Below the pieces are notes generated by a model, which was given only the letters and a program-made list of their open reading frames with translations, was not told the DNA's origin and did no database searches. The position numbers and the translations under genes were made by a program. This document shows, piece by piece, positions 1 to 58,171 of a DNA stretch of 58,171 nt (positions within the stretch are counted from its first letter, which is position 1; the number at the start of each line of letters is the position of its first letter). Source of the stretch: Terriglobia bacterium. Its GTDB lineage: Bacteria; Acidobacteriota; Terriglobia; Bryobacterales; Bryobacteraceae. The stretch covers positions 1 to 58,171 of the forward strand of contig JAIQFN010000038.1 of the NCBI GenBank assembly GCA_020073265.1, in the 5' to 3' direction.

Positions 1-120
1 CACCCAGGCATACAGCTCTTGCCGATGGCTGGCTTGAAAACGCAGCTCCGAACTGCCTTCCAGAAATGCCCGGATCTGCTCCAGGCTCAATCGTTGTCCT
101 TCTAGCACGCTGATCTTCAA
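1..120 (-). CDS. Transposase/integrase-type protein, N-terminal fragment cut by window edge
   Basis: The minus strand is open from a TTG at 120 (or a GTG at 108) to the left edge, giving 40 residues. The reading LSLEQIRAFLEG followed by ELRFQ and ELYAWV resembles the N-terminal helical part of integrase-core transposases that are common in soil bacteria. The other minus frame here is also open but reads as low-complexity, Arg-rich sequence. Only the start is visible, so catalytic residues cannot be checked. The direct repeat at 143-200 just upstream would fit the end of an insertion sequence. The family assignment is an inference from a short stretch. Confidence 0.45.
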   Translation of the reverse strand, partial: MKISVLEGQRLSLEQIRAFLEGSSELRFQASHRQELYAWV

Positions 121-142
121 TCCCCAGCATGCGCAATCGCCC

Positions 143-200
143 CTTCAGGCTCATCTTGTGTGAGAAACCGATTCCCGCTTCAGGCTCATCTTGCATGAGA
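143..200. repeat. Direct repeat, two 23-bp copies 35 bp apart
   Basis: Positions 143-165 and 178-200 match at 21 of 23 bases; both begin CTTCAGGCTCATCTTG and differ only at the next two bases. They lie between the truncated transposase (minus) and the glycosyltransferase (plus), so they may be sub-terminal repeats of the element that carries the transposase. Confidence 0.6.
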
Positions 201-234
201 TAAGACTCCGGGTGAAACTGGCGGCCGCGGGGGT

Positions 235-240
235 TACAAT
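235..240 (+). promoter_or_regulatory. Possible -10 box (TACAAT) for the GT2 gene
   Basis: TACAAT lies 10 bases before the GTG at 251, so transcription would begin almost at the start codon. No convincing -35 box was seen at 16-18 bp spacing. GGTGG at 242-246 could serve as a weak ribosome binding site if the transcript starts further upstream. Confidence 0.3.
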
Positions 241-250
241 CGGTGGTTGC

Positions 251-1237
251 GTGTCTGAAGTCCAAGCCCGTCACTTCGAGGAACGGCTGAAGCGGGATGC
301 TCCCGGGAGCGGCGTCGCGGTTCTGATCCCCTGTTACAACGAGGAACTGACCGTGGGCGGCGTGGTCCGGCAGTTTCGCGCGGCCTTGCCCGGCGCCGAG
401 ATCTACGTGTTCGACAACAACTCCTCGGATCGCACGGCGGAGGAAGCGCGCAACGCCGGGGCGGGCGTGTTCTTCGAGCGGCGGCAGGGCAAAGGCTACG
501 TGGTGCAGTCGATGTTCCGCAAGATCAAGGCGGACATTTACGTGATCGTGGACGGCGACGGGACCTATCCGGCGGACGCGGTGGCGCAACTGATCGAGCC
601 GGTGCGGAGGCAGGAAGCGGACATGGTGATCGGGTCGCGACTGGCCAACTCCGCCAACAGCGAATTCCGCTGGCTGAACCGGCTGGGCAACCGCTTCTTC
701 CTGGTGCTGTTGCAGTTCATCTTCGGAGTACGGTTGACGGATCTGTTGTCGGGATATCGCTGCTTCAGCCGGCGGCTGGTGCGGGGGCTGCCGCTGTTCG
801 GCGGCGGTTTTGAAACCGAAGCGGAGATGACCATCAAGGCGCTGCAGCGCGGATTCACGATCATCGAGGCTCCGGTGAGTCTGGGCGCGCGGCCGAAGGG
901 CAGCCGCTCCAAGATCCGCCTGGTTCAGGACGGCTTCGTGATTCTCAACTGCATGCTGGTGCTGTTGCGGGATTACAAGCCGCTGACGTTCTTCGGCGGC
1001 GCCGGCGCGACGCTGTTGATCGCGGGCGCGGTTCCGGCGGTGCTGGCGGGGATCCAGTTCTCGCAGACCGGGTCGCTGCCGGTGCTGATGGTTCTGACCG
1101 CGGCCACGTTGCTGGGTGCGGGATCGGCCGCGCTGACGGTGGGGCTGGTGCTGCACTCCATCACGCGGCGGTTTCAGGAACTGGACCATCAGATCCAGAC
1201 GCTGGCCGACGACATTCGGTCTGACGAAGCGCGGTAG
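251..1237 (+). CDS. Family 2 glycosyltransferase with C-terminal membrane helices
   Basis: A 328-residue GT-A type glycosyltransferase, probably moving a sugar from a nucleotide- or polyprenyl-activated donor to a lipid or glycan at the inner membrane. The N-terminal domain has the family's VLIPCYNEE opening, then DNNSSDRT, and the metal-binding motif read as VDGDGTYP. The C-terminal 100 residues hold two hydrophobic segments with a short loop, as in DPM1/GtrB-like enzymes. The frame stays open back to an ATG at 191, but those 20 codons overlap the upstream repeat and read poorly, so the GTG at 251 is preferred. An SDR gene follows after 12 bp, so the two may be co-transcribed. The acceptor cannot be told. 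Confidence 0.8.
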   Translation: MSEVQARHFEERLKRDAPGSGVAVLIPCYNEELTVGGVVRQFRAALPGAEIYVFDNNSSDRTAEEARNAGAGVFFERRQGKGYVVQSMFRKIKADIYVIVDGDGTYPADAVAQLIEPVRRQEADMVIGSRLANSANSEFRWLNRLGNRFFLVLLQFIFGVRLTDLLSGYRCFSRRLVRGLPLFGGGFETEAEMTIKALQRGFTIIEAPVSLGARPKGSRSKIRLVQDGFVILNCMLVLLRDYKPLTFFGGAGATLLIAGAVPAVLAGIQFSQTGSLPVLMVLTAATLLGAGSAALTVGLVLHSITRRFQELDHQIQTLADDIRSDEAR

Positions 1238-1249
1238 GATAGACCTTCT

Positions 1250-2017
1250 ATGGACATATCCGGCAAAGTAGCGTTGATCACGGGCGGGGCGTCGGGATTG
1301 GGCGCGGCGACCGCGAGAATGATCGCCGCGGCGGGCGGGCGCGTCGCGATCCTCGACTTGAACGAGCAACTGGGGCAGGCGCTGAAAGCCGAGCTGGGCG
1401 ACGCCGCGCGATACGTGCGCGCCGACGTCAGCCTGGCGGGCGAGGCCGAGCAGGCGGTGAAGGCCGCGGTGGCGGCATTCGGGGCGCTGCACATCTGCGT
1501 GAACTGCGCGGGCATCGGCTCGCCGCAGAGGATCATCACCAAGGAAGGCCCGGCGGATCTCGAGAAGTTCAGCAAGGTGATCCGGGTGAACCTGATCGGC
1601 ACCTTCAACGTGGCGCGGCTGGCGGCCTGGGCGATCTCGCGGAATCAGCCGGGGACGGACGGCGAGCGCGGCGTGATCATCAACACGGCGTCGGTGGCGG
1701 CCTTCGACGGGCAGATCGGGCAGGCGGCCTACTCGGCTTCAAAGGGCGGCATCGTGGCGTTGACCCTGCCGCTGGCGCGGGATCTTTCGGCCATGGGGAT
1801 ACGAGTGATGACCATCGCGCCGGGCTTGTTTGACACGCCGCTGCTGGCGCAGTTGCCGGAGGACGTGAAAGCGTCACTCGGGGCGATGGTGCCGTTCCCG
1901 AAGCGCTTGGGGAAGCCCGCGGAATACGCGCTGCTGGCCAAGCAGATCATCGAAAATCCGATGCTGAATGGCGAAGTGATCCGTCTGGACGGAGCAATCC
2001 GGATGGCGCCGAAGTAG
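1250..2017 (+). CDS. SDR oxidoreductase, 3-hydroxyacyl-CoA dehydrogenase type-2-like
   Basis: A 255-residue classical short-chain dehydrogenase. The Rossmann motif TGGASGLG is at residues 11-18, an NCAG variant of NNAG near residue 84, and the catalytic pair YSASK at about 161-165. The long [17 protein letters not shown] stretch before the active Tyr and the C-terminal [11 protein letters not shown] are typical of the type-2 3-hydroxyacyl-CoA dehydrogenase/17-beta-HSD10 group, which oxidises 3-hydroxyacyl-CoA with NAD in beta-oxidation. It is cytoplasmic with no signal. The start at 1250 matches the family N-terminus. The substrate is inferred from resemblance only. Confidence 0.85.
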
Positions 2018-2040
2018 TCGAGCGTTAGCGCGCGCCTGCT

Positions 2041-2418
2041 CTAGGTGGAGCGCTTGGCGGTGAACTCCAGGTTCATCTCGGCGCCGCCGTTCATCTTGAT
2101 GCTGAGCTGGTCGTCGCCCTTCAGCGTACCGGAGCACTTGAACACCAGCGGAGTGCCGCCGGCATCCACGTTCAAGACAAACTCGAGAGTCTCACCGGTC
2201 ATTTTCCCGTCGGTGATCTCGATGTCGCCGGTGGGACCGGTGACGGTGCCCGTTACCTTGTCGCCGTCGACCTTGAAGCTGAGCGTCAGAGAGATGGCGG
2301 AGCCGTCGGGTGTGCTGACATCGCCAACCCATTTTCCGTCCACGCCGGCGGCGAAGGTGGTCGCGGCCAGCAGCATGAGGACACCGATCAGTAGAGATGC
2401 GCGTTTCAGAGACTTCAT
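2041..2418 (-). CDS. Small secreted beta-rich protein, unknown function
   Basis: 125 residues with a clear signal peptide (basic start, a run of Leu/Ala, then TTFAAG). The mature part begins DGKWVGDVSTPDG and alternates short polar and hydrophobic stretches with many Gly and Thr, as in lipocalin-like or single-sheet beta proteins. The motif LSFKVDGDKVTGTVTGP is of a kind seen in small acidobacterial secreted proteins of no known role. It ends convergently 23 bp from the SDR gene. AGGAG lies a few bases before its ATG. No catalytic motif was found. Confidence 0.75.
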   Translation of the reverse strand: MKSLKRASLLIGVLMLLAATTFAAGVDGKWVGDVSTPDGSAISLTLSFKVDGDKVTGTVTGPTGDIEITDGKMTGETLEFVLNVDAGGTPLVFKCSGTLKGDDQLSIKMNGGAEMNLEFTAKRST

Positions 2419-2479
2419 TAGAGGATACTCCTTCAGCAGTGTTGCAGTATTGAGGTCATGATAGCACGGCTGTCTCGGG

Positions 2480-2965
2480 TCACGGCAGGCGCTCGAGGGT
2501 GAGGCGGCGCGTCAGGCGTTCCGAACCACTGCGGATGGAATTGGGGGTGGTGCCGAAGATCAGCTTGCCGTTCTCGAAGTGGAAGATGCGGTGCTGGTCG
2601 GTGCCGACATAGTCCGGGCGCCAGGCGGCTTCGACCTTGAACGCCACGCTGCCGTCGGCTTCGTTGATGGTGACCGGGCCGGCGTAGGCGATGTAGGAAC
2701 TGAGCAGCATGGCCTTCATCTGGTCGGCCAGCGGCTTGTCGGGCGAGAAGGCGGGGACGTCGCCGGACATGATCTGCAGGTACAGCCAGCCGTCGCGCAC
2801 CACGATGGAGCCGACGGGGTGCTCGCCCCAGGGACGGCGCACCACTTCGCCGTTGTCGCGGACGTCTTCGGCGGCGAGCAGTTTCCAGCGGCCCGGGAGG
2901 TTGTCGGCAAAGGTCGCGGGGGCGAGGGCGAGGGCGAGCAGGAGCGGGAGGGTGAGTGAGCGCAT
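2480..2965 (-). CDS. Secreted lipocalin-like domain protein
   Basis: 161 residues from the ATG at 2965. The frame extends upstream to 3052, but MRSLTLPLLLALALAP is an obvious signal peptide, so the downstream start is chosen. The mature protein opens LPGRWKLLAAEDVRDNGEV and contains the pattern GSIVVRDGWLYLQIMSGD, typical of the lipocalin-like (Lipocalin_5) domain: a W near the start, then a Gly-rich strand with Y and Q. Later residues (VTINEADGSVAFKVEA, then the HRIFHFENGKL strand) complete a small barrel. It is probably periplasmic and binds a small hydrophobic ligand, but no ligand can be named. It is divergent from the aldo/keto reductase gene. Confidence 0.75.
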   Translation of the reverse strand: MRSLTLPLLLALALAPATFADNLPGRWKLLAAEDVRDNGEVVRRPWGEHPVGSIVVRDGWLYLQIMSGDVPAFSPDKPLADQMKAMLLSSYIAYAGPVTINEADGSVAFKVEAAWRPDYVGTDQHRIFHFENGKLIFGTTPNSIRSGSERLTRRLTLERLP

Positions 2966-3026
2966 GGGTCGAATCGTAGCAGAGTGGGTGGAGCTGCCGC
3001 TCCGCGGCGGCGGACATCTTTCACGG

Positions 3027-3071
3027 CGTCCCCAGGAGTGGGGACGCGGCACGCACGAGTGCGTGCGCCAC
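3027..3071 (+). repeat. Family-1 paired-hairpin palindromic repeat, copy A
   Basis: Two adjacent hairpins. Hairpin 1 has an 8-bp stem whose 5' arm is CGTCCCCA, with loop GGAG. Hairpin 2 has a 7-bp stem (5' arm GCACGCA) with loop CGAG. The unit ends GCCAC. It lies between the divergent lipocalin-like and aldo/keto reductase genes. Related copies are at 4162, 15588, 18809, 50246 and 54001. Confidence 0.85.
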
Positions 3072-3087
3072 GGGTAGAATAGAGATC

Positions 3088-4143
3088 GTGCAATATCAAC
3101 AACTGGGCAACACCGGAGTGTTTGTTTCGCGCCTGTGTTTGGGCGCCATGACGTTTGGAGGCAAGGGCGGCATCTTCGAGGTGATCGGCGGGCTGCCGCA
3201 GGACGAAGTGGACAAGCTGGTGGGCGATTCGCTCGAGGCCGGCGTCAACTTCATCGATACCGCGAATGTCTACTCGTACGGCGAATCGGAGACCATGACC
3301 GGCAAGGCGCTGGGCGCGAAGCGCAAGGACGTGGTGATAGCGACCAAGGTCTTCGGCCGGATGGGCAAGGGCGCCAACGAAGTGGGGTTGTCGCGGCTGC
3401 ACATCATGCAATCGGTGGAAGCGAGCCTGAAGAGGCTGAACACCGATTACATCGACCTGTACCAGATCCACGGGTTCGACTCGGTGACTCCGCTCGAAGA
3501 GACGCTGGGCGCGCTCAACGACCTGGTGCGGCAGGGCAAGGTGCGATACATCGGCTGTTCGAACCTGACGGCCTGGCACGTCATGAAGGCGCTGGGGATC
3601 TCGGCGCAGCAGCATCTGGAGAAGTTCATCACGTTGCAAGCCTACTACGCGCTGGTGGGGCGCGAGCTGGAGCGCGAGATCGTGCCGATGCTGCTGGATC
3701 AGAAAGTGGGATTGCTGGTGTGGAGTCCGCTGGCCGGCGGCTTTTTGTCGGGCAAGTTCACGCGAGCGGGGTCGGCTGACAACGCGGCGCGGCGGAGCAA
3801 GTTCAGCTTCCCGCCGGTGAACCTGGAGAAGGGCTACGACATCATCGACGCGATGCAGGCGGTGGCGCAACGCCGCAACGCGACGGTGGCGCAGGTGGCG
3901 CTGGCGTGGCTGCTGTATCAGCCGGCGGTGAGCAGCGTGATCATCGGCGCGAGATCGGTGGCGCAGTTGAAGGACAACCTGGCCTCGGTGGACGTGAAGC
4001 TGGAGGCCGAGGATCTGAAGCAGCTTGACGAAGTGAGCAAGCTGGCGCCGGAGTATCCGGGCTGGATGTTCGGCACGCAGGGGTCGGACCGGCGGCCGGG
4101 GCAGGTGCGGGACTGGTCGAGGTTCGTAGCGGCGGCGAAGTAG
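3088..4143 (+). CDS. Aldo/keto reductase
   Basis: 351 residues, NAD(P)H-dependent carbonyl reductase of the AKR barrel fold, cytoplasmic. The N-terminus MQYQQLGNTGVFVSRLCLG is typical. The catalytic tetrad can be read: Asp in FIDTANVYSYG, the Tyr in the same motif, Lys in VIATKVFG and His in LYQIHGFD. The cofactor-binding tail SVIIGARSVAQLKDNL is present. Its sequence is closest to the YajO/YghZ-like branch that reduces aldehydes. The start is a GTG at 3088, 17 bp after repeat copy A. The physiological substrate is unknown. Confidence 0.88.
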   Translation: MQYQQLGNTGVFVSRLCLGAMTFGGKGGIFEVIGGLPQDEVDKLVGDSLEAGVNFIDTANVYSYGESETMTGKALGAKRKDVVIATKVFGRMGKGANEVGLSRLHIMQSVEASLKRLNTDYIDLYQIHGFDSVTPLEETLGALNDLVRQGKVRYIGCSNLTAWHVMKALGISAQQHLEKFITLQAYYALVGRELEREIVPMLLDQKVGLLVWSPLAGGFLSGKFTRAGSADNAARRSKFSFPPVNLEKGYDIIDAMQAVAQRRNATVAQVALAWLLYQPAVSSVIIGARSVAQLKDNLASVDVKLEAEDLKQLDEVSKLAPEYPGWMFGTQGSDRRPGQVRDWSRFVAAAK

Positions 4144-4161
4144 GCTCACCGAAACAACCTA

Positions 4162-4207
4162 GCGTTCACACGAGTGTGAACGCGGCACGCAGGAGTGCGT
4201 GCGCCAC
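4162..4207 (+). repeat. Family-1 paired-hairpin palindromic repeat, copy B
   Basis: Hairpin 1 has a 9-bp stem with 5' arm GCGTTCACA and loop CGAG. Hairpin 2 has 5' arm GCACGCA and loop GGAG. The unit ends GCCAC. It fills the space between the convergent aldo/keto reductase and tannase genes, where it could also act as a bidirectional terminator or mRNA 3' end, though no T-run follows. Confidence 0.85.
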
Positions 4208-4208
4208 G

Positions 4209-5807
4209 TCAGCGCGCACACGTAAAATTGGCGGCGTCGTTGGGGTCGCCCGTGCCCTTGTAGCGGGCTACCTGCGGGTAGGCGCAGAGCGGGCGCTGGA
4301 GGGCTACGCCTTTGGATGGCGTACCGTCCACGTATTTCGTTCCGATGATTTTGTCTGGGGGCGTGCCTTTCTCGACCCAGCGCAGGATGGCGCTGGTGAT
4401 GTCGTGATCGGCGTCCATCTGCGCGGCGGGCGCGGGTTGGGAAGTGCCGAACGCGATGGGGCCGGGGCCGCCGGCGCAGTGATACAGGCCCGGGACCAGG
4501 AACGCGCGGAAGAATCCCTGGGTGCGCTCAAGGCCTTTCTGCGCGGCCACGACGCTATCGTAATAATCCACGCCGTTCTGCGCTGGGATCAACGGATCGG
4601 CTGCGCCGTGATAGTAAATCATCTTGTGGCCGAGCTTGCGGAACTCTTCCAGGTTGGCGTCGGTGGCGTTGGTGACGGGCGCGAGTTTTTCGTCGGCGAG
4701 CGCGAGGTCCTTATCGAAGTCGAAGCTGCGGAACTTCCATTCGGGATTGTTAAACAGCGCGTAGCTCATGAAATCGTTGGAACTGACGCCTGAGGTGGCG
4801 CTGCGATTGATGACGGCTCCGCCGCCGCGTCCGCCCCAGCCAACTTCGCCGCCCGGATACAGGCCGGGATAAACCTTCTTGCCGGTGCGGGGATTCACGG
4901 GTCCACTGTAGATTTTCCGGACGGCTTCAACCTGCGCGGCGGTGAGGCAATCGGCAGCGTCGGCGCCCTTGCATTGAAGCTTGCGCGGATCGAAATGGCA
5001 GCGCGCGGGATCGCTGACCAGGCCATCGGTGGCGCCGTCGAGTGCGTCGCAGGCGGCCAGGCTGGCGCTTTGGAGAAGCTGCAACTTTTCCGCGGGCAAA
5101 TTCGTTTCGGGCGTGCCGGTGACCACGCCGATCCAGACTTCGCTGGCCATCTGATGGGTCCAGAAGTTGGCGGCGTCGCCGGCGATGATGCCGTCGAAAT
5201 CGGCGGGGAAGCGCTGGGCTTCCATGAGACCCTGCTTGCCGCCGGTGGAGCATCCGCTGTAGTAGGCGTAGTTGGCCTTGCGGCCGTAGTAGACGTCGAT
5301 GAGCGACTTGGCGTCGACGGTGGTGAGGTGCAGGCCGCGATAGCTGTAGTCGATGAGGCGCTCGCGATCCTGTAGCCAGGTGCGAGGCTCGGTGGCGGTG
5401 TGTCCGGTGTCGGTGGAGGCGCTGGCGAAACCATTGCGAAGCGCGGCGGCCATGGGCGCATAGCTGATGGTGCCGGCGAGTCCGCCGTTGCCGACCGTTT
5501 CGAGCCGGCCGTTCCAGTTGGACACGGGCATCCAGACTTCGAAGTGGATGGCGGAGGTAGCGGCGGGCTTAAGGATGCCGTGCACTTCGCAGAAGGCGGG
5601 GAGATTTTCGATGGCCCGCGCATTTCCGCGAGCAGCGGGCGGAGTGAAGGCGCCGTCGGAAACAGTCTTGGCGAGAGTGATGCTGGTGTCGGGCAGCGTG
5701 AGATTGGCGAGAGCTTCGCAGTTGGGTGCGGCTTCGGCGCACATGGCCAACGACAAAGCGATCAGCGTCAGGGCTGCGGCCGGCAGATTCGTGGCAAGGC
5801 GCGTCAT
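4209..5807 (-). CDS. Secreted tannase/feruloyl esterase family protein
   Basis: 532 residues. The ATG at 5807 is chosen because GGAGGAGAAG precedes it and a signal peptide follows (ending MCAEAAPNCEA). The nucleophile motif GCSTGGKQG is present and is followed by FDGIIAGDAANFW. The acid/base residues are readable as Asp in GAADPLIP and His in YHCAGG. The neighbouring Cys of CSTGG and HCAG can form the disulfide that joins Ser and His in this family. Such enzymes cleave gallate or hydroxycinnamate esters of plant polyphenols in the periplasm or outside the cell. Several extra Cys pairs are likely disulfides. Confidence 0.85.
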   Translation of the reverse strand: MTRLATNLPAAALTLIALSLAMCAEAAPNCEALANLTLPDTSITLAKTVSDGAFTPPAARGNARAIENLPAFCEVHGILKPAATSAIHFEVWMPVSNWNGRLETVGNGGLAGTISYAPMAAALRNGFASASTDTGHTATEPRTWLQDRERLIDYSYRGLHLTTVDAKSLIDVYYGRKANYAYYSGCSTGGKQGLMEAQRFPADFDGIIAGDAANFWTHQMASEVWIGVVTGTPETNLPAEKLQLLQSASLAACDALDGATDGLVSDPARCHFDPRKLQCKGADAADCLTAAQVEAVRKIYSGPVNPRTGKKVYPGLYPGGEVGWGGRGGGAVINRSATSGVSSNDFMSYALFNNPEWKFRSFDFDKDLALADEKLAPVTNATDANLEEFRKLGHKMIYYHGAADPLIPAQNGVDYYDSVVAAQKGLERTQGFFRAFLVPGLYHCAGGPGPIAFGTSQPAPAAQMDADHDITSAILRWVEKGTPPDKIIGTKYVDGTPSKGVALQRPLCAYPQVARYKGTGDPNDAANFTCAR

Positions 5808-6127
5808 GAGGTCTTCTCCTCCGTAAAAGGTACTGGGATTTATTTTAGCCGTTGCCGCGGCACGTGACTGAATACCCTTTCTGGAGTGTCCAATTTCGGG
5901 ATTGGCTTTGTTTTGTAATTTCACTTTTCCGCCCGGCGGCGAGCCGTTGGAACGCGCTCGCGAGGCGCTGCGCTTCGGCTCGATACTAGCACGGCGGGTT
6001 TTGGGTTTCGGCGGGCGGAGTTGGCAAGTTGTTGGCAATTGGGAAGAACTGGGGATTTGAAGTTTTGTGAATGCGCCTGCGTGAACTTGGGTTAGACTGA
6101 TTGCCAATCGGGAGAAAAAAACGATCT
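5808..6127. other. Intergenic region between the divergent tannase and MFS/spermidine-synthase genes
   Basis: No convincing gene in about 320 bases. The minus strand has TAAAAT near 5840 upstream of the tannase ribosome binding site, a possible -10 box. The plus strand has TAGACT at 6093-6098, about 30 bases before the preferred GTG of the next gene. Frames that stay open here are Arg/Ser/Pro-rich shadows. Confidence 0.4.
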
Positions 6128-8326
6128 GTGTTCAATTGGCTCTACCTCCTGTTCTTTCTCTCCGGTTTTCCAGCCCTCATTTACCAGATCGTTTGGCAGC
6201 GCACTCTGTTCACGATCTATGGCGTCAATGTCGAGTCGGTCACGATAGTAGTCAGCGCGTTCATGCTGGGTCTCGGCATAGGCAGTCTGGCCGGCGGCCG
6301 CATTTCGAAGTCTCCCTCTGTGTCCCGGCTGCTATTGTTCGGCGCCATCGAATTGGGAATTGCCGCTTACGGTGTGGGGGCATTGCCGTTGTTCCAAGCG
6401 GTGGCCCGTTTCTCGGCGGGAGCACCGCTGCTCGAAACCGGATTGCTGTCATTCGCGCTCGTTCTGGTGCCCACGGTTCTGATGGGCGCGACCCTGCCGC
6501 TCCTGGTGGCGGAACTGGTGAGACTTTCACGCCATGTCGGCCGCTCGGTGGGGATACTCTACTTCGTGAACACGCTCGGCTCGGCGGTGGCGTGTTTCGT
6601 AGCGGCGAAGGTGACCATGCCGGTCCTCGGGATGTCTCGCTCGGTCGCGGTGGCCGCTGCGCTGAATGTCCTGGTGGGATCGTCCGTGCTGATCCTGCAC
6701 TTCCGATGGCGAGGAAGTCTTGCGGCCGAGGAACCTCGACCAGCGTCGAGCTCAAATCTCGCCGCCATGTTCCCGTTCCCCATCGCGCTAACGCTCGTGG
6801 GGCTGGCGGGATTCATCTCGCTGGGCTATGAAATTGTCTGGTACCGGATCTATTCGTTCGCCAGCGGCGGCCCCGCGCAATGTTTCGCCTACGTGTTGGG
6901 CGCTTTTCTGGCGGGCGTCGCGTTCGGGTCCCTGCTGAGCCGAACTTTGTGCAGCCGCGCATCCTCAAGCGCAACCCGGCTGCAGTGTTCCATCTCGCTG
7001 CTGGTGCTGTTGGCGAGCCTGCTCGGATTCGTGGTTGTGCCGCTAACGGCGCTGGCCGTTCGCCACATCAGTTTCCTATGGACCCTCCCCATGGTGGCGG
7101 TCACCGCAAGCATGTTGGGCGCCACCTTCCCGCTGATGTGCCACATATCGGTTCGCCCGAATTCCGACGCAGGCGCCGGCCTCAGCTACCTGTATCTGAG
7201 CAACATCATCGGATCGGCCGCGGGAGCCTGGGTAGTTGGCTTCGTTCTGCTGGACTTGTGGTCGATACGTTGGATCTCGGTATTCCTAGCGCTGGCCGGC
7301 GTGTTGCTAGCGCTGCTGACGGTTGCCGCTTCCAGCCTGCCGGCAATGCGAAAAGGAGTCGCCGCTGCCAGCGCAGCGGTGGTGATCGCCGCTGTGGTGA
7401 TCTCCTCCGGCCCGCTCTTCGCTACGGTCTATGGACAGATGCAATACCAGGCGGAATGGGGGCAACCCGGAACGCAATTGACCGACATCATAGAGACCCG
7501 CGGTGGCGTCGTCACGGTGGATGAGGATGCCGCGATCTTCGGCGGCGGCGTGTTCGACGGTTGGGTCAGCACCGACATACACGAGACTGATACGGTGATC
7601 AAACCGCTGTCTCTCAGCTTGTTCCACCCCAAGCCGGAGGAAGTACTGATCATCGGGATGTCCGGTGGCGCCTGGTCGGAGATCATCGCCAATCATCCGC
7701 AAGTGAAGAAGGAAGTCATCATCGAGATCAATCCCGGATATGTCCAGGTGGTCCAGCGCTATCCGGCAGTGTCCCCTTTGTTGCGGAATCCCAAGGTGGA
7801 ACTGGTCATTGACGACGGCCGGCGGTGGATGCGGCGCAACCGTCAACGCAAGTTCGACATGATCATCATGGACACCACTTATTACTGGCGCGCGCACGCC
7901 ACCAATCTGCTTTCGGTGGAGTTCCTGGACCTGGTCCGCACAATGCTCAAGCCCGGCGGAATTTTATACTACAACACGACCTTCTCCGCGACGGCGCAGC
8001 GCACCGGCGCCGCTCGCTTTCCCTATGCATTGCGTTTTGGCGGGCTGCTGGCGGTGAGCGACAGCCCCATTCGTATCGACAAGGAACGCTGGCGGAACAT
8101 CTTGCTGAACTACCGGCTGGAGGGCAAGCCGATCTTCGATCCGGCCGTCGCGGAAGACCGGGACATCCTGGCCGGGATTCTGCAAATCGCCGACACGTTG
8201 CCTGGAAACAGTTACAGATCCGAGGGCATGGAGACCCGCGAGAATATTCTCCGCCGCACGCAAGGCAAGATAATTATCACCGACGACAACATGGGAACCG
8301 AATGGGGCGAGTACAACTGGCGGTAA
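6128..8326 (+). CDS. Polytopic membrane protein fused to a spermidine-synthase-like domain
   Basis: 732 residues from the GTG at 6128, which has GGGAGAA upstream; a TTG at 6101 would add nine residues. The first 430 residues form about a dozen hydrophobic helices, opening with FLSGFPALIYQIVWQR, a signature of the acidobacterial/proteobacterial fused MFS/spermidine synthase family. The C-terminal 270 residues form a Rossmann methyltransferase/aminopropyltransferase fold: VLIIGMSGG, then EIINP-like IEINPGYV, IDDGRRWM and MLKPGGILYYNTT. The cytoplasmic domain could transfer an aminopropyl or methyl group, but true polyamine synthesis has not been shown for most of these fusions. It stands alone between a divergent and a convergent gene. 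Confidence 0.75.
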   Translation: MFNWLYLLFFLSGFPALIYQIVWQRTLFTIYGVNVESVTIVVSAFMLGLGIGSLAGGRISKSPSVSRLLLFGAIELGIAAYGVGALPLFQAVARFSAGAPLLETGLLSFALVLVPTVLMGATLPLLVAELVRLSRHVGRSVGILYFVNTLGSAVACFVAAKVTMPVLGMSRSVAVAAALNVLVGSSVLILHFRWRGSLAAEEPRPASSSNLAAMFPFPIALTLVGLAGFISLGYEIVWYRIYSFASGGPAQCFAYVLGAFLAGVAFGSLLSRTLCSRASSSATRLQCSISLLVLLASLLGFVVVPLTALAVRHISFLWTLPMVAVTASMLGATFPLMCHISVRPNSDAGAGLSYLYLSNIIGSAAGAWVVGFVLLDLWSIRWISVFLALAGVLLALLTVAASSLPAMRKGVAAASAAVVIAAVVISSGPLFATVYGQMQYQAEWGQPGTQLTDIIETRGGVVTVDEDAAIFGGGVFDGWVSTDIHETDTVIKPLSLSLFHPKPEEVLIIGMSGGAWSEIIANHPQVKKEVIIEINPGYVQVVQRYPAVSPLLRNPKVELVIDDGRRWMRRNRQRKFDMIIMDTTYYWRAHATNLLSVEFLDLVRTMLKPGGILYYNTTFSATAQRTGAARFPYALRFGGLLAVSDSPIRIDKERWRNILLNYRLEGKPIFDPAVAEDRDILAGILQIADTLPGNSYRSEGMETRENILRRTQGKIIITDDNMGTEWGEYNWR

Positions 8327-8384
8327 ACTCGCCGTTCATTGTTCTTCAAGTCCGAATCATAACGGCGGCCCTGGGCTGCTAAGG

Positions 8385-9395
8385 TCAGCGTTGGTTTGCC
8401 CGGTTGCCCGAGAGAATGGTCTGCATGATGAGGGCATTGCCCTCGTGACAGGCGAATTCATAGAGCCGCTCATCGGTGCGCTTCAGCCTGATCATCGCGG
8501 TCCACGGTTTCGTCCAGGTGCTTGGATCGTCAAACGTCATCTCATAGCGGATCTCATCGGGCGCCACGCGCGAGAAGCGCTCGATCAAGTGAAAGTTTTC
8601 CGATGCACCCAAAGAATTCAACTCTCCGTTGAAATTCGTGGTATCCACGACCAAGGTGTCGTGCTCCCAATGCCCGCGCGAGTCTCCGGACCAAGTGTGA
8701 ATAGCAGCCGGAAGATGCGGACGTTCATCCAAAGGAAAGATACGCGTCTCGTGGATGTTTTCGGAGAACAAAAGCACGTGATCGCGGGTTTGGACGATCT
8801 GGTAGTAGCCATGCAGTCCCGCGCTATAGACTCCGTTGACGCGAGGCACGCCGAAGGTGATGCAACGATCTCCGGGCGCGACCTCCTTCGGTCCGGAAGG
8901 ATTGCCGGTCCCGGATCGTGAGCGGCCATAGGCTGCCCGGCGGCGCTGTCCGGCTTCGGTGAGAGCAGGCAACTTGCCATCCGGCGGGTCGATGATGAGC
9001 GAGGTCCGGTTATCGATGGTCAGCTCAGTCACCCGCTCGGCGCTATCGGTTGCGCCGCCGCTCTTATACTGCGGCAGATTCCGGAGGGCCGAAAGAAAGT
9101 ACGCGTCCGGCGCCGCGGCATCGCTATCGCCGCTGGTAAAGATTTTCTTCGCCCGCCGGTTCAATTCGGCTACTTCGTCGTCGGTGAGGAACTGGCGCCC
9201 TTCCAGTTCTTTCGGCCGTTCAAAAGGGGTGGCGAAGTTGTTCACCCAATTCCCTTGCAGGTCGGGATGGCCATCGGGCGTGCGCGGGATGGCTTTTGCC
9301 GCAGCGGGTTTTCGAGCGGGCGCGGGCTGACCGTGAACCGTGAACGCAAGTGCGGCCGCGAGGAACGAAGTAGTAAACGTTAGCCTCGAGAACAT
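8385..9395 (-). CDS. Secreted acidobacterial protein of the HPDLQGNW family, unknown function
   Basis: 336 residues with a signal peptide (MFSRLTFTTSFLAAALAF then HGQ). The mature N-terminus is Ala/Lys-rich, then RTPDGHPDLQGNW. The C-terminus holds TDERLYEFACHEGNALIM. The same motifs occur in the second copy at 14505-15539, so the two are paralogues. Between them are beta-rich segments (SLIIDPPDGKLP, then HVLLFSENIHETRIFPLD). Large paralogous sets of this type are known in Solibacter-like genomes, and their function is not established. It is likely periplasmic. It ends convergently 58 bp from the MFS/spermidine-synthase gene. Confidence 0.8.
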   Translation of the reverse strand: MFSRLTFTTSFLAAALAFTVHGQPAPARKPAAAKAIPRTPDGHPDLQGNWVNNFATPFERPKELEGRQFLTDDEVAELNRRAKKIFTSGDSDAAAPDAYFLSALRNLPQYKSGGATDSAERVTELTIDNRTSLIIDPPDGKLPALTEAGQRRRAAYGRSRSGTGNPSGPKEVAPGDRCITFGVPRVNGVYSAGLHGYYQIVQTRDHVLLFSENIHETRIFPLDERPHLPAAIHTWSGDSRGHWEHDTLVVDTTNFNGELNSLGASENFHLIERFSRVAPDEIRYEMTFDDPSTWTKPWTAMIRLKRTDERLYEFACHEGNALIMQTILSGNRANQR

Positions 9396-9841
9396 TCGGG
9401 CTCTCCTGGTTCGTAAGATTCTATCGCAGCGCGCGCGCTGGGCGGTATGCCAGGTAGTGCGCTAATTCTGAAATAGCGCACCACCGTATGCCACATGCTT
9501 CATGTTCACATATCAAGACCTGGAATTGACTGAAGGATGCGCGGCTATGGAGTTCAGCTATGAAGGCAAGCGCATGAATAGCGGTTTGCATCTGAGGATA
9601 ATTTTCCGGGATCTGACGCTGGTACTTTCCGGCTGCACTGGTACCCTTTCGCCGGTAACGAAACGTGCAAGCCGGCGTCTCATCTGACTACTGGTGCAAA
9701 AGTGTGAGGGAGAAGTGCCGATGTACGCGTCCTGCCGCCGGGAGATGTAAACCGTCAACCATCGATTCTCCGCAGGCCTGGCAGGAGCTGACTCCGGCTG
9801 GAGCGTGACGCGGGTTAGGTTCCGAAAAGGAGGTAGATGTC
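9396..9841. other. Long non-coding or weakly coding stretch before the coiled-coil gene
   Basis: About 446 bases. A 61-codon open frame (9502-9687, plus) has no ribosome binding site and an unconvincing composition, so it is not called. The 3' end carries a very strong ribosome binding site (AAAAGGAGGT, 9827-9836) for the following gene. The stretch may be a long 5' leader, but no recognised riboswitch fold was identified. Confidence 0.35.
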
Positions 9842-10486
9842 ATGCCTGCAAACGACTCGAAGGGTTCCAGCGACACGCCGGGAGCGCGATCGCACTCAAT
9901 GGTCCTGGGTTTGCTATGCGCCGGCACGCTGCTGGCTCTGGCTGGAAATGTGTATCAGTTCGTGGAGGGCCAGCGGCTGGCGCGTAGTCTGGCGTTAGTG
10001 CAGAGGAACGTAGCGAATCAGTTCGCAGAGATCAAGGAAGTGGAATCGGGCATACTGGAGCAGAATCTGCGGCGATTCGATGAATTCAGCAAGCAGTTCG
10101 AGGGGATGACCGCCGCGAACCTTCGGGAGGCTCGCATTGAGGTGAGAAGAAGCCGGTCGGAGCTGACCATGGCCCTGGAGCGGAAGCAGAAGGAAGTGGT
10201 GAGTGAAATGTCGGAATTGAAGTCCGACTTGAAGCAGGATGCCAGCGCCAAGGTAAGCCGGGTCTCCGCCGATCTGGATAAGACGCGGGTTGAGTTTCAG
10301 CGCGCGGTGAGTGACATCAATGTCAGCAGCAGTGAGATTCCGGCCAATTCCGAAGAGCAGGCGGTGGCGACCCAGGCGCCGGTTCCACGGGAGCAGCCCG
10401 CGCCGGCGGCCAGGAAGAAGACCTTCTGGGGCAAATTAAATCCGTTCAAGAGGAACAAGGAAAAGACTGACTTGGCTGGTCAGTGA
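9842..10486 (+). CDS. Single-pass membrane protein with long coiled coil
   Basis: 214 residues. A polar N-terminus is followed by one hydrophobic helix (about residues 20-42, VLGLLCAGTLLALAGNVYQF). Residues 45-150 are charged and heptad-like (EIKEVESGILEQNLRRFDEF, later SELTMALERKQKEVVSEM), as expected for a coiled coil. A Pro/Ala-rich linker and a basic tail (KLNPFKRNKEK) follow. The layout recalls methyl-accepting-like or membrane scaffold proteins, but no named domain is recognised. It has the strongest Shine-Dalgarno in the window, so it is probably well translated. It is followed by repeat family 2 and a separate gene. Confidence 0.7.
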   Translation: MPANDSKGSSDTPGARSHSMVLGLLCAGTLLALAGNVYQFVEGQRLARSLALVQRNVANQFAEIKEVESGILEQNLRRFDEFSKQFEGMTAANLREARIEVRRSRSELTMALERKQKEVVSEMSELKSDLKQDASAKVSRVSADLDKTRVEFQRAVSDINVSSSEIPANSEEQAVATQAPVPREQPAPAARKKTFWGKLNPFKRNKEKTDLAGQ

Positions 10487-10540
10487 GGCCGAGGCGGTCT
10501 CACTAGTTGTCGCCTAACGTCTTCGCTTTCCGCACAAGAC

Positions 10541-10582
10541 GCCGGCTGGAAAGCCGGCGGCAGCCACGATTGGCTGCCCCAC
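10541..10582 (+). repeat. Family-2 paired-hairpin palindromic repeat, copy 1
   Basis: Hairpin 1 has 5' arm GCCGGCT with a GGAA loop. Hairpin 2 has an 8-bp stem with 5' arm GGCAGCCA and loop CGAT. The unit ends CCCCAC. It sits between the coiled-coil gene and the isoaspartyl peptidase gene. Other copies are at 12584, 28042 (reverse orientation) and 47468. Confidence 0.8.
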
Positions 10583-10612
10583 TGTATGATAGCGGGCAGG
10601 CGTGGAGGTGCG

Positions 10613-11611
10613 ATGAAGAAGCTGGGTTTGGTTTTGATTCTAGCCGTTAGCGTCGCGGCGCAGCCGCCGGCGCGGAACTTCGGCATGGTGATCCACGGCG
10701 GCGCGGGGAATTACGACTCGATGACGGCCGAGCAGATCGGGCAGCGGCGCGACGCGATGACCAAGGCGATCCAGGCCGGCTATGCCATTCTCAAGCGCGG
10801 CGGCGCGAGCCTGGACGCGGTGGAGGCGGCCATTCGAGTGATGGAAGATTCCGGGCTGTTCGATTCGGGGCGCGGCGCTTATTACACCAAGGACGGGGTG
10901 CCGGAGATGGACGCGGCCATCATGGACGGGCGGACGCTGGCGGCGGGCTCTGTGGCATCGGTCCAGCACATAGCGAATCCCATTCACCTGGCGCGCCTGG
11001 TGATGGAGAAGACGCCGCACGTTCTGCTGGTGGGGGCGGGCGCCGAGGAGTTCGCGAAGTCGCAGGGCATCGAGCTGGTGTCGCCGTATTATTTCTACAC
11101 GGAGCGGGAATGGAATCGCTTCCAGAAAGCGAAGGAGGCGGCGGAGAAGAAGAAGTCTTCCGAGCACGGGACGGTGGGGGCGGTGGTGCTGGATCAGGCG
11201 GGGAATCTGGCGGCCGGCACGTCGACGGGCGGGACGGTGATGAAGATGCCGGGGCGCGTGGGGGATTCGCCGATCATCGGCGCGGGGACTTACGCGAACA
11301 ATTTGAGCTGCGCGGTGTCGGGCACCGGGACGGGCGAGTTTTACATGCGCAACGTGGTGGCGTCGGATATTTGCGCGCGGGTGCGGTATCTGCATGTGCC
11401 GCTCGAGCAGGCGGCGGACGATGTGGTCATGAAGGAGCTGGTGGAGCAGCACGGCGACGGCGGGGTGATCGCGATGGACCGGCAGGGCAACGTCGCGACG
11501 CCGTTCAACACGGCGGGAATGATGACGGCGACGGTGCGGGCGGATGGCGTGATCACGCTGCGGGGTTGGAACAAGAGCGCGAAGCCGGTTACGGCGCCGG
11601 CGGAGAAGTAA
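10613..11611 (+). CDS. Isoaspartyl peptidase/L-asparaginase (Ntn-hydrolase)
   Basis: 332 residues from the ATG at 10613, with GGAGGTG just upstream; the frame extends back to 10586 without a better signal. MKKLGLVLILAVSVAAQ is a signal peptide. The mature protein starts with the family motif MVIHGGAGNYD. The self-cleavage site is HGTVGAVVLD, with the nucleophile Thr at about residue 187. GTSTGGTVMKMPGRVGDSP and GAGTYANN form the substrate pocket. The enzyme hydrolyses beta-aspartyl dipeptides and asparagine, here probably in the periplasm. Its 3' end overlaps the convergent gene by 23 bp. Confidence 0.9.
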   Translation: MKKLGLVLILAVSVAAQPPARNFGMVIHGGAGNYDSMTAEQIGQRRDAMTKAIQAGYAILKRGGASLDAVEAAIRVMEDSGLFDSGRGAYYTKDGVPEMDAAIMDGRTLAAGSVASVQHIANPIHLARLVMEKTPHVLLVGAGAEEFAKSQGIELVSPYYFYTEREWNRFQKAKEAAEKKKSSEHGTVGAVVLDQAGNLAAGTSTGGTVMKMPGRVGDSPIIGAGTYANNLSCAVSGTGTGEFYMRNVVASDICARVRYLHVPLEQAADDVVMKELVEQHGDGGVIAMDRQGNVATPFNTAGMMTATVRADGVITLRGWNKSAKPVTAPAEK

Positions 11612-12524
11612 GCTCAAGCGGCTGGGCGAACCAGCTCAAGTGCATGAGGCCGTCGGACCAGCGGGCGAAGACCAGCTTGTCGCCGTCGGTGCCGTAGAGT
11701 GCGGCGTCTGGCGCGCTCACCGGCTCCCAGGTTGAGAGCGCGCGATTGAGCCGGAAAACTCGACGGGATTTCGCTTCGCGGTCGTAGCGGTGCACGTAGG
11801 CCTGGTTGTCGCTGGTGAGCACTACGCCAGGAAACTGATCGGAGGGGTCCAGCTTCCAGCGGCCGGTGAGATGGCCGTCGAGGTCCAGCTCGACCCATTC
11901 CCTTTGATTGCTGACGGTGCCCGAAACTGCATGGATGCCGATGCGGTCGCTGGTGACGGTGATACTGCGCGATTGCCAATGGTCCGTGCCCGGCTCGAGG
12001 CCGCGTGGAAACAGCGACCTGGGGAGGAACGCCGCGGTCTCCTTGCCGTCGCTGGAGTATTTTCGAACCGTCGCGTAGTCCTGCTTGTCGGGAAAGCCCT
12101 GCTTGACCGCATCGCGTTGCCAGCCGAACGACCACAATGAGTGATCCTCGCCGAAAGACAGATGCGCGGGGATGTAGCGGCCGGTGTCGATGGAGCGGAG
12201 CAAAACGCCGGAGGAGTCGCGAAGGTCGATGCCGGCGTGGGAGCGGCTATCCCAGGAGATGGCCAGAGTGCCGTCGGAGTCAACCGCGACGAATAGCGCT
12301 TGCACGTAGGTATCGGGACGGTTTTGGGGTACAAGCGTCAGGTTGCGGCCGTCGGGGGCGAACAACGTGACGACGCCGCCCGCGGTGCACGAGAACAGGT
12401 AGCCGTTGTAAAAGCCGGGCATCTCCTTGGTGACGAATGCGGCGGCTGACGTCTCGCGGATGGGAGCGCTGTCGGACCAGGCCGGAAGGGTCAGAAGCCC
12501 GAAGATGGTGATGGCTCGGAGCAT
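11589..12524 (-). CDS. Secreted propeller-like protein, unknown function
   Basis: 311 residues from the ATG at 12524, which has AAGGAGGCG upstream. The longer frame to 12623 is only open because repeat copy 2 is open in that frame. A signal peptide is followed by repeated short beta patterns (VVTLFAPDGRNLTLV, ALFVAVDSDGTLAISW, WSFGWQRD, VYSSDGKE-like VRKYSSDGKE). These look like blades of a six-bladed or similar propeller, but no named repeat family is certain. Its 3' end overlaps the isoaspartyl peptidase gene on the opposite strand. Confidence 0.7.
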   Translation of the reverse strand: MLRAITIFGLLTLPAWSDSAPIRETSAAAFVTKEMPGFYNGYLFSCTAGGVVTLFAPDGRNLTLVPQNRPDTYVQALFVAVDSDGTLAISWDSRSHAGIDLRDSSGVLLRSIDTGRYIPAHLSFGEDHSLWSFGWQRDAVKQGFPDKQDYATVRKYSSDGKETAAFLPRSLFPRGLEPGTDHWQSRSITVTSDRIGIHAVSGTVSNQREWVELDLDGHLTGRWKLDPSDQFPGVVLTSDNQAYVHRYDREAKSRRVFRLNRALSTWEPVSAPDAALYGTDGDKLVFARWSDGLMHLSWFAQPLELTSPPAP

Positions 12525-12583
12525 AACGCGCCTCCTTATGCATTTTATGACGGGGAGGGGTGTTGAAACGTTGAGTCCGGAGG

Positions 12584-12623
12584 GCCGGCTGAAGCCGGCT
12601 GCAGGCAGGATTGCCTGCCCCAC
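12584..12623 (+). repeat. Family-2 paired-hairpin palindromic repeat, copy 2
   Basis: Hairpin 1 has GCCGGC arms with a TGAA loop. Hairpin 2 has 5' arm GCAGGCA, loop GGAT and complementary 3' arm. The unit ends CCCCAC and touches the stop of the alpha/beta hydrolase gene at 12625. Confidence 0.8.
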
Positions 12624-12624
12624 C

Positions 12625-13767
12625 TTAGTATCCGAGTTTTAGGGCGCCTTGTTGGCTGCCTTTGATGGAGCCTTTGGTCAGCCATTCGAGCGAGGCGGCG
12701 AAGAGCAGCAGGTGATTTTTTTCCCACATCGCGTTGTGGGAGGAGCAGGCCAGGTCGATGAAAACTTTCTCGGACGAGCCGAGGTCGGTGTAGAGCTCGC
12801 GGACGCGTTCGGGCTGGACCTGCTTGTCGTGCGCGCCCGAGACCATCAGCGTGGGGATGTTCATCTTGGCGGCGACGGTGTTGTTCCAGCCCCAGACGGT
12901 GGTCTGCGGGGCGCGGCGGACGCCGGTCCCCCAGGTTGCGCCGACCGGATCGGAGGCGAGCATCGCGGACCAGACGGCATCGTGCGCGGCGCGGTCATAT
13001 TGATCGGGACAGCCGACCTGGCGATCCCAACCCTCGGTGAAGGCCTCGCGCGATTGCGTGTTGAAGGCCGGGCCGTCGCGGGGGAGTTTTTCGGGCGCAG
13101 TAGCGCTGCCGGCACGACCGTAGGCGGGCGCTAGCAGAACCAGCGAGCGGACCTTTTCCGGATTCTGCGCGGCATAGCCACCGGCGCGCGGGCCTCCGAG
13201 GGACCAGGCAATGAGGCTGACGCGCTCGACGTGGCGCAGCGAGCGCACGTGGTCGACCACCGCGGCGATGTCGTTCCAGTCGGACGCGATGGTGGTGAGC
13301 TGGTGCGGGTAAGACGGCGAGCAGGGCGCGGCGATCAGGGTGTTGATGAAGCCGTTCTGCTGGTCGCGCGATAAATTGCAGGGGTCGTTCATCGGCGCCG
13401 GTCGCGTGGAGCGGCCGTAGCCGGTGGTGTCCATGGCGAAGACGTCGAATCCGGCGTTGGCCAGGTAGGCCATCCAACTGTAGTCCTGGTAGGGGACGTC
13501 GAAGGCGACTTCGGCGGGCGTGCCGGCGCCGTGGATGAAGAGCACGACGCGGTCGGAGGGGACGGCGCTGCGCAGGACCGTGCTGGCGCGGGCGATTTCA
13601 CGGACGTAGATTTCGGTGGTCTGGCCGTCCAGGACCGGGACCGTGGAGCGGACGCGGACGTAGTGGTCGACGGTGAGCAGGCGGTCGCCATCGTCGGCGA
13701 AGGACAACGGGGCCATGAGGCATGCGAGGCAGGCGGGGGCGAGCAACAGTCTTGAGAATTGGCGCAT
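12625..13767 (-). CDS. Secreted alpha/beta hydrolase
   Basis: 380 residues with a signal peptide (MRQFSRLLLAPACLACLMAP, then SFADDG). The oxyanion-hole region reads VVLFIHGAGTPAE. The nucleophile elbow is LIAWSLGGPRAG, an AxSxG form of the usual GxSxG. The acid is probably Asp in VSGAHDKQV and the base His in CSSHNAMW. A large cap between them carries several Cys (NDPCNLSRD, AAPCSPSY, VGCPDQYD), possibly disulfides. The substrate is unknown; esters or lactones are plausible. The start at 13767 is supported by the signal peptide. Confidence 0.82.
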   Translation of the reverse strand: MRQFSRLLLAPACLACLMAPLSFADDGDRLLTVDHYVRVRSTVPVLDGQTTEIYVREIARASTVLRSAVPSDRVVLFIHGAGTPAEVAFDVPYQDYSWMAYLANAGFDVFAMDTTGYGRSTRPAPMNDPCNLSRDQQNGFINTLIAAPCSPSYPHQLTTIASDWNDIAAVVDHVRSLRHVERVSLIAWSLGGPRAGGYAAQNPEKVRSLVLLAPAYGRAGSATAPEKLPRDGPAFNTQSREAFTEGWDRQVGCPDQYDRAAHDAVWSAMLASDPVGATWGTGVRRAPQTTVWGWNNTVAAKMNIPTLMVSGAHDKQVQPERVRELYTDLGSSEKVFIDLACSSHNAMWEKNHLLLFAASLEWLTKGSIKGSQQGALKLGY

Positions 13768-13824
13768 GGATTCTCCCGGGCGCGGTGGCGCTTCGGTATT
13801 AGTATACGGGACGTAACCGGCCGG

Positions 13825-14508
13825 CTATGGAAGGGGGAGCGGCGGCTTCTCGCCCGGGGGCAACTGCATATCGAATGCCGTGAGTAACGCCGCCGTTGAA
13901 GAATAGGCGCCCATGAGCGCGACCAGGTTGAACAATCCGCGCGGGCCGCACAATTTCAACGCGCGTGCAAAAATGTCCGGGGTGACCTTCTTCGCGCCGA
14001 ATATCTGGCGGCCCAACTGGATGACGACCGCCTCCGGTTCGGGGAGACCGGCAGTGGTGCGCCGGAATTTCACGACGTCGATGGTGGACTGGCTGAGTCC
14101 TTCGCGTAGCGCGATGGGCTGATGGGCGGCCCATTCGAACTGGCTATTCGTCTCGCGGGCCGTGACGAGTATGGCCAGCTCGCGCATGGTTCCGCTGATT
14201 CCGGATTCGAATCGCAGCGCTTGATTGAGCTGGCGTTGCAGTTCTCCGACTTTGGGACTGTAGAGCCGCATGCCGGTTGGTCCGCGCAAGCCGACGATGT
14301 TGCGGCCGTCCTGGCGGGTGGCTTCGTCGTACAGCTTTTTGCCTTGGTCGTCGAGTTGGTCGCGCTGCAGCAGCGGAAGGCGAAATCCGGAATCCGGGTA
14401 TACGTCTTTGGGAAATGCAGCGGCGGCGGCTGGCTGCGCGCGGCTGACGGGACTGAATCCGACGAGCGCGGCTGCTCCGATCGCCCAGAGCGACGCTCGG
14501 CGTCTCAT
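13825..14508 (-). CDS. Exported carboxymuconolactone decarboxylase-like protein
   Basis: 227 residues with an Arg-rich signal peptide (MRRRASLWAIGAAALVGFSP). The core, MRELAILVTARETNSQFEWAA followed by HQPIALREGLSQSTIDVVKF, matches the alpha-helical carboxymuconolactone decarboxylase fold. The CxxC pair of the AhpD redox branch is absent, so peroxidase activity is unlikely. Its ATG overlaps the stop of the upstream gene in an ATGA junction, so translation is probably coupled to the HPDLQGNW protein. This suggests joint function, perhaps in aromatic compound breakdown, but that is inference. Confidence 0.78.
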   Translation of the reverse strand: MRRRASLWAIGAAALVGFSPVSRAQPAAAAAFPKDVYPDSGFRLPLLQRDQLDDQGKKLYDEATRQDGRNIVGLRGPTGMRLYSPKVGELQRQLNQALRFESGISGTMRELAILVTARETNSQFEWAAHQPIALREGLSQSTIDVVKFRRTTAGLPEPEAVVIQLGRQIFGAKKVTPDIFARALKLCGPRGLFNLVALMGAYSSTAALLTAFDMQLPPGEKPPLPLP

Positions 14509-15539
14509 CGGTTCGCTCCCTTTTGTTTCGCGGCTTCCTGTTCCTGTGCGCGCGCGCCTTGCAGAATGCCGGGCATGGCGTAGTTGCCCTCATGGCAGGC
14601 GTACTCGTAGATGCGCTCGTCGGTTTTTTCGAGCGACGCTTCCATGGTCCAGGGCTTGGTGTACACGGTGGGATCGTCGATGGTGGCGCGGTAGATGATG
14701 GAATCCGGGCCGGTGCGGGTGAAGCGCTCGGTGATGCGCAGGTTCTGGTCGGTCATGCCGTCGTATTGAACGCCGAAGCGGCTGCGGTCGTTGAAGCGGA
14801 AGTTGGTGGACTCGATCAGCAGGGTGTCGCCGTCCCAATGGCCTCGCGACACGCCGGTCCATTCGCGGATGGATTCCGGCAGATTCGGGCGGCCGTCCAG
14901 AGGGATGACGCGGACCTGGTAGCCCATCTCGGCGAGAATGAGCAGGTAATCCGGCGTCTGCACGATTTGATAATTGTTGTTGTAGTTGCCGGGGATCATC
15001 GGCGGGCCGGACTGCGAGAACATGAGGCAGCGGTCGGGCAGCGGGCGGTCTTCGGGGCCGTCGGCGGGATGCTCGGCGAACTTCTGTTCGATGGCTTGAA
15101 ATTTCGCGCGCGCCTCGGGGGTCATGGGAGGGATTCTGCCGTCGGGTGGATCGATGACGATCGAGGTGCGCCGGGTGCGGGCGAGCCTGGTGCCGCGGTC
15201 GTAAAACAGTTCGTTATAGGATCGCGCGAGGTCGGCTTCCTTGGGTCCATCGCGGCGGTCTCGATTGAGGTCCTGCACGCGCTTCTTTTCGTAGGCGGCC
15301 GCCTCTTGTTCGGTGTAAAACGCTTTGGCGCCGAGTTCGGTGGGACGCTGCAGCGGGGTGAGGCTGGCGGAATTCCAGTTGCCTTGCAGGTCCGGGTGTC
15401 CGTCTGGGGTGCGGGGCGGGGTCCAGACGTTTTTCGGCGACGCTTGCTGGGCGTGAGGTTGCGCGGAGGCCGGGAGCGTAAACGTGAGAGCGAAGAGCGC
15501 TGCCAGAGCGGGGAGGGGCAGGACGAATCGGTAAGGCAT
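14505..15539 (-). CDS. Secreted HPDLQGNW-family protein, second paralogue
   Basis: 344 residues with a signal peptide ending TLPASAQ. It shares RTPDGHPDLQGNW, SIVIDPPDGRIPP, a YQIVQTPDYLLILAE strand and the C-terminal TDERIYEYACHEGN with the gene at 8385-9395. It differs in having a long charged helix (EQEAAAYEKKRVQDLNRDRR). The two overlap in motif order over nearly the full length, so they are full-length paralogues, not a shared domain. The stop overlaps the next gene's ATG (ATGA), forming a two-gene operon. The function is unknown. Confidence 0.8.
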   Translation of the reverse strand: MPYRFVLPLPALAALFALTFTLPASAQPHAQQASPKNVWTPPRTPDGHPDLQGNWNSASLTPLQRPTELGAKAFYTEQEAAAYEKKRVQDLNRDRRDGPKEADLARSYNELFYDRGTRLARTRRTSIVIDPPDGRIPPMTPEARAKFQAIEQKFAEHPADGPEDRPLPDRCLMFSQSGPPMIPGNYNNNYQIVQTPDYLLILAEMGYQVRVIPLDGRPNLPESIREWTGVSRGHWDGDTLLIESTNFRFNDRSRFGVQYDGMTDQNLRITERFTRTGPDSIIYRATIDDPTVYTKPWTMEASLEKTDERIYEYACHEGNYAMPGILQGARAQEQEAAKQKGANR

Positions 15540-15587
15540 GCAGCTTCCTTTCGAATGCTTATACCGATTCTCCTACAACTCCGGCGG

Positions 15588-15633
15588 GCGTTCACACGAG
15601 TGTGAACGCGGCACGCAGGAGTGCGTGCGCCAC
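15588..15633 (+). repeat. Family-1 paired-hairpin palindromic repeat, copy C
   Basis: Nearly identical to copy B: hairpin 1 with 5' arm GCGTTCACA and loop CGAG, hairpin 2 with 5' arm GCACGCA and loop GGAG, ending GCCAC. It lies between the stop of the NHL gene and the start of the HPDLQGNW gene, both on the minus strand. Confidence 0.85.
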
Positions 15634-15637
15634 CTCG

Positions 15638-16759
15638 CTAGTGCGTGCCGGTGGACGTTCGCGTTTTTTCGGGATGGAGGATGATTTTCTGGACACGCCA
15701 GTTGTTCATGTCGGCGACGAACAGCGTGTTCTCGGAGGGACAGGCCAGGCCGTGGGTCCAGTTGAATTGGCCCAGGTCGTGTCCGGATTCGCCGAACATG
15801 CCGACGATCTTGCCGTCCAGCGTCAATTTGTAGATGCGGCCGGGTTCGGAGTCCGAGGTGAACAGATACTGGGTGGGACCCTGCGTGATGCAGATGGTCC
15901 AGGGCTGGGTCTCGTCGGGCGGATTCGGGGACAGGTTGCCCAGCACCGGATGGCGCGTCTTGTCGTAGGGCGCGTTCAGGAAGATGAAGCGCTGGAAATT
16001 TCCATCGCGATCGAAGACCTGGATGCGGCGGTTGCCGCGGTCGGCGACATAGACGTTGTTCTGACGGTCGATGCCGATGTTGTGCGGAACGTTGAACTGG
16101 CCGGGGTTTTCGTCGGCATGCTGGCCGCTCGGACCGCGCGATCCCCAGGACTTGATCCAGTTGCCGTGCTTGTCGAACTTAGCGACGCGGGAGTTGGTGT
16201 AGCCATCGCTGACATAGATGTTGTCATCGCTATCGAAGGCGACGTCGGTGGGTGTGCGGAAGTATCCGTCGATATGCGGCGGCGCCGGACGGCCCTGGCC
16301 GCCACGTCCCATGCCATTGCCGCGGAACCATTCGGGCTCATCGGGTCCTTCCGGACGACGGCCCAGGTTCAGCGTCACGTACCCGGCCGGGTTGAAGCGC
16401 ATCACGGTGTTGGCGCCTTTGTCGACGATCCACAGGTTGTCGTACTTGTCGAAGCGCGCGCTGTGCGCGTACCCGAGGCCGTAGACGCCGTGGCCCACTT
16501 CGCGGACGAACTTGCCGTTCTCATCGAACTCCAGCAGTTGCGTGGAGGCGTTGCCGTAGAGCGGGCCGGAGGTGCTGCTGCCGGGATGGTTGACCACCAG
16601 GACATGGCCTTTGGAGTTAACGGCTACCGAGAGTACCTCGCCGAGATTCATGTCGGGCGAGTACTTCAACGGCTGGGGAACCGAATCGAACGGTAGCGTG
16701 GGGACGGCCTGCTGGGCGAACAGGGGAGCCGCGAGCAGAAGAAGCGATGCGATGCGCAT
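15638..16759 (-). CDS. Secreted NHL-repeat propeller, peptidylglycine amidating lyase-like
   Basis: 373 residues from the ATG at 16759; the frame is open to 16879, but MRIASLLLLAAPLFAQQ is a signal peptide. The body has NHL-type blades: GYAHSARFDKYDNLWIVDKG, RTPTDVAFDSDDNIYVSDGY, NSRVAKFDKHGNWIKSWGSRG, GQFNVPHNIGIDRQNNVYVA then DRGNRRIQVFD. This series is typical of bacterial proteins resembling peptidyl-alpha-hydroxyglycine alpha-amidating lyase. In bacteria their role is mostly unproven. It is probably periplasmic. It is divergent from the VOC-SpoIIE gene, with only 37 bp between starts. Confidence 0.82.
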   Translation of the reverse strand: MRIASLLLLAAPLFAQQAVPTLPFDSVPQPLKYSPDMNLGEVLSVAVNSKGHVLVVNHPGSSTSGPLYGNASTQLLEFDENGKFVREVGHGVYGLGYAHSARFDKYDNLWIVDKGANTVMRFNPAGYVTLNLGRRPEGPDEPEWFRGNGMGRGGQGRPAPPHIDGYFRTPTDVAFDSDDNIYVSDGYTNSRVAKFDKHGNWIKSWGSRGPSGQHADENPGQFNVPHNIGIDRQNNVYVADRGNRRIQVFDRDGNFQRFIFLNAPYDKTRHPVLGNLSPNPPDETQPWTICITQGPTQYLFTSDSEPGRIYKLTLDGKIVGMFGESGHDLGQFNWTHGLACPSENTLFVADMNNWRVQKIILHPEKTRTSTGTH

Positions 16760-16796
16760 GGTGTTTTGCCTCCGACGATTGTTCATCTTATCAGGG

Positions 16797-18113
16797 ATGA
16801 TAGAGGATGTGACGTCACACCCGCCGTCTGTGCCGCCAGATCGGCCGGATCCCTTTCTGTCCGTGCATGCGGTGAACATTTTCGTGCGGGATCAGGATCG
16901 CAGCCTGCGGTTTTATCTGGATCAGCTTGGGTTCGCGCTGGCGTTCGACGCGCGGCTGCAATCGGGGGAGCGCTGGGTGGCGGTGTCGCCTCCCGACGGC
17001 AGCGCGGTGCTGGCGCTGGTGGCGCCCAAGCCGGAGTCGAGGGAATACCAGCTCATCGGCCGCGCCACGCAGATTGTTTTCGTCACCGAGAACGTGATCG
17101 CCAAGTACGACGAGTGGCGCAAGCGCGGGGTCCGGTTTCATCACACGCCGCGCTTGAGGCGGGTCAAGTATGAGCGGCCGGATGGAGTATCGGGCGATGA
17201 AACACCGGTCTGGGGCGGAGTCTTCACGCATTTCAGAGACGTGGATGGGAACTCGTTCGCGCTGGTGGGCTTCGACGAGGTGAGCCGCGAGGTGGAGGCG
17301 CAACGCCGCGCGGTGGCCGAAAAGCTGGAAGCGGAGCGCCGCGCGACGCAGGAGATCGAGATTGCGAAGCAGGTGCAGGCGCGGCTGTTTCCGCAGACCC
17401 TGCCCGCGCTCAACACTCTCGAATACGCCGGGATCTGCGTGCAGGCTCGCGCGGTGGGCGGAGATTACTACGATTATCTGAATCTGGGTCAGGAGCGGCT
17501 GGGGCTAGTGATCGGCGACATCGCCGGCAAGGGAATGGCGGCGGCGCTTTTGATGGCGAACCTGCAGGCCAATCTGCGAAGCCAGTGCGCCATCGCGGTG
17601 GATCAGCCCGAGCACTTCCTGCGATCGGTGAACCGGCTGTTCTTCGAGAATACGGCCGACAGCGCTTACGCCACGCTGTTCTTTGCCGAGTATGACGATC
17701 GCGAGCGGCGCCTGCGCTATGCCAACTGCGGGCATCTGCCGGCGCTGCTTTTGCGAGGCGACGGCACGCTGGAGCGGCTGGATTCGACAGGCACGGTGCT
17801 CGGAATATTCGCGGATTGGGATTGCTCGATCGGGGAGTGCCGGCTGGCTCCGGGCGACACGCTGGCGTTGTATACCGACGGAATCACGGAGGCGTTCAAC
17901 GAGCGGGGCGAGGAATTCGGCGAGCAGCGGCTGGTGGAGGCTTTGCGGCGGCATCGGGAACTGGCCCCGCCCGAATTGCTGCAGGCGATCGTGGGCGACG
18001 TGCAGTCGTTCAGCGCCTGTGAACAGTACGACGACATTACGCTGGTGGTGGCCCAATGCCGCGGGGATTCCGAAGAAATAAACGGGAAGAATTATGGCCT
18101 CTGGGACGTCTAA
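16797..18113 (+). CDS. VOC (glyoxalase-fold) domain fused to SpoIIE/RsbU-type PP2C phosphatase
   Basis: 438 residues from the ATG at 16797; the open frame to 16572 overlaps the opposite-strand gene. Residues about 20-155 are a VOC domain (HAVNIFVRDQDRSLRFYLDQ to THFRDVDGNSFALVGF); the usual metal-binding Glu near the end is Ala (NSFALV), which argues against a working glyoxalase. A short coiled coil (EVEAQRRAVAEKLEAERRAT) leads to a SpoIIE domain with KQVQARLFPQ, VGGDYYDY, GDIAGKGMAAAL, YTDGITEAF and YDDITLVV, so the metal-binding Asp residues are present. It probably senses a ligand and dephosphorylates a Ser/Thr-phosphorylated regulator. The last 20 bp overlap the ECF sigma gene. Confidence 0.85.
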   Translation: MIEDVTSHPPSVPPDRPDPFLSVHAVNIFVRDQDRSLRFYLDQLGFALAFDARLQSGERWVAVSPPDGSAVLALVAPKPESREYQLIGRATQIVFVTENVIAKYDEWRKRGVRFHHTPRLRRVKYERPDGVSGDETPVWGGVFTHFRDVDGNSFALVGFDEVSREVEAQRRAVAEKLEAERRATQEIEIAKQVQARLFPQTLPALNTLEYAGICVQARAVGGDYYDYLNLGQERLGLVIGDIAGKGMAAALLMANLQANLRSQCAIAVDQPEHFLRSVNRLFFENTADSAYATLFFAEYDDRERRLRYANCGHLPALLLRGDGTLERLDSTGTVLGIFADWDCSIGECRLAPGDTLALYTDGITEAFNERGEEFGEQRLVEALRRHRELAPPELLQAIVGDVQSFSACEQYDDITLVVAQCRGDSEEINGKNYGLWDV

Positions 18114-18696
18114 GGATTTTGGCATGGTGCTAGACGCCAACGACCGGGAAGTGATCGAGGCCTGCCAGCGCGGCGATTACGACGCGTTTCGGGTCCTGTT
18201 CGAAGCTCACAAGGACCGGGTGTACTCGATCGCGCTGCGCTACTCGGGCGACCCCAGCGAGGCCATGGACATCGCGCAGGAGACCTTTCTCAAGCTGCTC
18301 GGGTCGATCCAGGATTTTCGCGCCGATGCCAGTTTCGAATCGTGGCTGTACCGGATCGTGGTGAACCGGTGCCTGGATCACAAGCGGCGCGGGCGGCGGT
18401 GGATGCCGTTTCTGGATGGATTGCTGGACGCCGTGAGCGCGCCGGCGGAGAACGCGCTGCACCGGCTGCTGCGAGTCGAACAGGAGCAGAGCGTGCAGAG
18501 CATCGTCGGCAAGCTGCCGGCGGAGCAGCGCATCGTGGTGGTGCTGCGCTACACCGAGGGACTTTCTTACGACCAGATCGCGGAGATCGTGGGCTGCTCG
18601 CCGGGGACGGTGGCGTCGCGCTTGAATCGGGCGCATAAGGTTCTGGAGCGGCGGTTGTCGCACCTGCGTGGGGTGCTTGGGGGTTCGAATGGTTAA
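18094..18696 (+). CDS. ECF sigma factor (RpoE-like)
   Basis: 200 residues. Region 2 contains SEAMDIAQETFLKLL and ASFESWLYRIVVNRCLDHKR. Region 4 contains LSYDQIAEIVGCSPGTVASR followed by LNRAHKVLERRL, the DNA-binding HTH for the -35 element. GGGAAG lies just before the ATG at 18094; a second ATG at 18124 is possible. It starts inside the VOC-SpoIIE gene and its stop overlaps the next gene by 8 bp, so the three are one operon. The downstream membrane protein takes the place where an anti-sigma factor usually lies. Its target promoters are unknown. Confidence 0.9.
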   Translation: MASGTSKDFGMVLDANDREVIEACQRGDYDAFRVLFEAHKDRVYSIALRYSGDPSEAMDIAQETFLKLLGSIQDFRADASFESWLYRIVVNRCLDHKRRGRRWMPFLDGLLDAVSAPAENALHRLLRVEQEQSVQSIVGKLPAEQRIVVVLRYTEGLSYDQIAEIVGCSPGTVASRLNRAHKVLERRLSHLRGVLGGSNG

Positions 18697-19207
18697 GGCG
18701 GAGTTGAGGAAGACCGGGATCGAGGCGGTGTTGGAGCAGAGGCTGGCGCGCGTCTCGGCGCCGGAGGAGTTGTGGGATCGCGTGCGGTATCCGCGGGTGG
18801 AACGGCCAAGCGTTCACATGAGTGTGAACGCGGCACGCATGAGTGCGTGCGCCACGGTGGCGGCCGCGATCATGTTGCTGGTTTGGCACTTTCATACCGG
18901 CGGCGCGGCGGTTCAGTTTCGGTCCAGCGATCCGGGGATGGTTCGGGCCTGGGTCCAGGCCAACGCGGGCATCGATGTTCCGTTGCATTCCGGATACCTG
19001 GTGGGAGCCAACGTGAATCACGGGCGGGCTGAGATTGCGTACCGGGTGGGTGGCCGCGATCTGTCGCTGCTGGTTTCGAATTCCCGCGGCGCGAGTTTGA
19101 AAAACGGCGCTAACTTCGCATGGGCCGCCGGCGGACAGACATATATGTTGGCGTGCACCGCGCCCGAGGATTTGAAGGCTTGCGCGTTGTGTCATCTCGG
19201 CGGATAA
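18689..19207 (+). CDS. Putative membrane anti-sigma-like protein containing an in-frame palindromic repeat
   Basis: 172 residues. The N-terminal 40 residues are charged and end EELWDRVRYPRVERP. Residues 41-56 (SVHMSVNAARMSACAT) are exactly the translation of a family-1 repeat (18809-18856). One hydrophobic helix follows (VAAAIMLLVWHF), then a C-terminal outer domain with GHDLS-like GGRDLSLLVSNSRG, and an end CALCHLGG. Position after an ECF sigma gene and the cytoplasm-helix-outside layout suggest an anti-sigma factor, but the zinc-binding HxxxCxxC motif is absent. The CALCH motif could bind heme or metal. The start at 18689 matches the stop-start overlap. Confidence 0.65.
   Translation: MVKAELRKTGIEAVLEQRLARVSAPEELWDRVRYPRVERPSVHMSVNAARMSACATVAAAIMLLVWHFHTGGAAVQFRSSDPGMVRAWVQANAGIDVPLHSGYLVGANVNHGRAEIAYRVGGRDLSLLVSNSRGASLKNGANFAWAAGGQTYMLACTAPEDLKACALCHLGG
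18809..18856 (+). repeat. Family-1 paired-hairpin repeat inside a coding sequence, copy D
   Basis: 48 bp, 16 codons, in frame with the gene at 18689. Hairpin 1 has 5' arm GCGTTCACA and loop TGAG. Hairpin 2 has 5' arm GCACGCA and loop TGAG. Both loops differ from copies B and C by the same kind of change, while the stems are kept. Confidence 0.9.
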
Positions 19208-19367
19208 CGCCGTTTGGGGCGACCGAAAGCTGCGCTGGGTGATTTGCCCCAGCGTGTCGCTCTGAGGGATCTCAACCGTCGGGGAATTATATTAGCTTAT
19301 TTTGCAATGACTTGCGCACTATCGCCGGGTGGGTTAGCGCGTGGTCTGCCGATTGCTTCTAGTCCGT

Positions 19368-19394
19368 TTGGCGCGGCTAGAGCAGCGCTATACT
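19368..19394 (+). promoter_or_regulatory. Possible sigma-70 promoter of the ccm operon
   Basis: TATACT at 19389-19394 is a good -10 box. TTGGCG at 19368-19373 is a possible -35 box with a rather short 15-bp spacer. The start codon of ccmE is 20 bases downstream, with CAGGAGCG as ribosome binding site. The preceding 160 bases hold no gene. Confidence 0.45.
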
Positions 19395-19414
19395 AGTAGT
19401 TTCAGGAGCGAGCG

Positions 19415-19858
19415 ATGAAGACCTACGCGAAGTTCGGAGCTTTGGTTGCCGTGATCCTTGGAGTTCTGGCTTGGCTGACGCTGGGCGGCATCAGCGAGAG
19501 CAAGACGTATTTCAAGACCATCACGGAAGTCAAACAGATGGGCGACAAGGCTCAGACGCAGCGGCTGCGGGTGGACGGTTATGTCGTGCCCGGATCCATC
19601 GTGCGCAACGGCGCGGAAGTTTCCTTCATCATGCACCAAAACCCGGCCATGCGGGCGGCGGACACCGTCCGGATGAAAGTTGTATACCGGGGCATCGATC
19701 CTCTTCCGGATACTTTCAAGGATGACGCGCAGGCCATGGCGGATGGCAAGCTGGGAGCGGACGGTACTTTTCAAGCCAGCAAAATCCAGGCCAAGTGCGC
19801 GTCGAAGTACGAAGCCAAGCCACAAATGAAGACGGACGCGAACCGAGCCGGCATGTAG
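19415..19858 (+). CDS. ccmE: Cytochrome c maturation protein CcmE, CxxxY type
   Basis: 147 residues. An N-terminal membrane anchor (FGALVAVILGVLAWLTLGG) is followed by an OB-fold domain with RLRVDGYVVPGSIVRNG and VVYRGIDPLPDTF. CcmE is the periplasmic heme chaperone that carries heme from CcmC to CcmF. In the usual form a His in an HxxxY motif binds heme covalently; here the matching motif is AKCASKYEA, with Cys128 and Tyr132, so this is the rarer CxxxY variant. The neighbours ccmF and ccmH support the assignment. It is the first gene of the operon. Confidence 0.9.
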   Translation: MKTYAKFGALVAVILGVLAWLTLGGISESKTYFKTITEVKQMGDKAQTQRLRVDGYVVPGSIVRNGAEVSFIMHQNPAMRAADTVRMKVVYRGIDPLPDTFKDDAQAMADGKLGADGTFQASKIQAKCASKYEAKPQMKTDANRAGM

Positions 19859-19894
19859 CTGCTCCCGCCGTCCGTTCTTGAGGATTAAACTCGA

Positions 19895-21910
19895 ATGGAA
19901 AATATCGGCGCGTTGTCGATTCTGCTGGCGTTTTGTCTGGCCGTTTATGCCGTCATCGGCTCGGTGATCGGCAAGCTCAAGAAAAACCCCTTCCTGGTAG
20001 TCAGCGGCGAGCGGGCGGTTTACTCAGTCTGGATTCTGCTGAGTGTCGCCTCCGGCCTGCTGATCTATTCCCTCATCACCGGCGACTTCCGGCTGGCGTA
20101 CGTAGCCGCGCACAGCGATCAGACCATGCCGGCGATCTACAAGTTCACGGCGTGGTGGGGCGGGCAAGAGGGATCGCTGCTGCTATGGGCCTGGCTGCTG
20201 GCGACCTATTCGGCCGTGGTGGTGTTCACCAACCGCAAGAAGTTCCGCGACATGATGCCGTGGGTCACGGCGGTCCTGATGACCACGCTGACTTTCTTCC
20301 TGATCCTGATCGCTTTCGTGCTGAGCCCCTTCGGAGTGCTGGAAGCCGGGCGTGGCAACATCGTGGAAGGCATGGGCCGCGGGCTGAACCCGCTGCTGCA
20401 GTACTGGACGATGGTGATCCATCCGCCGATGCTGTACCTGGGTTACGTCGGCTTCACCGTGCCGTTCGCGTTCGCGATGGGATCGCTGATCACCAGGCAG
20501 CCGGGCGAGGCCTGGATTCACACCACGCGGCGCTGGACCATCGTGACCTGGCTGTTCCAGAGCACCGGAATCCTGCTGGGGCAAGGCTGGGCGTACGCGG
20601 TGCTGGGCTGGGGCGGATATTGGGCCTGGGATCCGGTGGAGAACGCGTCGCTGCTGCCCTGGATCACGGCCACGGCGTTTCTGCACTCGGTGATGATGCA
20701 GGAAAAGAAGGGCATGATGAAGGTGTGGAACATGGTCCTGATTTCGGGGACCTTTTTCCTGTGCATCTTCGGGACGTTCCTGACGCGCTCGGGCGTGGTG
20801 AGCTCGGTGCACGCTTTCGCGCAGTCGCCCATCGGCAAATATTTCGTGTACTTCCTGGCGATCGGAATCGCGGCGACGCTGTACATGATTCTGGATCGCA
20901 TGAAATATCTGAAGAGCGAGGCGCGCCTGGAGAGCGTGGTGTCGCGTGAATCCAGCTTCATGTTCAACAACCTGATCCTGGTGGCGAGCTGCTTCGCGGT
21001 GCTGTGGGGCACGTTGTTCCCGGTGATTTCGGAAGCGGTGACGGGCGAAAAAATCAGCGTGGACGCGCCCTTTTTCAACCGCATCAACATTCCCATCGGG
21101 CTGGGGCTGATGCTGCTGACGGGCGTGGGGCCGCTGATCGCCTGGCGGCGCAGCTCGGTGGAGAGCCTGAAGCGCGCGTTCTTCTGGCCATCGATCGCGG
21201 CGCTGGTGTTGATGGCGGCGCTGGCGGTGTTTGGAGTGTACGAGCATCCCTACGCGCTGGTGTCGTTCGGGCTGTGCATGTTCGTGACAGCTACCATCTC
21301 TTCGGAATTCTGGAAGGGATCGAAAGCCATCAGCGCGAAAAGCGGCGTGGGCCTGATCCCGTCGGCCATCGAGCTGACGCATCGCAACACGCGGCGCTAC
21401 GGCGGGTACCTGGTGCACATGGGCATCGTGTTCATGTTCATCGGCTACACCGGCGCGGCTTTCAACCAGGACGTGACCAAAGAGGTTGCGCCCGGAGGCA
21501 GCTTCCAGTTGGGACATTACAATCTGAAAGTCACCAACATGCAGCAGGGCGAGAACGACAACTACACTTGGCAGAAGCTGTCGGTGGAAGCTTCGCGGGG
21601 ATCGCAGACCATCGGCACGCTGGAACCGGCCAAGCGCTTTTACAAATCCAGCCAGCAGCCGACGTCGGAAGTTGCCATCCGGCGGCGGCTCAACGAAGAC
21701 CTGTATCTGAACTTCGCGGGCGTTTCGAACGACAACCAGCGCGCCGTGATTCAGGCCTATGTCTTTCCGCTGGTTTCGTGGGTCTGGATCGGCTACTGGG
21801 TGCTGGCGATCGGCACGCTGGTGTGTCTGATCCCGAGCAAGGTGCGTCTGTCGTACGCGCGAACACAGGTACTTGGAGTTGCAGAGAAACATGCGAAGGT
21901 TACGAAATAG
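19895..21910 (+). CDS. ccmF: Heme lyase subunit CcmF
   Basis: 671 residues with about 14 hydrophobic helices. Key motifs are AWWGGQEGSLLLWAWLL near residue 87 and the heme-handling WAWDPVENASLLPW near 243 (WWD-type domain). His-bearing loops include MVIHPPMLYLGYVG and RRYGGYLVHMGIVFMF. CcmF attaches heme from CcmE to CxxCH motifs of apocytochromes on the outer face of the inner membrane. It follows ccmE by 36 bp and its 3' end overlaps ccmH by 20 bp. Confidence 0.92.
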   Translation: MENIGALSILLAFCLAVYAVIGSVIGKLKKNPFLVVSGERAVYSVWILLSVASGLLIYSLITGDFRLAYVAAHSDQTMPAIYKFTAWWGGQEGSLLLWAWLLATYSAVVVFTNRKKFRDMMPWVTAVLMTTLTFFLILIAFVLSPFGVLEAGRGNIVEGMGRGLNPLLQYWTMVIHPPMLYLGYVGFTVPFAFAMGSLITRQPGEAWIHTTRRWTIVTWLFQSTGILLGQGWAYAVLGWGGYWAWDPVENASLLPWITATAFLHSVMMQEKKGMMKVWNMVLISGTFFLCIFGTFLTRSGVVSSVHAFAQSPIGKYFVYFLAIGIAATLYMILDRMKYLKSEARLESVVSRESSFMFNNLILVASCFAVLWGTLFPVISEAVTGEKISVDAPFFNRINIPIGLGLMLLTGVGPLIAWRRSSVESLKRAFFWPSIAALVLMAALAVFGVYEHPYALVSFGLCMFVTATISSEFWKGSKAISAKSGVGLIPSAIELTHRNTRRYGGYLVHMGIVFMFIGYTGAAFNQDVTKEVAPGGSFQLGHYNLKVTNMQQGENDNYTWQKLSVEASRGSQTIGTLEPAKRFYKSSQQPTSEVAIRRRLNEDLYLNFAGVSNDNQRAVIQAYVFPLVSWVWIGYWVLAIGTLVCLIPSKVRLSYARTQVLGVAEKHAKVTK

Positions 21911-22358
21911 TTTGCTGGTGTTGGCCCTGGCGACGGGGCCGGTGCTGGCGCAGTCGGCCGAACAACTCGAAAGCCCGGCCGTCAATCGAGTGGCGGACCG
22001 GCTGCTGTGTCCCTGCGGGTGCAAGATGACCATGACTTGCCGCATGGACCCGTATCCGTGCCAGACCTGCTGGGAAAACAAGAAGAAGATTCTCAAGATG
22101 CAGACGGCCGGCATGTCGGACCAGTCGATTCTCGACCAGTTCGGACAGGAAATGGGCAAAGACGTGGTGGCGGTCCACCCGGGCGTGCTGGGATCCATCT
22201 CGTTCTACGCCGCGGCCGTGTTCGGACTGATTCTCGTTGTGGTGGTCATCCGGAGATACCGGCGCCCATCCGCCGCGGTGGTAGACGGGCCGGTGGATGA
22301 CGTGGTGCTGGATCGCTATCACGAACAAATCGAGAAAGAAGTGGACAAGCTCGATTGA
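21891..22358 (+). CDS. ccmH: CcmH/CycL-type thiol oxidoreductase with a Cys-rich variant motif
   Basis: 155 residues from the ATG at 21891. After a signal peptide (NSLLVLALATGPVLAQ) comes the helical CcmH core. The usual LRCxxCQ motif is replaced by DRLLCPCGCKMTMTCRMDPY, followed by PCQTCW. The rest (MSDQSILDQFGQEMGKDVV) is standard, then one membrane helix (SFYAAAVFGLILVVVVI) and a charged tail. CcmH keeps apocytochrome Cys residues reduced and brings them to CcmF. The Cys-rich form suggests metal binding or a different redox partner. The TGA overlaps the ATG of the next gene. Confidence 0.82.
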   Translation: MRRLRNSLLVLALATGPVLAQSAEQLESPAVNRVADRLLCPCGCKMTMTCRMDPYPCQTCWENKKKILKMQTAGMSDQSILDQFGQEMGKDVVAVHPGVLGSISFYAAAVFGLILVVVVIRRYRRPSAAVVDGPVDDVVLDRYHEQIEKEVDKLD

Positions 22359-22807
22359 TGGTGATCACGATAGCTGTTGCCCTGGTGGTGGGAACGATCG
22401 TCTTCACCCTGTTCGTTCGCAGCCAGGATGTTCCGGAAGCCGCGCCGGTGTCGCCGACAGCGCACCTGGAAGAGCGCAAGTCGCAAGTCTACGAGAACCT
22501 GCGCGACCTGCAATTCGAGTTTCGGCTCGGCAAGCTTTCCGACGCGGATTATCAGAAGACCAAGCTGGATTTGCAGCGGGAGCTGGCGCGAGTGCTGGCG
22601 GAGATCGATGCGCTGAAGCCCGCTGCGCCGCCCGCGCAACAGCCCTTGCAACAGCCGGTGCAGGCCAAGGCCGCGGCGCAAGCGAAAGCCTACGTCCCAC
22701 CGCCGGCGTCGGCCGCTAGCGCGAACGGGCACACCTGCCCGCATTGCGGCTCCGCGTTTCCGCAACCGATGAAATTCTGCGGTGAATGCGGAAAGGCGAT
22801 GGCATGA
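22358..22807 (+). CDS. Membrane-anchored zinc-ribbon protein of the ccm operon
   Basis: 149 residues starting at the TGATG junction with ccmH. One membrane helix (VITIAVALVVGTIVFTLFV) is followed by a helical stretch (HLEERKSQVYENLRDLQFEF RLG, split here), a Gln/Ala/Pro-rich linker and a C-terminal zinc ribbon CPHCG...CGECG. The N-terminal anchor plus helical part resembles the first segment of CcmI, without TPR repeats. It may be a shortened CcmI-like partner of CcmF/CcmH, which is inference from position and layout. Confidence 0.75.
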   Translation: MVITIAVALVVGTIVFTLFVRSQDVPEAAPVSPTAHLEERKSQVYENLRDLQFEFRLGKLSDADYQKTKLDLQRELARVLAEIDALKPAAPPAQQPLQQPVQAKAAAQAKAYVPPPASAASANGHTCPHCGSAFPQPMKFCGECGKAMA

Positions 22808-23781
22808 GCGCGGGCGCGCGAGCACTGGTCTTTTCGATGGCGCTGCTGGCGCCGTGTTTTGCCGCCGTGGAGGGAGTGGTGGTCAACGGCACCACCGGCG
22901 AGCCGCAGCCCAACGCGATCGTGTCGCTGGTGCAGCCGGGTCAGGGCGGCATGCAGACGCTGGCCAGTGTCCGGACCGACGCTCAGGGTAAGTTTCATAT
23001 CGACAAGGAAGCGCCGCCCGGGCCGCAGCTTATCCAGGCGCTGTACCAGGGCGTCATCTATACCAAGCCGGTGCTGCCGGGCATGCCCGCGGGCGGCCTG
23101 CGCGTGGATGTTTTCGATGCCACCAGCAAGAGCAGCGTCGCCAAAGTCAGCCAGCATTTTATCGTGCTGCAACCGGGCGCGAGCGAAATGACCGTGAGCG
23201 AGGGCATCCTGTTTCAAGGCGACCCGAAGCTGACCTTCAGCGATCCCACCAACGGCTCGTTCCGCTTCTATCTTCCGCCGGAAGCCAAGGGGCAAGTGCA
23301 GGTGACCATCAACGCTCCGGGCGGCATGCCGATCCAGCGTCCCGCGGACAAGACCAAGCAGGAAAACGTATACAAGGTGGATTATCCGATCAAGCCCGGC
23401 GAGACGCGCTTCGACTTGAACTACACGGTTCCGGTAGCGAGTCCGCTGGTGTTTGCGAGCAAGATTCTGCACAGCGAAGGCGCTTCGGACCTGGTGGCAC
23501 CGCAGGGCGTGACGCTGAAGGGCGACGACATCGAGCTGGCCGGTCAGGAACCGACCACGCAGGCCAGCATTTATCGCATCAAGAACACCAGCTTCAAGGT
23601 GGAAGTGGAAGGCACGGGTTCCTTGACTCCGGCGGCGGAGGCATCGGGCGAGGACAACGGCGCGCCGACGCTCAAGGAAGTGAAGCCGCGCATCTACGAC
23701 CGGTTGTATTGGGTGCTGGGGATGGCGTTCGCGGTGTTGGGGCTGGGGTCGGTGCTGTTGTATCGGACGGCCCGGTCGTAG
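22804..23781 (+). CDS. Secreted carboxypeptidase-regulatory-like protein with C-terminal anchor
   Basis: 325 residues from the ATG at 22804, in an ATGA overlap with the zinc-ribbon gene. A signal peptide is followed by VEGVVVNGTTGEPQPNAIVS, the start of a carboxypeptidase regulatory-like (transthyretin-type) beta-sandwich. Further beta-rich domains follow, then a C-terminal membrane helix (YWVLGMAFAVLGLGSVLLYR) and a short tail. Position as the last gene of the ccm operon suggests a role outside the inner membrane in cytochrome or heme handling. Similar genes follow ccm genes in other Acidobacteria, as far as I recall. No CxxCH motif is present. Confidence 0.75.
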   Translation: MSAGARALVFSMALLAPCFAAVEGVVVNGTTGEPQPNAIVSLVQPGQGGMQTLASVRTDAQGKFHIDKEAPPGPQLIQALYQGVIYTKPVLPGMPAGGLRVDVFDATSKSSVAKVSQHFIVLQPGASEMTVSEGILFQGDPKLTFSDPTNGSFRFYLPPEAKGQVQVTINAPGGMPIQRPADKTKQENVYKVDYPIKPGETRFDLNYTVPVASPLVFASKILHSEGASDLVAPQGVTLKGDDIELAGQEPTTQASIYRIKNTSFKVEVEGTGSLTPAAEASGEDNGAPTLKEVKPRIYDRLYWVLGMAFAVLGLGSVLLYRTARS

Positions 23782-23801
23782 TCGAGCGTTGCCCCACCAG
23801 C

Positions 23802-23881
23802 GGGGACAGACGGCTCTGTCCACGGTGAGGCTTCTCAGATAGGATCGGTGTTGCGGGTTGGGGACAGAGACGTCTGTCCCC
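23802..23881 (+). repeat. Pair of related hairpins after the ccm operon
   Basis: Positions 23802-23821 hold a 7-bp stem (5' arm GGACAGA). Positions 23860-23881 hold a perfect 9-bp stem (5' arm GGGGACAGA, loop GACG). The two share GGGGACAGA, so one is probably derived from the other. They may end the ccm transcript, though no T-run follows either. Confidence 0.65.
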
Positions 23882-23924
23882 TCAGTGCCTCTGGTACATT
23901 GGAAGAACAAGCCGGAGGTTCCCC

Positions 23925-25403
23925 ATGCATAAGCTCGCGCTAGCTATCGTATTGACGCCTGTTGCGCTGATCTACGGGCAGGACTTGCCCCAGGCGGACA
24001 CCATTCTCAGCCGCTACGTCGAGGTCACGGGTGGGCGGGCCGCACTCGAGAAGCGCCATAACCAGGTGGAGCACGGCAGTATCGAGATCCCCGCGGTGGG
24101 CCTCAAGGGCAACATGACCATGTACGAGGCGGAGCCCAACAAGAGCCACATGATCGCCGAGCTGGCGGGAATCGGCAAGATCGAATCCGGAACCGGGGCC
24201 GGCGTGGCGTGGGAGAACAACCCGCTGCAGGGACCGCGGCTCAAGCAGGGCCAGGAACTGGCGGATTCGCTGCGCGACAGCACCTTCAACGCTTACCTGT
24301 ACTGGAAGAAACTATACAGCAAGATTGAAACCACGGGCTCGGAGACGGTGGAAGGCCACGAGTGCTACAAGGTTGTGCTGACTCCCAGCCAGGGCAGTTC
24401 GACCACGGAGTATTTCGACAAGAAATCCGGACTGCTCATCAAGACGGCCGCCACTCGCACCACGGCCCAGGGAGAGATCAGCGCCGAGATCCTGTACGAC
24501 GACTACAGAAAAGAAGGCGACTTTCTGATGCCGCACAAGATGACGCAGCGGGCGGCCGGACAAGAGCTGGTGATTCAGGTGCAGAGTTCGGAATTCAACG
24601 TCGATTTGCCGAAAGACGCGTTTGATCTGCCGCCGGAAGTGCAGGCGCTGCAGAATAAATCCGGGCAGGGGGCGGCTAAGACAACCGCCGCGCCCACCAC
24701 GGCGTCCAACGGCGGCGGGGGGAAGTTCACCATCTACATGGGCGGGCAGCCTGCGGCATCCGAGACCTACACGCTTGCGAAATCGGACGGCAAGATCGAA
24801 ATCGACGGCTCCGGCAAAGCCGCCATCGGCCCGATGAAGGTGGATATCGATCGCTTCGACGTGGTGACCGACGACAAATTCCAACTGCGCGAGGCGGCCG
24901 CCAAGGCCAAGATGGGCGCGGTTCAGATCAACGCCAAGATCACCTTCGCCGATGGCAAGGCCAAGAACGAGGTGGACACCGGACAAGGCCCGCAGGTGAA
25001 AGAGGACGCCGTGCATCCGGACGCGGTGGTGGTGAACTCCACGCTGCCGCTCTATCCCTGGACGCTGCTGGGCATGCGCGCCGAGCTGAAGAACCAGGAT
25101 CCGCAGCAGTTTTACGTCTACGTGCTGAATCAGGGCGAGGTGCCCGCCACCGTGATCTTCAAGGGACGCGAAGCGGTGGAGTTCGCCGGCAAGACCGTGG
25201 AATTGAATCATCTCACCGCCAGCGGAAAGACGCCGCAGGGCCAGGCCATCGGTCTGGACTTCTGGTTGGACGACGATCGCAGGATGATCAAGATCGCGGT
25301 GCCGTCCATGGGCGTGGAAGGCTACCAGGAAGGCTACGACCGGAAGGCGCCGCCGCCGGCCGCCAAGCCCGCTTCGAACGGCGCCGCCAAGAACAACGGG
25401 TGA
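23925..25403 (+). CDS. Secreted LolA-like outer-membrane sorting domain protein
   Basis: 492 residues with a signal peptide (MHKLALAIVLTPVALIYGQ). The N-terminal 230 residues resemble LolA/LolB-type lipid-binding folds (ADTILSRYVEVTGGRAALEK, EYFDKKSGLLIKTAA, YDDYRKEGDFLMPHKM). A Thr/Ala-rich linker (about 245-260) leads to a second beta-rich domain with no recognised name. These folds carry hydrophobic cargo through the periplasm; no cargo can be named. GGAGG precedes the ATG. The next gene starts 4 bp downstream, so this begins a four-gene operon. Confidence 0.7.
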   Translation: MHKLALAIVLTPVALIYGQDLPQADTILSRYVEVTGGRAALEKRHNQVEHGSIEIPAVGLKGNMTMYEAEPNKSHMIAELAGIGKIESGTGAGVAWENNPLQGPRLKQGQELADSLRDSTFNAYLYWKKLYSKIETTGSETVEGHECYKVVLTPSQGSSTTEYFDKKSGLLIKTAATRTTAQGEISAEILYDDYRKEGDFLMPHKMTQRAAGQELVIQVQSSEFNVDLPKDAFDLPPEVQALQNKSGQGAAKTTAAPTTASNGGGGKFTIYMGGQPAASETYTLAKSDGKIEIDGSGKAAIGPMKVDIDRFDVVTDDKFQLREAAAKAKMGAVQINAKITFADGKAKNEVDTGQGPQVKEDAVHPDAVVVNSTLPLYPWTLLGMRAELKNQDPQQFYVYVLNQGEVPATVIFKGREAVEFAGKTVELNHLTASGKTPQGQAIGLDFWLDDDRRMIKIAVPSMGVEGYQEGYDRKAPPPAAKPASNGAAKNNG

Positions 25404-25407
25404 TGGC

Positions 25408-26421
25408 ATGACTCCGCCGGGAACGCCGCCGGCTTCTGAAAATCTCCACGATGCGGCCTTTCAGGCTGCGCTGGAGTCTTATCTTTCGGCGATCCTGGAT
25501 ATCGCCGAGACGGTAGCGGCCATCTTCCCGGAGATCGGCGCCACCTGCCACGAGCAGTTGACGCGCCTCCGCGCACGGCTGGCTTTCGAGGCCAACATCA
25601 AGACGCTCGCCGAGAGCCGCGACACGCTGCATTCGGTGCTGCAGGAGTTCGCGGTGCGAGCCGGCCACTACAACCAGGCCCTGAGCGATGAGCTGAACCG
25701 GACGCTGGCCATGGTGGCGCAGGGCGAAGACACGCGTTCGGCGCGCAACGTGCGCTACGTCGACAACCTGGTGGACTTCCTGGATCAGTTGGAGAAGGCG
25801 CTTGAATCGGGCGACGTTTCGAAGCTGGCGGCGCAGGCCGGCGAGCTGCGTCGCTTCGCCGAATCCATCGAGATCGACACGCGCGACCCCTTCGTGCGGC
25901 TGCTGGATCAGATGCGCGAATTCCAGCACCGGCTTCGGGAAGCGGAACTGCTGGCTTCCCGCGACACGTTGACGGGCATCGCCAACCGGCGCGAGTTCAA
26001 TCGGCATCTCGCCACGCGCATCGAGGCCAAGCGCGAATTTTGCGTGTTGTTCTTCGACCTGGATTCGCTCAAATCCCACAACGACCGGTTCGGACACCTG
26101 TGCGGTGACGAAATTCTGAAACAGTTGGCCGCGCGGCTGAGCAGCCAGGTGCGCGCGCGCGATTTCGTCTGCCGCTGGGGTGGCGACGAGTTCGCGGTGA
26201 TCCTGGATTGCGGGCTGGATCCCGGAGTGACGCGGTCGCGCCAGATCGCGCAGTGCCTGAATCGGCCCTACCATGTCACGGTGGAGGGTCGAGAAATGCT
26301 GATCGACATCCACGTCTCGGTCGGGATCGCCGAGCACGTCGAGGGCGAAACGCCGGAACAGCTTTTTCGCCGCGTCGATGAGAACATGTACCGGCAGAAG
26401 GGCGCGCAATCGCTTGGTTAG
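25408..26421 (+). CDS. Diguanylate cyclase (GGDEF domain)
   Basis: 337 residues. The N-terminal 170 residues are helical with no membrane segment, perhaps a sensor or dimerisation region. The GGDEF domain starts at RDTLTGIANRREFNRHL. The active motif CRWGGDEFAVI is intact at about residues 258-262, and RARD at 249-252 forms the inhibitory I-site five residues before it. It should make cyclic di-GMP from two GTP and be feedback-inhibited. It is cytoplasmic. It overlaps no neighbour but lies 4 bp after the LolA-like gene and 24 bp before the SDR gene. Confidence 0.9.
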   Translation: MTPPGTPPASENLHDAAFQAALESYLSAILDIAETVAAIFPEIGATCHEQLTRLRARLAFEANIKTLAESRDTLHSVLQEFAVRAGHYNQALSDELNRTLAMVAQGEDTRSARNVRYVDNLVDFLDQLEKALESGDVSKLAAQAGELRRFAESIEIDTRDPFVRLLDQMREFQHRLREAELLASRDTLTGIANRREFNRHLATRIEAKREFCVLFFDLDSLKSHNDRFGHLCGDEILKQLAARLSSQVRARDFVCRWGGDEFAVILDCGLDPGVTRSRQIAQCLNRPYHVTVEGREMLIDIHVSVGIAEHVEGETPEQLFRRVDENMYRQKGAQSLG

Positions 26422-26445
26422 CATCACTCGGAAGGACTCGCCATC

Positions 26446-27267
26446 GTGCCGACTCTGACCAATGCCGGGGTGCTGGTCACCGGAGCCGGGCGAGGCATCG
26501 GCAAGCGGCTGGCGATCGGCTTCGCGGCCGCCGGGAATCGGGTCGGGTTGCTGGCCCGCAGCAAGGCGGAGCTGGACCTGGCGCACCTGGAGATCGAGCA
26601 CGCCGGCGGCAATGCGCTGCGGATTCGCGCCGACGTTACCGACTTCGAGCAGATCGACGCGGCAGTGGACCGCATGCGCGTCCACTACGGAGAAGTGCAG
26701 GTGCTGGTGTGCGCGGCCGCGGTCCAGGGACCCATCGGCCCGTTCGCCGAACAGTCGCCCAAGGCCTGGGTGGAGACCATCCACACTAATCTGCTGGGCG
26801 TGATACATGCCTGCCGGGCCGTGTTGCCGCACATGATCGAGCGTCGCAGCGGTAAGATCATCGTGCTGAGCGGTCCGGGAGCGGCGGCGGCGCGGCCGAA
26901 CTTTTCCGTTTACGCCGCTACCAAGACCGCCGTGGTGCGGCTGGTGGAGACCATCGCCGAAGAAGTTCGCGACCACAACATCCAGATCAACTGCATGGGT
27001 CCGGGCGGCACCTACTCGCACATCACCGACCAGATCCTGCACGCCGGCGAGAAGGCCGGTGAGAAGGAGCACGAGGAGGCGCTGGAAATCCGGCGCACCG
27101 GCGGCGTCGCGCCTGAAAAACAAATCCAGCTCGCTTTGTTCCTGGCATCCGAGCAGTCCAACCACATCAGCGGGAAGTTGATCCAGGTCACCGACGACTG
27201 GAAGAAGCTGCGTAGCGAGAACATACACCACGAGATCTACACGCTGCGCAGGATACAGAAGGTCTAG
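26446..27267 (+). CDS. Short-chain dehydrogenase/reductase
   Basis: 273 residues starting at a GTG with GGAAGGA upstream. The cofactor motif TGAGRGIG and the catalytic YAATK are present; the active Ser is in VLSGPGAAAA. The NNAG position reads CAAA, an unusual form. The C-terminal part (RTGGVAPEKQIQLALFLASE, HISGKLIQVTDDW) matches SDRs that act on 3-oxoacyl or sugar substrates. The substrate is unknown. The stop is 3 bp before the next gene. Confidence 0.82.
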   Translation: MPTLTNAGVLVTGAGRGIGKRLAIGFAAAGNRVGLLARSKAELDLAHLEIEHAGGNALRIRADVTDFEQIDAAVDRMRVHYGEVQVLVCAAAVQGPIGPFAEQSPKAWVETIHTNLLGVIHACRAVLPHMIERRSGKIIVLSGPGAAAARPNFSVYAATKTAVVRLVETIAEEVRDHNIQINCMGPGGTYSHITDQILHAGEKAGEKEHEEALEIRRTGGVAPEKQIQLALFLASEQSNHISGKLIQVTDDWKKLRSENIHHEIYTLRRIQKV

Positions 27268-27270
27268 CGC

Positions 27271-28086
27271 ATGCCGCGCGGATGGATTGCCATTCTCATC
27301 GCGCTGGCTCTCGCGGCGGGCGCCTCCGCGCAGCCCCGCAAGAAAAAGCTGTTGGCCATCGGAGAGGTGAAGGGCTACCAGCACGATTCGGTGACGCATG
27401 CGCTGGCGACCATCGAAAGGCTGGGCCACGAATCCGGCCTATTCGACACCTACATCCGCACGGATTCGGAACTGATCACGAAACAGAAGCTCGGAAACAA
27501 CGCGAAGAATCTCGATTTTTTCGATGCGGTTCTCTTCTACACCACCGGCGAGCTGGACATGAATGCCCAGCAGAAGAAGGATCTGCTCGCCTTTGTGCAC
27601 GACGACGGCAAAGGATTCATCGGCGTTCACTCCGCGATCGACACCTTCTACAAGTGGCCGGAGTATGGCGAGATGGTCGGCGGCTACTTCAACGACCACC
27701 CTTGGGGCGTCTTCGACGGGCCGGTCATCGTGGAGGATCCCGATTTCCCCGGGATGCAGGCCGTGCCGCGCGAATTCGTGCTGAAGGACGAGATGTATCA
27801 GGTGCGCAACTTCTCGCGCGCCAGGAGTCACGTCATCGCGCGGCTGGATGCCGCCAAGCTGGACCTGAGCAACTCCAAAGTGTCGGCGGAGCATCGCGCC
27901 GATAAGGATTTTCCGATCATCTGGGCCAGCATGTACGGCAAGGGGCGCGTGTACTACAACACGCTGGGCCATCGCGAGGAGACTTGGGATCGCAAGGATG
28001 TCCAGACGATGTACCTGGAAGCGATCCAGTGGGCCATGGGCGTGGGGCGGGCAATCCTGCCCGCAGCCGGCTTCAGCCGGCACTGA
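27271..28086 (+). CDS. Secreted ThuA-domain protein with repeat-derived C-terminus
   Basis: 271 residues with a signal peptide. The ThuA (glutamine-amidotransferase-like) fold is seen in KKLLAIGEVKGYQHDSVTHA, DAVLFYTTGELDM, GFIGVHSAIDTFYKWPEY and VYYNTLGHREETWD. The family occurs in carbohydrate-use clusters of Planctomycetes and Acidobacteria, but the reaction is not settled. Residues 258-271 (VGRAILPAAGFSRH) are encoded by a family-2 repeat, and the stop codon follows directly. The natural domain therefore ends near EAIQWAMG. It is the last gene of the operon starting at 23925. Confidence 0.85.
   Translation: MPRGWIAILIALALAAGASAQPRKKKLLAIGEVKGYQHDSVTHALATIERLGHESGLFDTYIRTDSELITKQKLGNNAKNLDFFDAVLFYTTGELDMNAQQKKDLLAFVHDDGKGFIGVHSAIDTFYKWPEYGEMVGGYFNDHPWGVFDGPVIVEDPDFPGMQAVPREFVLKDEMYQVRNFSRARSHVIARLDAAKLDLSNSKVSAEHRADKDFPIIWASMYGKGRVYYNTLGHREETWDRKDVQTMYLEAIQWAMGVGRAILPAAGFSRH
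28042..28083 (-). repeat. Family-2 paired-hairpin palindromic repeat, copy 3, forming the end of a CDS
   Basis: Reverse orientation relative to copies 1, 2 and 4. On the minus strand hairpin 1 has GCCGGC arms with a TGAA loop, and hairpin 2 has 5' arm GCGGGCA with loop GGAT. Its 42 bp make up 14 codons of the ThuA gene, followed at once by TGA. Confidence 0.85.
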
Positions 28087-28110
28087 AGGCCGCCTAAAGG
28101 TGGCTGCAGT

Positions 28111-29136
28111 CTAGCCCTCGCGCTTCAACTGGCCGCAGGCCGCGAAAATGTCGCGCCCGCGCGGCTTGCGTACGAAGCACGGCATGGCGCGGCGGACGAT
28201 CCCCTGAAAGGCATGCACGCGTGCGGGCTCCGGAGTCTCGAACGTAATGCCGGGGCCGGGATTCAGAGCGATCAGGTTCACTTTGGCGTTGAGATGCGCC
28301 AGCAGCTTCACCACGCGCCGGGCGTCCGCATCCGTGTCGTTGACGTCTTTCAGCAGCACGTACTCGAAGGTCAGCTTTTCCCATGGCCGCAGCGGGTAGG
28401 CCTTGGCGGCAGCGAGCAAGTCCTTCAGCGAATACTTGCGCGTGATGGGCATCAGCTCGCGCCGCTGTTCCTCTGTGGACGCGTTCAGCGAGATCGCCAG
28501 CTTCGGCCGGATCGGCTCGCGTCCCAGCTCTTCGATCTTCGGCACGATGCCCGCCGTGGAAAGCGTGATGCGCCGCTCGGCCAGGCCGATGCCTTCGCGA
28601 TCCACCAGCAGCCTGGTCGCTTTGATCACGTTCGCCAAGTTCAGCAGCGGCTCGCCCATGCCCATCATGACGATGTTGAGCTGTTCGGAAGCAGCCGACA
28701 GTTGATGCGTCCGCATCACGAACAGCACCTGGCCGACGATCTCGCCGGGCGTCAGGTTGCGCTCCAGGCCGAGCAGCGCCGTCAGACAGAACTGGCAGTT
28801 CACCGGACAACCCACCTGGCTCGAGATGCAGATGGTGTCGCGCCGCTCTTCAGGCATCAGCACGGTCTCGATGGTGCGCTGGTCCTCGAGACCCAGCAGG
28901 TAACGCCGGGTGCCGTCGCTGGAACTATACTCGGCCACCAGCTTGGGCAGGCCCAGAGTCAGCTTCGAAGTTAATTCTTTTCTTAGATTTACGGGAAGAG
29001 TGCTGATCTGGACCAAGTCCGCTACCCTTTGGCGATAGACGGCGTCATAAATCTGGCGGGCGCGGTAGGCCGGATGGCCCTCGCCCAGGGCCTTTTGTAG
29101 GTCCGGAAGTTCAAGCCCTACAATAGTTTGCGGCAC
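28111..29136 (-). CDS. rlmN: 23S rRNA (adenine-2503-C2)-methyltransferase RlmN
   Basis: 341 residues, a radical SAM enzyme that methylates A2503 of 23S rRNA and A37 of some tRNAs. The iron-sulfur cluster motif GCPVNCQFC has Cys110, Cys114 and Cys117. MGMGEPLLN is the family SAM-binding motif. The resolving Cys lies near the C-terminus in DIFAACGQL. The start is a GTG at 29136, with a -10-like TATACT only six bases upstream, so the mRNA may be leaderless. It is divergent from the M16 peptidase gene with 40 bp between start codons. Confidence 0.93.
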
Positions 29137-29141
29137 ATCTC

Positions 29142-29147
29142 AGTATA
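29142..29147 (-). promoter_or_regulatory. -10-like box (TATACT) directly before rlmN
   Basis: On the minus strand TATACT ends six bases before the GTG start. No clear -35 box was seen at 16-18 bp spacing. If active, transcription would begin about at the start codon. Confidence 0.4.
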
Positions 29148-29176
29148 ACACGCGGACCCCCTGGAACCGCGATAAG

Positions 29177-30478
29177 ATGGAAGTAGTGACCCTAACCGAG
29201 ACCGCACAACAACTCCGCGACATCGAGACCACCACACTGGCGAACGGCGTCCGCGTGATCACCGAACGGATGGACCACGTGCGGTCGGTGTCGCTAGGCG
29301 TCTGGATTCGGACCGGGTCGCGCCGCGAGTCGGCCGAAGAGAGCGGGATCTCCCACTTCATCGAGCACATGGTGTTCAAGGGAACGCGCAACCGCTCGGC
29401 CGAGGACATCGCGCGCTCGGTGGATTCCATCGGCGGCGGCCTGGACGCTTTCACCGCCAAGGAAATGGTGAGCTACAACACCAAGGTGCTGGACGAGCAC
29501 CTGCCGCTGGCTTTCGACGTCCTGGCGGACCTGGTGCTGAATCCGCTGTTCCGCCCCGAGGACATCGAGAAAGAAAAAGGCGTCATCCTCGAAGAGCTGA
29601 AGATGGAGGTGGACAATCCGGAGTACCTGCTGCACGAGATCTTCACCAGCAACTTCTGGAAGGACCATCCGCTCGGCAAGCCGATCCTGGGCACCAAGGA
29701 CACGGTGCAAAGCTTCCGCCGGGAAATGATTCACGACTATTACCACCGCTACTACTCGCCCGCCAACATCCTGATCACCGCGGCCGGAAACCTGAAGCAC
29801 CCGCACCTGGTGGACCTGGTGCGCGAGCGGTTCGAGGGTCTGCGCGTGAACGGCCAGCTGGCTCCCGACTCGCCGCCGGTTCCACACGCGCGGCTGGTTT
29901 TCAGGAACAAGGCCTCGCTGGAACAGACGCACCTCTACATGGGCGTGCCGGCTTACCCGTTTCCGCACGAGCTGCGCTTCGCCTGCTACGCGCTCAACGC
30001 CGTGCTGGGCGGAGGCATGAGTTCGCGCCTGTTTCAGAACATCCGCGAGAAGCAGGGCCTGGCCTACGCGGTTTATTCCGAGCTGAGCATGTATCGGGAC
30101 GCCGGCTGCATGGCGATTTATGCGGGCAGCGCGCTGGAATCCACCGCCAAGGTGATCGAGTGCATCATGAAGGAGCTGCGGGAACTGAAGGAATCGCCGG
30201 TGCCCGAGGATGAGCTGCGGCGAGCCAAGGATCACTTGAAAGGCTCGTTCATGCTGGGACTGGAGTCCACCTTCAGCCGCATGAGCAATCTGGCGCGGCA
30301 GGAGCTGTATTTCGACCGCTTCTTCACGCTGGACGAAATGCTGCAGAGTATCGAGGAGATTTCAGCGGACCAGTTGCAGCGCATCGCCCAGGAGTTTTTC
30401 GATCCCAAGCACATCAGTCTCACGATGTTGGGAAACCTGGGAGAGTTCCGGGTTCGCCGAGAGGATCTGGTCTGCTGA
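29177..30478 (+). CDS. M16 family zinc metallopeptidase
   Basis: 433 residues, similar to mitochondrial processing peptidase/PqqL-like single-domain pairs. The inverted zinc motif HFIEH is at residues 60-64 (H60, E63, H64), with the distal Glu in EELKMEVDNPEYLLHE. The C-terminal half (LYMGVPAYPFPHELRFACYA, VLGGGMSSRLFQNIREKQGL) is the non-catalytic lobe. No signal peptide is seen, so it may act in the cytoplasm. The stop overlaps the presumed CTG start of the TPM gene. A GTG at 29186 is an alternative start. Confidence 0.88.
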   Translation: MEVVTLTETAQQLRDIETTTLANGVRVITERMDHVRSVSLGVWIRTGSRRESAEESGISHFIEHMVFKGTRNRSAEDIARSVDSIGGGLDAFTAKEMVSYNTKVLDEHLPLAFDVLADLVLNPLFRPEDIEKEKGVILEELKMEVDNPEYLLHEIFTSNFWKDHPLGKPILGTKDTVQSFRREMIHDYYHRYYSPANILITAAGNLKHPHLVDLVRERFEGLRVNGQLAPDSPPVPHARLVFRNKASLEQTHLYMGVPAYPFPHELRFACYALNAVLGGGMSSRLFQNIREKQGLAYAVYSELSMYRDAGCMAIYAGSALESTAKVIECIMKELRELKESPVPEDELRRAKDHLKGSFMLGLESTFSRMSNLARQELYFDRFFTLDEMLQSIEEISADQLQRIAQEFFDPKHISLTMLGNLGEFRVRREDLVC

Positions 30479-31257
30479 CCGTAGCGCGGCTCCGCCAGCT
30501 CGTCATCCTCTCTGTTTTCCTCGCTTCATCCGCCTTTGCCCTGGACCTGGACAAACTCAAGCCGCAGGGCTACGTCAGCGACTTCGCGCACGCCTTAGAC
30601 GACTCGTCCCGGGCGCAACTGGAAGACTACTGCGGCCGCGTCGAGAAGGCCACCCAAGTCCAGATGGCGATCGTGACGATCGATTCGCTGGAGGGCGATC
30701 CCGTCGAGGACGTCGCCAATTCGCTGTTCCGCAAGTGGGGCATCGGCAAAAAGGGCAAGGACGAAGGCATCCTGCTGCTGGTGGCCATCAAGGATCGGCG
30801 CAACCGCATCGAAGTGGGGTACGGGCTGGAGCCGATCCTGCCGGACGGATTCGCCGGCAGCGTGCTGCGCGAGGCTCGACCGCTGCTGCAACAAGGGAAC
30901 TACGGACAGGCGTTGTTGACGGCGGCCGACGAGATGGGTTCGCGGATCGCAGCCGCCAAGGGGGTCACGCTCGACGTCAGTGTGCGGCCGCGGCGACCGG
31001 TTCGAACGGACCAGCCGAACATTCCGTGGCCGGTGATCGTCATAGGCCTGATCTTCCTGCTGTTCCTGCTGCGCCGGGGCGGCGGCGGAGGTGGTTTCTT
31101 AGTTGGCATGATTCTGGGTAACCTATTAGGGCGCGGCGGACGCGGTGGCTGGGGCGGCGGCGGCTTCGGAGGTTATGACTCGGGCGGAGGCGGCGGAGGT
31201 TTCGGCGGATTCGGCGGCGGCGACTCGGGAGGCGGCGGGGCGTCGGGGAGTTGGTAA
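30475..31257 (+). CDS. TPM-domain membrane protein (YgcG-like), probable CTG start
   Basis: About 260 residues. The first ATG in frame (30664) would remove the signal peptide and the start of the TPM fold, because VILSVFLASSAFALDLDKLK and GYVSDFAHALDDSSRAQLED lie upstream and are clearly coding. In that upstream stretch the only start-like codons are two CTGs at 30472 and 30475; the second overlaps the M16 stop as CTGA, with AGAGGA upstream. The TPM domain (VQMAIVTIDSLEGDPVEDVA, KDEGILLLVAIKDRRNRIEV) is followed by a membrane helix and a Gly-rich tail (over 50 Gly). TPM proteins often accompany LemA, found here two genes on. Confidence 0.75.
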   Translation: MTVARLRQLVILSVFLASSAFALDLDKLKPQGYVSDFAHALDDSSRAQLEDYCGRVEKATQVQMAIVTIDSLEGDPVEDVANSLFRKWGIGKKGKDEGILLLVAIKDRRNRIEVGYGLEPILPDGFAGSVLREARPLLQQGNYGQALLTAADEMGSRIAAAKGVTLDVSVRPRRPVRTDQPNIPWPVIVIGLIFLLFLLRRGGGGGGFLVGMILGNLLGRGGRGGWGGGGFGGYDSGGGGGGFGGFGGGDSGGGGASGSW

Positions 31258-31275
31258 GTGACGTACGGGTTTCGC

Positions 31276-31317
31276 AAATGGCGCACGGGGTTTAGGAAAT
31301 GGCGCACGGGGTTCAGG
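31276..31317 (+). repeat. 21-bp tandem duplication at the start of the nucleotidyltransferase gene
   Basis: Two 21-bp units (31276-31296 and 31297-31317) differ at one base. Each encodes seven codons in the same frame as the next gene; the first ends with a TAG where the second has CAG. A third, shorter match leads into the ATG at 31320. Confidence 0.8.
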
Positions 31318-31319
31318 AA

Positions 31320-32030
31320 ATGATGGTCCAGAAGCTTCAGGATTTAGTCGATCGCCTGCACAAGGCTCACCAGGACCGGCTGGTGTCGGTAATCCTCTAC
31401 GGCTCGGCCGTGACGGGCGATCATCACCACCGGTTTTCCGATCTCAACGTGTTGTGCGTGCTCAAGGACGTTTCGCCCGCGGCGCTGGGCGCTTCCGAAC
31501 CGGTGTTCACCTGGTGGCGCGGCCAGGGCAATCCGTCGCCGCTGCTGCTGACCGAAGAAGAAGTGCGGACGTCCACCGACTGTTTTCCCATCGAGTTCCA
31601 TGACATCCTGGAGCGGCGGCGCGTTCTGTTCGGCCCGGACGTGATCGAGGGCCTGGTCATAGACGACAAGTTCTATCGTTCGCAGATCGAGCAGGAGCTG
31701 CGCGCAAAACTTCTGCGCCTGCGCCAGAAAGCGGGCAGTGTTCTTTCCGACAAGAAAGCCCTGCTGCAGCTCATGATCGATTCGGCGCCGAACTTCCTGG
31801 TGCTGTCGCGCCATGCTCTGTTGTTTGCAGGCGTGCCGACGGGGTCGCAAAAGCGCGAGATCGTGCGCAACCTGGCGGCGGCAGGCATCGACGCTGCGCC
31901 GTTCGAAACCTTGCTGGATCTGCGCGAGCAGACCAAAACGCCGGGCGACGTGGATCCGCAAACGTTATTCGCAAGCTACCTGAAAGAGATTGACGCGGTG
32001 GTCAACTACGTGGACCGCCTGGAGAAATGA
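31320..32030 (+). CDS. Nucleotidyltransferase-fold protein
   Basis: 236 residues from the ATG at 31320 (ATG 31323 is equally possible; AGGAA lies just before). The N-terminal domain has the NTase motif YGSAVTGDHHHRFSDLNVLC. The usual second carboxylate pair DxD is DLN here, so activity may be lost or altered. The rest is helical (LRAKLLRLRQKAGSVLSDKK, NFLVLSRHALLFAGVPTG), as in HEPN-like or substrate-binding partners. It lies between TPM and LemA genes. The open frame extends to 31299 through the second tandem repeat. Confidence 0.7.
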   Translation: MMVQKLQDLVDRLHKAHQDRLVSVILYGSAVTGDHHHRFSDLNVLCVLKDVSPAALGASEPVFTWWRGQGNPSPLLLTEEEVRTSTDCFPIEFHDILERRRVLFGPDVIEGLVIDDKFYRSQIEQELRAKLLRLRQKAGSVLSDKKALLQLMIDSAPNFLVLSRHALLFAGVPTGSQKREIVRNLAAAGIDAAPFETLLDLREQTKTPGDVDPQTLFASYLKEIDAVVNYVDRLEK

Positions 32031-32037
32031 GGGACAG

Positions 32038-32604
32038 ATGAAGATTGGGATCATCATAATCGCCGTGGTGCTGCTCGGAGCCCTGGGAGTTTTCGGCTGG
32101 GCCATGGGAGCACGGAACACTCTGGTCACCGAGCGGGAAGCGGTGAATGCCGCGTGGTCGCAGGTGGACGTCGCGCTGGAGCGCCGCGCCGACCTGATTC
32201 CGAACCTGGTGGAAACGGTGAAGGGCTTCGCCAAGCAGGAGCAGACCGTCATCAAGGAAGTGACCGACGCGCGCGCGGCCCTGGGCGGCGCTCGAACGCC
32301 GCAGGAAAAGATCCAGGCCAACTCGCAATTGGATGGCGCGCTGAGCCGGCTCCTGGTGGTGGTGGAGAATTATCCGCAATTGAAGTCCAACGAGAATTTC
32401 CTGCGCTTGCAGGACGAGCTGGCCGGCACCGAGAACCGCATCGCCGTGGAGCGCCGCAAGTACAACGAGACGGTGCAGAAGTACAACACCGACATCGCGC
32501 TGTTCCCCAACAACATCGCGGCGTCGCTATTCAATTTCCAGCGCAACGACGCCTACTTCAAGACCGAGCCGGGCGCACGCGCAGTCCCGAAGGTCGCATT
32601 CTGA
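32038..32604 (+). CDS. lemA: LemA family membrane protein
   Basis: 188 residues from the ATG at 32038, with GAGGGAC upstream. An N-terminal helix (IGIIIIAVVLLGALGVFGW) is followed by the typical LemA helices: VNAAWSQVDVALERRADLIP, NLVETVKGFAKQEQTVIKEV and ENFLRLQDELAGTENRIAVE. The conserved RRKYNETVQKYN motif and the late FPNNIAA are present. LemA proteins span the membrane once with a helical outer part; their role is not firmly known, though they often occur with TPM/YgcG proteins as here. It ends the cluster started by the M16 gene. Confidence 0.9.
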   Translation: MKIGIIIIAVVLLGALGVFGWAMGARNTLVTEREAVNAAWSQVDVALERRADLIPNLVETVKGFAKQEQTVIKEVTDARAALGGARTPQEKIQANSQLDGALSRLLVVVENYPQLKSNENFLRLQDELAGTENRIAVERRKYNETVQKYNTDIALFPNNIAASLFNFQRNDAYFKTEPGARAVPKVAF

Positions 32605-32696
32605 CGCCACACTTGCCTAGCGGCAGTATCATGGATTGACTCGCGATAGTGGAAGGTCACCAATCGTCAGTCACCGGCGAGCTTGGAATTGACGGA

Positions 32697-35393
32697 ATGA
32701 GCCTGAGCGCAGGAACGAAACTGGGGCCATACGAGATCCTCGGCCCGCTCGGCGCCGGCGGTATGGGTGAAGTGTATCGTGCACGCGATACACGGCTGGA
32801 GCGGGTAGTCGCCATCAAGGTTCTGCCGTCACACCTCTCCGATAATCCCGACCTGCGCCAGCGATTCGAACGAGAAGCCCGCGCCATTTCGTCGCTGCAG
32901 CACCCCCACATCTGCGTCTTGTACGACGTCGGGAGCGAAAACGGCATCGACTATCTGGTCATGGAGTACCTGGAAGGCGAATCACTCGCCGACCGGCTTC
33001 GCAAGGGTCCGCTGCCGCTCTCCGAAGGTCTGAAGATCGGCATCGAGATCGCCGACGCACTCGATAAAGCCCACCGGGCCGGGATCGTCCATCGAGATCT
33101 GAAGCCCGGCAACATTGTGTTGACCAAGTCGGGAGCCAAGCTGCTCGACTTCGGCCTGGCAAAAGCCGCGGTCCTTGGCGGATTGGCGGGCGACGGATCC
33201 GTCCCGCTGCTCTCCGCGGCGATGACGATGACGTCTCCCATGCCACACGATTCGCCGGTGACTTCAGCCGGGATGGTGGTTGGAACCATTCAATACATGT
33301 CACCCGAGCAGTTACAGGGCAAAGAGGCCGACGCGCGCAGCGACATATTTTCTTTCGGCGCGGTTCTTTACGAGATGGCGACAGGGCGTCGCGCCTTCGA
33401 GGGGAAATCGCAGTTGAGCGTCGCGTCGGCCATTCTGGAGCGTGAACCCGAGCCGATCAGTGTAGTGCGTCCGGGATCGCCGCCGGCGTTCGAACACCTT
33501 GTGACAAGCTGCCTGGCAAAGGAGCCCGACGAGCGCTGGCAAAACGCCAAGGATCTCCGCACGGAGTTGCAATGGATCGGGACGCTGGGGACCCAGGTCG
33601 CTGCCAGCCCGCGACGTGCGCGCCGCGCCAGATGGCTGCTCGGATCGGCCGTGGGACTGATCCTCCTCGCGATGGCAGCCGGACTGGGATTCTGGTTGTC
33701 GTCCAAGAGCACCGCGCCCGATCTACGAGTCGCGATCAACCTGCCACCAGGCTATCAGCTCGATGTCGTCAACAGCGCACTGGCCCTTTCTCCAGATGGT
33801 ACGCGGCTAGCGTTCGCGGCGGTGGGACCCGAGGGACCGCAACGCTTGTGGTTGCGGGCGCTAAACGGGCAAGAGCCGCAAGCGCTGGCGGGAACCGAAG
33901 ACGCCACGTATCCATTCTGGTCTCCCGACGGACGCCGTCTCGGTTTCTTTGCCCGTCGTAAATTGAAAACCATCGAGCTTGCATCCGGCGCGGTCGATGC
34001 CCTCTGCGATGCCCCCAATGGCCGTGGAGCGTCTTGGGGCAGCCGGGGCATCATCGTGTTCACGCCCGACTATCAGACCGGTTTGTTTTCGATTCCTGCA
34101 CCCGGCGGCACACCTGTGCAACTGACCGAGGCCGGTAAGACGGGCGCGACGCATCGTGTGCCGTTCTTTCTACCCGATGGCAAGCATGTGCTGTTCGTCT
34201 ATAGGGGACTCTCCAGCGACACGACTGGCCAAGGCATCTATGTGCTTGACATCGATTCGCGGAAGACGCACTTCGTTGCACCGGAAACCGTACAGCCCAC
34301 CTTTGCCGAGCCTGGCTTCTTGATCTTTGTGCGGAACAGGGATCTGATGGCGCAGCCGTTCAGCACGAGGACCCTCAGAACAACCGGCCAGGCGACACCG
34401 ATCGCCGACCAGGTGTATGCCAATCTTTACCGTGCCGCGGGCGAGTTCTCGGTTTCCAGCGGCACGCTCGTGTATGTCAAGGCATCGGAAATTGGCAAGC
34501 AAAAGCTCGTGCTCTTTGACGGCGAAGGCATGAAGCTCGCCGACATCGGCACACCGATAGAGTCTGATCTGGGCCTTTCCCTTTCTCCCGATGGCCGACA
34601 CGTGGCCGTGGACGTGACTGAAGGAGGTTTGAACAGTTCGATCTGGATCTACGATACGACTGCTATGGGCAAGAGACGACTGACATTCGGCCCTGGACAG
34701 TTCGGAGCTCCCGTGTGGTCACCGGATGGCGGAAGGATCGCCTATGCTGACGCAGGCGGCAATATCTATGTTCAAAGCGCGGACGGTAGCTCGCCGGCGC
34801 GGACCGTCAGTCGGAGCACCATGAGCGCAAACGTCAGTTCATGGTCGCCTGACGGGACGCAATTGGTCATAGCGGATCAGGCGAAAACCGGCCTCGATAT
34901 TCACATCGTGTCGATTGACGGTAAGAAAGACACCCCTTTCCTTGCATCCCCGGCATGGGAGTCACAAGCAGTATTTTCTCCGGACGGAAAGTGGCTGGCG
35001 TATGTATCGGACGAGTCGGGCAAAAATGAAGTCTACATAGTGTCGTACCCTTCCGCGCAGACAAAACTACAAGTCTCGTCCGGTGGGGGCCAAATTCCCG
35101 TCTGGATCAACGGCGGCCGCGAACTGGTGTATGCCACCGAGGAGCGCAAGCTGGTCGCGGTTTCAGTGAAACAGCAAGGGACCGGAATCGAACTCGGGCC
35201 GGCGCGGCCGTTGTTTGAGAGTCCTGCGTTGCCACCACTACCCGGGGGCTGGTTGAATGGCGGCATTTCCTCAGCCGGCTATGTGACTCCCGATGCTAAG
35301 CGGATCATTCTCATGCTGCCGACCACGCTTTCTTCGCAAACACCAATCGAGGTGCGGACCAATTGGGCGAACAACCTCAAATCAAAACGATGA
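32697..35393 (+). CDS. Ser/Thr protein kinase with C-terminal PD40/TolB-like propeller
   Basis: 898 residues from the ATG at 32697. The N-terminal kinase domain is complete: [35 protein letters not shown] and a [13 protein letters not shown] activation segment. One membrane helix ([20 protein letters not shown]) leads to a periplasmic propeller with repeated SPDG motifs ([78 protein letters not shown]). Such receptor kinases are abundant in Acidobacteria and may sense cell-wall or extracellular signals. The target proteins are unknown. It is a single-gene unit. Confidence 0.9.
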
Positions 35394-35424
35394 CTGACCC
35401 CTGGCACCTGAAACCCGACACCTG
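35394..35424. repeat. Short degenerate tandem repeat (CACCTG-type) between two genes
   Basis: The 31 bp between the kinase stop and the glycosyltransferase leader repeat a motif of the form ACACCTGAAACCC in two to three imperfect units. On the other strand they read as CAGGTGTCGGG and CAGGTGCCAGG. Similar text-like repeats occur between genes in many soil bacteria. A role is not evident. Confidence 0.4.
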
Positions 35425-35436
35425 TATTCTAAGTCC

Positions 35437-36618
35437 ATGCCCCTCCGGATAGTCCTCGATACCCGCCGTGTATCGGACTTCGGCATCGGAACTTATATCC
35501 GGAACCTGGTTCGCGCACTGGCCCGCGTGGACCGGAACAATCGCTACACGCTGATCACCTCCACGCCGGAGGTTCCGGAATTCGCCGACCTGCCGTCCAA
35601 CTTCGAAACCGCGCTGTACGCGGGCCAAAGCAGGACCGGTCCGGCTCAGTTGGGCTACAGCGTTTTTCTGCAAAGGCTCAAGGCCGACGTCTTCCATCAG
35701 CCGCTCAACGCCGTGCCGTTGTGGATGCCCAAGCCCTACCTGGTGACCATCCACGACATGAGTACGCTGCTGTTCGCGACTCAGCCCGGATACCGCAGCA
35801 ATGTCCGCCGCTACTATTTGCGGCGGGGTCTGCTGCGCGCCGACCGCGTGATGGCGGTCTCCAGCGCCACGCGCCGCGACGTCGAGTCTGTGTTGGGAAT
35901 CCCGGGCAGCCGCATCCGCGTGGTCTACAATGCGCCCGACCCGGTGTTCTGCGCGCCCAATGGCTCGCCGATGGCGTCGGTGGGCGGCCAGGAGTTCGCC
36001 TATCCGCCCGAGATCCAGCGCGTACTCGACCGCTACCGCATCCACTACCCGTTCCTGTTGTACGTGGGCCGGACCAATGCGCAGAAAAATATCCCGCGCC
36101 TGGTGGAAGCGTTCGCGGTGCTGCGCGGCGAGATTCAGGAGAATCCCGCGTATCAGGACCTGCGCCTCATCATCATTGGCGACGAGATCGCGCGACACCC
36201 CGCTTTGCGGCACGCCGTGATCCAAAGTCGCGTGGAAGCCGCCGTGCGATTCCTGGGATTCGTGCCCATCGAGACGCTGCGGGCGTTCTATCAACTGGCG
36301 TCTGCCTTCGTGTTCCCATCGCTGTACGAAGGATTCGGCTTGCCGCCGCTCGAAGCCATGGCGTGCGGGACCCCGGTGGTGAGCTCCAACGTAAGCTCTT
36401 TGCCGGAAGTGGTCGGCGACGCGGCCGTCGCGGTGAATCCTGAAAACGTCTTCGACATCGCGCGCGGCATTCGCGAAGTGCTGTTGGATGCGGACTTGCG
36501 GCGCCGGTTGATCGCGCGGGGCTTCGAGCAGGTGCGCAAGTTCAGTTGGGAGCGGACCGCCACCGAAGTGCTGCAGGCCTACGAGGAGATCGCGTCGTAC
36601 AAGAAGCGGCCGCGCTGA
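35437..36618 (+). CDS. Family 4 glycosyltransferase (GT-B fold)
   Basis: 393 residues. The N-terminal domain has RIVLDTRRVSDFGIGTYIRN and HDMSTLLF. The C-terminal donor-binding domain has the family motifs LLYVGRTNAQKNIPRLVEAF, FVFPSLYEGFGLPPLEAMA and CGTPVVSSNVSSLPEVVGDA, with the catalytic E(x7)E within the second. It probably adds a sugar from a nucleotide donor to an exopolysaccharide or lipid-linked glycan in the cytoplasm. It has no signal or membrane helix. The 3' end overlaps the convergent XRE gene by 40 bp. Confidence 0.9.
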   Translation: MPLRIVLDTRRVSDFGIGTYIRNLVRALARVDRNNRYTLITSTPEVPEFADLPSNFETALYAGQSRTGPAQLGYSVFLQRLKADVFHQPLNAVPLWMPKPYLVTIHDMSTLLFATQPGYRSNVRRYYLRRGLLRADRVMAVSSATRRDVESVLGIPGSRIRVVYNAPDPVFCAPNGSPMASVGGQEFAYPPEIQRVLDRYRIHYPFLLYVGRTNAQKNIPRLVEAFAVLRGEIQENPAYQDLRLIIIGDEIARHPALRHAVIQSRVEAAVRFLGFVPIETLRAFYQLASAFVFPSLYEGFGLPPLEAMACGTPVVSSNVSSLPEVVGDAAVAVNPENVFDIARGIREVLLDADLRRRLIARGFEQVRKFSWERTATEVLQAYEEIASYKKRPR

Positions 36619-37310
36619 CGCATGGGCAGCTCGCGGTCGCGTTCCCGGCCCACCCATCGAATGCGCGCCTTGATCGATTCCACCAGCTCGGCGGTGGTGG
36701 TGCGAAGCTGCTCCCACTGGTGCGGCGCATCCATGGTGGCGTCGGTCACCAGGTAGTAGCAGCGCGCCCCGGAGCGAATGTAACGCAGGACGGCTTCCTC
36801 GCGGCGGCTGACCACGTACAGGCCTTCGGGCGAAAGCTCGGAGCGGCGCCGCTCGGCGGTGTCCAGCAGCGCGATGTCGCACCCGGCCAGCGTGACGTAC
36901 ATGTATGGATCGGGCGCCAGACGCGCCATCACCAATCCCGCCGGGGCGGCTACGGCGGGGAACGGCAGGGGGAAGCTCCGGCGCCAGTTCACTGCCGCCG
37001 ACCACGGCGTGCCCGGACCGATGGGCGAATCCAGGAACGCGGCCTCGGCCACGCGCTCGGGGGCGCTGCGTCGTCTCAGGCTGGCTTCCAGATCCTCGGT
37101 GGAGGCCAGGTCCGGAAGCGACATGCGGAAGTACTGCAGTATCGAATCGAAAATTTCGGGTGAGAGATTTCTCACGCCTTTGAGCACATTGTGAACATGA
37201 GGCTGAGAGACGCCGATCAGGCGAGCGAGACCTCGTTCGGTGAGTTCGCCGTTGCGAATGCGATCCCGGACGTGGGCGAGCAACTTCGCCTGCGCGTCCT
37301 GGAAGGTCAA
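36579..37310 (-). CDS. XRE-family transcriptional regulator with a LexA/S24-like C-terminal part
   Basis: 243 residues. The start is taken as a TTG at 37310, eight bases after AGGAG; an ATG between them is followed at once by a stop in its frame. The N-terminal HTH reads ERGLARLIGVSQPHVHNVLK with G in turn and PEIFDSILQYFRM after. The C-terminal half (AGCDIALLDTAERRRSELSP, EGLYVVSRREEAVLRYIR) is reminiscent of S24/LexA-like or Cro-type effector domains, without a clear Ser-Lys dyad. A 17-bp perfect palindrome lies 14 bp upstream of the start, so it probably represses itself and perhaps the divergent gene. Confidence 0.75.
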   Translation of the reverse strand: MTFQDAQAKLLAHVRDRIRNGELTERGLARLIGVSQPHVHNVLKGVRNLSPEIFDSILQYFRMSLPDLASTEDLEASLRRRSAPERVAEAAFLDSPIGPGTPWSAAVNWRRSFPLPFPAVAAPAGLVMARLAPDPYMYVTLAGCDIALLDTAERRRSELSPEGLYVVSRREEAVLRYIRSGARCYYLVTDATMDAPHQWEQLRTTTAELVESIKARIRWVGRERDRELPMRQRGRFLYDAISS

Positions 37311-37324
37311 ATTGGCATCTCCTG

Positions 37325-37341
37325 TATTTCAGTCTGAAATA
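37325..37341. promoter_or_regulatory. 17-bp perfect palindrome, probable operator of the XRE regulator
   Basis: TATTTCAGTCTGAAATA is a perfect inverted repeat of 8-bp half sites around one central T. It lies 14 bp upstream of the XRE start codon and 250 bp upstream of the divergent gene. Size and symmetry are typical for a dimeric HTH protein. The AT-rich half sites stand out from the GC-rich surroundings. Confidence 0.7.
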
Positions 37342-37410
37342 GGCTCCCGCGGCTCTAAGAAAACCGGCACGCCGCGGGCCCGCACACTGTAGTAGTGCTG
37401 GCGCCGGAAG

Positions 37411-37436
37411 AACGTATATAAGCAAAAGAATACGTT
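37411..37436. promoter_or_regulatory. Inverted repeat AACGTAT...ATACGTT in the divergent region
   Basis: Perfect 7-bp arms separated by 12 bp of A-rich sequence, followed directly by TTGACT (37435-37440), a possible -35 box for the plus-strand gene; no good -10 box was found at the right distance. It could be a second regulator site. Confidence 0.45.
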
Positions 37437-37590
37437 GACTTTGTCCGACTCTCTCCTTAGGGCAAGGATGATTTCCTACCTAGAAGCTATGGTTTTTTGC
37501 GTTGACGGTTTGGGTCAGCGCACAGAGACTGGATTCACATCTCAAACGACTCGGTTGCCTTTCCGAGTTTTCCAACAGGAAGAGGACGAA

Positions 37591-38169
37591 ATGGAGTGGA
37601 CACGATCGGAAACCCTGGCGCTAGCCGCGCCAAGATGTAATACCTGCGTCGGCTTAGGCCTGCGGATCGGGCGGAACAAGACGACACATCCCTGCAATTG
37701 CGTGCTGCGGGCTATTTTCCGCACTTGCCTGGACCGCTTTCGCGAGTGCACGGCACGGGAGAAATACATGAGCCGGGTGACGCTGGACCCCCTGCCGGGC
37801 AAAGACCGGAGAGGCGCCTGGGGAAGGAAGGACGAAGAGTTTTCGGCCGACTTCTGCCTGGTGAGCAAACGGACGCTGACTGAACTCGAGCATCGCATTT
37901 TCCGATATCATTTTCTGCTGGGCGCGGACTGGAAGCTGTGCTGCCGCAAGCTCAGGATGGACCGCGGGAATTTCTTCCACTCCGTGTACCGCATCGAGCA
38001 GAAGCTGGGGCGCGTGTTTCGCGAACTGGAACCCTACTCGCTCTTTCCGCTGGACGATTACTTTCACGGGCCCGTCAAGAGCGTGACCAGCAGCCTGACG
38101 CCCCGCGTGGTCCCGATCCGGCCTCCTTTGCGAAAGAGTGTTCAGCTTCCCGACCTGAGAATTGCGTAA
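37591..38169 (+). CDS. Cys-rich protein with C-terminal HTH-like helices, unknown function
   Basis: 192 residues from the ATG at 37591, preceded by AGGAAGAGGA. The frame opens at 37435, but the 52 upstream codons lie in the regulatory region. The N-terminus has CNTCVGLGLRIG followed by HPCNC, a possible zinc-binding CxxC/CxC site. The C-terminal part (ELEHRIFRYHFLLGADWKLC, then CRKLRMDRGNFFHSVYRIEQ) resembles sigma-like or phage late-gene HTH regulators. A Lys/Arg-rich tail follows. Its start region is divergent from the XRE gene, so they may form a regulatory pair. No named family is recognised. Confidence 0.7.
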   Translation: MEWTRSETLALAAPRCNTCVGLGLRIGRNKTTHPCNCVLRAIFRTCLDRFRECTAREKYMSRVTLDPLPGKDRRGAWGRKDEEFSADFCLVSKRTLTELEHRIFRYHFLLGADWKLCCRKLRMDRGNFFHSVYRIEQKLGRVFRELEPYSLFPLDDYFHGPVKSVTSSLTPRVVPIRPPLRKSVQLPDLRIA

Positions 38170-38179
38170 CAGGGGAAGG

Positions 38180-38203
38180 CCCGCGCTGTGGCTCGCGGGT
38201 TTT
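38180..38203 (+). terminator. Rho-independent terminator after the Cys-rich HTH gene
   Basis: A stem of CCCGCG with CGCGGG, an 8-base loop and a TTTT run, 11 bp after the stop codon. The stem is short but GC-pure. Confidence 0.6.
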
Positions 38204-38292
38204 GAAGTGTTCCGGGGCGGAGACGCGCCCCCGCGCGGGCGTTATGCTGCCTGCGTGGGGATCGATGACCGTGCTTCCGCTCCGGGCGCGTT

Positions 38293-38922
38293 TCATTCAA
38301 ACTGGCGCTTGAACCCCGCGAACTGCCGCTTGAGATCTTCTAATTCGGAGCGCAGCTCGGCCACCTCGGTTTCGAGGATGCCGATGCGATCCGGCCGCGC
38401 CTGCGCCGGGGCGGCGACTTCGGTCTCGACCATCTCCGGCGGCCCGCAAAGCAAATGCGCGTAACGCACCTCCTTCTCTCCAGGCCGCCGCGGCAGCTTG
38501 GCGATCAGCTCCGGTTGCCGCTCGATGACCGCCTCCACCTCGGCCAGATCGTCGAAGCGATGCATGCGCTCCGACCGGGTCCGCAGCTCGCCCAGAGTTT
38601 GCGGCCCCCGCAGCATCAGCTCGCACAGAATCGCCAGCTCCCGCCGCCCCAGGTTCAGCCGCTCCGAGATCCGATGCCCGTACTTGGGTACCCGGCTGCC
38701 CGCCCCGGTGATGCTCAGCAGCAGGCCCTTATCGCGCAACGTTTGCAGGGCTTGTTCGACGGTCGCCTCGTCGAACTGCACCATGGGATCGCGGTTGGAT
38801 TTCTGATTGCACGCGTTCACCAGCGCGTTCAGCGACAGCGGATAGTATTCCGGAGTGGTGATTTCTTTCTCCAGCAACGCGCCCACCACCCGCACTTCAA
38901 CCGGATGCAGCACCAGGTCCAT
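38293..38922 (-). CDS. yceH: YceH-family (DUF480) winged-helix protein
   Basis: 209 residues. The first 90 residues form the family's first winged helix: HPVEVRVVGALLEKEITTPE, YYPLSLNALVNACNQKSNRD and PKYGHRI. A second winged helix (RRELAILCELMLRGPQTLGE, LRTRSERMHRF) follows. The C-terminus is a coiled coil (ILETEVAELRSELEDLKRQF). The function is unknown in spite of wide conservation; a regulatory or DNA-binding role is likely. The start ATG is 1 of 209 residues and agrees with the family N-terminus MxLxLHPVEVRVLG. Confidence 0.88.
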   Translation of the reverse strand: MDLVLHPVEVRVVGALLEKEITTPEYYPLSLNALVNACNQKSNRDPMVQFDEATVEQALQTLRDKGLLLSITGAGSRVPKYGHRISERLNLGRRELAILCELMLRGPQTLGELRTRSERMHRFDDLAEVEAVIERQPELIAKLPRRPGEKEVRYAHLLCGPPEMVETEVAAPAQARPDRIGILETEVAELRSELEDLKRQFAGFKRQFE

Positions 38923-39053
38923 GGCTACAGTCTGGCACGCCCTCGATTACAGCGGCGGGCCGTCCCCTCCTAAGTCAAAGTACCTATAGTACCTTGGCAT
39001 TCCTGGTTCCTCGGGTCATTAAAAAAACTCTCACAATGCATCCTCTTTCTAGA

Positions 39054-39082
39054 TTGGCGTGTTTAGGTGGGTAGCATACAAT
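39054..39082 (+). promoter_or_regulatory. Probable sigma-70 promoter of the DUF1549 gene
   Basis: TTGGCG at 39054-39059 and TACAAT at 39077-39082 are spaced by exactly 17 bp. Transcription would begin near 39089, 34 bases before the start codon at 39123. It is the best-formed promoter seen in the window. Confidence 0.65.
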
Positions 39083-39122
39083 TGGAGGGCGAGTTGGACC
39101 CGATCGAGGAGCGTGGCTGACA

Positions 39123-41099
39123 ATGCTGAGAAAAAGATGGATGGCGGTCCTGCTGGGCGGGGGTGTCCTGGCCCTGGCGGGATTGACTGCCGACGACGCG
39201 CTTACGATCGAGCACGCCGACTGCCCGTTCTTCGGCCCCAGTCATGACAAGCTGGTCCAGGCTTCGCTCCGAGGTTTCCGCGGGGGACGCCTGGTGCGGA
39301 TCGGCGGCGCGCCGGGAGCCGCTCAACCGGGTGATTTTTCCGCCAGCAGGCTGACCGAGGCGGTGGCATCGTCGCTGGCCGCGCCCGGTTCTCACGCCGC
39401 CGCCGCCGTGGATCCGTCGACCGCCGGGACCATCGATCACTACCTGTTCGACGCCATGAAGCAGGCCAAGGTGACCCCGGCGCCGCTCACCACCGACGCC
39501 GAATTCGTCCGCCGCGTCACGCTGGACCTGACCGGCCGCATCCCCACGCCCGACCAGGTGACGTCGTTCCTGCAGGACAGCTCTTCCGACAAGCGATCCA
39601 AGTACATCGAGAACCTGCTGGCGAGCCCGCAATGGGCGGACAAGTGGACCATGTACTTCGGCGATTTCCTGGAGAACAATTCGCGCAACACTCAGATCGT
39701 TCGCTTTCAGGATGGCGTGAAAGGCTTCAACACTTACATCCACGATTCGCTTTCGTCCAACAAACCCTACGATCAGATGGCGCGGGAAATTATTTCCGCG
39801 CAGGGGTCCGACAGCTATACGCAAGGCGAACTGAACTGGCTGGTCGGCGGCGTGGTGACGGGCGGCCCGGTCCAGGACATCTGGGATCAGCAGACCGCCA
39901 ACATCGCCGACTGGTTCCTCGGCATCGCTCATCTGAACTGCCTGCTTTGCCACAACGGGCACGGGCACCTGGATTCGCTGAGCCTGTGGGGTTCGCAAAC
40001 CACCCGCATGGAAGCCTGGTGGATGTCGTCGTTCCTCTCGCACACCACCACTCGCAGGACCACCGTCAGCCAGAACGTGTACTACTGGGGCCTGGTTGAG
40101 AATCCGAAGGCGGCCAATTATCCGCTGAACACGACCACCGGTAACCGGCCGGCGCGGCAGCCGGTGGGCTCCATCAAGAACGTCGCGCCGCAGTATCTGT
40201 TCGGCGACCAGCCAACCCCCTCGCCGGGCGAAAACTATCGCGAAGCTCTGGCGCAGTACGTCACCTCGGATTTTCAGTTCGCGCGGGCGGCAGTCAACTT
40301 CATGTGGGCCCAGTTCTTCGGAATGGGAATCGTGGATCCGCCGGACACTTTCGATCCGGCGCGCCTGGATCCGGACAATCCGCCCACCGATCCCTGGCCC
40401 AGCGATCCTTCGCAGCCCTGGCCGCTGCAGCCCTCCAATCCGAAATTGCTGAACGCGCTCGCCGAGGACTTCATCAGCAGCCACTACGATCTGAAAGAGC
40501 TCATGCGGGAGATGGTGAATTCCCAGGCCTATCAGCTTTCCTCGCGCTATGACGGAACCTGGGACCCGTCCTGGACGCCGCTGTTCGCGCGCAAGCTGGT
40601 CCGCCGGCTGTGGTCCGAGGAAGTCCACGACGCCATCACGCAATCGAGCGGCGTGGTTCCGACCTACAACATGGGCGCCGTCTACGGAACCACCAGTTGG
40701 GCCATGCAGATCCCCGAGCCGTTGAACATGCCGGATGGAGCCAACCGGCCGGTGAACAATTTCCTGAACGCCTTTCTGCGCGGCAACCGCGACGATCAGC
40801 CGCGCCGCGGCGATGGCTCGATTCTGCAGGCCCTGTACCTGATGAACGATAACTTCACCGCCAGCCGCGTATCCGTGGCGAAGGCGCCGAAAACCGGACT
40901 GCTGGTGTCCGCCGCCGCCCTGCCCAACGATCATGCCGTCACCGCGCTGTTCCTGAACGTGCTGTCGCGGTATCCCACCAGCGACGAGATGAGCAAGGCG
41001 CTCGCCAATTTAACCGCGAGCGGCGCGGCGCGAAACGCACAGCTCGAGAATCTGCTTTGGTCGCTCTACAACAAAGTGGATTTCGTGTTTAACTACTAG
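39123..41099 (+). CDS. Secreted DUF1549/DUF1553-type protein
   Basis: 658 residues with an N-terminal signal (MLRKRWMAVLLGGGVLALAG). The DUF1549 part has TIDHYLFDAMKQAKVTPAPL, DAEFVRRVTLDLTGRIPTPD and ADKWTMYFGDFLENN. A CLLCHNGHGHLD motif near residue 276 contains CxxCH, so a covalent heme is possible. The DUF1553 part includes DYDLKELM-like HYDLKELMREMVNSQAYQLS. These proteins occur in Planctomycetes and Acidobacteria with DUF1501 proteins, probably in polysaccharide use; activity is unproven. The DUF1501 gene follows after 14 bp, so the two form an operon. Confidence 0.85.
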   Translation: MLRKRWMAVLLGGGVLALAGLTADDALTIEHADCPFFGPSHDKLVQASLRGFRGGRLVRIGGAPGAAQPGDFSASRLTEAVASSLAAPGSHAAAAVDPSTAGTIDHYLFDAMKQAKVTPAPLTTDAEFVRRVTLDLTGRIPTPDQVTSFLQDSSSDKRSKYIENLLASPQWADKWTMYFGDFLENNSRNTQIVRFQDGVKGFNTYIHDSLSSNKPYDQMAREIISAQGSDSYTQGELNWLVGGVVTGGPVQDIWDQQTANIADWFLGIAHLNCLLCHNGHGHLDSLSLWGSQTTRMEAWWMSSFLSHTTTRRTTVSQNVYYWGLVENPKAANYPLNTTTGNRPARQPVGSIKNVAPQYLFGDQPTPSPGENYREALAQYVTSDFQFARAAVNFMWAQFFGMGIVDPPDTFDPARLDPDNPPTDPWPSDPSQPWPLQPSNPKLLNALAEDFISSHYDLKELMREMVNSQAYQLSSRYDGTWDPSWTPLFARKLVRRLWSEEVHDAITQSSGVVPTYNMGAVYGTTSWAMQIPEPLNMPDGANRPVNNFLNAFLRGNRDDQPRRGDGSILQALYLMNDNFTASRVSVAKAPKTGLLVSAAALPNDHAVTALFLNVLSRYPTSDEMSKALANLTASGAARNAQLENLLWSLYNKVDFVFNY

Positions 41100-41113
41100 G
41101 CCCGGAGGAGACC

Positions 41114-42514
41114 ATGAGCACGCCTAAGTTCGATCGAATGGATCAAGACTTCACTCCGTCCCGGAAGCCGTTCTTCAATCGCCCGCACTGGACGCGGCGC
41201 CAGTTTTTCCAGATCGCCGGCACCTGCCTGACGGGTTCGTACCTGGTGCAACGGTACGCGCGCGCCGCCGAAGTCGCGCCTTCCAGCGTCAGCACGCAGA
41301 ACACCGCCAAGAACGTGATCTTCATTCTGCTGGCCGGCGCGCCCAGCCACGTCGACACGTTTGACCTGAAAGTGCTCGATGGCGTCACGCCTGCCACTTT
41401 CGATCCGAACACCATCAACGGCATCGCCTTTCCCACCGGCCTGCTGCCGGGGTTGGCGCAGCATCTTCAGAACAAGAGCTTCAGCATCCTCAGATCCATG
41501 CGCTCGCACGCGCTGGTGCACTCGCTGGCGCAGACCTGGACGCAGATCGGCCGCAATCCCGCCGCCGCGTTGGGCAACATCGCGCCCAACATCGGAAGCA
41601 TCGTGGCGATCGAAAAGGAACCGGAGCGCAAGTCCGGCCAGGTGTTCCCGACCTTCCTGGCTCTGAACTCCCCTTCGGGCGTGGGGCAAGGCTACCTTAG
41701 CGCCGAATTCGCGCCGTTTCGCGTGATTCCGGCGGCCAGCGGGCTGCCTGACACCGCCTTGCCGGGCGATCCCAATGGCGTGCTGTTCGACACACGCTGG
41801 AGCCTGCTGCATCAGATCGACGATCCCCTGCGCGTCAATTCGCCCTACGGCCAGCCGCTCAACGACTACAACAACTTTTACGTCTCGGCGCAGCAACTGA
41901 TGTACAACCCGGCGGTGAACAAGGCCTTCAAGTTCACCACCGCGGACCATACGCGCTACGGCACCACCAGCTTCGGCGATGCTTGCTTGATCGCCAAGCA
42001 GGTGCTGGCGGCCGACCAGGGGACCCGCTTCATCCAAATCACCGTAGGCGGCTGGGACATGCATCAGAACATCTACGCCGCCAACCAGCTTCCGAATCTC
42101 GGCAAGCAGCTCGACACCGCCGTGTCCCAGTTGCTCACGGATCTTCAGGGCGGCGGGCTGTTCGATCAAACGCTGGTGGTGATGGCCGGCGAGTTCGGCC
42201 GCACGGTGGGCGCTCTGACTCCGGCGCTAGGCCGCGACCATTATCCGCAGCAGTTCGCCTTCTTCGCGGGCGGCGGCGTGGTGGGCGGGCGCGTGCTGGG
42301 CGAGACCAACGACACCGGAAGCGATACGGTGGATTTCGGCTGGTCGCAGCAGCGCTACGTGTATCCGGAAGACATCGAGGCCACCATCTACTCGGCGGTT
42401 GGAATCGACTGGACCACGGTTCGCAAGGACGACCCCTTGCATCGCGGCTTCGCCTACGTCCCTGACACCGACCCGGTCCAGTACGCGCCCGTCAACGAGC
42501 TCTGGACGTCGTAA
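41114..42514 (+). CDS. DUF1501 protein with Tat signal
   Basis: 466 residues. The N-terminus has a twin-Arg motif TRRQFFQIAG followed by a hydrophobic stretch, so export is likely by the Tat route, after folding. The core has FILLAGAPSHVDTFDLK, typical of DUF1501 (alkaline-phosphatase/sulfatase-like superfamily), and DQTLVVMAGEFGRTVGALTP near the end. The partner DUF1549 gene is directly upstream. Family members are thought to be hydrolases acting on sulfated or phosphorylated substrates, which is not shown. GGAGGAGACC lies before the ATG. Confidence 0.88.
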   Translation: MSTPKFDRMDQDFTPSRKPFFNRPHWTRRQFFQIAGTCLTGSYLVQRYARAAEVAPSSVSTQNTAKNVIFILLAGAPSHVDTFDLKVLDGVTPATFDPNTINGIAFPTGLLPGLAQHLQNKSFSILRSMRSHALVHSLAQTWTQIGRNPAAALGNIAPNIGSIVAIEKEPERKSGQVFPTFLALNSPSGVGQGYLSAEFAPFRVIPAASGLPDTALPGDPNGVLFDTRWSLLHQIDDPLRVNSPYGQPLNDYNNFYVSAQQLMYNPAVNKAFKFTTADHTRYGTTSFGDACLIAKQVLAADQGTRFIQITVGGWDMHQNIYAANQLPNLGKQLDTAVSQLLTDLQGGGLFDQTLVVMAGEFGRTVGALTPALGRDHYPQQFAFFAGGGVVGGRVLGETNDTGSDTVDFGWSQQRYVYPEDIEATIYSAVGIDWTTVRKDDPLHRGFAYVPDTDPVQYAPVNELWTS

Positions 42515-42590
42515 GAACCGCTTGCTGACGCGCGCGGCTCGGAAGCGCACGCCGGCGCCTTCCGCGTGTAAACTTGACGGGGGAGCCGTC

Positions 42591-43592
42591 ATGAAAACAT
42601 CAACCGCGTCCGCGCTATTTGTGGCGCTTGCAGTCGCCATCGTCGCCACCCAGCCGCATGCCACCGCTCAGCAATCCAAACCCCACGCGCTAGTCACCCC
42701 AGCCGAATACGAACGCTGGCAGAAGGATCTGTCCAACTGGGGCCGCTGGGGCGCCAGCGATGAAATGGGCGCTCTCAACCTGATCACTCCGGCCAAGCGC
42801 AAACAGGCGGTGGCGCTGGTGAAGGAGGGGCTTTCGGTGTCGCTGGCCTCGAACGCCAGCAAGGAGAAGCAAATCGACGTCCCCTGTCCGGTTGAGTGGG
42901 CCATGCTGACCGCCTCCGAGGCGGGCGCCACCGATCGGATCGGGTATCCTTGCATCCACGGCGCCGGCACGACTCACCTGGATTCGTTCGCGCACCGTTT
43001 CTTCAACGGAAAAATGTGGAATGGTTATCCCGTGGCGGGGTTGGTGACCAAGGAAGGCGGCGCCGCGAAAAACTCGATCCTGACCATGAAGAACGGGATC
43101 GTCACCCGCGCCGTGTTGTACGACATTCCGAGGCTCAAGGGCGTGCCGTATCTCGAGCCCGGCGCGCGCATCTTCCCCGAAGATCTGGAGGCCTGGGAAA
43201 AGAAATCCGGAGTGAAGGCAGGATCCGGCGACGCGCTCCTGCTGCGCTGGGGACGGTGGGCGCGGCGAGCCAAGCTGGGCGCTTTTTCAACCGACGATCA
43301 ATCGGCCGGCCTCGACAACTCCGTCATCCCCTGGCTCAAGAAGCGGGACATCGCGCTGCTGGCCTGGGAAACTCCAGGCTATGTGCCGCAGCCGGCCGGC
43401 GACCTACCCAGGCTCGCGCTGCATGATTTCGTGCTGGCCATCCTGGGCGTACACCTGGTTGACCGGGCCGATTTCGAAGCGCTGAGCGAAACCGCCGCCG
43501 CGCGCAACCGCTGGGAGTTCATGTTGGTGGTGGCGCCCTTGCCGATACCCAACGGGACCGGTTCGCCGGTCAACCCGATCGCAATATTCTGA
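42591..43592 (+). CDS. Secreted cyclase-family (kynurenine formamidase-like) hydrolase
   Basis: 333 residues from the ATG at 42591 (GGGGGAG upstream), with a signal peptide (SALFVALAVAIVATQPHATA). The metal-binding motif HGAGTTHLDSFAH fits the HxGTHxDxxxH pattern of the cyclase family (PF04199). The C-terminal part includes GDALLLRWGRW and a second His/Glu-bearing region (ALHDFVLAILGVHLVDRADF). Cytoplasmic relatives hydrolyse N-formylkynurenine or cyclic amides; an exported form would act in the periplasm. It is separate from the DUF1501 gene by 76 bp. Confidence 0.85.
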   Translation: MKTSTASALFVALAVAIVATQPHATAQQSKPHALVTPAEYERWQKDLSNWGRWGASDEMGALNLITPAKRKQAVALVKEGLSVSLASNASKEKQIDVPCPVEWAMLTASEAGATDRIGYPCIHGAGTTHLDSFAHRFFNGKMWNGYPVAGLVTKEGGAAKNSILTMKNGIVTRAVLYDIPRLKGVPYLEPGARIFPEDLEAWEKKSGVKAGSGDALLLRWGRWARRAKLGAFSTDDQSAGLDNSVIPWLKKRDIALLAWETPGYVPQPAGDLPRLALHDFVLAILGVHLVDRADFEALSETAAARNRWEFMLVVAPLPIPNGTGSPVNPIAIF

Positions 43593-43702
43593 GCGCACAC
43601 GCCGGCCGGGCGCTCCACGCGGGCGAAGCGCGAAGGAAAATCTGCTCGAGCGTGTCGATTTCCGCCGCCCTCATTCGTTATTGAGGTAGCAGTAAAAACC
43701 CG

Positions 43703-44305
43703 ATGGGGGATGCCATGCAGATACGACAGTCCGTGCCGCTACGCTCAGCCGACCCGCATATCTCCGCGGAGGAACGCACGCAAGTCCTCACGTGGCTCGA
43801 CGAGTCGCATAAGGAATTTCTCGCGGCCATCGACGGCGTTTCCGGCGCTCAGTGGAAATGGAAGCCTGCGCCCGAGCGATGGTCGGTAGGCGAGACCGCG
43901 GAACATATCGTCCTGGCCGAAGGTCTGCTCTTTGGCTTCGTCCGAAAGGCTATGGCAGCTCCTCCAAACCCAGCTTGGGAGGAGCAGACGAAAGGCAAGA
44001 CAGAACTACTCACCCAGGTGATCCCGACGCGGCAAGGCAAGGCGGCGGCGCCCGAGCCGATCGTGCCGCGCGAGGAGCTCACGCGCGCTCAAGTCAGGGA
44101 ACGGTTTGAGAAGCAGCGCATCGAGATCGTAAACTTTGCCAGCGAGACCCAGATGGCCTGGAAGGAACATACGGTGGTGCACCCGTTCCCCGCACTTGCC
44201 ACGCTCAACGCTTATCAGTGGCTCATCTACGTGCCTTTGCACACGATTCGGCACGGCAAACAGATCGCGGAGGTTAAGGCGACTCCTGGGTATCCGTCAA
44301 ACTAG
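43703..44305 (+). CDS. DinB-superfamily metal-binding protein
   Basis: 200 residues; starts at 43703 or 43715. Four-helix DinB fold: [40 protein letters not shown] and [20 protein letters not shown]. The three His ligands are probably those in AEHIVLAEG and HTIRHGKQ. Family members include mycothiol/bacillithiol transferases and stress-induced proteins. No partner thiol system is visible. It is a single-gene unit with 110 bp upstream that hold no gene. Confidence 0.85.
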
Positions 44306-44541
44306 GGCAACCAAATCACGGTGTAGCAGTTTCCCGCGCGGATAGGCTTCCCCCCGGAGCATTTGTCACCAGACCTGGCGATTCGATAGACTGGTCATAT
44401 CCCAACCGTACTCCGGCGGACCTGGACAGCGGACGAGCTGAGATCGGGGCGGGACGGTCGAGTTCCCGACCGGGACGCCCGTCGCCTTCGCGTTTCAATC
44501 AGCAGCTCGGGATTCGAGAACTGCAGGTTTGGAGATCTGGG
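44306..44541. other. Intergenic region before the sensor-kinase gene, with an imperfect hairpin
   Basis: No gene was found in 236 bases. Positions 44447-44480 form an imperfect stem (outer GGGCG/CGCCC and inner CGGTCG/CGACCG arms with an internal mismatch). A clear promoter was not seen. Confidence 0.35.
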
Positions 44542-45630
44542 ATGCGGCTTGAAATTGTTCGGCCTGGGCGGAAGCGGCCCGAGCCTGGTTCGGCCGAACA
44601 GCATGGGGATCGTGCCCGCTTGACATCATCGGACCCACTAGCCCGAATCCTGGATCTCGCCGACGATGCCATCATCTCCATCGACGAGCAGCAGCGCATC
44701 ATTCTCTTCAATCAGGGCGCGGAGAAAATCTTCGGTTATACCTATCAGGAAGTAGCCGGCAAAACCCTGGATGTTTTGTTGCCGCCGCGCACGGTCGCCA
44801 TTCATAGGCAGCACATTCAGGATTTCGCGATGGCCAAGACGCCCGCCCGGCGGATGGGCGAGCGCAGCGAGATCCGGGCGCGCCGCAAGGATGGCAGCGA
44901 ATTCCCGGCCGAGGCCTCCATCTCCAAGGTGTCGGTGGAGGGCGGAACCATGTTCACCGCCATCTTGCGCGACGTCAGCGACCGCGTCGCCGCCGAAGAG
45001 CTGATCCGCACTTCGCTGCGCGAAAAAGAGGCGCTGCTCAAGGAGATTCACCATCGCGTGAAGAACAACCTGCAGGTGGTATCCAGCCTGCTCGGCCTGC
45101 AGTCGCGAACCATTGCCGACGAAACCACTCGCCGGATGTTTCAGGAAAGTCAGAACCGCATCCACTCCATGGCCCTGCTGCACGAGAGCCTGTACCAATC
45201 CAACAACCTCTCGCGCATCGACTTTCCCGAGTACATCCGCCAACTGGCCTCGCATCTGTTCCACTCCTACGGCGTCCCGCCCGACCGCATCCACCTGCGA
45301 ACCGATCTCGACAAGCTGTACCTCAATCTGGACGCCGCCGTACCGTGTGGCCTGATCATCAACGAGCTGGTTTCGAATTCGCTCAAGTACGCCTTCCCGG
45401 ACGGACGCTCGGGAGAAGTCCGGATCGAGCTGCGCGAGCATCCCGACCACATGGCCCGGCTGGTGGTGGCCGACAACGGCATCGGGCTGCGCAGCGATAT
45501 AGACTGGGAAACAGCGCGGTCGTTAGGCTTGCGGCTGGTGCGCACTCTGGCCGACCAGTTGGGCGCTAAGCTGGAGGTACAGACTCACGCCGGCACGGAG
45601 ATCCAGTTGACCTTCCCTGCCGCGGCTTGA
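44542..45630 (+). CDS. PAS-domain sensor histidine kinase (HisKA_2 type)
   Basis: 362 residues, cytoplasmic. A PAS domain (about residues 33-155: [50 protein letters not shown]) leads to the HisKA_2 dimerisation helix with the phospho-His in [20 protein letters not shown]. The ATPase domain has [16 protein letters not shown] (N box), VVADNGIGL (G1) and [16 protein letters not shown] (G2). It probably autophosphorylates and passes phosphate to the response regulator whose gene follows after 21 bp. The signal is unknown. Confidence 0.9.
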
Positions 45631-45651
45631 GGCCGGGCGCTGCTTATAATC

Positions 45652-47442
45652 ATGTCTGCACGAATTCTAATCGTCGAGGATGAGCGGATCACAGCCGAAG
45701 ATCTGCGCGATATCCTGACCGACCTCGGCTACACCGTCACCGCGTCGGTCTCGAGCGGCGCCGACGCCATCGCCAAGGCCGAGGAAACCGCGCCCGAGCT
45801 GGCGCTCATGGATATCCGCATCAAGGGGGAAATGGACGGCACCGAAACGGCCCGCGTGCTGCGCGAGCGCTTCAACATTCCGGTGATCTACTTGACCGCG
45901 CACGCCGACACCGCCACCGTGTCGCGCGCCAAGACGGCAGAACCGCTGGGTTACATCACCAAGCCGTTTCAGGAAGCGGAACTGCACGCCAGCATCGAAA
46001 TCGCGCTGCATAAGCATCGCGAGGATTTGAAGTCGCGCGAGAAGGAGCAGTTGCTGGCGTCCACGCTGCGGGCGGTGTCGGAAGGCGTCATTTCGCTCGA
46101 TGAAAACGAGGTGATCACGCTGTTCAATCCCGCCGCGGAAGCCTGGACCGGATGGAAGTCCGGCGACGCGCTCGGAAAACAGATCGAAGAAGTGTTCCAG
46201 CTAGTGGACAGCGCCACCGGGGAGCCGGCCGACACGCCGCTGTGGCGCGTGCTGGCCGAGGGAACGCTGGGCGAGTTGCCGCCGGGCGTTCTGCTGGTTG
46301 GTCAGGACGGCCAGAAGAGGGCCGTCACCGGCAGTATCTCGCCCATCCGCAACCACAAGTCCGAGGTCGCCGGCGCCGTCATCGTGTTTGGACGCGCGAG
46401 CGGCGAGACCGGCGCCAGCCGTCCCGCGGCGGCGGACACATCCGCCCAGGACGACGGGATTGGCTTGGGCAGCTTCAAGATGATCGCGGCGTCGCCGGCC
46501 ATGAAGCAGGTACTGAAGTTCGCCCGGCGCGTCGCGCAGAGCGAAGTCTCCACCATTCTTCTGGAAGGAGAGAGCGGCACCGGCAAGGACGTCTTCGCGC
46601 AATTCATCCATCACTACGGCCGGCGCAGCGAGGGACCCTTCGTCGCGCTCAACTGTGCCGCCATTCCCGAGACGCTGCTCGAAAGCGAGCTGTTCGGCTA
46701 TGAAAAAGGCGCCTTCACCGATGCGCGCGCGCCCAAGGCCGGCATCCTGGAGATCGCTTCCGGCGGCACCATCTTCCTGGACGAGATCGGCGAGATGCCT
46801 CTGGTGCTGCAGGCCAAACTCCTGCGCGTGCTCGAAGAGCAGACCTTCCGGCGCCTGGGCGGAGTGCGCGACATTCAGGTGGATGTCCGCGTGGTGGCTG
46901 CCACCAACCGCAAGTTGACCGACGCCATCGAGCAGGGCAAGTTCCGCCTGGACCTTTACTACCGGCTCAACGTGATCCAGGTTGTGCTTCCTCCGCTGCG
47001 CGAGCGCCGCGAAGACGTCATTCCGCTGGCAGAACATTTTGTCCGTCTGTACAACACCAAGTTCAAGCGCAACATCAAAGGCATCTCGCACGCGGCCGCG
47101 GCCATGCTGCTGGCGCATGACTGGCCGGGCAACGTGCGTGAGCTGCGCAACGTGATCGAGCGCGCCATGGTGCTGGAAGAGGCGGATTGGATCCAGGCCT
47201 CCAATCTGCAAATCGCTTCCGAGACCGGCAGGCCGGTACTTCTGCCATATGAAGAACTCCAGACGGGCGCGGAATCTCCAGCCCCGGACGAACCCTTCGG
47301 AGTGAGCCTGGAAGAAGCCGAGAAGAATCTGGTGAAGAAGGCGCTGGAAAAGGCCGGCGGAAATCAGACCCGGGCGGCCGTGCTGCTGGGCGTCACGCGC
47401 GACACGCTGCGTTACAAAATGAAGAAGTTCAACCTGCGCTGA
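45652..47442 (+). CDS. Sigma-54-dependent response regulator with receiver, PAS and AAA+ domains
   Basis: 596 residues. The receiver (MSARILIVEDERITAEDLRD) has the phospho-Asp in LALMDIRIKG and Lys in ITKPF. A PAS-like region (about 125-245) follows. The AAA+ part has Walker A GESGTGKD, sigma-54 contact loop GAFTDA (GAFTGA in the textbook form), Walker B GTIFLDEIG and R-fingers in YYRLNVIQVVLPPLRERRED. The C-terminal Fis-type HTH is AGGNQTRAAVLLGVTRDTLR. It should activate RpoN-dependent promoters, which were not located. It forms an operon with the sensor kinase. Confidence 0.92.
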   Translation: MSARILIVEDERITAEDLRDILTDLGYTVTASVSSGADAIAKAEETAPELALMDIRIKGEMDGTETARVLRERFNIPVIYLTAHADTATVSRAKTAEPLGYITKPFQEAELHASIEIALHKHREDLKSREKEQLLASTLRAVSEGVISLDENEVITLFNPAAEAWTGWKSGDALGKQIEEVFQLVDSATGEPADTPLWRVLAEGTLGELPPGVLLVGQDGQKRAVTGSISPIRNHKSEVAGAVIVFGRASGETGASRPAAADTSAQDDGIGLGSFKMIAASPAMKQVLKFARRVAQSEVSTILLEGESGTGKDVFAQFIHHYGRRSEGPFVALNCAAIPETLLESELFGYEKGAFTDARAPKAGILEIASGGTIFLDEIGEMPLVLQAKLLRVLEEQTFRRLGGVRDIQVDVRVVAATNRKLTDAIEQGKFRLDLYYRLNVIQVVLPPLRERREDVIPLAEHFVRLYNTKFKRNIKGISHAAAAMLLAHDWPGNVRELRNVIERAMVLEEADWIQASNLQIASETGRPVLLPYEELQTGAESPAPDEPFGVSLEEAEKNLVKKALEKAGGNQTRAAVLLGVTRDTLRYKMKKFNLR

Positions 47443-47467
47443 ACCTGTTGGGCCGCCATGGCTCTCA

Positions 47468-47509
47468 GTGCCGGCTAAAGCCGGCTGCGGGCAGGATTGC
47501 CCGCCCCGC
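47468..47509 (+). repeat. Family-2 paired-hairpin palindromic repeat, copy 4
   Basis: Hairpin 1 has GCCGGC arms with a TAAA loop. Hairpin 2 has 5' arm GCGGGCA and loop GGAT. It sits between the convergent response-regulator and DUF4159 genes. Confidence 0.8.
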
Positions 47510-47542
47510 GCCCTTGACCCACTGCGCTGGCTGCGGCCGGCT

Positions 47543-48421
47543 TCAGTGCGTCATCGCGTAGACTACGTAGTTGACGCCGATGCGGATCCCCAGCGCCGAA
47601 TATTTTTCCGGATACTCGGGATCGTCGGCCCACTCCCAGGAATCGCCCACGTCGGAATTGAAATCCATCGCCACCAGCAGGCGGCTATGGTCGTCGTAGA
47701 TGCCGCGCCAGTGCGCCACCGCGCCGTCGTTGCGGTAGGTGGTGCCGCGCCGCAAGGCCCATTGGCCGGGCACCTGGTAGCGGTCGTCCAGATCGTAGAC
47801 GGCGTGAAAAATCGGATCGCTGCTCTCGATCTCGACGATGGGCCGGTCCGGAAACACCATGCGCATGCTCTCGAAGAAGCGGTCCCATTCCTCGGTGCCC
47901 CAGAAGTCGTCGAGCATCAGGAACCCGCCGCGCTCCAGATAGTCGCGCAGCTTCTTGGCCTGCGCGTCGGTGAGTTTCCAGTCGCCCATTTCGCCGGCCG
48001 CGAGCCAGGGCCAGTTGTAGACGTCGTCGCCATCGTCCAGGTTCACGGGCTGTTCGACCGAACGCACCTGAATGCGGGTGAGCCGGCGCAGGGCCACCGA
48101 GAAGTGCCGGTCCGCGCGCGGATAGTCCTGCGTCCAACTGGTGCCGCCCTGCAGCCAGTTGAAGTTGCCCCAGCCGTAGTAGCGTCCAAAGCGCGCCCGA
48201 GGGTGTTGGGGATACATCAAGCGCGCGAAAATCCACTCGGCTTTGTTCTGCCAGTCCGGAGGAAGCTGGACATCGTCGTACGGCTCCATGCTGCGATAGA
48301 CGCGGAACTCGCGCTGGAAACCGTACAGCGCCGCCGCGAGCAGCACAAGTCCGGCGCAGCATCGGAAGGCGTTGCCGAAACGCCCTGATTTTCGGAAAAG
48401 AATCCCGCGCAGGTCCAGCAT
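47543..48421 (-). CDS. DUF4159-domain protein
   Basis: 292 residues with one N-terminal hydrophobic segment (AFRCCAGLVLLAAALYGF), so it is anchored or exported. The domain reads QNKAEWIFARLMYPQH, DDVYNWPWLAAGEMGDWKLT, LERGGFLMLDDFWGTEEWDR and LLVAMDFNSDVGDSWEW. The fold is expected to be Rossmann-like with similarity to glutamine-amidotransferase-type proteins, but no activity is known. DUF4159 genes often lie near BatA/MoxR-type clusters; none is seen here. It is downstream of sppA on the same strand, 60 bp apart. Confidence 0.85.
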   Translation of the reverse strand: MLDLRGILFRKSGRFGNAFRCCAGLVLLAAALYGFQREFRVYRSMEPYDDVQLPPDWQNKAEWIFARLMYPQHPRARFGRYYGWGNFNWLQGGTSWTQDYPRADRHFSVALRRLTRIQVRSVEQPVNLDDGDDVYNWPWLAAGEMGDWKLTDAQAKKLRDYLERGGFLMLDDFWGTEEWDRFFESMRMVFPDRPIVEIESSDPIFHAVYDLDDRYQVPGQWALRRGTTYRNDGAVAHWRGIYDDHSRLLVAMDFNSDVGDSWEWADDPEYPEKYSALGIRIGVNYVVYAMTH

Positions 48422-48481
48422 TGCGGCGCGAATCCAGTGTACCAGACCGTGCCGGCGACCAGCGGCTGCGACGAGCGGTCT

Positions 48482-50212
48482 TTATTTGACTTGAATGGAA
48501 TACGGCATCAGCTTCAGGAAACCGCCGTGCGACAAGGCTTCGAGCGGAAGCCGGCCGACCAGTTTCTGTAGCTTCATTTCGACGCCGGCGGAATCATCCG
48601 GGCGGTTGAACAGCAGTTCGAAGACGCTGCGCTTGCCGGGATATGGAACCAAGGTGATGCGGTCCGTGGCGGGAATGTGCGCCTTCTTTTTCACCAGCTC
48701 GATGGCTCGATCCAGGCCGCCCAGCTCGTCCACCAGGCCATGCTGCTTGGCCTGCGCGCCCAGCCACACGCGGCCCTGCGCCAGCGGCTCGATCTCGGCG
48801 AAGTTGCGCTTGCGGCCCTCGGCCACGCGGCTGACGAACACCTTGTAGAATGCGTCGATCTGTCCGGCGATCTTGCGCCGCTGGTCCTCGTCCATGGGCG
48901 CGTATTCGGAATCCAGGGTCGCGTAGCGGCCTCGCGTCAGCAGTTGCTTGCCGATGCCGAGCTTGTCGTAAAGCCCGTGCAGATTGAAGCGCGCGAAGAT
49001 CACGCCGATGGAGCCGGTGAGCGTGTTGGGATAAGCCACGATCGGATCGCCGGTCACCGCGACGAAGTAGCCTCCGGAGGCGGCCAGATCGCTCATCGAG
49101 ATCACCAGCGGTTTTTTTCTGCTGAGATTCCTCGCCTCGTGCAGGATGTCGTCGGAAGCGGTTCCGTCGCCGCCCGGCGAATTCACGCGCAGGATCACGC
49201 CCTTGATGGTCGCATCGTCCTCCACCTGCTTGAGCAGCTTGATGAACCCGGCGGAGGTGAAGCCCTGGTCGTTGGCGGTCTCGTTTCCGCTGCCGGCCGT
49301 GATGTCGCCTTCGCCCACTACCAGCGCGATGCGGCTGGCGGTTCCGGTCTGAGCAAACGGCGCCTTCAGGTAAGCCTTACCGGAGATACGCTTGAGGTCC
49401 TGCCGGTTCGCCCGGTTCTTCAGATTCTCGACGGCCTGCTCCTCGTATCCGAGCGAATCCACTAGACCGTTGGACAAGGCCTCGCTCGCCAGGTACGGGC
49501 CTTGATCGACGATGGCCTTGACGGCGTCGGCCGGTTTCTTGCGCCCCTGCGCGATGGTATCGATCAGGTTTCCGTAGTATTGATCCAGGACCTGGTTCAA
49601 CACCTCGCGTGTCTCGGGCGTCATGGCGGTTTGCGTGAACATGTCGCCGGCGTCTTTGTACTTTCCGGCGTGGATCACGTCCACCTTGACGCCGAGCTTG
49701 TCCAGGCCGGTCTTGAAAAACATCGATTCCACGCGCAGGCCCTTGAGGTCCAGGCTGTCTTCCGGCGCAAGCAGGACGCGGTCGGTGGCGGAAGCCAGAT
49801 AATACTCGGCTCCGCCCGGGTTGCGCAGGTAAGTGACGATCGGCTTGCCGGACTTCTTGAACTGCAGGATCTCCTGCTGAATCTCTTCGAGCCTGGCCCA
49901 GCCGATGCCCAGCCCATGCGGCTCGAAGAGGACCGCTTTTATGCGCGAGTCGGCCGCGGCTTTTCGAAACGTCGACCAGACCTCGTGGACGGCCATGGGA
50001 GTCTGGGCTTCGAGGAACGGCAGGGGGATCTCGGGCGGTGATTTCTCGGGCAGGTCGCCGTCCAGCTTAAGCACCAGCATGGAGCTGTCGGCGACGGTCA
50101 CGGGCCGTTCCGCGAAGGAGCTGGCGAGTCGCGCGATCGCAAAGAACAGGATCAGAAGCGCGAGGCCCGAGAGCACCACGCCGGCCACCAGCCCGATGAA
50201 GAAGTTTTTCAT
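48482..50212 (-). CDS. sppA: Signal peptide peptidase SppA, 67-kDa type
   Basis: 576 residues, a membrane-anchored serine protease that degrades cleaved signal peptides. The N-terminal helix is [20 protein letters not shown]. The two tandem S49 domains give the 67-kDa form: the catalytic Lys is in [13 protein letters not shown] of the first and the Ser in [13 protein letters not shown] of the second. The start ATG at 50212 agrees with the helix. The region upstream is shared with the divergent acs gene and holds a palindrome and a repeat fragment. Confidence 0.93.
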
Positions 50213-50228
50213 GCCGCCGAACCAATTT

Positions 50229-50240
50229 TACAACGTTGTA
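50229..50240. promoter_or_regulatory. 12-bp perfect palindrome between sppA and acs
   Basis: TACAACGTTGTA is a perfect inverted repeat 16 bp upstream of the sppA start. On the minus strand a TAAAAT (from 50230) overlaps it and may be a -10 box. The palindrome might be a regulator site for either gene. Confidence 0.35.
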
Positions 50241-50245
50241 GTATG

Positions 50246-50270
50246 GCGCACGCGCGAGTGCGTGGGCCAC
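50246..50270 (+). repeat. Family-1 repeat, partial copy F (second hairpin only)
   Basis: Only the second hairpin and the GCCAC end are preserved, with some change in the arms (5' part GCACGC, loop region GCGAG). It lies 24 bp before the acs start codon, where it could affect the leader RNA. Confidence 0.65.
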
Positions 50271-50293
50271 GATATGCTAGGCAATGGAGATTT

Positions 50294-52214
<1,921 letters not shown>

Positions 52215-52243
<29 letters not shown>

Positions 52244-52940
52244 CCGCCGCGGCGGTGGCTAGATAGTGCTCAAGATCGTGCAGGCCGGCCGGCGAGCCGA
52301 TCTCATAGAAGCGCTCGGTGACTTCGAAGCCGGCCAGTTTACCGCGCAGGCTCAACTCGTGAAACAGGGCCGAAAGGTCGAAGACTTCCGCGGAGATGTC
52401 GTCGAACAGCTCGCGGCTGAACACAGACAGGCCGTAGTCGATGTAGTGGATTCCCGGCCCGCCGGTTTTTTCATAAAGCAGGACGCGGCCATCCCGATAG
52501 AGCGCGTTGCTGCGATCCCAGCGGCCTTCGTTGCGAAGCACGGTCATCAGCGCGGGCAGGCCGCTCGAATGAAACGCGTCCCAGACCGGCGCGAACTCGA
52601 CCGGCAGAAAAGAATCGCCATAGATCACCAGGAAGGATTCCTGAAGCGCGCCCTGATCGAGCGCCAGCCGCAGCGCTCCCCCGGTGCCGCGCAACTTCGT
52701 GCCTTCGTCCACATAGCGGATGGAAGCGATGGGAGGCTGCTCCGATTCCCAATAGCGCCGGATCAGGTTGCCATGATGGCCGATGGAGTACACCACGTCG
52801 GTGACGCCTTGCGCGGCGAGCCAGTGCAACTGGTGATAGGCGAACGGGCGGCCGTGCACCGGGAGCAGCGTTTTCGGGCAAGTCTCGGTGAGCGGACGCA
52901 TGCGCGTTCCGAGTCCGCCGGCGAGAATGACGCACTGCAT
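52215..52940 (-). CDS. Sugar nucleotidyltransferase (HddC-like)
   Basis: 241 residues. The N-terminal motif [20 protein letters not shown] is the nucleotide-binding signature of sugar-phosphate nucleotidyltransferases. [10 protein letters not shown] holds the metal-binding Asp. With the heptose-kinase-like gene upstream (14 bp away) it may be the D-glycero-D-manno-heptose-1-phosphate guanylyltransferase-type partner, supplying activated heptose for glycans. The specificity cannot be read from sequence. Confidence 0.8.
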
Positions 52941-52954
52941 CGCGGTCAATCCCC

Positions 52955-53935
52955 TTAGTCCCTGGCCACCAGCTTGGAGCCTTCGTGATCGAAGGCGAAG
53001 CGGACTTCGCGCAAGCCCTCGCGCGCCATGGCTCGGCGCAGCGCGTCGCGATCGTCGGCGTAGAACAGCAGAAAGCCACCGCCGCCCGCGCCCACCAGCT
53101 TGCCGCCGATAGCGCCGTTCTCGCGTCCGATGTCGTACCAGCGATTGATGCCGTCGTTCGAAGTCCCGGGCGAGCGCTGTTTCTTGTGCAGCCAATGCTC
53201 GTGCATCAGCTCGCCGAAGCGCCGCGTGTTGCCCTGCTCGAGCGCCAGCTTGATGCACAGGCCGAGCTGTTTGATGAAGTGCAGATTGTCGAGCATGGCG
53301 GCATCGCCGAGTTCGGAGCGGACCTTCTGATCGTCCAGCACCACCGACGCATTGCGCGAATAGCCGGTGAAAAACATGAGCAGGTGCTCTTCTAGATCGT
53401 ACAGCGTGCTGTTGGAGATGTTGAGCGGGCTGACGCTGACCTCGCCGTCTTCGCGGAATTCGAAACAGGCCAGGCCGCCGTAGGCCGCGATGTACTGGTC
53501 CTGCTTGCCGACCGGCTGCAGCAGCGTTTCGATTTCGATCTTGCAGGCTTCCTCGGCCACGATGCCGGGGTCGACGTACTTGCGCTTCAGGGCGTGCACG
53601 GCGCGGAGCAGTCCGACGGTGAATGCGCCGGACGATCCCAGTCCGGTGCCGGCCGGGATGTCGGCCATGCTGACCACTTCGATGGGCGCAGGCACTTCGT
53701 GCAGGCGCAGCGCCTCGCGGATCAGGGCGTGCCGGATCTCGTCGATGGTGACGGCGTGTTCGAGCGACGAATACTTCAGAAAGTAGCCGCCGCTGAAGGT
53801 CTCGTTGATGCCGACATATATATGTTTGTTGATCGCAGCGGCGATGACGAATCCACCGAAACGGCTGTAATAGGACGGCAGATCGGTGCCGCCGCCGCCG
53901 ATCGAGATTCGAAGTGGGGTGCGCGTAATGATCAT
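52955..53935 (-). CDS. GHMP kinase, D-glycero-D-manno-heptose 7-phosphate kinase-like
   Basis: 326 residues from the ATG at 53935; an ATG at 53959 is also in frame, but the family begins MIITRTPLRISxxGGGTD as here. The ATP-binding motif PAGTGLGSSGAFTVG and the C-terminal GAGGGGFLLFY are intact, as is the catalytic-region DQYIAAYGGL. The enzyme should phosphorylate heptose 7-phosphate at C1. It forms an operon with the nucleotidyltransferase gene. No isomerase, phosphatase or polysaccharide genes are nearby. Confidence 0.82.
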   Translation of the reverse strand: MIITRTPLRISIGGGGTDLPSYYSRFGGFVIAAAINKHIYVGINETFSGGYFLKYSSLEHAVTIDEIRHALIREALRLHEVPAPIEVVSMADIPAGTGLGSSGAFTVGLLRAVHALKRKYVDPGIVAEEACKIEIETLLQPVGKQDQYIAAYGGLACFEFREDGEVSVSPLNISNSTLYDLEEHLLMFFTGYSRNASVVLDDQKVRSELGDAAMLDNLHFIKQLGLCIKLALEQGNTRRFGELMHEHWLHKKQRSPGTSNDGINRWYDIGRENGAIGGKLVGAGGGGFLLFYADDRDALRRAMAREGLREVRFAFDHEGSKLVARD

Positions 53936-54000
53936 GCGGGCAAGGCTGTCCAAGCTCATGATCGGCCAAAAGTTAGGAAGGCTTTAGGGCGCCTGGATTG

Positions 54001-54044
54001 CCTCCCCAGGAGTGGGGACGCGGCACGCACGAGAGCGTGCGCCA
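54001..54044 (+). repeat. Family-1 paired-hairpin palindromic repeat, copy E
   Basis: Hairpin 1 is of the copy-A type with stem arms TCCCCA/TGGGGA and loop GGAG. Hairpin 2 has a 6-bp stem (GCACGC/GCGTGC) because of one base change. It lies between the heptose-kinase and SRPBCC genes, 60 bp from the start of the former. Confidence 0.8.
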
Positions 54045-54049
54045 GCGGT

Positions 54050-54592
54050 CTACTTGGGGGCTGGATCGCCGTGCTCGATGTAGTTTTTCAGTCGCGTGAA
54101 CTGTTCGGCCACTACCGAGTCGACCGGTCCCGCAAAAGAGTTCATGCCGGCCGGCAGGTAACCCGCCACCGCGTAGGTCACTTCGAGTTTCGTGCCGCCT
54201 TCGACTGCCGACAGCGCGATGGTCATGGTTGCTGTGGCGGCTAGTGGCTGCAGCGGGCCAAGCGCCCCGCTCATCACCAATCTTTGTCCGGGGGCCAGGA
54301 ACACGACCTCCATGTGCCGGACACCGCCCTGGTTGGGGAGCTTTTCACAGAAGCAGCCCATCACTTTTTCCTCGATGCTCAGGTTGTGCGAGTCGCCCGA
54401 AAAGCTGTGCCGCGGATTCCACCAGTCGCCGATGTTGCGAATCAGCCGGTGGTAGACCTCAGCCGGCGCCGCGTGGATGTTGAGTGTGGTCTTCACGGTG
54501 AATCCACCGCTGGATGAATCTACGACTTCAGGAGTCGCGGCGGCGGGAGCGAGGGCCAGCAGGGATGCGGCGACCAACAGACTGTTTCTCAT
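54050..54592 (-). CDS. Exported SRPBCC-fold protein
   Basis: 180 residues from the ATG at 54592; the frame opens at 54631 without a better signal. A signal peptide (MRNSLLVAASLLALAPAAAT) is followed by a helix-grip fold: FTVKTTLNIHAAPAEVYHRL, then VEGGTKLEVTYAVAGYLPAG and a C-terminal helix. SRPBCC proteins bind hydrophobic ligands; the ligand is unknown. It follows the TPR kinase on the same strand after 16 bp, so it may be co-transcribed with it. Confidence 0.8.
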   Translation of the reverse strand: MRNSLLVAASLLALAPAAATPEVVDSSSGGFTVKTTLNIHAAPAEVYHRLIRNIGDWWNPRHSFSGDSHNLSIEEKVMGCFCEKLPNQGGVRHMEVVFLAPGQRLVMSGALGPLQPLAATATMTIALSAVEGGTKLEVTYAVAGYLPAGMNSFAGPVDSVVAEQFTRLKNYIEHGDPAPK

Positions 54593-54608
54593 TGCTTCTT
54601 TTCTATCG

Positions 54609-57026
54609 CTATTTATCGGAGCGGCAGGCATGGACGTGCTGAGTCACCTGCTTCAGCTCGTCGGACCACATTTGGTTCATCTCATCGCTACGCAGGCTTT
54701 GAAGCAAGTCGCGAGCCTTGCGCCAGTGCATGCACGCGGCCGCAGGATTCACCCCGGCCGCCTCAATCTCGGCCCAGGTATCATGAGCCATCGCCAGCAT
54801 TTCACGATTGTGCGGCGTGGCCGCTCCCACACGAAGCTCATCGGCGATCTTAGCCGCCTGCTCGGCATGACCACGCGCCTCGCCAAGTCGATTCAGGCTC
54901 AGCAGAGTTTGTGCCAGCGTCCGGTGCAACCAACCGGAACGGTCCAGCAACCGGACGTCACTCGGGTCCGAACTAGACAGGTCCTCCCGTATGGCCAGCG
55001 CCTTCTCAAAGAACGTCAGCGCGGTGGCATTGTCATGAGCCGCGTCGGCGTACAGCGTCCCGTATTCGCTGTAGTCGAACGAAAGGTCCAGGCGGGCCTG
55101 ACGGTTAGATGGATCGGCGCGAACCCTGGATTGGTCGAGTTGCTCGGCGCGGCTCAAGTGAGCTTCCGCCGTCTTTGGATCGTGGGCTTCGATGCAAAAG
55201 GTGAACAGGCTCTTATGCCCCAGGGCCGCATTCCGTTGCCGCTCGGGATTCTGTGGTTGGTGGGAGAGCAGCTCTTCGAAGATGTCGGTTGCGAGTTGAA
55301 ACTCGTGCTGCGAACCAGATTTCCGGCCAATCTCAGAATCCGCATTTGCGAGCGAGAAGTACGCAATCGCCAGGCCCTCGCGGGTCTTGTCGCCGGGTGA
55401 CAATCGAGTGAGAGCCTGGTCGATTCGAAGGACCTTCTCGGCTGCCGCGCGTCCTTCCCCGAGCTGGTGCAGGTTCACATCGTAGACAGCATTCAGGTCC
55501 TGGTAAACGCGAGCCACGGAGTGCGCCAGGGCCACGTCCTGCGGATGGCGGGCGTACAAAGGTTCCAACAGACTCAGCGCCTTCTGGTAGCTGGCAATGG
55601 CGCTGGCTGAATCGCCCAGGTTCGGCTCGGATGGCAGTCCCGAGACGTCGCCGAGCCGGGTGTAAGCGAGGCCCAACTCGCGCTGCAGGTTCTCATCGCC
55701 GGCGGCGCTGGCGGCCAGGTTATCGAGATACTCCAGGCCGCGAGACGCCAGCAGCTTGCGAACGGGTGTGGACCCGGGCAGGGGGCTGACGGCGTCGTGC
55801 ATGTCGAAAATCATGAAATGCGCCAGTTGCCGGACCTGGTCGAAGCGGCGGGCCGAGACTTGCGATTCTTCAAAGATGACTGCGCCGGCCGCGATAGTGA
55901 GCAGCATCGCGATGGCGCCCGCTGCTACTGCCACGCGGTGGCGTGCCACGAACTTGCGAAACACGTATGCTTTGCTCGGCGGCTGAGCTTGAACCGGCAG
56001 ACCCTCCAGATAGCGGCGCACGTCCGCGGCGAATTCTCCGGCCGAGGCGTACCGCTCGGATGGCTCTTTGCGCAACGCTTTCAGCACCACCGCGTCCAGA
56101 TCCGGAGCGCCGGTGCGGGGCGCATCCGGCTGCCGCTCGCATATGATGGCCAGCACCTGGTCCAGGGTCTTTTGGCCGAGTTGATAGGGGCGCCGCGATG
56201 TTAACAGCTCATAAAGAAGGACGCCGAGCGAGTAGATGTCGGTGGCCGTGCTCAAGGGCAGCCCTCGGATCTGCTCGGGGCTGGCATAGTCGGGGGTCAG
56301 CGGCTTGAGAAGCGTCGCCGTGATGGCTTCGTTGCGTTCCAGCAATCGCGCGATTCCGAAGTCCAGCAGCTTCGGGGTGCCATCCTCGGTCACCAGAATA
56401 TTGCTGGGCTTGATATCGCAATGGACTACCAGATTCCGATGCGCGAAGGCCACCGCGTCGCAGACCTGCACGAAGAGGCGCAGGCGCGCGCGAGTATCGC
56501 ACGAGTGGTCCCGGCACCAGGCGTCGACGGGCGAGCCATCGACGTACTCCATCGCCAGGTAAGGCGCGCCATCGGAAGCGACTCCGCCGTCAATCAGCCG
56601 CGCGATGTTGGGATGCTCGAGGCGCGCCAGGATCTCACGCTCCTCGCGAAACCGGCGCTCCAGCGTGGCGCTGACACAGCCGGGCGCGATGACCTTGACG
56701 GCGGCCAACTGGGAAAACTGTTGGTCATCCCGGTAGGCTCGATATACGGTACCCATCCCGCCGGAACCGACGGCGGCTTTTAGACGCCAGTGTCCGCATA
56801 GCGATCCAATGCGGGCAGTGGCGGGCGGGTGCTCGAATTCCAACGGCAGCGGCGGATTCTCAAGATACCCATCGGACCGCTGGCAGGCATCCAGCAGCGA
56901 TACGACGCGTTGTTGCATGTCGTCCGGCAAGCGCGCGTTCTCGATGTAAGCGCGGCGCTCGTTTTCGGGCAACTCCAGAGCCTCACCTACGATTCGATTG
57001 ATTTCGGGCCAACGATGCTCCGCCAT
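54609..57026 (-). CDS. Ser/Thr protein kinase with C-terminal TPR-like repeats
   Basis: 805 residues. The kinase domain has VGSGGMGTVYRAYRDD, AAVKVIAP, DFGIARLLE and DYASPEQIRGLPLSTATDIY. The catalytic loop is VVHCDIKPSN: the Arg before the catalytic Asp is Cys, so this is a non-RD kinase. A membrane helix (VAVAAGAIAMLLTIAAGAVI) leads to about 400 residues of helical repeats of the TPR type (ALSLLEPLYARHPQDVALAH, ALTFFEKALAIREDLSSSDP). Such kinases commonly follow an ECF sigma gene; here the C-terminus of one lies about 1 kb upstream on the same strand. Confidence 0.9.
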   Translation of the reverse strand: MAEHRWPEINRIVGEALELPENERRAYIENARLPDDMQQRVVSLLDACQRSDGYLENPPLPLEFEHPPATARIGSLCGHWRLKAAVGSGGMGTVYRAYRDDQQFSQLAAVKVIAPGCVSATLERRFREEREILARLEHPNIARLIDGGVASDGAPYLAMEYVDGSPVDAWCRDHSCDTRARLRLFVQVCDAVAFAHRNLVVHCDIKPSNILVTEDGTPKLLDFGIARLLERNEAITATLLKPLTPDYASPEQIRGLPLSTATDIYSLGVLLYELLTSRRPYQLGQKTLDQVLAIICERQPDAPRTGAPDLDAVVLKALRKEPSERYASAGEFAADVRRYLEGLPVQAQPPSKAYVFRKFVARHRVAVAAGAIAMLLTIAAGAVIFEESQVSARRFDQVRQLAHFMIFDMHDAVSPLPGSTPVRKLLASRGLEYLDNLAASAAGDENLQRELGLAYTRLGDVSGLPSEPNLGDSASAIASYQKALSLLEPLYARHPQDVALAHSVARVYQDLNAVYDVNLHQLGEGRAAAEKVLRIDQALTRLSPGDKTREGLAIAYFSLANADSEIGRKSGSQHEFQLATDIFEELLSHQPQNPERQRNAALGHKSLFTFCIEAHDPKTAEAHLSRAEQLDQSRVRADPSNRQARLDLSFDYSEYGTLYADAAHDNATALTFFEKALAIREDLSSSDPSDVRLLDRSGWLHRTLAQTLLSLNRLGEARGHAEQAAKIADELRVGAATPHNREMLAMAHDTWAEIEAAGVNPAAACMHWRKARDLLQSLRSDEMNQMWSDELKQVTQHVHACRSDK

Positions 57027-57368
57027 GGCTGTCCGGCAGGGATATTCTCAGCCATCTTGGGCTGTCGTGTCCAGGCCTATTTTGGTCGTCAAGCCTTTTC
57101 AGAATGTTCACTTGGCCCCGCGTATGCGGCCGCTCGAGGCACCATCCGCGGTTTCAGCCGGGCTGGCTAGTACTTTCAGGACTTCTGCTTGGCCCGTCTC
57201 ACCCGGTCAGCCCGCGAGGAGATATAGAAGGCCAGAAGACGAGCATTGCGCACGGCGCTGCCGGGGATTGGTGGGGTCGTCCCAGTGGGTGGCTCTCGCG
57301 GTTTTGTATCTCTTGGTTAGTTCATGTTTTGTATCTCTTGGTTAGTTCATATGGAGGTGTTGTACTTA
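57027..57368. other. Upstream region shared by the kinase and the PEP-CTERM gene
   Basis: About 340 bases without a convincing gene; open frames on the plus strand have poor composition. It contains a perfect 25-bp tandem duplication (57301-57350) and a GGAGG ribosome binding site (57353-57357). Confidence 0.4.
57301..57350. repeat. Perfect 25-bp tandem duplication
   Basis: Positions 57301-57325 and 57326-57350 are identical (each begins GTTTTGTATCTCTTGG). The unit is AT-rich in a GC-rich region and ends two bases before the ribosome binding site of the PEP-CTERM gene. Confidence 0.9.
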
Positions 57369-57990
57369 ATGCGCCGATTCGCTCTATTGATCCTTGCGGC
57401 CAGTCTATGCCCTTGCTTTGCTGGGTCGATTTTGATCTCTGATTTCGCGACTTCTACGACGGAGACCTACAGCGGTCTCAGCGCGCAGTTCACCACGACC
57501 TGCGGCACGGTTCCGTGCCAAGCCACGCCGCTCACGACAGACGGGTCATCGTACACGACCCGACAACAACTTTCTGCGGTATTTTGACAACAACAGCGGG
57601 TGCCCCGGCGGAGACAGTACCTGCATCAATGACGATAGCGATCTCGGGTTCATCGACATCACCTTGGGGTCGGCGGCGCTAGCCGTGGGCGGTTTCGTAA
57701 ACCCCGGAAACGTAAGATTTGATTTCTACAGTCCTGGCGATACACTGCTGGGATCGGTCACGGTTGCCGCGGCCAACGGATTCGGCGGCTGGGCTGACCC
57801 GGGCGGCATTTCGCGGGTCAGGCTCGTCGACCTGAATCAGGACGATTCCAGCTTCTTCTTCGATAGTCTGACGGTCGGTACTATCAAAACCAGCGAAGTG
57901 CCGGAGCCTTCGTCCATCGTTCTGATGGGCGTGGGGCTGCTCGCAATGGTAGCCGGCCGCCACGCGCGGCGATCCCGCAGCGAAGTCTAG
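57369..57990 (+). pseudogene. PEP-CTERM sorting-signal protein interrupted by a frameshift
   Basis: The first part (MRRFALLILAASLCPCFAGS signal peptide, then Thr-rich sequence with several Cys) runs in one frame to a stop at 57587. The second part, in the +1 frame, continues DNNFLRYFDNNSGCPGG to the PEP-CTERM signal VPEPSSIVLMGVGLLAMVAG followed by RHARRSR. Removing one C from the CCC at 57559-57561 would join them into a 206-residue protein. PEP-CTERM proteins are sorted to the envelope by an exosortase system. The break may be a mutation, a sequencing error or a phase-variable site. Confidence 0.75.
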
Positions 57991-58049
57991 GAAGCGGATA
58001 CGCAGTCCAAGCTGACCTATCCTGGGAGCGGGGGACGGACCCGGCTTAT

Positions 58050-58171
58050 CTAAGGCTTCCGCGATGGTGGGGCTGCGCCGCCATTGAGGCGTTCAAAAAG
58101 CCATCCGCGCGCGATGGCCCATTCGCGCTTGACGGTTCTTTCCGACAGGCCCATCAGTTCCGCCGTTTGAG
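58050..58171 (-). CDS. ECF sigma factor C-terminal fragment, cut by window edge
   Basis: The minus strand reads QTAELMGLSERTVKREWAIA from the right edge, then RGWLFERLNGG and a stop at 58050. This matches region 4 of the ECF sigma factors typical of Acidobacteria and Planctomycetes (TVKRDW motif and RAWL helix). The rest lies outside. It is on the same strand as the TPR kinase and separated from it by the PEP-CTERM gene. Confidence 0.75.
   Translation of the reverse strand, partial: QTAELMGLSERTVKREWAIARGWLFERLNGGAAPPSRKP

Follow-up and report, generated by a model that had tools for sequence, protein, structure and literature searches.

The window, by which we mean the whole analysed stretch of 58,171 nucleotides of a Terriglobia bacterium (contig JAIQFN010000038.1), carries on its forward strand a gene for an ECF sigma factor (18094-18696; Sigma70_r2 1.8e-22, Sigma70_r4_2 3.3e-17), a second gene that overlaps it and encodes a presumed anti-sigma protein with one hydrophobic helix and a C-terminal CxxCH (18689-19207; delineated by open reading frame, alignment and hydropathy, and belonging to no known family), and as neighbours the genes for CcmE (19415-19858; CcmE 4.6e-24) and CcmF (19895-21910; CcmF_C 3.9e-64). 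The second gene, hereafter the host gene, starts with an ATG at 18689 and the stop codon of the sigma factor gene ends at 18696, an overlap of 8 nt which, together with the two sigma factor domain matches, agrees with the original prediction of a gene next to an ECF sigma factor. That the product is an anti-sigma protein, as was also proposed, is in line with the overlap and with the helix found by hydropathy, but the protein matched no known anti-sigma family, having neither a Pfam match above the curated cut-off nor an NCBIfam match; position and topology thus suggest an anti-sigma factor. The order of sigma factor gene and host gene is kept in six of six genomes, and the CxxCH at the C-terminal end is invariant in the six aligned sequences. 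As a fold model of the protein has a mean pLDDT of only 62, with residues 35-55 below 50, and yielded no PDB match at E <= 0.001, the assignment of the membrane helix is based mainly on hydropathy.

Within the host gene lies a block of 48 nt (18809-18856, plus strand; SVHMSVNAARMSACAT), which forms 16 in-frame codons, residues 41-56 counted from the ATG at 18689, and encloses a 47-nt palindromic element at 18810-18856. The element scores 76.2 bits against a covariance model of its repeat family, family 1, from whose training copies the window copy was absent. RNA folding gives two hairpins, the first at 18810-18831 with a 9-bp stem and the loop TGAG, the second at 18832-18852 with a stem of 7-8 bp, a bulged G and again the loop TGAG. 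On the minus strand the 3' end of the element reads GTGGCG (18850-18855), the GTGG foot of RAYT-associated REPs as defined in PMC6006769. The window copy is a singlet and not half of an inverted doublet. Four further copies lie on the plus strand of the window, at 3026-3072, at 4162-4208, at 15588-15634 just past the 3' end of a minus-strand NHL-repeat gene, and, in diverged form, at 54000-54046. A pattern for the second hairpin, allowing up to three mismatches, matched 82 + 86 = 168 times in the window's own genome and the reversed pattern, used as control, not once; coordinates, frame, score and match counts are therefore all in accord with the prediction of 16 codons of repeat at residues 41-56.

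What kind of repeat is this? Copies from the window and from 98 fetched loci gave 105 distinct sequences out of the 168 pattern matches, and their consensus opens with GCGT and a stem of variable sequence whose loop is in most cases NGAG, and continues with the mirrored half of that stem, ACGC, GGC, a second stem-loop and a terminal GCGCCAC. For the covariance model 36 distinct copies were picked from 60 with a paired first stem. Among these 36 dispersed copies five pairs of stem 1 change on both sides, giving 55 double-change cells, a number reached in 0 of 500 shuffles. In stem 2 97.2% of the cells are paired and no double change was found among the same copies, partly because the search pattern had fixed this stem. 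Similarly, the 3' end GCCAC is at least 90% conserved in the 36 copies, a value to be read in view of the fact that the pattern itself required GCCAC within its three permitted mismatches. The reverse complement of the element starts with GTGGCGC and thus carries the GTAG/GTGG foot; copies are numerous and dispersed, in the 168 pattern matches as well as in covariance matches in related genomes; and inverted doublets, as in REPINs, occur as head-to-head pairs, for example at L005 and L031, and inside the orthologous gene of one relative (G003). A second repeat family (GCAGGCAGGATTGCCTGCCCCAC), which likewise begins with GTGG when reverse-complemented, is found in the window at 10540, 12581, 28042 and 47467 and on both sides of the genome's RAYT-like gene L062.

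Evidence for a link of family 1 to RAYTs comes from related genomes. Among 30 Y1_Tnp loci scanned for the element, six contained matches above 30 bits: strong matches flank the Y1_Tnp gene on both sides at L174 (G002) and L172 (G001), at L167 (G002) and L170 (G037) one flank has a full match and the opposite flank a partial match, and weaker matches of 32-39 bits occur at L156 and L168. G001 and G002 belong to the genus of the window's genome (G000) and G037 to another family. The proteins of the four flanked loci fit best to the NCBIfam model for REP-associated tyrosine transposases, with 75.7-79.9 bits just under the cut-off of 80. By its foot, the covariation of stem 1 and the flanking of RAYTs in relatives the element is of the REP type. 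At two of these loci (L174, 1345-1989, and L172, 1381-2085, both minus strand) the 3' REP forms an in-frame tail of the RAYT open reading frame, and the reading frame of the tail at L174 is the one used in the host gene. The genome of the window itself has three Y1_Tnp loci, and a copy of family 1 lies within about 1.5 kb of none of them. One of them, L062, was considered as the partner and rejected because the adjoining repeats belong to the second family, with weak matches to family 1 of 24.6 and 25.2 bits. Since none of the three genes adjoins family 1, the partner transposase may have been lost from this genome or may fall into an assembly gap.

Running the covariance model with strict filters on 41 genomes revealed family 1 in 14 of them, with at least 150 matches each in G000, G001 and G002, 131 in G003 and 27 in G004, as well as 146 in a genome of another genus (G024; up to 77.1 bits) and 51 in G037. 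With the same model and filters the family was missing from 14 of the 19 genomes G005-G023. Such a patchy distribution would be explained by horizontal spread of the family with its RAYT or, alternatively, by repeated loss.

Is the window copy really read as protein? Counting codons inside the element, no stop interrupts four of the six frames in 102 or more of the 105 copies, and the frame used in the host gene is open in all 105, so that the earlier observation of this frame being open in two other copies of the window holds widely. The two TGAG loops that had been pointed out are likewise there, TGAG being found in loop 1 of 17, in loop 2 of 13 and in both loops of two of the 105 copies, which makes the double TGAG rare yet not unique. 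A codon-usage screen, trained on mechanically chosen open reading frames, placed one of the 105 copies inside an open reading frame at a strict threshold, namely that at L069 and not the window copy, and five at a loose threshold, the window copy included; the other four look to us like open reading frames antisense to, or ending at, real genes. As the strict filter did not pick the window copy as coding on both sides, the coding case is founded on orthologues: the N-terminal motif and the C-terminal domain are both present in element-free orthologues, for which reason the copy was accepted as intragenic. Both parts are common to six of six aligned sequences, making the host a real gene, as the original idea of a palindromic mobile repeat captured in frame demands.

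When 61 genomes, among them that of the window, were searched at the protein level, five besides the window's own proved to have full-length relatives of the host protein (G001, G002, G003, G004 and G028). The matching records are the metagenome-assembled genomes palsa_143, palsa_89, COA_Bin_11_1 and palsa_144 (Bryobacterales/Bryobacteraceae) and one titled Bordetella parapertussis (locus L184, CALQCC020000001.1), which resembles the Bryobacterales records here and is probably misnamed. In G001 and G002 the position, strand and reading frame of the element agree with those in the window gene. The gene of G003 contains an inverted pair of elements (31.8 and 23.5 bits), the first of which has the strand and 3' frame of the window copy and is one base shorter. 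No element was found in the orthologues of G004 and G028, and the best unfiltered match of the covariance model in G004, at 7.0 bits, falls away from the site. The expectation that most orthologues would lack the block was thus not borne out, as two of the five carry it, a third carries the pair and two lack it. In FastTree trees of the ECF sigma factor and the host C-terminal domain from six sequences, the carriers are separated from G004 and G028 with a support of 0.96, and of 0.94 for the sigma factor alone. The C-terminal domain alone joins G003 with G028 (0.61) and leaves the grouping of the carriers unsupported, and in a CcmF tree, which does not include G004, the order of the carriers differs. 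The simplest and most likely account would be one capture before the carriers split, to be weighed against the fact that the tree is built from one ECF protein and one short domain of six sequences.

How does the block affect the length of the protein? Measured from a conserved tryptophan, the best hydrophobic 19-mer begins after 19 residues in both G000 and G001 and after 20 in G002, after 18 and 17 residues in the element-free proteins of G004 and G028, and after 40 in G003 with its inverted pair. A simple addition of 16 residues, as originally proposed, is at variance with these spacings, the element-free proteins being about as long in this region, and in the three carriers the block appears to stand for native residues. 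Its last codons (AARMSACAT in G000) fall inside the predicted helix. Native residues may have been deleted on insertion, or a longer pair may have been shortened afterwards. Rickettsia palindromic elements are defined as in-frame palindromes that add residues to a protein; the element in G000-G002 is in frame and brings no gain in length.

The history of the block is best seen in the comparison of G001 with G002. Outside the element region the two genes differ by 12 synonymous codons and one nonsynonymous codon, by which the host gene is evidently under constraint, whereas linker, element and the eight following codons show five synonymous and eight nonsynonymous codons (Fisher p = 0.011). Counting gap columns, the element region has 22 differences in 91 columns and the rest 14 in 436 (p = 8.5e-10). 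Within the 5,582 columns of the alignment (5.6 kb) differences are most crowded, at 17 in 60 columns, at the element and its flanks, although most stem pairs are intact. The flanks differ more than the element itself, in 11 of 24 and 5 of 20 positions versus 6 of 47. As a control, an intergenic copy some 2 kb from there, which is syntenic in both genomes, has two element differences. Ten further G001 copies were used as queries and seven were aligned to their best G002 match: two have identical elements and one flank difference each, one has four differences and lies at a contig end, three are apparently without an element in G002, and one was unalignable. Comparable intergenic copies thus show 0, 0, 2 or 4 changes or are absent; the three that are not cut by a contig end have near-identical flanks, and the in-gene copy with its flanks has changed more than they have. 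Identical residues with normal codon divergence had been named as the pattern that would speak against a capture; the shared residues are indeed found, but G001 and G002 diverge more strongly in this region, with some of the changes matched on the opposite arm of the stem.

These data could also come from a hotspot, that is, from separate insertions or replacements in G000, G001, G002 and G003, with the shared presence reflecting recurrence and not descent. The cluster of differences would fit, as would the fact that the copies of G001 and G002 are of different stem subtypes in unusually diverged surroundings: the hairpin-2 subtype of G001 is found in 11 other G001 and 11 G002 copies, and the stem subtype of G002 recurs once, at an unrelated G001 site, so that the block may have been replaced from another copy. 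Turnover, moreover, seems quick, since three other G001 copies appear to have no G002 counterpart. Against recurrence, all four genomes share the strand, G000-G002 share the frame, and G003 agrees with them in frame at the 3' end; the flanks of G000, G001 and G002 can still be aligned; and loop 2 has retained a T as its first base in G000, G001 and G002 and, according to one of two alignments, in G003 as well, although TGAG occupies this loop in only 13 of the 105 dispersed G000 copies. On balance we regard recurrent insertion as doubtful.

A further proposal is that selection keeps the hairpins for a control function, exerted by RNA or DNA inside the coding sequence, which would set for example the ratio of sigma factor to partner. 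Six of 17 pairs are changed on both sides in the four in-gene copies, a number reached in 0 of 500 shuffles, and the RNA fold z is -4.0 for G000, -6.2 for G003, -2.1 for G002 and -1.8 for G001, versus +0.5 for the 67-nt stretch of the element-free G004 gene that ends at the helix start. The four rows are few, however, hairpin 1 is interrupted by one unpaired position in G001 and hairpin 2 by several in G003, and, as the dispersed copies covary as well, covariation is a trait of the family. Selection as a control element is accordingly unlikely. An extended version would have the palindrome at work in both layers of the gene, its codons starting the helix of the partner of a sigma factor and its hairpins being kept by paired changes, either as a transcript control element or as a still mobile unit turning over in coding sequence; this we likewise hold to be improbable. 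Paired changes could also be produced by template switching within a hairpin, a known type of mutation. That the block resembles the repeat by chance, or is no repeat at all but a peptide motif typical of these proteins, can practically be dismissed: VHxSVxAA..ACAT is indeed common to G000, G001 and G002, yet the 168 matches stand against none in the control, the block is absent in G004 and G028, and the changes track base pairing and alter residues, including R to G and M to V.

It is therefore probable that a REP copy spread by a RAYT was captured inside the gene in the common ancestor of the carriers, was tolerated, and has been inherited while changing. By this capture a REP copy or an inverted pair would have entered a gene whose product crosses the membrane once and is the partner of an ECF sigma factor, in an ancestor of at least four related species. 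Its toleration, possibly neutral for the protein, might be due to the element frame being open on that strand and to the site being a linker just before the membrane helix, and the last codons of the block would supply the first residues of the helix, replacing native ones and not adding to them. Inheritance after the capture would have been accompanied by ongoing change, with the stems changing in pairs, the flanks changing fast and one lineage coming to hold two inverted copies.

REPs in protein genes are not new as such. According to PMC3733652, REPs occur within open reading frames of several species, among them Opitutus terrae, Thauera and the recB gene of Xanthomonas, where two species have different REPs at about the same site, and it was suggested there that intragenic inserts may sit in flexible linkers. 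The present case shares with these the location inside open reading frames, in the recB example also the use of about one site by two species, and differs by its four species, one inverted pair, two element-free outgroups, absence of a length gain in three carriers and the adjoining membrane helix. With the REPs of the GTAG/GTGG type and their RAYTs (REPtrons, REPINs) the family has in common the foot, the imperfect palindrome, the many copies, the inverted pairs, of which doublets are described in PMC3116915, and the RAYT flanking in relatives, whereas its unit consists of two hairpins in 47 nt and no RAYT was found beside family 1 in its own genome. Acidobacteria also harbor Class 3 TnpA_Y1 elements (Solibacter and others), which resemble it in their many hairpin copies, about 600 in Solibacter usitatus, and which are reported in PMC6006769 with the foot CnGA and a Y----Q motif, as opposed to GTGG and RAYTs with YIxxNP here. 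PMC3174227 reports many short repeats in Solibacter, and the present element is not named in the part of it consulted. The likeness to Rickettsia palindromic elements that had been drawn holds for the behavior, the in-frame uptake of a palindromic repeat by a protein gene, but the repeat and the host phylum are different and few copies appear to lie within genes here, and closer published relatives are the REPs within open reading frames of various bacteria (PMC3733652). In the literature searched, outside of which many journals lie, no earlier report of an intragenic REP from Acidobacteria was found. The kind of element and the kind of event are thus already known, intragenic REPs having been published from other phyla (PMC3733652), and what is new is this case with its unusual persistence and comparative depth.

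As carriers, a carrier of an inverted pair and element-free outgroups share one site, the gene offers a comparative case in which entry and persistence of a REP in coding DNA can be tested. In addition, the paired stem changes make it possible to test selection against template switching in hairpins and against replacement from other copies.

The neighborhood of the host gene is itself conserved, as the order ECF sigma factor, CxxCH membrane protein, CcmE and CcmF is kept in G000-G003 and G028 (window 18094-21910; L186, L187, L188, L190), while in G004 the ECF sigma factor gene and the membrane protein gene alone were found together within the 12 kb read. Among the ten titles listed for sigma factors with CcmE, none reported this gene order. 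Because the CxxCH, a possible c-haem site, lies beside genes for haem delivery, the protein might putatively report on cytochrome c maturation. Upstream, at 16794-18110, a single open reading frame fuses a glyoxalase-like domain to a SpoIIE phosphatase domain.
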